Origin: a virus
Virus record (IMG/VR): IMGVR_UViG_3300025889_000832
Location: 1 to 26,164 of that record
Length of the DNA: 26,164 nt
Reading direction: 5' to 3' (one strand)
Shown: in pieces, positions 1-26,164 of the stretch
Position numbering within the stretch: the first letter of the stretch is position 1
How the letters are laid out: each line of letters begins with the position of its first letter
Position numbers and translations under genes: made by a program
The notes under the pieces: model-generated
The model's input: only the letters and a program-made list of their open reading frames with translations
Databases searched by the model: none
Told to the model about the DNA's origin: nothing

Positions 1-172
1 ATCGGTTTTCCAAATATAAGCATATATCTTTTTTCCTAATTTTAGTTATACCCAGAAGGCGCAATTGCGATCCAGATAGTGTACGGCCTTTGTTAATATT
101 TAAAAAGCTTTCGGGTCTCATAATATGCCCATCCCGTGACTGGTAATAAAAATTATATTTCGTCTCTCTCAT
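1..172 (-). CDS. Hypothetical protein, 5' part (runs off window)
   Basis: An open leftward frame starts at an ATG at 172 and stays open to the window edge (57 codons seen). The start is supported by a perfect AGGAGG four bases upstream of the ATG. The protein begins MRETKYNFYYQSRDG and is basic and polar, with no motif I recognise and no signal or membrane segment. It lies just downstream of the 84-aa gene (13-bp gap) and probably shares its transcript. The frame is real by ribosome-binding-site quality and spacing; the function is unknown and the C-terminus lies outside the window. Confidence 0.65.
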   Translation of the reverse strand, partial: MRETKYNFYYQSRDGHIMRPESFLNINKGRTLSGSQLRLLGITKIRKKDICLYLENR

Positions 173-185
173 AGATCCTCCTAAG

Positions 186-440
186 TTATTCGTAATGCGG
201 GACCGGCAACTCATCCGGGCCGAATTGGTTTTCATAGACCCGGGCCTCCAGGACCCGGTCATACCGGGAGCCATCCCGGTCAAGAGCCGGTTGTATCCTG
301 GTCAAGGCTGCTTTGAGCTCGTCCTTGGTTTTAAAAACCTTTTTTAGATCCCGGTGTTTTTCACCGGCCGTATAGTACCAGCCGCCTTCTTCCTGGCCTC
401 CTAACTCCCGGTAGGTTTGGTAAATTGAAATATAATACAT
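186..440 (-). CDS. Conserved-looking phage hypothetical protein (84 aa), GC-rich
   Basis: An 84-aa protein with a strong ribosome-binding site (GGAGG just before the ATG at 440). It carries an N-terminal segment with YRELGGQEEGGWYYTAGE; I recall GG-EEGGWYY-type motifs in small phage proteins of unknown function, but cannot confirm this here. No catalytic motif is visible. Composition is strikingly unlike the neighbours: about 55% GC, and six of its seven arginines use CGG, where other genes in the window are AT-rich. This suggests recent acquisition or recombination. A candidate promoter (560-587, minus) and a leader hairpin (477-513) lie upstream, so it may be transcribed on its own. Confidence 0.75.
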   Translation of the reverse strand: MYYISIYQTYRELGGQEEGGWYYTAGEKHRDLKKVFKTKDELKAALTRIQPALDRDGSRYDRVLEARVYENQFGPDELPVPHYE

Positions 441-476
441 AAGTCCTCCATAGTTTAAGTTTCCAGCGTCAACGGC

Positions 477-513
477 CTACCATGGTCAGTGGTCGACCGT
501 CGACCCGTGGTAG
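477..513 (-). promoter_or_regulatory. Leader hairpin upstream of the 84-aa gene
   Basis: The inner arms GGTCGAC (491-497) and GTCGACC (499-505) form a perfect inverted repeat around a single C. The outer arms CTACCA (477-482) and TGGTAG (508-513) also pair. The element lies between the candidate promoter at 560-587 and the gene starting at 440, so it would sit in the 5' leader of that transcript. There is no T-run on either side, so it is not a standard intrinsic terminator. It could be a protein-binding palindrome or a regulatory RNA stem. Confidence 0.5.
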
Positions 514-559
514 TTAATTGAAACAGGAGCTAATTGTTAAAAATGAACTACCAATTATC

Positions 560-587
560 CTTTTATCACCATGGGATATGATGTCAA
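560..587 (-). promoter_or_regulatory. Candidate sigma70-type promoter (leftward)
   Basis: Read on the minus strand: TTGACA (587-582), a 16-base spacer, then TAAAAG (565-560) preceded by TG-A, which gives an extended -10. Predicted transcription starts near 553 and runs into the hairpin leader and the gene at 440. The same layout (TTGACW, 16-base spacer, TAAAWAG) occurs at 2182-2209 and 14793-14820. It lies just downstream of the VRR-NUC stop codon at 601. Confidence 0.5.
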
Positions 588-600
588 CAAAAAAATTAAA

Positions 601-981
601 TTATTTTTGGAGGGTCTCCGCGACCTGTGACCAGGGAATCGGGTCCCGGAAGTTGTGTATCGGTGGATCGGAAAGCGGGTCACGGGTGGAGGGTCGAGGT
701 TTGAAAAGTTTTAGCACTCTCTCCGAGGGGGTGTAAGTGATAATAAAAACTCGTCCACCATTTTTAACCCTCGTATAAATCCAGGCTTTTTGCCACTTGG
801 AAAGAGGACTGATCTTGCTGGTGTTTACCTTTAATTCTATCCAACCTTCAACGCCATTTATGCAGTAATTTATATCAGGAATACCCTGAATAGTAGGACT
901 CTCAATCCTTACGAAGTGCCCGTTTTTTATATTGTTTTTTAGTCTTTGCCATAGCTTGGACTCGTTTTTCTTCAATGCCAT
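601..981 (-). CDS. VRR-NUC / PD-(D/E)XK-type nuclease
   Basis: A 126-aa protein if started at the ATG at 981, which follows TGGAG with a 6-base gap. A longer in-frame start at 1041 exists but would deepen the overlap with the upstream gene. Visible motifs fit the VRR-NUC family of small phage nucleases: a conserved E7 region, GIPD (D36), IELK (E49, K51) and Q64. The D...ExK triad is the metal-binding, phosphodiester-cleaving core of this fold. Likely roles are cleavage of branched or single-stranded DNA in phage replication or packaging. It overlaps the upstream metallopeptidase-like gene by 80 bp. The last 40 or so codons (601-740) are clearly more GC-rich than the rest, as if the tail was exchanged by recombination. 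Confidence 0.8.
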   Translation of the reverse strand: MALKKNESKLWQRLKNNIKNGHFVRIESPTIQGIPDINYCINGVEGWIELKVNTSKISPLSKWQKAWIYTRVKNGGRVFIITYTPSERVLKLFKPRPSTRDPLSDPPIHNFRDPIPWSQVAETLQK

Positions 982-1324
982 TTTTAGCTCCAGATAGTCC
1001 CTTTTGTAGATACGGTAAAAACCACTGATTGTCACGCACAACTTGACTGAAAGAATTGGCTAGTGCGTTGACAGTTACTTCTTCGTCTTCGTTCTTATAC
1101 AACGCTCCACCTTCGGAATTTAGACCAGATTGGTAGACACAAGCGTGTAAAATTTCATGTAAAAAGGTATTGGCTTCTTGTCTAGGTTGCATGCCTTTTG
1201 CGATCTCAATTGTTGAGGCAGCACTCTTGAACTCACCAAAACTATCGTTGTCTTTAGACGGATGGAACTCTATTTTTTTAATTTCCAGGTCGTCATATCC
1301 AACTTTAATTTTTCTTTTTAACAT
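902..1324 (-). CDS. HExxH zinc metallopeptidase-like protein (ImmA/IrrE- or SprT-like)
   Basis: A 140-aa protein. The motif FLHEILHACVY contains HExxH (H56, E57, H60), the zinc-binding and catalytic signature of gluzincin and related peptidases, and the acidic NEDEEVTVNALANSF segment 20-25 residues later could supply the third ligand. This arrangement and size resemble small phage ImmA/IrrE-like or SprT-like proteins. Possible roles are cleavage of a repressor or a structural, non-proteolytic use of the fold; nothing in the sequence decides. AAAGG precedes the ATG at 1324. The C-terminus is very basic. The gene sits between the terminase small subunit and the VRR-NUC gene, and its 3' end overlaps the latter by 80 bp. 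Confidence 0.7.
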   Translation of the reverse strand: MLKRKIKVGYDDLEIKKIEFHPSKDNDSFGEFKSAASTIEIAKGMQPRQEANTFLHEILHACVYQSGLNSEGGALYKNEDEEVTVNALANSFSQVVRDNQWFLPYLQKGLSGAKNGIEEKRVQAMAKTKKQYKKRALRKD

Positions 1325-1398
1325 TCACTTTAACCTTTCCAATTGAACTCGTTAAATGTTTATTATGAACCTGGTGAAACAAATCCCAGAATTCTTTT

Positions 1399-1887
1399 TC
1401 ATTTATCTTGGCTATCTTCTGCGATGATGTCGATCGTGTTTTCTTTTGGTATTTCATTTTGCAGGTCTTTTATCTTTTCAATTAATTCGTCCTTTGACAT
1501 CGTCGTTAAATCTTGAACCTTAATTTCTTTTTTGTCTATATAAAAGCCTGCTGCCTGCCCTAATCTAAATTCTGCGTTAACCGCTGCTGCATACTGGCCT
1601 TTAGCTTCTGCCTTTTGAGCCAAAGTATCTAATCTTTTTAAATGTCTTAAATAATCCCGGTAAGAGGAAGATTTTTGATCCCGTAAAGTTTCCATGTACG
1701 ATACAACCCTAGGATACAAATCAGCATTAGTTAATTGCGATCCTATCTTAGAAGCAATCTTTTCACTGAAGCCTGCTTTCAAGGCAGCTTCTGTTTTTGT
1801 AATATCTGGATATCCAGCAACATAGATTTCAGCAAAACTTTGTTGCCTTGGGGTTAGCTTTTGTCTAGCCAAGTGAAGTTTTTTCAT
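1399..1887 (-). CDS. Terminase small subunit-like DNA-binding protein
   Basis: A 162-aa protein. The N-terminal part (about residues 10-60) reads LTPRQQSFAEIYVAG, then DITKTEAALKAGFSEK and ASKIGSQLTN. This is the classic layout of terminase small subunits of the Terminase_2 type, an HTH domain of the form LT-KQ--F---Y------T-AA--AG-S-KTA---GS-LL. The C-terminal half is helical and charged, suited to oligomerisation. The family recognises the packaging site and loads the large terminase, which is not in this window. GGAG lies 6 bases before the ATG at 1887. The gene lies immediately downstream of the repeat-rich region 1919-2076, which makes that region a candidate recognition site. Confidence 0.8.
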   Translation of the reverse strand: MKKLHLARQKLTPRQQSFAEIYVAGYPDITKTEAALKAGFSEKIASKIGSQLTNADLYPRVVSYMETLRDQKSSSYRDYLRHLKRLDTLAQKAEAKGQYAAAVNAEFRLGQAAGFYIDKKEIKVQDLTTMSKDELIEKIKDLQNEIPKENTIDIIAEDSQDK

Positions 1888-1960
1888 ACCTAACTCCTAT
1901 CACAAATTCAGACTTTCCTATAGAGTATTCTATACTTTTTTTATATACTAACTGGTAAAA

Positions 1961-2076
1961 ACCCTAAAAGTACCCTGAAACCAGAATATAGTTAATTATA
2001 CTATATATAATGCGGTAAATTCTTTCAGCCTAGTACCCTGAAAGTAGGCTGAAATTCAGCCTACTCCACCCTAAAA
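1961..2076. repeat. Iteron-like direct repeats ACCCTRAAA (four copies)
   Basis: ACCCTAAAA at 1961-1969, ACCCTGAAA at 1972-1980, ACCCTGAAA at 2035-2043 and ACCCTAAAA at 2068-2076, all in the same orientation. The second and third lie inside a longer 12-bp repeat, AGTACCCTGAAA (1969-1980 and 2032-2043). Spacings between starts are 11, 63 and 33 bp. An AT-only segment lies between copies two and three. Confidence 0.7.
2023..2064. repeat. Overlapping palindromes from three TTCAGCCTA half-sites
   Basis: TTTCAGCCTA (2023-2032) pairs perfectly with TAGGCTGAAA (2045-2054) across a 12-bp loop that contains one ACCCTGAAA repeat. GTAGGCTGAA (2044-2053) also pairs perfectly with TTCAGCCTAC (2055-2064) around one base. 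The middle copy can therefore pair with either neighbour, giving two mutually exclusive hairpins. A shorter CAGCCTA copy (2177-2183) overlaps the -10 region of the candidate promoter at 2182-2209. This looks like a protein-binding operator or a switchable structure. Confidence 0.7.
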
Positions 2077-2181
2077 TACACCGTATACTAGAAAATAAGC
2101 GATCATCTGCCACAATTTTATGGCAACTGGCAGAATCATCAGAGCACCTAGACCTACTAAAAAAAATAAAATCATACAGCC

Positions 2182-2209
2182 TATTTACATGGGATTATGC
2201 CAATGTCAA
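2182..2209 (-). promoter_or_regulatory. Candidate leftward promoter in the control region
   Basis: Minus-strand TTGACA (2209-2204), a 16-base spacer, then TAAATA (2187-2182). Transcription would start near 2175 and cross the iteron/palindrome region before the terminase small subunit at 1887, leaving a leader of about 290 nt. The spacer shares ATCCCATG with the promoter at 560-587. A CAGCCTA half-site overlaps the -10 end, consistent with repression. The -10 match to consensus is weak (3 of 6). Confidence 0.4.
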
Positions 2210-2251
2210 CTAAAATTTGCAAAAAAATTTAATTATGTTACACAACTCAAG

Positions 2252-2305
2252 CACGCTAACCCTTTGGCGTGTAGAATAGGGGGTTACCTCCATGACTCCC
2301 TATTC
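2252..2305 (-). terminator. Tandem stem-loops after the PP-loop/DUF7220-like genes
   Basis: GAATAGGG (2274-2281) pairs with CCCTATTC (2298-2305), and CACGCTAA (2252-2259) pairs with TTGGCGTG (2264-2271) with one wobble. The first stem begins one base after the stop codon (2307) of the small membrane protein gene. No T-run follows on the minus strand, so intrinsic termination is uncertain. The stems may instead protect the 3' end of the mRNA or belong to the control region. Confidence 0.4.
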
Positions 2306-2306
2306 G

Positions 2307-2501
2307 CTAAAAATATTTTTTAAAAATAACTCTCCAAAACCAAGATCGGAAAATAGATATCACAGTAAATATAATAGCGATCTGAAAACTTTCGAATATA
2401 GTCGGATGCAGGTCAAACAAAGGGAAAATCAGTAATTGGATTAAAGTAGCCAGTAAAAGACCGCTGCCAACGTCTATAAAAGCCTCTACTAAAGGCCGCA
2501 C
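2307..2501 (-). CDS. Small membrane protein, DUF7220-like
   Basis: A 64-aa protein with two hydrophobic segments (about residues 10-28 and 38-52). The layout, an N-terminal FIDVGSG, then QLLIFPLF and finally FTVISIFRSWFWRVIF, matches my memory of the phage family DUF7220 (E--N---G, IFP-FG, FTV-S--RSY--RR-F). The family function is not known; it is presumed to lie in the host inner membrane. The start overlaps the end of the PP-loop gene by 13 bp, which suggests translational coupling. Two stem-loops follow the stop codon. Confidence 0.75.
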   Translation of the reverse strand: MRPLVEAFIDVGSGLLLATLIQLLIFPLFDLHPTIFESFQIAIIFTVISIFRSWFWRVIFKKYF

Positions 2502-3373
2502 ATACCCTCACACTCCAAATTAAATAAATCTGGTTCCTTCTCTTTTTCTTTAAAAACAACTTCTTTTAAGGGAAGGCAAGAACGATGGATATATAAATTA
2601 TCCTTAACTTTATGATTTCCTTTTCTAATCGCTTCATCGATCTCACAGGCATCTTTGAATTCTTGTGGTCTATTTCTTTTCATATCCGCCCAAAATGCGT
2701 CATCATGAAAAGGACATCCGATACAAGCGGACTTTGCTGGTCTCCGTAAGTCGCGCCCCTCATACCATCGTAAGCAATCCTCTCTCGTCATCTTTTTTTC
2801 GATCAACGGCCAACGATTACATTGCCACCATATTCTTGCGGGTTTCATACGCATAATTTCGTCGGTGGAAATACCGATCCACATCTCTACCCATTTATCT
2901 TTAGGAAATCGTTTTCTAAATCCTACCCCCATCAACTCTCTCGTCTGTTTAATGATAGGCGTAATTTTGTATTCTCTCGTACATTGTCTACGCAGCATAC
3001 CTTTTTTACCGGTGTCCGGGTTTTTGGTATAGAACGGTGCGGACGCAAAACGGTTTCCGCTCTCCGACATCGCGTTCATGATATCCTCTCTAATATTTCC
3101 GTATTGAATCGTATAGACAGGATAAGATAATTTGGTCTTCAACCATTCTAAATGTTCGTAGACTTGTGGCGGTTCCCAACCTGTGTCAGCAAAGATAGCT
3201 GCATCGGGTTTAACCCCAAACGCACCTTCCTCTGCCATTAATGCCATCGTCGAGCTCTGTACTCCTGCTCCTAAGGACAAAATACGCATTGCGGGCTCAC
3301 CAGGAAACTTCGTACCCTCTTTGTTGTCTCCAGCTAATAATTTAAAATCTCCAGGACTAATGTTAGTGGACAT
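2489..3373 (-). CDS. PP-loop protein, PAPS reductase-like (adenine nucleotide alpha-hydrolase fold)
   Basis: A 294-aa protein. SLGAGVQSS (residues 33-41) is the PP-loop that binds and adenylates substrate in PAPS reductase, ATP sulfurylase-like and tRNA-thiolation enzymes. FADTGWEPPQVYEHLEWL follows, as in PAPS reductases (A-F-DTG---PE). Cysteines at RRQC (131), C185, C200 and SACIGCPFHDD (217 and 220) could bind a cluster or act in sulfur transfer. Such phage genes are often labelled PAPS reductase, but true assimilatory function is unlikely in isolation. DndC-like DNA phosphorothioation or another nucleic-acid modification is an alternative. GGGAG lies 8 bases before the ATG at 3373; an internal Met29 is the other possible start. 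It sits in the cluster with the methyltransferase and oxygenase. Confidence 0.8.
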   Translation of the reverse strand: MSTNISPGDFKLLAGDNKEGTKFPGEPAMRILSLGAGVQSSTMALMAEEGAFGVKPDAAIFADTGWEPPQVYEHLEWLKTKLSYPVYTIQYGNIREDIMNAMSESGNRFASAPFYTKNPDTGKKGMLRRQCTREYKITPIIKQTRELMGVGFRKRFPKDKWVEMWIGISTDEIMRMKPARIWWQCNRWPLIEKKMTREDCLRWYEGRDLRRPAKSACIGCPFHDDAFWADMKRNRPQEFKDACEIDEAIRKGNHKVKDNLYIHRSCLPLKEVVFKEKEKEPDLFNLECEGMCGL

Positions 3374-3647
3374 ACTTTCTTCTCCCTTTTTTATATGAGG
3401 CTAATAATTTTGTAATTCTTTTTTTCAATCCTTGTAAAGAATGATACATATTCATTTGATGTTCACTACTATCGGGTTTGAATTGATTAATCAACTTTAA
3501 TAATTTATTGTTCGCATCATGCCATGCTTGGTTTCTTGGATCCATTGGATTGAACAGAGCATCTCCCTCAATAGGATAAGCACTCACTTCATCTAGCCTT
3601 GCAGCTAAAAAATAATATTGTTCTAAAAATTTTCGTACATCCGCCAT
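3363..3647 (-). CDS. Hypothetical protein (94 aa)
   Basis: The gene starts directly after the stop codon of the oxygenase gene (TAG then ATG) and overlaps the PP-loop gene by 11 bp, so it is translated as part of that cluster. The protein is helical and charged, with a basic C-terminus (KKRITKLLASYKKGRRKY). It has no membrane segment or recognisable catalytic motif. The motif FNPMDPRNQAWHDANNKLL may mark a family, but I do not recognise it. A nucleic-acid or partner-binding accessory role is possible only by context. Confidence 0.65.
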   Translation of the reverse strand: MADVRKFLEQYYFLAARLDEVSAYPIEGDALFNPMDPRNQAWHDANNKLLKLINQFKPDSSEHQMNMYHSLQGLKKRITKLLASYKKGRRKYVH

Positions 3648-4148
3648 CTATTTTATCTCTTCAAAAAAACTTTTTACTAATCTTTCATAATTCAATAACT
3701 CTTTGTTTTCAAAAAACTCTACCGTAAACAAATAACGCTCCTTGTCAAAGTTAAACACGGTATGCCTTACCTGATTATTAAAAATAACATATTCCCCCAT
3801 AGTATACGGTAATTCTATAAAAGATCCACTCATAGTTATCTTTTCAGGAGAAAAACAACAAAAACTTCTACCTGAATCATTTAATAAAGCATTCACGCAA
3901 ACGCCTCGTTCGTCATCTACATGCCAGTCATAATAAGTAGTTGGAGGCAGTAATAGCACGCCTGCTTGAAACGGGTGTAATTCATTTAACTGACGTAAGA
4001 AAGAGTCCTTTTGAAAAGTGGCTAGATCTACAGGCATGAGTTTAAAATTAAAATAATCGATCCAATGATCATAGTGTGCTGCCTTGACTAATAACTCTGC
4101 TCGCAAACTAGTCTGAATGCCTGTTTGCACAAAACAAGTGTTAACCAT
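3648..4148 (-). CDS. 2OG-Fe(II) dioxygenase (Asp/Asn hydroxylase-like)
   Basis: A 166-aa protein with the double-stranded beta-helix signature: DWHVDDERG gives HxD (H76, D78), VRHTVFNF gives the distal iron ligand H129, and KERYLFTVEF gives the 2-oxoglutarate-binding arginine (R138). Spacing of about 50 residues between HxD and the distal His is normal for the family. The closest match I recognise is small phage oxygenases labelled aspartyl/asparaginyl beta-hydroxylase or prolyl hydroxylase. The substrate cannot be read from sequence. GGAGGTG precedes the ATG at 4148, which overlaps the 3' end of the C5-methyltransferase gene by 8 bp. That tight coupling raises the possibility that the enzyme acts on methylated DNA. 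Confidence 0.8.
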   Translation of the reverse strand: MVNTCFVQTGIQTSLRAELLVKAAHYDHWIDYFNFKLMPVDLATFQKDSFLRQLNELHPFQAGVLLLPPTTYYDWHVDDERGVCVNALLNDSGRSFCCFSPEKITMSGSFIELPYTMGEYVIFNNQVRHTVFNFDKERYLFTVEFFENKELLNYERLVKSFFEEIK

Positions 4149-5223
4149 GATACACCTCCATAATTGCTTTGCCTATTTCTTCCGCGATTTGCGGGACGAT
4201 AGCATTTCCCAATGCTTTAAGTCGGTGTGCTCTGCCGGATACCCCATGAGCCACTCGACCCACATCGGGTTCAAACTCCCACCTGCGTGGCCAGCTAACT
4301 TGCTCTTGGCTTTGATCTTTTCGTAATCCGTGTTCGGACCTGAGTCCTTGTAATCCCTCGAAGTCGGTGTCGGCATCATTTGTACCGCTGCCGTTAAATT
4401 GTGTTGCATGGCTTTCTTGATTCCTTTTCTCTTGATTAAGCTTTCTGGATTCTCCTGCCCCGATGCTCTCGGTGTTGGCCACAACATCTTCTCGTGTCTC
4501 ACTTGATCGTTCAAACTGATTGGCATCTTCTTCTCTAATTTCATTTTCATTCTCTGTTCCGAACTGGCTCCCCTGTCGCAGTGTGCGTCGGGAGTTCTCC
4601 ATAATCGCATGGTGTTGGGATCCACTTGTTCTCTCAGATTCGATGGTCGTGTTCTGCCCTTCCTCTGTCCTTGCATTAATTTGAGGGTTCCCTCTTCTGA
4701 TCTTGGAGGTAAGTGATCCATTGTGTTCGGAGTAGCCCACAATCCAGACTCGTTCTCTTTTATGCGGTGCACCGATGCCTGCAGCTGGAATAATAAACGT
4801 TTGGACTTCGAAGCCTTCACTTTCCAAGTCAGAGCACACAGTTTCGAAGACCATGCCGTCTTGGATGTTAACAAGACCTTTGACATTCTCTGCAATAACG
4901 AAGGTGGGTTGGACTTCCCTAATGACTCTAAACATTTCTGGCCAGAGATAGCGGTCGTCGTTAGTTCCTTTTTGTTTTCCTGCAACACTGTAAGGCTGGC
5001 AGGGGAAACCACCTGTGATAATGTCAATTGCTCCGATGTCTTTTTCGATTTGGGTTCCATTCAATGTTTTAATGTTATCATATACGGGTATATCTTTCCA
5101 ATGTTTATTTAGCACTAATTTACAAAAAGGATCCATTTCACAGAATGCTTTTGTTGTAAAACCTGCTTTTTCTAAACCTAAAGAAAATCCTCCAATCCCA
5201 CTAAACAAATCTAAATGATTCAT
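4141..5223 (-). CDS. dcm: DNA (cytosine-5) methyltransferase
   Basis: A 360-aa enzyme that transfers a methyl group from SAM to C5 of cytosine in DNA. Motif I DLFSGIGGF (residues 5-13), motif IV GGFPCQPYSVAG with catalytic C75, motif VI AENVKGL (111-117), motif VIII RERVWIVG (156-163) and motif X RLKALGNAIVPQIAEEIG are all present, so it should be active. Residues about 165-320, where the target-recognition domain should be, are unusually polar and low in complexity (N, E, S, R, Q). This same stretch carries the overprinted frame at 4173-5060. The start overlaps the HNH gene stop (ATGA) and the end overlaps the oxygenase start. Likely roles are protection from host restriction or priming DNA for further modification. 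Confidence 0.93.
   Translation of the reverse strand: MNHLDLFSGIGGFSLGLEKAGFTTKAFCEMDPFCKLVLNKHWKDIPVYDNIKTLNGTQIEKDIGAIDIITGGFPCQPYSVAGKQKGTNDDRYLWPEMFRVIREVQPTFVIAENVKGLVNIQDGMVFETVCSDLESEGFEVQTFIIPAAGIGAPHKRERVWIVGYSEHNGSLTSKIRRGNPQINARTEEGQNTTIESERTSGSQHHAIMENSRRTLRQGSQFGTENENEIREEDANQFERSSETREDVVANTESIGAGESRKLNQEKRNQESHATQFNGSGTNDADTDFEGLQGLRSEHGLRKDQSQEQVSWPRRWEFEPDVGRVAHGVSGRAHRLKALGNAIVPQIAEEIGKAIMEVYHG
4173..5060 (-). CDS. Overprinted frame inside the C5-methyltransferase gene (295 codons)
   Basis: A same-strand open frame, shifted +1 from the methyltransferase, lies wholly within it and runs 295 codons without a stop. Its product contains CALTWKVKASKSKRLLFQL (over methyltransferase motif VIII), two LW-TP motifs (LWATP, LWPTPRASG) plus MMPTPTSRD, and GGSLNPMWVEWLMGYP followed by HTDL (over motif X). 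I recall LWPTP and NP-WVEWLMG-P strings in phage proteins annotated as methyltransferases, so this frame may be conserved. No ribosome-binding site precedes the ATG at 5060, so expression could depend on frameshifting or coupling. It may be a true dual-coding gene or a by-product of constraint in the main frame. Confidence 0.4.
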   Translation of the reverse strand: MEPKSKKTSEQLTLSQVVSPASLTVLQENKKELTTTAISGQKCLESLGKSNPPSLLQRMSKVLLTSKTAWSSKLCALTWKVKASKSKRLLFQLQASVHRIKENESGLWATPNTMDHLPPRSEEGTLKLMQGQRKGRTRPSNLREQVDPNTMRLWRTPDAHCDRGASSEQRMKMKLEKKMPISLNDQVRHEKMLWPTPRASGQENPESLIKRKGIKKAMQHNLTAAVQMMPTPTSRDYKDSGPNTDYEKIKAKSKLAGHAGGSLNPMWVEWLMGYPAEHTDLKHWEMLSSRKSRKK

Positions 5224-5687
5224 CGAGTGTCTTTATACACTCTTATCACCGCTTGACAATCTTTAAATGTCATTTTATGTTTTTTCATATTAAAAGCAAA
5301 ATTACAGAAAACAATATTACGAAGCGTATACCCTTTCTTCGGATCTAATTTATCTAAAGAAATATTACTCCAGGTAATCGTACCTCGATGCCGAATGAAA
5401 GTTAAAGGTTGTAAGGTATAGGCACAACGCTTGCCGTATTTCTTTTTGTGTTTCTTCCAGGAAGCAAACAACTGAGGTAAGGTAATGGTGAAAGGTACTT
5501 TATCTTTTTTTGCACGCAATCTTGCTCGGACAAACATATCTTTAATCCAATTATCTTCTTTTTTAAATCGGTTAATTTCTATTTGTTTATACTTTCCTGG
5601 GTCCTCCGCCCTCCTCTTTCTGCGTCTCGCATTAATACGATCGCGATGCAGCCTATAATATTTTCTTTGAATGGAATCTTTTATCAT
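5220..5687 (-). CDS. HNH-type endonuclease
   Basis: A 155-aa protein started at the ATG at 5687, which has GGCGGA 9 bases upstream. An in-frame ATG at 5753 lacks a ribosome-binding site and would overlap the previous gene by 101 bp. The N-terminus is very basic (ARRRKRRAEDPGKYK), suited to DNA contact. The C-terminal half has RCAYTLQPL, then NISLDKLDPKKGYTLRNIVF and a final N-x-x-K element, as in small phage HNH proteins (SLDRLD--KGYT--NV). The first zinc-type cysteine pair is incomplete. It may be a free-standing homing-type nuclease or serve in recombination or packaging. It overlaps the methyltransferase start by 4 bp, so it might also pair with it as a restriction-like unit. Confidence 0.7.
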   Translation of the reverse strand: MIKDSIQRKYYRLHRDRINARRRKRRAEDPGKYKQIEINRFKKEDNWIKDMFVRARLRAKKDKVPFTITLPQLFASWKKHKKKYGKRCAYTLQPLTFIRHRGTITWSNISLDKLDPKKGYTLRNIVFCNFAFNMKKHKMTFKDCQAVIRVYKDTR

Positions 5688-5994
5688 AATAATTTTTCCG
5701 CCAGTAAATATAATCGGCTTGTCCTTCGCTGAAATAAATTTTCTTTTCATCAATCATGCGATGAAATTTAGTTTGCACGTATGACGGATCAAATTGTGCG
5801 TAGTAACAGACCATCTCAAAATCATTATTGGCATCAACAAACCAGGTGAAGGCATTGTCTTTATGCATAATCAAAGGTCGCTCCATGCCTTCGTAAAAAA
5901 CATCTTCAAAAGCTTTTTGTAACACGGCTCTCCACAATCTTATTTCTGGGGAATACTCTCTATCTTCAAATTCGTTTCTAAGTTCAAAATCCAT
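5653..5994 (-). CDS. Conserved-looking phage hypothetical protein (113 aa)
   Basis: A 113-aa protein with RLWRAVLQKAFEDV, an aromatic patch AFTWFVDANNDFEMVCYYAQFDPSYV and a basic tail. I recall phage proteins with the layout RLW-AV---AL-D- followed by W------F--VC--A-L-P--V next to small replication or modification genes; the function is unknown. The start at 5994 has GGAG at a short distance (TTGGAGCTATG). It is preceded by the structured element 6007-6060 and overlaps the HNH gene start by 35 bp, which suggests coupled translation. Confidence 0.75.
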   Translation of the reverse strand: MDFELRNEFEDREYSPEIRLWRAVLQKAFEDVFYEGMERPLIMHKDNAFTWFVDANNDFEMVCYYAQFDPSYVQTKFHRMIDEKKIYFSEGQADYIYWRKNYYDKRFHSKKIL

Positions 5995-6000
5995 AGCTCC

Positions 6001-6066
6001 AATTAGAGGTGGCCGGTGTGGGGGTTGAATGGTAGTTCAATGTGGAAAGTCCGACCACCTGTAATT
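6001..6066 (-). promoter_or_regulatory. Structured intergenic element (stem with internal hairpin)
   Basis: AGGTGGCCGG (6007-6016) pairs with CCGACCACCT (6051-6060), nine of ten positions. An inner hairpin TTGAA (6025-6029)/TTCAA (6036-6040) lies within it. Outside, AATTAG (6001-6006) can pair with CTAATT further right with a small bulge. It fills the 77-bp gap between the 74-aa gene and the 113-aa gene and would form the leader of the latter. There is no T-run, so it is not a typical terminator. It could be a regulatory RNA structure or an mRNA-processing site. Confidence 0.55.
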
Positions 6067-6071
6067 CTAAT

Positions 6072-6296
6072 TTACTTTATGACACGTAAACCTCTCTGTT
6101 GTACGAGTTCTCGTCGTGCCTCAAGGTATTTACGATCTAGGTAATGTAAAAATTCCATGCCGTACTCGGGGAAACCATAAGTGCAGCCTGCGTATAGACC
6201 AAATAAAACCGATTTGATTCGGTTGTATTCTTCAAAATTTGTTTTGGATGCAATAATGTTTAAAGCATCTTCTAATTCTTTATCTATCGTTACCAT
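6072..6296 (-). CDS. Hypothetical protein (74 aa)
   Basis: A 74-aa protein, mostly helical, beginning MVTIDKELEDALNIIASK and ending in a basic segment (RRELVQQRGLRVIK). It has no motif I recognise. The start codon overlaps the stop of a 26-aa membrane ORF (ATGGTAA), and only a weak AGGA lies two bases before it, so translation probably depends on coupling to that ORF. It may be a small regulatory or host-interaction protein. Confidence 0.6.
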   Translation of the reverse strand: MVTIDKELEDALNIIASKTNFEEYNRIKSVLFGLYAGCTYGFPEYGMEFLHYLDRKYLEARRELVQQRGLRVIK

Positions 6297-6370
6297 TTCC
6301 TAAATATAAACCAAATTAAAAACACAGTTAGAGCAAACATATATTGCCATAACTCTATTTCGTTATACAT
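6290..6370 (-). CDS. Micro-ORF: 26-aa single-pass membrane peptide
   Basis: An ATG at 6370 opens 26 codons: MYNEIELWQYMFALTVF followed by more hydrophobic residues, ending in RKW. This is a single transmembrane segment with a basic end, typical of tiny phage membrane proteins. Its stop codon overlaps the start of the 74-aa gene (ATGGTAA), a good sign of a real coupled pair. The ribosome-binding site is weak (TGAGCAC before ATG). The second half lies within one arm of the 15-bp inverted repeat 6301-6315/6412-6426. Confidence 0.45.
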   Translation of the reverse strand: MYNEIELWQYMFALTVFLIWFIFRKW

Positions 6371-6426
6371 GTGCTCAGTATACAGGCTGATGTGTGACGG
6401 CGCGAATGCGCTTTGGTTTATATTTA
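6301..6426. repeat. Perfect 15-bp inverted repeat spanning 126 bp
   Basis: TAAATATAAACCAAA (6301-6315) is the exact reverse complement of TTTGGTTTATATTTA (6412-6426). The enclosed 96 bp hold the start of the 26-aa membrane ORF and a GCGC-GAAT-GCGC hairpin (around 6400-6412). In the leftward transcript the arms could pair and enclose the start of the micro-ORF. The remainder of 6371-6449 shows no gene. Confidence 0.6.
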
Positions 6427-6449
6427 GTTGAAATTGGCATCCTTTGCAA

Positions 6450-6692
6450 CTACTTTTTTGCTTTTCCGTTTACAGAATTACTAAAGGCTTTATGCTTCTC
6501 GACTTGAGAAAAGAGTCGTTCTACGTATTTTTCAGGAGACATTCCCTTTAAATCCGCTCTTCGTTCGATGTCTTTACGAACCAGTAAAGCTACTACTTCT
6601 ACTGGTTTCCGTTCGTCTTTAATCCCTAAAGCACGAATCACTTTCCAGGTATCATGACGGATAGCTACTGATTTCCATTTATTGATGTCCAT
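6450..6692 (-). CDS. Small protein with possible ribbon-helix-helix fold (80 aa)
   Basis: An 80-aa protein. The N-terminal part, WKSVAIRHDTWKVIRALG then KPVEVVALLVRKDIE, has the strand-helix-helix rhythm of ribbon-helix-helix (Arc/CopG-like) DNA-binding proteins; this is inference from pattern only. The tail is basic. GGAG lies about 10 bases before the ATG at 6692, and the start overlaps the preceding gene by 14 bp. If the fold is right it is a candidate phage regulator. Confidence 0.6.
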   Translation of the reverse strand: MDINKWKSVAIRHDTWKVIRALGIKDERKPVEVVALLVRKDIERRADLKGMSPEKYVERLFSQVEKHKAFSNSVNGKAKK

Positions 6693-6867
6693 TATTTTCG
6701 TTCTCCTTTATTTGTTTAAGTTTAAATGCTGCATTATCCCGGTATCCTTGTTGCACTTTAGCTGCTTGCTTTTCCATCGTAGAATTACCATGCTCGTCTT
6801 CGTGGATCGTGTAACTGTCTTTACCATCAAAGTAATAACCACTAATCGTTAAGTTTTTTTTCTTCAT
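6679..6867 (-). CDS. Hypothetical protein (62 aa)
   Basis: The ATG at 6867 is preferred because GGGAG lies 8 bases upstream; a longer open frame reaches 6984 but would run across most of the neighbouring gene. The product starts MKKKNLTISGYYFDGKDSY and looks like two beta strands followed by a charged helix (KVQQGYRDNAAFKLKQIKE). There is no recognisable family. It overlaps the genes on both sides (26 bp and 14 bp), as usual for small early phage genes. Confidence 0.6.
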   Translation of the reverse strand: MKKKNLTISGYYFDGKDSYTIHEDEHGNSTMEKQAAKVQQGYRDNAAFKLKQIKENENNGHQ

Positions 6868-7030
6868 GTTTAAACTCCCGTAGGTTAGTTGCTTTGGATG
6901 CATAGATTCGATACACTTGTTCGAAGTAGGGGTTGTTAGGAGAGGCTCCCCAGCCCTTGATCTTAGAAAGGCGGTTGATCGCATGGATCCTTTTATCTTT
7001 CCAAGAAACTAATTCTTTAATCTTTGCCAT
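6842..7030 (-). CDS. Hypothetical protein (62 aa)
   Basis: A 62-aa basic protein with a strong AGGAGGTG before the ATG at 7030. It contains KRIHAINRLSKIKGWG and NPYFEQVYRIYASKATNLREF, mostly helical. There is no membrane segment or known motif. It overlaps the upstream 99-aa gene by 22 bp and the downstream gene by 26 bp. A role in early takeover or regulation is only suggested by context. Confidence 0.65.
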   Translation of the reverse strand: MAKIKELVSWKDKRIHAINRLSKIKGWGASPNNPYFEQVYRIYASKATNLREFKHEEKKLND

Positions 7031-7308
7031 TTTGTAAACACCTCCTGTATAAGATTTCCTACCTCTAAAAATTTATCGTGAAGATCTATAAAACTTTCAG
7101 AGTAAAGTTTTTGTTTTTCAATCGAGTTAGTAAACAGTTTTAATGTTTTCTCCCTTTTATCCAATTGAACCGTCATTGTTTCTATGTGAAATTCATCTAA
7201 AGACTTAGCGTCTTTATACGAATCACTTGTCCTACCATCGCTAGAAACTTGCAATGTTTGATCTACCATTTTTTTCATATCCCACGATAATAGTGTTTGA
7301 TATATCAT
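7009..7308 (-). CDS. Hypothetical coiled-coil-like protein (99 aa)
   Basis: The ATG at 7308 is chosen; a TTG two codons upstream is the alternative. The protein is acidic to neutral and helical (TMTVQLDKREKTLKLFTNS, then FIDLHDKFLEVGNLIQEVF), suggesting a coiled coil. No strong Shine-Dalgarno precedes the start, and the predicted transcript start (about 7314) leaves almost no leader, so it may be translated from a leaderless or near-leaderless mRNA. It is the first gene of the leftward small-gene operon and diverges from the rightward gene at 7342. Confidence 0.6.
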   Translation of the reverse strand: MIYQTLLSWDMKKMVDQTLQVSSDGRTSDSYKDAKSLDEFHIETMTVQLDKREKTLKLFTNSIEKQKLYSESFIDLHDKFLEVGNLIQEVFTKWQRLKN

Positions 7309-7320
7309 TGTCAAGAAGAA

Positions 7321-7349
7321 ATTTTAATAGTAGGTTGAACTATGTTCAA
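7321..7349 (-). promoter_or_regulatory. Candidate leftward promoter in the divergent gap
   Basis: Minus-strand TTGAAC (7349-7344), a 17-base spacer, then TAAAAT (7326-7321, 5 of 6 matches to TATAAT). Transcription would start near 7314, six bases before the ATG at 7308. It overlaps the start of the rightward gene at 7342. I see no equally good rightward promoter in this 33-bp gap. Confidence 0.45.
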
Positions 7350-7584
7350 AACTTTCGCTTTATTTGGAATGATATGTGTATTCGATCCTGATGTTAAAAT
7401 TTTTCAAGAAAATTGTTTTAATGTTTGGGAAGATCCACCAGCTCGTTATGCAACTTTACATGAATGTGATAATGCAGGTAAAAAACTAGGTATTAGAATA
7501 CGCACACAGCTTGAAAATAAAGGTATTATTATAACACAAGGCGAGCTTTGGTGCATAGAAACTACCAAAAAACAAGGGTCTTGA
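7342..7584 (+). CDS. Hypothetical protein (80 aa) of the rightward island
   Basis: A rightward 80-aa protein, MFKTFALFGMICVFDPDVK then QENCFNVWEDPPARYATLHEC and a final GELWCIET. It has four spaced cysteines and a hydrophobic N-terminus of about 12 residues, too short for a clear signal peptide. I recall similar small proteins in phages of SAR11-type hosts, but cannot verify this. The ribosome-binding site is weak. It stands alone in orientation among leftward genes, so it may be an accessory gene with its own control. Confidence 0.65.
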   Translation: MFKTFALFGMICVFDPDVKIFQENCFNVWEDPPARYATLHECDNAGKKLGIRIRTQLENKGIIITQGELWCIETTKKQGS

Positions 7585-7608
7585 CAAATACTCCCACGGA
7601 GATTAAAT
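7581..7608 (+). promoter_or_regulatory. Candidate rightward promoter with near-leaderless start
   Basis: TTGACA (7581-7586), a 16-base spacer and TTAAAT (7603-7608; TAAATT one base later is the alternative). The spacer holds TCCCACGGAGA, close to TCCCATGGTGA at the same position in the candidate promoter at 560-587. A start 7 bases after the -10 would fall at the ATG at 7616, giving a leaderless mRNA. It overlaps the stop codon of the preceding gene. Confidence 0.4.
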
Positions 7609-7615
7609 TAATCAT

Positions 7616-7873
7616 ATGAAGTTGTATCTTTTTAAGTCCTTCTATGCTGGTTTTGAGATAGAGGCTAGGGTAGAAGCCAAAGACGATGAAGATGCAAAAA
7701 AACAGTATGTTTTGGCTCTGGAACAGGGTGATTTTTTGATAGATAAAAAGAACTTCAGGTCTCCTAAGCTGATTCATACAACATTTGAGGAGATTGACCG
7801 TGATATTACAATCCCAGTCACTTCTACAAAGGAAAATGGCTTTAGAGCAGAAGTGGGCAAAGTCATTTCTTGA
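7616..7873 (+). CDS. Hypothetical protein (85 aa), DpnD/PcfM-like N-terminus possible
   Basis: An 85-aa rightward protein. The N-terminal half, MKLYLFKSFYAGFEIEARV then EAKDDEDAKKQYVLAL, follows the small beta-sheet plus helix layout seen in DpnD/PcfM-like and similar phage proteins (a strand, then A-D-EEA); this is a weak similarity. The C-terminus is polar. The only GGAG is 13 bases upstream, which is far for efficient initiation. It overlaps the next gene by 38 bp. Confidence 0.6.
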   Translation: MKLYLFKSFYAGFEIEARVEAKDDEDAKKQYVLALEQGDFLIDKKNFRSPKLIHTTFEEIDRDITIPVTSTKENGFRAEVGKVIS

Positions 7874-8003
7874 AGAAGGTAAAGTGACACTTGAGTGTAA
7901 TGAGATTGATCAAGAGATCAAAGAATTAAAAAGATTAATGATCTCTAACGATGAGTTTATTGCACACAAAACAAATATGGATGCTTTTAGCATCGCTGGC
8001 TAG
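7836..8003 (+). CDS. Hypothetical protein (55 aa)
   Basis: The ATG at 7836 follows AAAGGA closely and gives a 55-aa acidic, helical protein (WAKSFLEEGKVTLECNEID, then QEIKELKRLM). A longer open frame to 7785 lacks a ribosome-binding site. It overlaps the preceding gene by 38 bp. It ends 37 bp before the converging zinc-ribbon gene, and no clear terminator is visible in that gap. Function unknown. Confidence 0.5.
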   Translation: MALEQKWAKSFLEEGKVTLECNEIDQEIKELKRLMISNDEFIAHKTNMDAFSIAG

Positions 8004-8040
8004 TTAAGTCAGAGATTTATCGCTGAAGTTGCGTTTTCTC

Positions 8041-8247
8041 TTAAGGATATTCTTCGCTTTCGTCTAAACTAAAATTGATCGTATTGTATAATATCTTACC
8101 GTTAATATGTTGTTTGCATTTTTTTAAACATATAGGACAAATAAAAATTTGTTTTTCTTCCGTTCGTTCTAAATTAACGACTACACTACAATGAGGACAT
8201 TGACCTAAATTAACTTTAGAATCTTCTTTATAATTTTTTACACTCAC
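8041..8247 (-). CDS. Zinc-ribbon protein (68 aa)
   Basis: A GTG start at 8247 has AGGAG 9 bases upstream. Two CxxC knuckles, CPHC and CPIC, are separated by about 17 residues, forming a typical zinc ribbon that binds one zinc ion. The rest is short and polar. Such proteins in phages bind nucleic acids or act as small transcription or replication accessories. It overlaps the end of the DNA polymerase gene by 20 bp and is the last gene of the replication operon. Confidence 0.7.
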   Translation of the reverse strand: MSVKNYKEDSKVNLGQCPHCSVVVNLERTEEKQIFICPICLKKCKQHINGKILYNTINFSLDESEEYP

Positions 8248-10102
8248 CCCAACTAGCTCCTGTCTCTACATCTACCTTTGATGGCACTTTTAATTCTTCG
8301 ATACAATGTTCCATAATATGTTTTATATCTTTTACGTCTTTATCTCCCGCTCTTACATTAAAACATAATTCGTCATGAATTTGAAGTAGGGGTAAAAATC
8401 CATTTTTAAAACACTGCACCATTGCTACTTTAACTTGATCGGCAGCGGATCCTTGAATTAATCGGTTTAATGATTTAAACGTACCAGATCTTTTAATTGC
8501 ATTTTTACCATACGCTGCAATAGCTTGATCATAAGGTACTGCTTTATGTAATCCCCAAGCTTGCGGTTCCCAAAGATCAAATCTACATCTTCTACCTTTT
8601 AAAGTTCTAACCGAACCATATTTTTCCGCAGAATCCATACATCTTCTTGCTAGTTGTTTTACAAAAGGCACTCTGGTATTATATTTGTTTAAAATTTGAT
8701 CCGCATCTTCTTGTGAGATCCCTAGTTCTCTCGCTAATTTTTTTACACCCATTCCATAAAATAATCCAAGATTAATTGTTTTCGCTTGAGTACGAGGTAT
8801 GTCGGCCATCTCTGCTACCGTTTGATGAAAGTCTGCATCTTCTTTTTGATACGCTTTTAATAATTCTCCAGCACCTTCATAACCAATAGAAACAGCATAG
8901 TGGACTACAATCCTAGGCTCTTGTTGGGAATAATCAAAACTACCCCATTGCATTCCGCTATCTGGTTTGAATAACGATCTTATTTTAGGACCGAACTCTA
9001 CATTCCTAGCGGGTACTTGCTGCAGGTTAGGATTGTTATAACTTAATCTACCGGATACGGTTCCTCCACCCTCTCCCCGTAACTGGTTAATCGAAGCATG
9101 AATACGACCTTTATGTGTAAATTTAAAGATAGAATCAATAAAAGTAGCATGAAACTTATGTGTTTCCCTCGCTTCTCTAATTAACTTTGCTATTTTATGG
9201 TCACAATTTAACAACCAATTAGCCGTGAAACTAGGCTCTTTTGACTTTTCTGTTAAGGGATATTTAATATGTAATTTATCAAAAGCTTTCGCAATGGATC
9301 TTGCAGCGAATATATCTACATCTACATTAGCTTCTTTTTTAATAGCATGTAGTAATTGTTTTTCTTTTTCTACAAATTCTGTTTTTAATTTTTGTGCTTG
9401 TTCTAGATCTACTTTAATTCCATGTGCCATCATTTCGTGTATGACATGAAAGACATCACACTCTAATTCAAAAATATCTTTTAACGATTCTTTTTCTATT
9501 TTAATTTTTAAATACTGCCACAGTTTTAAAGTTAAGGCTGAATCTTGTTCTGCATAGAAACCGACATATTGTGCGGGTAGCTTGTACATTTCTCCTTTAG
9601 CATCTACTCCCCATTCCGCAGCTGAGTTTTTTAATTCCTGCTCTGACTTTGTTTCTCCTAACCAGTCATAAGATAAAGCATTCAAAGAATAAGAAAATCT
9701 ATTTTCGTCTACTAACGCGGAGGCAATCATCGTATCAATGATCCTACCTTGTTGGATCCGTACTCCGTGCGCCCTTAACCAACCTACGTCATAATGTGCA
9801 TTGTGAAAAATTTTATCTCCAGGACCACTACAAATCTCTTGCACCCAATCCATCACCATTTTGTAATCCATGTTCGAACCAGACTCATGAGCAACCGGGT
9901 AGTATCCATTAAAACCATCAGCAGCTACCGATACTCCTATGATGTTTCCATCCATGGTAGGCCAACCAGGTCCTTTATCTTTGATGTTAGGATCTTTTGT
10001 TTCCAAGTCAATGGCAATCTCCTTAGCTTCTCTTAAGTTAGGAAAATGAGTAGGAGTTTTCCAATCGGACTCTTTAAATAAAAAATTAATCTGATGTGTC
10101 AT
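8228..10102 (-). CDS. polA: DNA polymerase I family (family A) with 3'-5' exonuclease
   Basis: A 624-aa replicative phage polymerase without the 5'-nuclease domain. The exonuclease domain shows AIDLET (D32, E34), HNAHYD (N101, D105) and YAEQD (Y183, D187), so proofreading should be active. The polymerase domain has GRLSYNNPNLQQVP (motif T region), motif A GSFDYSQQEPRI (D390), the O-helix RTQAKTINLGLFYGMG (R437, K441, Y449) and motif C QIHDE (H576, D577, E578). The residue matching E. coli Phe762 is Leu445. In phages this Leu variant has been linked to slower or temperate lifestyles, while Phe or Tyr mark fast virulent ones. The start overlaps the DUF3310 gene by 17 bp, and the gene is co-transcribed with primase and helicase. 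Confidence 0.96.
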   Translation of the reverse strand: MTHQINFLFKESDWKTPTHFPNLREAKEIAIDLETKDPNIKDKGPGWPTMDGNIIGVSVAADGFNGYYPVAHESGSNMDYKMVMDWVQEICSGPGDKIFHNAHYDVGWLRAHGVRIQQGRIIDTMIASALVDENRFSYSLNALSYDWLGETKSEQELKNSAAEWGVDAKGEMYKLPAQYVGFYAEQDSALTLKLWQYLKIKIEKESLKDIFELECDVFHVIHEMMAHGIKVDLEQAQKLKTEFVEKEKQLLHAIKKEANVDVDIFAARSIAKAFDKLHIKYPLTEKSKEPSFTANWLLNCDHKIAKLIREARETHKFHATFIDSIFKFTHKGRIHASINQLRGEGGGTVSGRLSYNNPNLQQVPARNVEFGPKIRSLFKPDSGMQWGSFDYSQQEPRIVVHYAVSIGYEGAGELLKAYQKEDADFHQTVAEMADIPRTQAKTINLGLFYGMGVKKLARELGISQEDADQILNKYNTRVPFVKQLARRCMDSAEKYGSVRTLKGRRCRFDLWEPQAWGLHKAVPYDQAIAAYGKNAIKRSGTFKSLNRLIQGSAADQVKVAMVQCFKNGFLPLLQIHDELCFNVRAGDKDVKDIKHIMEHCIEELKVPSKVDVETGASWGECKKL

Positions 10103-10346
10103 GTTTACTTTCTCTTAAATGTTGTATTTCTAAATCGCAGTAGTGTTTAATTTTCTCTAACATACTTACAGGACCATCTGGGTGATTATACAAACGGCTA
10201 GCGTATTTAATAATATTAGACTGCGTAACATTAAAATTATTAATACGAGAGTAGGTAAAAGGTTGTATTTTTAATTGTACATAATGATCTCCATCTACCT
10301 GATACATATTAGGAAAAGTTTTATTAAACATGTCTTTATCTGTCAT
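10086..10346 (-). CDS. DUF3310-family phage protein
   Basis: An 86-aa protein with YQVDGDHYVQLKIQPFTYSR, SNIIKYASRLYNH and MLEKIKHYCDLEI. These match the DUF3310 layout (GGDHY----IQP, GN-IKYL-R, L-KA--YL--L), a small phage family sometimes called nucleotide kinase-like. The biochemical role is unproven. It lies between helicase and polymerase in the replication operon, overlapping both by 11-17 bp, which fits a nucleotide- or replication-linked job. Confidence 0.8.
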   Translation of the reverse strand: MTDKDMFNKTFPNMYQVDGDHYVQLKIQPFTYSRINNFNVTQSNIIKYASRLYNHPDGPVSMLEKIKHYCDLEIQHLRESKHDTSD

Positions 10347-11931
10347 TTTCGTACCTCACGTTGTTTAGTTCACTAAGCATTCTACACAAAGGAAATGTGT
10401 ATTCATGATTAGATCTTAAAAGATGTAGTTCTTGTTTCGCTCGGGTTGCTCCGACATACCATACTCTAAATTCAGAAGATCGTTCCAACCCAATTTTTGA
10501 TTTAAGATCAGCAGGCCAACAACTCTTTTCATACAAGACAACATGGTCTGCTTCTCCACCTTTGATAGAATGAATAGTATCAATAATAATATTTGATTCA
10601 TTTAATATATCCTTACCATTTTCTAAAATATTTTCAAAATATAATTTGTCTTTATCAGGAAAATTTCTATCAAAAGTAACTGTCCAGTGGTCTTTCGGTA
10701 CTTCTAGTCCTGCTGATTCGTGTAAAAAATCATACGTTAAAGACTGGTCGTGTGGTATTGCTAACCATTTTTTGGACTCCATGCTCCTCCATCCGTAAGC
10801 AATATCATTGATATACGTGTATAAGATGCCGATATCTTCTTTAATAATACTCTCCCCATTCATTAATTTACTCCACAATTTAATCGCCTTATATTTGTTG
10901 ATATCAAAAGATTTAGATCCTTTGGTGTCCTGGAAATATAAACCCATTTCTTTTGCATGACTTTTCATTTCATTTTTTATTTCATTGGTTCTCGTCAAAA
11001 TCAACCAGGTTCCTAATTTTCGAAAAGGAATATCCACTAAACGATTATACGTATGAATAGCACCCGTCATTTTTTGTGGTTTAAAATCTTTAGGTACTCT
11101 GTTCTTTATGTGAGAGGCAAGGTATTGAGAGTAATCATGAATCATTAAAGGTAACCGGTAAGACTTAGAAAGCACCTTATTACGACCTGGAAACCTTGTA
11201 TAAAACTCAACATCCGCTCCATTCCATTCATAAATAGCTTGATCATCATCGCCTGCTAAATATACTTTATCTGAATGAATAGCTAACTTCTCTACCAATC
11301 TCCACTGTAAAGGTGTAAGATCTTGCGCTTCATCTACAATTAATACTTTAAGAAAGACATCTCCGCCTTTTTCTAAATACTCAATTAACATATCGGTGAA
11401 GTCTACTCGGTGGTCTTTTTTATATTCCTCATACGATTCAATAATCAGTTTAAACTTAGGCCACACCACTCGTTTTACTTTTTCTTCTTGGTATTGCTGC
11501 ATTGGATCTATCATTCTATTTCTTGCTTTATCGTAGATACGAAGCGACCAATCATTCCAAACTGAAACACCATTATGTTTTTCATAACCTAGCTTTGGTA
11601 GATTAAGAGCTTGAGCAAATTCTACCATGTCTACTTCTGGATCAATCACAGGTTTTTTCTTAAAAGCTTGTCTACAAAAACTATGGATCGTTCTAAAATT
11701 TCTAATATCATCATCACTTAAATCAGGAAATCTTTTCCTGGCTCTGTCTCTCGCTTCATCTACTGCTTTGTTCGTAAACGATAGATAAGCAATTTGCGAG
11801 GGTAAGATTCCTCTTGAAAATAGTTTATCAAGACGATTAAGAAGAAGAGTCGTTTTACCTGTTCCCGGTGGACCAAATATCTTAACTGTCTTGTTCTTCA
11901 AAAGGAGCTCGTTCTCTTTTGAATAATACAT
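10336..11931 (-). CDS. SF1 (UvrD/Rep/Dda-like) DNA helicase
   Basis: A 531-aa ATP-dependent helicase. Walker A is GPPGTGKT (20-27). Motif Ia, AYLSFTNKAVDEA, and FRTIHSFC follow. Walker B is IVDEAQD (200-204 for DEAQD), motif III LAGDDDQAIYEWNGAD (226-240), motif IV SKSYRLP, motif V TIHSIKGGEADHVVL and motif VI WYVGATRAKQEL (about 491-502). All motifs are intact, so it should translocate 3'-5' on ssDNA as in UvrD-type enzymes. No DnaB-type helicase is seen in the window, so this may be the replicative helicase. Its start overlaps the primase gene end by 50 bp. Confidence 0.93.
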   Translation of the reverse strand: MYYSKENELLLKNKTVKIFGPPGTGKTTLLLNRLDKLFSRGILPSQIAYLSFTNKAVDEARDRARKRFPDLSDDDIRNFRTIHSFCRQAFKKKPVIDPEVDMVEFAQALNLPKLGYEKHNGVSVWNDWSLRIYDKARNRMIDPMQQYQEEKVKRVVWPKFKLIIESYEEYKKDHRVDFTDMLIEYLEKGGDVFLKVLIVDEAQDLTPLQWRLVEKLAIHSDKVYLAGDDDQAIYEWNGADVEFYTRFPGRNKVLSKSYRLPLMIHDYSQYLASHIKNRVPKDFKPQKMTGAIHTYNRLVDIPFRKLGTWLILTRTNEIKNEMKSHAKEMGLYFQDTKGSKSFDINKYKAIKLWSKLMNGESIIKEDIGILYTYINDIAYGWRSMESKKWLAIPHDQSLTYDFLHESAGLEVPKDHWTVTFDRNFPDKDKLYFENILENGKDILNESNIIIDTIHSIKGGEADHVVLYEKSCWPADLKSKIGLERSSEFRVWYVGATRAKQELHLLRSNHEYTFPLCRMLSELNNVRYENDR

Positions 11932-13414
11932 TAGACCTTTCTATAATTGGCTGTTCTACTTTTTCTACATACCAAATATTTTTTAATTTAAGTTTGTCAA
12001 AATATTCTCTTTTGGTACATCCATTCTTTTTCAAGAAATTAATAATCTCAAATTTTTTAATCGATTTATTATTTTTTTTCACAAATCGTTCAAAGGTTTT
12101 ATATTTAAATACAATAGAGTTTTTATGCAGATACCACATATCCGCTTCTACCTGCGTTGGATTATCTGCTTGTTGTGTTTCTTGTGTGAACTGAATAAGT
12201 GTATCTTTAAATTCTTCTGCAGATTCTTTTTGCTCATCATAGCCTTCAATGTCTTGTTGCATTTGTTTTAATTGCGTTAAAAATTTTCTATACTCTTTGT
12301 CTTTTAATTTCATCCAAACAATGTCCGCTTGATCAAATAATTGTTCCGATAGAAGCTGCTGTTGATTTAATTGTTTACCGTTTAATTCTACCGTGCGCTT
12401 TCCAATCGTTAAAAAATAAATAGGTGGATTTGTTTTTAATCTTTGAAACGAATCAATAGAAGGGATATACGAACCAGAATCTATTCCATATTTTAGTTCT
12501 TTACATAACGATGCATTACAATGACCTTTCATAGGCATGTCATTACATTTATATGCGTATTCTTTTTTCTCGTATTGTTTAATTAAATTTTGTACTTCTT
12601 GTCTTGGTAAAGGTTCGTTAAACGAATCATTACGATCCCAAACTTCTTTTTGCCAACCGTCTGGATTTCTTTTCTTAGCTAATGTTGCAAAGGCAGTTAA
12701 TGCATTGTTTCGGTAACCATCGGTGCATCCGTTTCTAATCAAAGCTTGCAAACAAGGTGGAAACTGATTGAACTCATCTTCCATTTGTTCCTCGGCTCCT
12801 CCAACCGTAATGCTGTTAAACTCTTCTGGTGTGACTTTATATTTTTCTACGAACTGAATTAAATCGGTAATAGGCACTCCTTGACCATTATCGTACATGG
12901 CATATCTTGTAGTCCTAGCTGCTTGTTGATAGGGAATGTTTAACCAATTCCCTAAATCATTTTTATGTACCATGATTTCTCTTTGCTTAGGAAAGATCTC
13001 ACAGCTGGATAAACCTAAGTCTGAAGCAAGCATGGTTAATTTATCAATCATGTCGGATGCCGATACCGTGCCTCGGATATGTAAAAATAAATGTACACCT
13101 CCCGATTTAGATCGGTAAGGAACCAACGGATACTTACGGTTACGAACGACTGAAATTAAAACTTTGTGATCAATATTATATTTGTCTACATCAATACATC
13201 CCCAGGAACAGGTGTTGTCTTGACGAATAGGAATGATTCCTAAATTAATTTCTCCATTTAAATGTCTTTGAAATAATTCGGAGGTAACAGGGGCACGCTT
13301 GGTTGTAGCCTGCCCCTTTTCTTTACCTGTTTTTAGATCTCGAGCACCCGCAAGAAAGTATTCGCCATAAGCGATATCTAGACCCGCAAATAACTCTTTG
13401 AACTGTTCGACCAT
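11882..13414 (-). CDS. Archaeo-eukaryotic primase (TOTE-type) with C-terminal extension
   Basis: A 510-aa protein. The N-terminal AEP core shows IDVDKY (D75, D77, metal ligands), YRSKSGGVHLFLH (SGGxH at 104-108) and CEIFPKQ with WLNIPY, the pattern of TOTE-conflict and related phage primases. A helical PriCT-like segment follows (FPPCLQALIRNGC, then RNNALTAFATLAKKR). Cysteines C221, C290, C299 and C304 (CNDMPMKGHCNASLC) could form a PriL-like Fe-S site. The long charged C-terminus may contact the helicase or polymerase. It should make primers for the PolA replisome. Its ATG shares one base with the stop of the ssDNA-binding gene (TAATG), so translation is coupled. Confidence 0.85.
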   Translation of the reverse strand: MVEQFKELFAGLDIAYGEYFLAGARDLKTGKEKGQATTKRAPVTSELFQRHLNGEINLGIIPIRQDNTCSWGCIDVDKYNIDHKVLISVVRNRKYPLVPYRSKSGGVHLFLHIRGTVSASDMIDKLTMLASDLGLSSCEIFPKQREIMVHKNDLGNWLNIPYQQAARTTRYAMYDNGQGVPITDLIQFVEKYKVTPEEFNSITVGGAEEQMEDEFNQFPPCLQALIRNGCTDGYRNNALTAFATLAKKRNPDGWQKEVWDRNDSFNEPLPRQEVQNLIKQYEKKEYAYKCNDMPMKGHCNASLCKELKYGIDSGSYIPSIDSFQRLKTNPPIYFLTIGKRTVELNGKQLNQQQLLSEQLFDQADIVWMKLKDKEYRKFLTQLKQMQQDIEGYDEQKESAEEFKDTLIQFTQETQQADNPTQVEADMWYLHKNSIVFKYKTFERFVKKNNKSIKKFEIINFLKKNGCTKREYFDKLKLKNIWYVEKVEQPIIERSNVLFKRERAPFEEQDS

Positions 13415-14235
13415 TAGAAAGGTGCTTGTTCATCCTTTACAGGTTGCTGCACAGCTGTTTCCATAGAACCTTCTGATTCATCTGGTGCAACTTGCATGTC
13501 GCCTTTCTTAACGTCGTTATGGAACGATTTACCAATCTGATAAACGTCTTGGCTTACATCTCCTATATGATCTATCATATATCCAGACCAAGAACGATCA
13601 CTCTTGCCAGACTCCAACACAGATCTCAATTTATATACTTGAGACCATCTCGGTAAGTCTACCACAGTATCATTCACCTTACGTTTCTGATTCATGATCA
13701 TTGCGTTCCATTGTTTTGATTTTTTGAACTGAGTCGACTTCATGTACACTACAGCTTTTTCAACATAGTTTTGATCCTTGTCCAAGATTAAAACATAGTG
13801 TTCTCCGTTCGCCTCAATATAATTTCCGTTTTCCAAATAATCTTTAGCACCTTTTCTTGTAGTCTGCTGTAAGATATCGGAGTTACCTGGATACTCATTT
13901 ATAGGAGCTCCTTGTTGATTAGGATTCCACTCTTTATAAACAAGTTTATAATAACAAGGAACGACAAAAATTCCTTCCTTACCATCATAAAGTTTTTTCG
14001 TTACACTATTGAAAAACATCAAGGGTCTTGCGTTTTCAATGTATGACGGCCCACCAGGATTACATTCAGGTGATGTAGATCCTAATAGTTTTAATCTAGG
14101 TAGCGTAATATCCTTTGTCGTGATATTATCATGACCTAAATCTTGCTCCTGAATTGCAAGCGATGCAATGTCAAAAGACTTTTTCTCTACTATTTGTGTG
14201 CTCTGTTTTTTTGTGTTAGCGTTTACGTTTTGCAT
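13414..14235 (-). CDS. Putative single-stranded DNA-binding protein
   Basis: A 273-aa protein with ITLPRLKLLGSTSPECNPG, GIFVVPCYYKLVYKEW and a beta-rich middle. I recall phage proteins of this type (LPRLKLLQ-SP-, then VVP----Y-EW) beside primase and polymerase genes. The polar tail ends in KDEQAPF, with a terminal Pro-Phe like the DDDIPF tip of bacterial SSB that docks partner proteins. Together with its place between a coiled-coil protein and the primase, this supports ssDNA binding, though no OB-fold can be proved by eye. AAGGAG precedes the ATG at 14235. Confidence 0.6.
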   Translation of the reverse strand: MQNVNANTKKQSTQIVEKKSFDIASLAIQEQDLGHDNITTKDITLPRLKLLGSTSPECNPGGPSYIENARPLMFFNSVTKKLYDGKEGIFVVPCYYKLVYKEWNPNQQGAPINEYPGNSDILQQTTRKGAKDYLENGNYIEANGEHYVLILDKDQNYVEKAVVYMKSTQFKKSKQWNAMIMNQKRKVNDTVVDLPRWSQVYKLRSVLESGKSDRSWSGYMIDHIGDVSQDVYQIGKSFHNDVKKGDMQVAPDESEGSMETAVQQPVKDEQAPF

Positions 14236-14237
14236 AT

Positions 14238-14774
14238 TTACTCCTTCGTTTTGATTGAGGCTCTGTTTGTGACATATGTATTAAACAAATCACCAGGTAC
14301 AGATCTTCCCTTTTCCACTTGTTCTTTGAACCAAGCTTTTAAAGTAGAAGAGTGCACATCTGTTTTGTGTTCTACATCTGCCAAGTTTTTAGATTTTAAA
14401 TAGCTAAGAACCTCTTTAGCCATTGTATCTTCTGCCATACCTAAACTCACATTAATTTGATTCTTAATCAAATCACCGTGATTGTTGGATCGTAACCATG
14501 TAAAGGCATCGGGCTTTTTTGCAGCATCAATTTTAATGCCGTAAAAAGGCTTAATTTCAATGACGGTTCCGTCATTAAATTCCTTTTTCCTTTCATGAAT
14601 TTCTTCCATCAAGGAAGGTATGATTTCGTCTGTAAGCTTCATCCTTTGCGCTTTTTTCTCAGATAGTATTTCCTCCATCTTTTCGATTTCGGCATTTACT
14701 TCTCTCAGTTTAATGCACTCTTGAGAAAGCTTACTGGATGTTTGAGCATCCATGTTCTCTAGTTGATTTACCAT
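14238..14774 (-). CDS. Conserved-looking phage replication-module coiled-coil protein
   Basis: A 178-aa protein started at the ATG at 14774, which follows GGAGG by 5 bases. The N-terminal third is a clear coiled coil (ECIKLREVNAEIEKMEEIL and on to about residue 60). The rest has DGTVIEIKPFYGIKID, DAFTWLRSNNHGDLIKNQ and a tail with HSSTLKAWFKEQVEKG. I recall this order (IEIKPFY, WLR--GHGDLIKN, HPSTLKA-VKEQ--KG) in phage proteins upstream of ssDNA-binding or recombination genes. The function is unproven; Gam-like or SSB-loading roles are guesses. It is the first gene of the replication operon. Confidence 0.7.
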   Translation of the reverse strand: MVNQLENMDAQTSSKLSQECIKLREVNAEIEKMEEILSEKKAQRMKLTDEIIPSLMEEIHERKKEFNDGTVIEIKPFYGIKIDAAKKPDAFTWLRSNNHGDLIKNQINVSLGMAEDTMAKEVLSYLKSKNLADVEHKTDVHSSTLKAWFKEQVEKGRSVPGDLFNTYVTNRASIKTKE

Positions 14775-14792
14775 TCTAACCTCCAATTAGAC

Positions 14793-14820
14793 TATTTATT
14801 TTATTGCAAAATTAAGTCAA
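14793..14820 (-). promoter_or_regulatory. Candidate promoter of the replication operon
   Basis: Minus-strand TTGACT (14820-14815), a 16-base spacer and TAAATA (14798-14793, followed by G). Transcription would start near 14786, leaving a short leader with GGAGG before the ATG at 14774. It shares the TTGACW, 16 bases, TAAAWAG pattern with the sites at 560-587 and 2182-2209. The 58-bp divergent gap must also hold control for the rightward SNF2 gene, but no good rightward promoter is visible. Confidence 0.5.
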
Positions 14821-14832
14821 GCATTATATTAG

Positions 14833-16257
14833 GTGGATGTGGAAAGCAAGTATATTTTTAAAACAGAACCGTATCAACACCAACGGGACGCTCTACAAGC
14901 TGGTTGGAAGCAGTTTTCCTATGCTTATTTCATGGAAATGGGTACAGGAAAAACTAAAGTATTGATTGATAATATTGGAGTTTTATTTCAACAACAAAGA
15001 ATTGAAGCAGCTCTCATTATAGCACCTAAGTCTATTGTAAGAATATGGTCGGACGATGAGATCCCAATGCATTTAAATGTACCACATGAAATATTATTGT
15101 GGAAACCTACCTTGAAAGAAAAAGTAAAAGAAGATTTTTTAGAACCGAATCATAAACTTAAAATATTAATTATGAACGTAGAAGCTTTCTCCTCTGTGAA
15201 AGGATTAAATTATGGAGAAAAATTTTGTAAACAATTTAAAAATTTAGTTGGTATTGATGAGTCTACTACGATTAAAAATACTAAAGCAAAAAGAACTAAG
15301 AATATTTTAAAATTAAAAAAGATTGCACATTATAGAAGAATTTTAACAGGTTCACCAGTCACTAAAAACCCATTGGATTTATTTGCTCAATGTAGTTTTT
15401 TAGGCAATCATCATTTAGGTTTTGATTCGTTATATACTTTTAAGAACAGACATTGTCATTTTGATACAGTGTATTTAGGGGATCGTGAAGTCTCTACAGT
15501 GGTAGGTTTTAAAAACTTACATGAGATTGAAAATAAATTAAAAACATTTTCTTTTAGAATACGTAAAGATGAATGCTTAGACCTACCCGGTAAAACTTAT
15601 AATGTAGTGTATACGGAGTTGACTGATGAGCAAAAGAAACTTTACAATCAAATTTCCGAAGAAGCTCGTGCTAATTTATTTGAAAACGAAATGACAGTTA
15701 ATAATGTACTGACAGAAATACTTAGGTTACATCAAATCACTTCAGGATTTTTTAAAGGTGAAAGCGGTTTAGTTGAACTTAAAAATAATAAATTAAATAT
15801 CATGATGGAAGTGTTAGAGGACATAGACGGTAAAGTTATTATCTGGGCTAACTGGATTCAAAACATCACTCAAATAGAAAATGAACTGAAAAAAACTTAT
15901 GGGGAGGATAGCGTCGTATCTTTTTATGGAGCAAAGACTACAGATGAAAGACAGGATGCTATTAAAAGATTTCAAAAAGACGATACGTGTAGATTTTTTG
16001 TAGCCAACCCTTCTACCGGAGGTTATGGAATTACTTTAACACAAGCCTCTACGGTTATTTATTTTTCTAATTCTTATAATGCAGAACACCGAGTGCAATC
16101 GGAAGAAAGAGCTTACCGTATTGGTCAAACCAAAAAAGTTACTTATATAGATATTATTACTAAAGATACGGTGGATGAAAGAATTGTTAAAGCGTTGAAG
16201 ACGAAGTTTCGTTTATCGGCTCAGACACTTGGCGAGGTTGCTCGGACTTGGATTTAG
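14833..16257 (+). CDS. SNF2-like SF2 DNA helicase/translocase
   Basis: A 474-aa ATPase. A Q-like motif, PYQHQRDAL, is followed by Walker A FMEMGTGKT (36-41), motif Ia LIIAPKSIVRIW, motif II IDEST (142-145 DEST), motif III LTGSPVTKNPLDLF (from 171), motif V GGYGITLTQAS and motif VI QSEERAYRIGQ (RIGQ 429-432), as in SNF2-family translocases. It is small, lacking accessory domains. Likely a DNA translocase for replication, recombination or removing bound proteins. The start is GTG (14833, or a second GTG two codons on), close to AGGTGG. It is rightward, opposite to the operons on both sides, and its last 71 bp overlap the nuclease gene tail to tail. Confidence 0.9.
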   Translation: MDVESKYIFKTEPYQHQRDALQAGWKQFSYAYFMEMGTGKTKVLIDNIGVLFQQQRIEAALIIAPKSIVRIWSDDEIPMHLNVPHEILLWKPTLKEKVKEDFLEPNHKLKILIMNVEAFSSVKGLNYGEKFCKQFKNLVGIDESTTIKNTKAKRTKNILKLKKIAHYRRILTGSPVTKNPLDLFAQCSFLGNHHLGFDSLYTFKNRHCHFDTVYLGDREVSTVVGFKNLHEIENKLKTFSFRIRKDECLDLPGKTYNVVYTELTDEQKKLYNQISEEARANLFENEMTVNNVLTEILRLHQITSGFFKGESGLVELKNNKLNIMMEVLEDIDGKVIIWANWIQNITQIENELKKTYGEDSVVSFYGAKTTDERQDAIKRFQKDDTCRFFVANPSTGGYGITLTQASTVIYFSNSYNAEHRVQSEERAYRIGQTKKVTYIDIITKDTVDERIVKALKTKFRLSAQTLGEVARTWI

Positions 16258-16909
16258 CTTTGTATCTATCATAACGATCCCACCATTTATTTACATAATT
16301 TAACATTTGGTCTTCGTTAATTTCAAATAATTGAAACTCTAAATCTCTCGTACACATTAAAACAGCGCCAGTTAATATTTCACCGTGATGTCTTTTATGT
16401 GCTTCAGCATAAGCTGCAAGTTGAATAAAATAATCTTCAATCCATTCTCTACGTTTAGGTTTATTCGTTTGTTTAAAATCCATGATAGCAGGTTTACCTT
16501 TATACAAACCTACAAGATCTGTAGTCCCTGCGTATTGATCTGTATAATGTAAATGAACTTCCGAACCCCATATTTCATTAATATTATCAAAAGCCTGGTC
16601 TATAATTACATTAGCCATTTTAAAAGCATGTTCTTCATCTTTATCTTTGGGTTGATAAGTCTTTCCAATAATATAATCTTCTATCGTAGCATGCATGGCG
16701 GTCCCTATTTTGGATGCTTCGTCTCTAATCTGTTCTGCTTTTTCTTTTCCTACTTTTGCGATCCATTTATCTAAACCTGATTTATCTTTAGTAGAAGAAA
16801 GGATAGTTGTTACAGAGGGCATCCGAACTCCTCCATCCGCATAATGTCTTACGCCTGAAGTTGCCGTCTGTCTGTCTAATGTTTTGTAATTATATTTTTG
16901 AACGATCAC
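16187..16909 (-). CDS. RecB/Cas4-like PD-(D/E)XK exonuclease
   Basis: A 240-aa nuclease. SVTTILSSTKDKSGLDKW and GTAMHATIEDY (H73) open the domain; E117, TTDLVG (D131), IMDFKQ (D144, K146) and QLAAYAEAH (163-171) give the RecB-type H-E-D-DxK-QxxxY order. This matches phage Cas4/RecB/MGME1-like exonucleases that process DNA ends or primers. The C-terminus is polar and lies in the 71-bp antisense overlap with the SNF2 gene, so it may be dispensable. Function in recombination or maturation of replicated DNA is inference. Confidence 0.85.
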   Translation of the reverse strand: MIVQKYNYKTLDRQTATSGVRHYADGGVRMPSVTTILSSTKDKSGLDKWIAKVGKEKAEQIRDEASKIGTAMHATIEDYIIGKTYQPKDKDEEHAFKMANVIIDQAFDNINEIWGSEVHLHYTDQYAGTTDLVGLYKGKPAIMDFKQTNKPKRREWIEDYFIQLAAYAEAHKRHHGEILTGAVLMCTRDLEFQLFEINEDQMLNYVNKWWDRYDRYKAKSKSEQPRQVSEPINETSSSTL

Positions 16910-16918
16910 ACTGCATTT

Positions 16919-17107
16919 CTATCTTATTGGAGATAAAAGTACAGCTAAAACTATTGCAAAAGCACCGCCTAAAACGTATTTTTCTAGTCGGCCTATTCTA
17001 TCTTTTAGTTCTTGAATTTGTGCAAATGTTTGTTTTTGCATGATTCGACATAATTTTTCATGATCTTCTATTTTTTGCATAGCGCTTCTTTGAACTGTTT
17101 TAGGCAT
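16919..17107 (-). CDS. Holin-like protein: coiled coil plus C-terminal membrane segment
   Basis: A 62-aa protein. Residues 10-43 form a charged helix (QIQELKDRIGRLEKYV), followed by one membrane segment (LGGAFAIVLAVLLSPIR, 45-62). This resembles XhlA-type or class III-like lysis proteins, but a structural or host-membrane role is also possible, and no endolysin or spanin is visible beside it. Its ATG shares a base with the stop codon of the 1201-aa gene (TAATG), so it is coupled to virion gene expression, which suits late lysis. Confidence 0.6.
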   Translation of the reverse strand: MPKTVQRSAMQKIEDHEKLCRIMQKQTFAQIQELKDRIGRLEKYVLGGAFAIVLAVLLSPIR

Positions 17108-20100
17108 TATCCTTGACTCCTTTTTGCAATCGCTTGACTCAATGTGTCTTGTGGAAATAAAGTAGCAATTTTATCTGGAATAGATTGTTGAGCAAACATA
17201 CTAATTTGAGGAACCTCTTGCGGAGCTGTAGGTGCTGGTGTAGGAGCGGGTTGCGCCGGTTGAGTAGGCTGTGTTGTAGGAGCCATGGTCTGCGGTTGAA
17301 TGAAAGGTGATAAATTATCGATAGAAAAAGCGTTTGAATCTTCTACGTCTTTCATTAGCATTTGCGTTTGTATACCTACAATTCTAGAAATTTCAGCAAT
17401 ATCTCTTGCATTACCTGCTCTAATTCCTCTATTTAATAAATTCATAAATGCTCGTGACCCCATTAAACGAGACATAACATTTAATTGTATTAACAAAGGT
17501 GCTCTTCTTAATGGATTTAACGCAATAGATGCTGCAACAAGACCTCCAGATAAAGATGATTTTTGACCTAAGAAAGTAGCTTGGTTAGCAAAATCAAATA
17601 GTTCTTTACCTAATTCTTTTCCAAAAAAAGTTTCTAAAGAATCTTTTCCTCCTAAATCGACAATTTTATTTAATAGTTTTTGACCATTTAATAAAACTCC
17701 ATCTGAAACAGATGAGGTACTATCTATCACTTCTTCTAAAAGTTTACTTACACCAGCTCTTCTTATTTGTTGGAGTTGCTGTTCTTGTCCTGTTTCTTTT
17801 AAAAATTGTTCAACTCTTGTAAATTTTTTAATGTTGTTTTGTGAGAATAAATAATTAATAGCTTGTCTACCTTCCATCCCTGGTTTGGTTAAATCACCTA
17901 AAAAGGTTTCAAATTCAGAATACTTTTTAACTTTAGCAACTTCATCATTAAAAACTTTTAAAAGATCTCCTGTGTTTGTGATATCTTTATTTGCAAGTTT
18001 ACCTGTAAATATTCTATTATAAACACTTTCATCAATAGTATCTGCATTCCTTGCTAACTCTTTTGCAAGTCCTACTAATCTCGCTGTTTCTTTTTTACCC
18101 ATAACAAGTTCTAAAGTAGATGGAGTTTTAGCACCTGTTGGTTTTGCGAATTGTAAAACTTTATCTAAAAATTGTTTTGCTTGAATTCCTCCAGTTGCAT
18201 TATTTCTAGACACTCTAAGTAATTCTGCCATTACATTATTAGCTAAGAATAATTTTGTTTTTTCTACTTCTAATGGTTCTAAAGCTGTTCTTCGTAATTC
18301 TTGTGCTGGTGTTACACCAAGTCTTTCTGCTTCTGGTTTTAATATTCTTTTTGGATTACTTAATACTTTAAGTTCTTCTTTACTTAATGGTTGACCCATT
18401 TTATTAATAGATTTTTCAAAAGATTTCCCAGTTCCAAATTTAATTTGTTTTAACACTCTTGCTAAATCATCTGGTTTATTTCTTAAAGTAATTCTAGTAA
18501 GTTCAGCAGGATCTATAGCTCCACGTTGAGTGGTTTGTTTAATTAAATTGTTAGCTAAACCTTTATCAAATTTATTTTTATTTGTTTCAACAAAATCATC
18601 AGCAATACTTTTTAATCGTAAAGCTTCTTGTAAAGTTTTTTTATCATTCACTGCTTCTTTTAAAACTTGATCATATAATTTATTATTAGTAAATAAATCT
18701 CCATATTGATCAATATTATTTGCTACAATACTATAAATTTCATTTTGTTGTGCTCTGTTTAAATCTGTAAATCGTTTGCTTGCAAAGTCTTCAAAGCTTA
18801 CCGATCCTTTTCTTAAAACATCTAAAATTTGTTTTTGAACATTTGCATCTAAACTTTCTGTTAATAAACGAGGATTAGATTTTAACCATTCCGAAATAAC
18901 TTTTTGTTTACCAAGTTCCGTTACATATTTTGCTCTAGCAAAAGGAGATCCTTGAATTGCTCCCCCTAACATATTAGACGCTCTAGCTAAAATAGCTTTA
19001 GGAATACCCATTGTTGTTGGATTATCTGAAAAAGCAATATCATCTAAGTATTGCCTTAGTGTATTAGCTTGCGTATAAGTCAACATTGGTTTTCTTGCTT
19101 GAAGATAACGCATAACTTGTTGAACTGCTTTATCTTCCATAAAAATATTTTTCTTTGCTGCTTCTTGAAAGAACATTTGTTTAATCGGAGTTGCATCTAC
19201 AATTCCTTTATCACCAAAAGCCTTATCTACTCTGCTATATAAAATACTTCCTTCTTTTTGATAATTAACATAAGCTTGTTGAGCATTTTTTAACACTTCG
19301 TTAGAAGTTATTTTAGGAGAAGTTTTTGGTAATTGTTCTTGTAATAAATCCCCCAGCAATCTATCAATTTCTTTTTGTGCTTGTCTCGTACCGATAGAAG
19401 CTTGTTCTACAGTATCTTTAAATACAGTAAATGCGTTTTCCCCACCTTCTCTATAAGTTTTGAATAAAAATTCAGGGTTTATAAATTCATTTTTAAATAA
19501 TTTATTATATTGTTCTTCTCCGAATGTTTTTTTTGCAAGTTGTTGTAGTTTAGCTGAATAGGCATCTAAAGCTTTAGAAGGTGTTCCAAAAGTTGTTCTT
19601 GGTCCTACTTTAGTTAATTGAGCTAATTCACTAGATGCTTCTTTAGCTACATCTACACCTCTAGATTTAAGAATTAATTTTGTCATTTCATTATTCATAA
19701 ATCTTTGATTGTAATATTCTCTTGGATTACCAAAAATAGTATCAAACATCCCTTGAAATCTTCCAAGAATAGGTCTGTCCGTTGCTTGTAATATAGAAGG
19801 TAGTGCTCCTCTATCTTGTGCTTCTTGCGCTAACCCTTGCGCAATGGGAAGTTTAGGATCAAATCTTCTGTAAGATAATAAACTTGGTTGATACCCTTCT
19901 GCGACTAAATTTTTTTTTGCATCACTAAATCTAGTAAATAAATTTTCTGCAGTTGTTTTTTGTCCCGGTGCTAATAGATATCTAAAGATACCTCTTAACG
20001 CTCTTCCAATACCTTCTCCTCCAGCCGAAAGAGCTGTTTCGTATGCAATATCTTGCCAAGGATTAGACAGCTGTGTATCTTCACCATTAAAAACAAATTC

Positions 20101-20712
20101 GTCTAAAGCTTTACCAACACCTCCCCCTAGACCTACTACAGCCATTGCTGGTATGGTGGCCATACCTCCTGTTGCTACAGAAGCTGCAATTGCTCCTAAT
20201 ACAGGTAAACCAATTGATGATTTTAATTCGGCTAAATCGTATAAAAAATCTGGATTTAAAGGATTTAAATTACCAAAAAATCCTAAGTCAGCGTCTATTG
20301 CTCTTCCTCTTTTACCTTCTGGTAAAGGATCTTCTCCTATTTTTTTTAAACCAATATCATTTAAATAATAAGTTCCGTCAGCCGTTTTACCAAATCCTTC
20401 GGTTCCAACTTTTCTTTTTAAATACTCAACCCGTTCTGCTTCATTATCTTGTTCAGCAAAGTTAGATCTAAAATCATAGTTTCTTACACCAGAAGTTAAA
20501 TCAATCGTATCATCTTTGCCAAAAGGATTAGTAAAATCTAGTTGAGATTGACCTGTTCCTCCAAACCCAAATGGATCTTTTTTCTGTTGTTGTTGGTATT
20601 GAAGTTGTTTTAATTTATTTAACTGATCTACATTAAGATCTTCTAAATCAAGTTGTTTTCCCTCTTTGAGAGAGTTTAATTGATCTACTGTTAAATCTTC
20701 TAAATCTAGCAT
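17107..20712 (-). CDS. Very large virion (internal/ejection-type) protein, 1201 aa
   Basis: The protein opens with a tandem duplication, LDLEDLTVDQLNSLK (2-16) and LDLEDLNVDQLNKLK (21-35). A glycine- and alanine-rich hydrophobic region lies at about 167-203 (LPVLGAIAASVATGG and on), which could cross or insert into a membrane. The middle is long and helical. The last 65 residues are rich in P, Q, A and T and end with FPQDTLSQAIAKRSQG. Size, helical content, the hydrophobic patch and place at the end of the virion operon fit internal core or DNA-ejection proteins of short-tailed phages; no enzyme motif (such as a lytic transglycosylase) is recognised. Confident as virion-associated, less so as to role. 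Confidence 0.7.
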   Translation of the reverse strand: MLDLEDLTVDQLNSLKEGKQLDLEDLNVDQLNKLKQLQYQQQQKKDPFGFGGTGQSQLDFTNPFGKDDTIDLTSGVRNYDFRSNFAEQDNEAERVEYLKRKVGTEGFGKTADGTYYLNDIGLKKIGEDPLPEGKRGRAIDADLGFFGNLNPLNPDFLYDLAELKSSIGLPVLGAIAASVATGGMATIPAMAVVGLGGGVGKALDEFVFNGEDTQLSNPWQDIAYETALSAGGEGIGRALRGIFRYLLAPGQKTTAENLFTRFSDAKKNLVAEGYQPSLLSYRRFDPKLPIAQGLAQEAQDRGALPSILQATDRPILGRFQGMFDTIFGNPREYYNQRFMNNEMTKLILKSRGVDVAKEASSELAQLTKVGPRTTFGTPSKALDAYSAKLQQLAKKTFGEEQYNKLFKNEFINPEFLFKTYREGGENAFTVFKDTVEQASIGTRQAQKEIDRLLGDLLQEQLPKTSPKITSNEVLKNAQQAYVNYQKEGSILYSRVDKAFGDKGIVDATPIKQMFFQEAAKKNIFMEDKAVQQVMRYLQARKPMLTYTQANTLRQYLDDIAFSDNPTTMGIPKAILARASNMLGGAIQGSPFARAKYVTELGKQKVISEWLKSNPRLLTESLDANVQKQILDVLRKGSVSFEDFASKRFTDLNRAQQNEIYSIVANNIDQYGDLFTNNKLYDQVLKEAVNDKKTLQEALRLKSIADDFVETNKNKFDKGLANNLIKQTTQRGAIDPAELTRITLRNKPDDLARVLKQIKFGTGKSFEKSINKMGQPLSKEELKVLSNPKRILKPEAERLGVTPAQELRRTALEPLEVEKTKLFLANNVMAELLRVSRNNATGGIQAKQFLDKVLQFAKPTGAKTPSTLELVMGKKETARLVGLAKELARNADTIDESVYNRIFTGKLANKDITNTGDLLKVFNDEVAKVKKYSEFETFLGDLTKPGMEGRQAINYLFSQNNIKKFTRVEQFLKETGQEQQLQQIRRAGVSKLLEEVIDSTSSVSDGVLLNGQKLLNKIVDLGGKDSLETFFGKELGKELFDFANQATFLGQKSSLSGGLVAASIALNPLRRAPLLIQLNVMSRLMGSRAFMNLLNRGIRAGNARDIAEISRIVGIQTQMLMKDVEDSNAFSIDNLSPFIQPQTMAPTTQPTQPAQPAPTPAPTAPQEVPQISMFAQQSIPDKIATLFPQDTLSQAIAKRSQG

Positions 20713-20721
20713 ACATAACCT

Positions 20722-22170
20722 TTATTTTTCATCTTTTTTAGATGATTTGTTTTTAATATGTTCATCAAGAGTTAGACCAGATCTATTTCCCAAACCTCCA
20801 ATAGAACCCGCTCCAAATGGAGCAGAGAAATTATAATCGTAACTAGACTGTGCTCTGACTAAACTTTTTTCTAATAAAACTTTTAGTGTATTCATTTTAT
20901 TTTTTAAATCTTGAGGATTTTTAAAATAACCTAGTTCACCAATATTTCTTTTTAATAATTCTAATTCATTTTTACTTACTGGTTTTAAATCTTTTAATAA
21001 ATCAGTTAAATTTAATTGAAGATGAGTTATAATTTGTTGCATTTGTGTCGAAGCAGGAGTTTTATCTGGTATATAACCAAATACAGATTGTGCCACTCCT
21101 TGTAAATCAGCTGAAATTTGATTGATCGTACTAAGTTGTTCTGGATTTTTTAAAAGCTCTAAAATTTTGTTAACTCCTTGATAAGAAGTTAATACCCTAT
21201 CGTAAGAAGCTTCTGCTTCTTCTTTAGCTTTAGGATCAAACTTTTTTAAACCATAGAGTTCTGCTTGTTTATCTACTGCATATTTTCTAGCTGCAACTTC
21301 ATCTTGAGAAATTTTTAATTTAGTTGCAAGCTCCATTAAATCCATATCTGCATCTGTTTTTCTTTTTTCTTGTTCTAAGAAAGCATCTAATGCACCTTCT
21401 CCCGCTTGGCCAAATATTTGAGCCACACCTGCTAGACCGGGTTGTGTGGTTGTTCCCTTCATTAATCCTAATGCAAGTTTCATTAATGGAACATTAACGC
21501 CGTATCCTTCTTTTCTTTCTGTAGCTATCTCATCCATAATTTTACGTAACTGACTTTTAGTTGCTACTTCGGATGGGTCGGCAGGAGTTTCGTCTTTAGG
21601 TTTTGTTGGGGTTACTGGTTTGTTAAACGTTTTTTGTTCATATTCTTTAAATTTTTGATCAATAACTTTATTACCGGTTGTATAAACTTTTGCTACCTGA
21701 TTATTAGGAACGTCGTCACTTGTTAGTTTAGTTAATTCAGAACGAATAGAAGGGTCTTTTTGTATTTGTTTTTCTATTCCAGATACTTCTGTATCTGCTC
21801 GCATTGCTTGTTTTTGTTTTTCTTCGCTTAAACTTTTTGGAGTAGCATCTGTTCCTACACCCATAAAATAAGCTTTATTAGGATCTGCACCTTCTACATT
21901 AAAAAATTTTGCTCCTGAATAACCTGGACTACTTCCAGTTAAAAATTCCATTCCTAAATTAATAGGCGCGGCACCTAAATCATACAAAGCAGCTCCTGCT
22001 TTTTTTCCTTCTTTTACTAAAGATTGTCCTGCTGATTTTAAAAATCTACCTGCAGGAACGTCTTCAAAATAATTCGCTTCACCGCCTTTTTTCAAAGTAA
22101 CGATTCCACCGGCTTGAAAACCTTGTACATATTTTTTTCTAAATAGTTTTCTCTGTAATACTTTACTCAT
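20722..22170 (-). CDS. Virion-associated protein (482 aa)
   Basis: The N-terminus is basic and carries GFQAGGIVTLKKGG, a tag-like QxGGI motif I associate with virion proteins of aquatic phages. The following region has alternating hydrophobic and polar parts (FLKSAGQSLVKEGKKAGAALY), and the C-terminal half is helical (LNLTDLLKDLKPVSKNELE). The end is lysine-rich. It lies between the 1201-aa and 271-aa proteins, joined by a 1-base TAATG overlap at 22170. The role is unknown; an internal or ejection-type component is likely. Confidence 0.65.
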   Translation of the reverse strand: MSKVLQRKLFRKKYVQGFQAGGIVTLKKGGEANYFEDVPAGRFLKSAGQSLVKEGKKAGAALYDLGAAPINLGMEFLTGSSPGYSGAKFFNVEGADPNKAYFMGVGTDATPKSLSEEKQKQAMRADTEVSGIEKQIQKDPSIRSELTKLTSDDVPNNQVAKVYTTGNKVIDQKFKEYEQKTFNKPVTPTKPKDETPADPSEVATKSQLRKIMDEIATERKEGYGVNVPLMKLALGLMKGTTTQPGLAGVAQIFGQAGEGALDAFLEQEKRKTDADMDLMELATKLKISQDEVAARKYAVDKQAELYGLKKFDPKAKEEAEASYDRVLTSYQGVNKILELLKNPEQLSTINQISADLQGVAQSVFGYIPDKTPASTQMQQIITHLQLNLTDLLKDLKPVSKNELELLKRNIGELGYFKNPQDLKNKMNTLKVLLEKSLVRAQSSYDYNFSAPFGAGSIGGLGNRSGLTLDEHIKNKSSKKDEK

Positions 22171-22985
22171 TATTTACCTGCAAATGCTGCGAATGCACCT
22201 AACCCAGTTCCGATCGCTTGAGCTGCTGGACTCGTAGTTGGCGCAGCTGTTTGACCTATAGATTGTTGACTGGAAGGTACTCCACGTTGAATGTCACTAA
22301 TAAAAGATAATCTTGTGTAAGGATCTTGAATACCTCTTTCTGTAGTTTGTCTTGCTGCATCTAATCTTGATTGTTCTGTAGCTTGAGCTGTAGCTCCTAC
22401 TTGTCCTAAAGCGGTAATATCTTGAGCTTGTCCTCTCATTAAAGCATCTGCAGCAGATAATCCTGTTTGTGCTTGTAAAGCTTGGTTTTGTTGGAATGCA
22501 CCTAACGCTCCTCTAAACGCTGATTCTTGTGCTTCTCCTATTTTCCCAAGTCTTGCTCTTTCTTGTTCTGCTAATTGAATACCTTCTCTTCCACCACCAA
22601 ATGCTCCTGATTCAATAGCTTGTGCAGCTGTAGCTTGTTTTCCAATCGCAGCTTGTCTATTAATTTCATCAATGATGTACGATTGATAAGGATTTAAATA
22701 TTGTTGAAACTGTTGAGACGTGGGAGTCATTGAAGCTGCAGTTTGTGCTCCTGTAATTGAAGGAACACCTACACCTGTTTGTCCAGCAAGTGTAGCGGCT
22801 GCTTGTTGTTCTGTTGTTAAACCAGCAGTTTGAAAAGCAGGTAAGTTTAAAGGTTGCGCAGCAACTCTTTTAGCTTCATCCATTAATCCAAGCCTTCTAG
22901 CTTCAATCTCTGGTGCTTCTCTAATCGTTTGTACGTTTGTTGTGTTAGCGGGTGTTGAACCGCCTCCACCTCCTCCGCCTGACAT
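22170..22985 (-). CDS. Virion-associated protein (271 aa), Gly-rich start
   Basis: Starts with seven glycines after MS, then an A- and Q-rich helical body with the block QQYLNPYQSYIIDEINRQ and ESGAFGGGREGIQLAEQERAR. I recall this NPYQ----DE---RQ / GAFGG-REG--LAE pattern in structural proteins of uncultured aquatic phages. There is no enzyme motif. It joins both neighbours by TAATG. It is probably a core, neck or ejection-complex component, but the exact role is unknown. Confidence 0.7.
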   Translation of the reverse strand: MSGGGGGGGSTPANTTNVQTIREAPEIEARRLGLMDEAKRVAAQPLNLPAFQTAGLTTEQQAAATLAGQTGVGVPSITGAQTAASMTPTSQQFQQYLNPYQSYIIDEINRQAAIGKQATAAQAIESGAFGGGREGIQLAEQERARLGKIGEAQESAFRGALGAFQQNQALQAQTGLSAADALMRGQAQDITALGQVGATAQATEQSRLDAARQTTERGIQDPYTRLSFISDIQRGVPSSQQSIGQTAAPTTSPAAQAIGTGLGAFAAFAGK

Positions 22986-23419
22986 TAATGCACTCCTCCT
23001 ATAAATTTATCCATTTGAACATGATTAAAATGAAAACCTAAAGGTTCTAACATTTTTTTCCAACCGGGTCTTCCGTATACTTCTATTTTTTTACATCCAC
23101 AGTTATGAAAAGCCCATTGTTCAAAATCTTTTATTTTATCTACCCATAAAGGTAGATCGTTTCCTGTTGCGATGTTTACAATACCTACGTTATAGTTTGG
23201 ATACTTAACAATTTCAGAAATACAAACTCCTTTAACATTTTCTTGATCATCACTAATAACCCATAATTGTTTTAGTCCTTTAACACATAATTCTTTTACG
23301 TGTTCTTGATTCATAAGCGTTCTTCCCTCATGATTTCTTTCTAAAGCTTTTTGAACATGTCCTTTGACCAAAGGCCAAATTTTTTCAATTTCCTCTGGCT
23401 TAAAATGAATTAAATGCAT
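22985..23419 (-). CDS. GNAT-like (acetyltransferase-fold) virion-operon protein
   Basis: A 144-aa protein with KGLKQLWVISDDQENVKGV, YPNYNVGIVNIATG and WAFHNCGCKKIEVYGRPGW, then LEPLGFHFNHVQMDK. The W-x-x strand, the GC-x-x-I-x-x-x-GR-GW segment and the GF ending match the GNAT-like proteins that sit among head-tail genes of podovirus-like phages. The acetyl-CoA-binding loop (R/Q-x-x-G-x-G/A) is not clearly present, so it may be non-enzymatic. It is joined by TAATG to the genes on both sides and expressed with virion proteins. Confidence 0.7.
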   Translation of the reverse strand: MHLIHFKPEEIEKIWPLVKGHVQKALERNHEGRTLMNQEHVKELCVKGLKQLWVISDDQENVKGVCISEIVKYPNYNVGIVNIATGNDLPLWVDKIKDFEQWAFHNCGCKKIEVYGRPGWKKMLEPLGFHFNHVQMDKFIGGVH

Positions 23420-24516
23420 TAAGCGCTCCTAGCTAGCTTGTCTAACGCAGCCATTTGTTTGTAGAAAAACTCCGCTCCCATTTGTCTTTGTTGTTCTTTA
23501 TCTTTTGGACTAGCTCCCATTGCGATTCCCGCCCCCCGTACTGCGGCAGATTTAGTTACAAATTCGCCATCCGCAAGTTGAGCAAGCATTGTATCTTTAT
23601 TTTCGGAACCTTTACCATTAGCATCTACGACTAATTTACCAGAAGTTCTTTTGTAATTTTTTTTATTGTTTTCATCTTTATTTGTTTTTGAAGGAAGTTG
23701 GTCTACTAAAGCTCCATCTTTAAAAGCTGAAGTAGATTCTTGTGCTGAACCCGGTTGATTGGTAGAAGGGTTTACAATGTCTTTTCCATAAGCTTCTGAT
23801 AGAATAGCTAATTTATTTTTCATTTCTTCTATTTCTTTCATTAACATTATTTCTCGCATTGCACTTGTGGATTCATTTATTGCTTGAAGGTCTCGATCAC
23901 TTGCTGGTGTTAAATTAGCAATACCTCCCTCTTGCATATTAGCATAAGGTTTTTCAGGGAATTTAGACGGATCTATTTCTTGTCCTCCAAAAGGTCTAAA
24001 CGCTTCTGGTTGAGAATAATAAATTAAATTTGCTCCTGGTGTTTTTGGTGGTGGAGGAGTTTTTGGATCAAAGACTCCCGCAGCATATAAACCTGCTCCT
24101 AGTGTTCCTGCTCCAACTCCTACTTTTAATGGATCAATCGTTCCTTCTTTTGGTCCTGATTGATATCTAAACAGATCTGAAAAACTTTCTAAACCACTTC
24201 GTGTTTTATCTAAAAAGCTAGGAGATGGTTTAGGTGTTCCAAGGGCACTACTAGCAGCTTGCTCCGCACCTATTTGTGCTAAAGAAAGTTGATTTGGATC
24301 AGCAGCAAAACTAGAAGTTGCTGCAGTTTTTGCGGCTTCCGTTGCTCCAACTGTAGTAGCATCTTTTGCACCAGCAGAACCTGGTCCTAAGACTGCTCCT
24401 GTCGCAGCACCTAATGCTGCGTCTTTTAAAATATCTCCACCTCTTTTTCCACTTAATGCACTAATTCCACCCGATATAAGGGCTCCATAAACTATTGAGG
24501 CTGTGACTGGATCCAT
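23419..24516 (-). CDS. Virion-associated protein (365 aa)
   Basis: The N-terminus has a glycine-alanine-rich hydrophobic region (MDPVTASIVYGALISGGIS, then AALGAATGAVLG). The middle holds PPPPKTPG and a QEGGIANL tag-like motif. The C-terminal third carries DTMLAQLADGEFVTKSAAV and RGAGIAMG, a pattern (LADGEFV---AVRG-G) recurring in phage structural proteins. GGAG is about 10 bases before the ATG at 24516. It is the first gene of the virion block and is coupled by TAATG to the GNAT-like gene. Confidence 0.65.
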   Translation of the reverse strand: MDPVTASIVYGALISGGISALSGKRGGDILKDAALGAATGAVLGPGSAGAKDATTVGATEAAKTAATSSFAADPNQLSLAQIGAEQAASSALGTPKPSPSFLDKTRSGLESFSDLFRYQSGPKEGTIDPLKVGVGAGTLGAGLYAAGVFDPKTPPPPKTPGANLIYYSQPEAFRPFGGQEIDPSKFPEKPYANMQEGGIANLTPASDRDLQAINESTSAMREIMLMKEIEEMKNKLAILSEAYGKDIVNPSTNQPGSAQESTSAFKDGALVDQLPSKTNKDENNKKNYKRTSGKLVVDANGKGSENKDTMLAQLADGEFVTKSAAVRGAGIAMGASPKDKEQQRQMGAEFFYKQMAALDKLARSA

Positions 24517-24556
24517 GTAATTTTAGCTCCTGTTATAAATACGTATTTAATAGAAT

Positions 24557-25312
24557 TTACCTAATTTTAGCGCATTCGTCAATGAACCTAGCCTTAAAAG
24601 GATAGTTACCATGATGAGTTATTTTAGACTCTACATAGGCATAAATCCGTCCACCCGCCTTGCGAAAACGGTCACAAAAAGCAAAGTCTTCACCTATAAT
24701 TTGACCCGTTTCTTTGTTAAACTCTGTGTCCCAAAAGTTATAAGAATGTTCAAAAGACTTGGTAGTTTCGTTAATTAAATGATTCTGACGTACTTTTAAC
24801 TCTGGATAATACTGAATCATTCTTTCTATTGCTTCTCGTTTTAATAACATACATCCGGTAGGACCTCTTTCTATTTCTAAACATCCGTTTTCTAATTCAA
24901 AATCATCTTCATTTAATATCTTTAAAGGAAAATGAAATCCTCCTTGGTTCATTGGTATCTGGTAATTCTCATACATTTCTTTTGCTTTCTTCCAATCATA
25001 CCACTTCATTGGATAAGGTATTAACACTACCTCTTTATCCATTGCTAACATGGTAAAAATATCTTTTTCATAAAACTGAATATCCGTATCTACAAATAAC
25101 ATATGCGTATAATTAGAACTTAAAAAAGCTGCTGTGCAGGCATTTCTTCCAAAAGTAACAATAGAACTTTTATGTAAGTGTAAAGTAATGGGTACTTTTT
25201 GTTTATGGCATTCTGCTTGTAATAAGAATACCGATCGCATGTAATGAATATCCACTTGACCCATGGTAGGGGAAGTTAAATATAAACTAGTCTTCTTTAG
25301 GTTCGAACTCAT
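24557..25312 (-). CDS. GT-A (family 2-like) glycosyltransferase, paralog B
   Basis: A 251-aa protein; the ATG at 25312 has GGGAG 8 bases upstream (a TTG two codons earlier is less likely). THMLFVDTDIQF holds the DxD metal- and nucleotide-sugar-binding motif, and GRNACTAAFLSSNYTHML, PTGCMLLKREAIERM and IGEDFAFCDRFRKAGGRIY fit the GT-A fold with a catalytic-site GED. It is about one third identical by eye to the neighbouring gene, with the same motif order, so the pair is a tandem duplication. The acceptor is unknown: phage DNA base, virion protein or host envelope are all open. It overlaps the upstream gene by 26 bp. Confidence 0.85.
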   Translation of the reverse strand: MSSNLKKTSLYLTSPTMGQVDIHYMRSVFLLQAECHKQKVPITLHLHKSSIVTFGRNACTAAFLSSNYTHMLFVDTDIQFYEKDIFTMLAMDKEVVLIPYPMKWYDWKKAKEMYENYQIPMNQGGFHFPLKILNEDDFELENGCLEIERGPTGCMLLKREAIERMIQYYPELKVRQNHLINETTKSFEHSYNFWDTEFNKETGQIIGEDFAFCDRFRKAGGRIYAYVESKITHHGNYPFKARFIDECAKIR

Positions 25313-26099
25313 CTGCAAATCTCCCTATGTATTGATGTTCTCCTACATGCATAATAGGAGCATCGATTAATCCAAATAATTTTCCACCGATACTTTTCCA
25401 TAATCGACAAAAACCAAAGTCTTCCCCCATATAGGTTTTTGTTTCTTTGTCATGAACACAATCAAAGAAATTATAGTAAAAAGGTTTTTCTACATACTCT
25501 CCATTAATCACTGATTGTTGGTTTATTTTTAAATCAGGAAACTTATCCATTAATGTTTCAAATACAGATCGTTTAATTAATAAACAACCTGCAGGAGCAT
25601 GAGTAATTTCTGTAATGCCGTTATGCACGGTAATATTGGTAGAGTCTTCTAAACGCACAGGATAACTACAACCCGCTGTTTTTAAATCATCTAATGTTTT
25701 AATTTTACCTTTATTAAATTTTTCTAACATCTTACCCCATTGCATACTTTTCAATGGATAAGGTACACAAATAATATCTTTGTTGCTTTTAATCATTTTA
25801 TGAATAGTTTCTGGGTTAATAAAAATATCAGAATCTAAAAACAATAAGTGTGTACCCTTTGTTTCTAAAAACGAAGATACCGTTAAATTTCTACCTTGTG
25901 TAACCAACGATGATTTATGAATAATAAAAGAAGTGCTAATATCTTGTTTAAAAAAGTATTTCTGTAGTTCTAATACACATTGGGTATAATGAATAGAAGC
26001 TTCGGAATGAACAGGTGTTCCTACACATAAAAATATGTCTTTAGATTCTTCTTTAGGCTTTTCTTGATTCAACCATAAAGGTTTACTTGCGTCTGGCAC
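25287..26099 (-). CDS. GT-A (family 2-like) glycosyltransferase, paralog A
   Basis: A 270-aa protein started at a GTG at 26099 with AAGGAG 6 bases upstream. Motifs run as in the next gene: SSLVTQGRNLTVSSFLETK, HLLFLDSDIFI (DxD at 89-91), CVPYPLKSMQW, APAGCLLIKRSVFETL and MGEDFGFCRLW. The N-terminal extension (DASKPLWLNQEKPKEESK) is not shared with paralog B. It has no membrane segment, so it acts in the cytoplasm. Its GTG overlaps the end of the upstream gene by 17 bp. Specificity cannot be read from sequence. Confidence 0.85.
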   Translation of the reverse strand: MPDASKPLWLNQEKPKEESKDIFLCVGTPVHSEASIHYTQCVLELQKYFFKQDISTSFIIHKSSLVTQGRNLTVSSFLETKGTHLLFLDSDIFINPETIHKMIKSNKDIICVPYPLKSMQWGKMLEKFNKGKIKTLDDLKTAGCSYPVRLEDSTNITVHNGITEITHAPAGCLLIKRSVFETLMDKFPDLKINQQSVINGEYVEKPFYYNFFDCVHDKETKTYMGEDFGFCRLWKSIGGKLFGLIDAPIMHVGEHQYIGRFADEFEPKED

Positions 26100-26164
26100 T
26101 CAAAGCTCCTTGTAAAAACTGGTTCCACTTCTGAGCTTGACCTTCCCAATTATAAAATCGTTTG
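26083..26164 (-). CDS. C-terminal end of an unidentified gene (runs off window)
   Basis: The leftward frame is open from the right edge to a TAA at 26083 and encodes KRFYNWEGQAQKWNQFLQG followed by ALSARRK. The pattern W-x-x-Q-A-x-x-W near a C-terminus is common at the end of GT-B glycosyltransferases, and two glycosyltransferase genes follow, so it may be another one. It overlaps the GTG of the next gene by 17 bp. Too little is visible to be sure. Confidence 0.5.
   Translation of the reverse strand, partial: KRFYNWEGQAQKWNQFLQGALSARRK

Follow-up and report, generated by a model that had tools for sequence, protein, structure and literature searches.

In the virus contig analysed here (26,164 nucleotides, or 26 kb, hereafter referred to as the window), the gene for a C5-cytosine methyltransferase contains a second open frame in the +1 register of the same strand. 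This hidden frame is real and is kept by purifying selection. Based on homology to single-chain enzymes, it almost certainly encodes the DNA-recognition part that the methyltransferase is missing, and it is very probable that the overprinted locus specifies a two-chain C5-cytosine methyltransferase, with alpha as the catalytic chain and a separately started beta as the specificity chain. The first-pass annotation had suggested that one gene might give two products, and our data support this, as a real, conserved and widespread overprinted gene means that one stretch of DNA yields two products. Both frames are on the minus strand, and their parts are as follows.

4141–5223, minus strand: main frame, C5-cytosine methyltransferase, subunit alpha, 360 aa (PF00145 E=3e-55, phrog_363 E=6e-82, TIGR00675).
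4729–5223, minus strand: alpha catalytic core, residues 1–165, with motifs I–VIII (FSGIGG, PCQ, ENV, RxR), aligning to M.HhaI 14–171; main-frame dNN/dSN 0.10–0.11.
4285–4728, minus strand: main-frame read-through linker, residues 166–313, at the position annotated as recognition domain; main-frame dNN/dSN 1.07–1.33.
4147–4233, minus strand: alpha motif X segment, main frame; dNN/dSN 0.16 (alternate frame 0.85).
4173–5060, minus strand: hidden +1 frame, putative subunit beta, 295 aa, identified from its open frame, conservation and substitution rates (phrog_1008 E=8e-29).
5058–5081, minus strand: beta start region, with the ATG at 5058–5060 directly after a TGA (5061–5063) that ends a 6-codon mini-ORF from the ATG at 5079–5081.
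4746–5060, minus strand: beta N-terminal region, overprinted on motifs IV–VIII, with LTWK and LLFQLQAS conserved; alternate-frame dNN/dNS 0.47 then 0.20.
4602–4739, minus strand: beta cassette 1 (WATPNTMDH...), 46 aa; module cluster C0, 77 loci.
4482–4601, minus strand: beta cassette 2 (WRTPDAHCDRG...LNDQV), 40 aa; module cluster C1, 44 loci.
4377–4481, minus strand: beta cassette 3 (WPTPRASGQEN...), 35 aa; module cluster C2, 16 loci, at differing positions.
4275–4376, minus strand: beta cassette 4 (MPTPTSRDYKD...), 34 aa; module cluster C5.
4218–4274, minus strand: beta motif-IX-like segment, LNPMWVEWLMGYPAEHTDL, with invariant residues and a match to the corresponding segment of fused enzymes; alternate-frame dNN/dNS 0.14.

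The 295-codon +1 frame reported in the first-pass annotation was confirmed, running from ATG to stop at 4173–5060 within 4141–5223. When the gene's own synonymous codons were shuffled, the hidden-frame stretch had a mean of 8.3 stops, and when codons were drawn from the window's other genes the mean was 15.5; stop-free sequences numbered 0 of 20,000 in each case. Open runs in the +1 frame of the window's other long genes were at most 67 codons. The TP repeats that had given the frame a non-random look are real. The description of the sequence as AT-rich holds for the genome (~35% GC) but not for the methyltransferase kilobase, which is 46% GC. The string GGSLNPMWVEWLMGYP, which had been placed over motif X, is actually at ~4233–4283, just upstream of that motif and at the position of motif IX; motif X itself (GNAIVPQ, 4189–4209) is in the main frame.

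That the arrangement is widespread, as had been surmised, was borne out: at least 591 viral stretches have a relative of the hidden protein, and a search of annotated phage records with the hidden frame found similarity in 254 at a permissive cut-off and in 73 at a strict one. The overprinted arrangement was observed in well over a hundred phage genomes, a count that is a lower bound. Both frames overlapped in the same +1 register in 82 of 82 loci, over ~490–1370 nt, the shortest overlaps being those of loci truncated at the end of a contig. As an earlier set of loci had been picked by the hidden frame, we re-selected loci using the N-terminal 153 residues of the methyltransferase, the first 54 of which (a third) are outside the overlap. 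Stops in the alternate frame of homologous loci, which would speak against a second gene, were absent from 78 of the resulting 79 viral loci, when ~5 per locus are expected from synonymous shuffles. The +2 frame of the same loci had 23.3 stops against 22.7 expected. In canonical E. coli Dcm relatives, a control in which all motifs are in one frame, the comparable region had a mean of 7.7 stops in the +1 frame and was stop-free in 0 of 20 sequences.

To determine which frame selection acts on, each nucleotide change in 38 disjoint pairs was classed by its effect in both frames, with stop-creating changes removed because stop avoidance alone could mimic constraint. Before the overlap, the background values in these pairs were 0.67 (dNN/dNS) for the hidden frame and 0.08 (dNN/dSN) for the main frame. 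Both frames are constrained over motifs IV–VIII (hidden 0.47 then 0.20, main 0.10–0.11), while the values for the presumed target-recognition region are 0.19 (95% interval 0.14–0.24) in the hidden frame and 1.07 (0.91–1.27) in the main frame. Constraint on the hidden frame is strongest at motif IX (0.14) and is lifted at motif X (0.85), where it acts on the main frame instead (0.16). Gapless cassettes, used to exclude alignment error in the variable region, gave 0.11 (0.10–0.125) for the hidden frame and 1.33 (0.96–1.67) for the main frame, and their mean identity was 83% in the hidden versus 54% in the main frame. The same profile was obtained independently from distant enterobacterial prophage enzymes, with 0.90 before the overlap, 0.39 (hidden) and 1.02 (main) in the recognition region, and 1.16 (hidden) and 0.10 (main) after motif IX. 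The two-frame test that had been proposed for this locus therefore found the hidden frame constrained at the amino-acid level in the recognition region (0.11–0.19). The first-pass annotation had attributed a polar, repetitive segment of the methyltransferase to constraint from two frames; the odd look of the segment is real, but double constraint is not, as the main frame there is at 1.07–1.33. Because constraint in that region is only in the hidden frame, the polar segment is a neutral shadow of the hidden protein. As judged from these rates, the two frames share one gene by splitting constraint along its length, as opposed to both being constrained everywhere.

Structure predictions for alpha follow similar boundaries. 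Residues 1–171 were modelled confidently by AF2 (pLDDT mostly 80–97, with a dip to ~60 at 71–90), and the core model matched M.HhaI (Foldseek, E=6e-15). Residues 172–325 had pLDDT of ~30–45 and almost no secondary structure, a pattern of predicted disorder, and no residue between 158 and 334 was invariant across 60 homologues. In the motif X segment, helices were predicted with rising pLDDT, and G339 is invariant, and N340 nearly so, in the 60 homologues. The motifs of PF00145 that are present, namely I, IV (PCQ), VI (ENV), VIII (RxR), and X (GN), are invariant or nearly so; however, the chain with the PF00145 core has neither motif IX nor a target-recognition domain under constraint.

The hidden protein has an N-terminal region, in which G40 and W79 are invariant, followed by tandem (W/Y/M)-x-T-P modules of mostly 28–52 residues and an end with LNPMWVEWLMGYP. 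In its motif-IX-like LNPxWVEWLMGYP, residues L263, N264, P265, V268, and M272 are invariant in 62 homologues. Actinophage-type relatives have similar cassettes and LxPxFxEWMMGLP in frame with motifs I–VIII, and then motif X (GNGVVPQ). There were 81 loci with this recognition half, 44 of them single in-frame fused ORFs and 36 split, with 30 of the split loci in the +1 register. In split actinophage-type loci motif X is in the second chain, and in Gordonia phage Float294 the two halves are adjacent genes (62 and 61). In profile comparisons with the fused methyltransferases, the hidden frame aligned to the part that separates motif VIII from motif X (hhalign 97.9%, E 4e-13), and the main frame to motifs I–VIII only (E 4e-50). 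Consistent with this, phrog_1008 (“DNA methyltransferase”) had matches in the hidden frame as well as in the C-terminal half of enzymes both fused and split. It is this homology to the segment between VIII and X that identifies the hidden protein as, almost certainly, the target-recognition and motif IX half. The assignment of motif IX is based on position, collinearity and the fused homologues, and we refer to the segment as motif-IX-like; in the fused profile, LxPxFxEWMMGLP is collinear with M.HhaI 272–307 (motif IX, then motif X GN), at a score of −1.2 bits that is not significant alone. The beta profile had no match by sequence in the PDB, the hidden frame had none in Pfam and NCBIfam, and its long relatives had nothing in those two databases beyond weak HTH_28 matches. 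The AF2 model of beta alone was weak (pLDDT 61, pTM 0.25), and Foldseek found no structural match with that model.

In most viral relatives, the hidden ORF starts with an ATG or GTG at main codon 48–56 that is preceded by AAGGAG, GAGGAG or similar. An SD match of at least 6 nt was present before the alternate start in 66% of 89 loci, versus 19% in synonymous shuffles, and the main-frame amino acids encoded by the SD stretch differ between lineages. That most relatives have an SD and start codon of their own for the hidden frame argues that the hidden protein arises by internal initiation of its own and not by a frameshift. The SD typical of most relatives was not evident in the window, where a TGA stands just before the ATG, so beta of the window must start without a recognisable SD, and reinitiation after the mini-ORF is the likely route for its translation. 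In a near relative (L085), the frame is open through the point of the window's TGA. The main gene and the one upstream of it overlap as ATGA at the main-gene start, and for this reason the operon appears to be translationally coupled.

We propose that alpha would provide motifs I–VIII and X, with the stretch from VIII to X being an unstructured read-through of the coding sequence of beta that acts as a passive linker. Beta, started separately within the alpha gene, would begin with a region through which it probably docks to alpha, followed by a tandem series of target-recognition cassettes of ~40 residues and then motif IX. We infer that alpha and beta assemble into an enzyme active in methylation and that each cassette would read one DNA site. 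A cassette swap would then change the sequences methylated, and this may protect phage DNA from host restriction.

Other explanations of the locus can be weighed against this two-chain enzyme. A frameshifted hybrid had been put forward in the first-pass annotation, and a programmed +1 frameshift would join main-frame motifs I–VIII to the hidden cassettes and motif IX in one chain. Such a chain would fit with the hidden segment being homologous to what fused methyltransferases carry in frame as their C-terminal half, and with the +1 register shared by most split actinophage loci. However, constraint on the hidden frame begins ~100 codons ahead of the recognition region (0.47 then 0.20), a start codon with an SD is conserved ahead of that region in most relatives, and the hybrid would lose motif X because that motif is only in the main frame, where it stays. 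We consequently consider the hybrid very unlikely. It is highly improbable that the hidden protein has a separate function (e.g., anti-restriction or regulatory) and does not act with the methyltransferase, even though it is apparently initiated on its own and has its own family (phrog_1008). This is because 44 fused loci include this segment within the enzyme, and because the hidden frame has the motif IX that is absent from a main frame that also has no constrained recognition domain.

A further reading, in which the polar segment of alpha is the true target-recognition domain and beta supplies motif IX only, corresponds to the published view of M.EcoHK31I (PMC3404938). As that segment is neutral, predicted to be disordered and without an invariant residue, and as the fused enzymes read conserved cassettes in the frame that matches beta, we regard this reading as extremely improbable for the window. 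Lastly, the open frame could be an untranslated by-product of codon usage or repeats. Given the stop-free frame in 78 of 79 loci, the excess of SD matches, the constraint at the amino-acid level, the Dcm control and the zero stop-free shuffles, the probability of this is close to nil.

The proposed two-chain enzyme appears to vary through its cassettes. Comparison of the window with L085 revealed DNA identities of 98% in the core, 99% in cassette 1, 93% in cassette 2, and 97% in the IX/X segment, but cassettes 3 and 4 of the window are replaced in L085 by a different cassette, with 35% identity there. As judged from such alignments, cassettes are exchanged between near-identical phages. Comparison of 416 modules revealed the same types at different positions, in arrays of 1–7 per protein. 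In some relatives (L043 3933–4446, L050 3849–4239, and L060 3933–4329, in locus coordinates), the hidden ORF extends 390–514 nt beyond the stop of the main gene and has further cassettes and a C-terminal part beyond motif IX. Cassette text similar to these extensions was observed inside the array in L049 and L146, and the extra cassettes could be a stored stock for exchange.

Enzymes with some of these properties are known. M.EcoHK31I, which recognises YGGCCR, and M.EaeI are two-polypeptide C5-methyltransferases. Lee, Kam and Shaw reportedly described, in NAR in 1995, that the small-chain ORF of M.EcoHK31I is in another frame inside the large-chain ORF. As a natural two-polypeptide enzyme, M.EcoHK31I has motifs I–VIII and X on its large chain, to which its predicted recognition domain was also assigned, and only motif IX on its small chain (PMC3404938). 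The window resembles that description in having motifs I–VIII and X in its large chain and the motif-IX-like segment in its small chain, and its small-chain ORF is likewise inside the large-chain ORF in another frame, as is said of M.EcoHK31I. The window locus can therefore be viewed as a widespread, cassette-bearing variant of that kind of enzyme. It differs in that selection and homology put recognition in the small chain, as an exchangeable array of cassettes, and in belonging to a phage and prophage family with no evident restriction enzyme alongside. By analogy, we suggest that, if M.EcoHK31I belongs to this family, its recognition domain would have to be sought in the small chain. Our searches of plasmid and E. 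coli sequences did not find an entry named M.EcoHK31I, and turned up overprinted prophage relatives.

For M.AquI, we know of no deep overprinting. M.AquI (CYCGRG) is an alpha/beta C5-methyltransferase that is split in the variable region, with two chains that rebuild one enzyme (PMC3404938). Its small chain holds motif IX and motif X together, whereas motif X of the window is in the large chain, and M.AquI is more like the Gordonia and other split actinophage loci than the window.

The multispecific C5-methyltransferases of Bacillus subtilis phages SPR, phi3T, and rho11 have tandem recognition modules of ~40 residues between motifs VIII and IX. The window has a similar array of tandem, exchangeable modules of ~40 aa, which are presumed to recognise DNA. 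Those enzymes are single chains in one frame, while the array of the window is in an overlapping +1 frame; modules in frame with the catalytic core occur in the 44 fused actinophage-type loci and not in the window. Exchange of cassettes in the window also has the added demand that the other frame stay open. For multispecific methyltransferases, PMC4081073 cites Behrens et al. 1987. The ShiLan domain is another case in which a phage methylase gene conceals a second protein out of frame; it is an HNH endonuclease, and the methylase frame has no stops through the insert (PMC11855218). ShiLan is a sporadic homing insertion, while the hidden frame here lacks stops in 78 of 79 relatives and appears to encode the half of the enzyme that recognises DNA. 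A homing insertion of that type was rejected for the window, as its hidden frame had no match to a nuclease family in Pfam, PHROG, or NCBIfam and is not sporadic.

Our literature searches found no description of an overlap of this kind in phages. The depositors of E. coli phage K1G (L212) annotated both frames, at 1122–1946 and 1210–1902, as a “putative C-specific methylase” and a “putative Mte8-like protein”, and both frames are also annotated in Paenibacillus phage Tadhana (L002). The overlap has thus been called in places, without an explanation that we found in the literature, and the database label of phrog_1008 is silent on many of its members being overprinted. An E. coli cS100a prophage relative (L207, 2857–4026) is recorded in RefSeq as two pseudogene fragments; its main frame is uninterrupted, as is its hidden frame across the recognition region, and the neutral linker probably misled the annotation pipeline.

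The genes near the methyltransferase in the window were also noted. Directly downstream (3648–4148, minus strand) is a gene with no clear family match (best phrog E=0.006), whose product contains H-x-D ... H (WHVDDERG ... NNQVRHTV), a pattern resembling that of 2-oxoglutarate/iron oxygenases; from this pattern it is conceivable that it oxidises 5mC, and a relative is near the methyltransferase in L084–L086. Upstream, an Endonuclease VII/HNH-like gene (5220–5753, minus strand) overlaps the methyltransferase start as ATGA and has relatives in several loci (L057–L061, L083–L086). A phosphoadenosine phosphosulfate reductase-like gene (2489–3373, minus strand; phrog_424 E=3e-49) is of a type that is a common phage auxiliary gene.

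Beyond the window, overprinted enzymes of two chains probably make up a major lineage among the C5-methyltransferases of phages and prophages. What is annotated as their recognition domain would be a translational shadow of cassettes in the other frame, and specificity would be re-programmed by cassette exchange that keeps both frames open. To our knowledge, the overlap is among the longest and most widespread conserved same-strand overlaps in phages. The arrangement is easy to mis-annotate and, if the recognition domain is indeed such a shadow, database records give specificity to the wrong chain and the wrong frame, with annotations and specificity predictions using the wrong protein segment. 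Alpha on its own would not be expected to work in recombinant tests. Cassette swaps combined with methylome analysis would provide a direct way to study how phages switch their methylation specificity.
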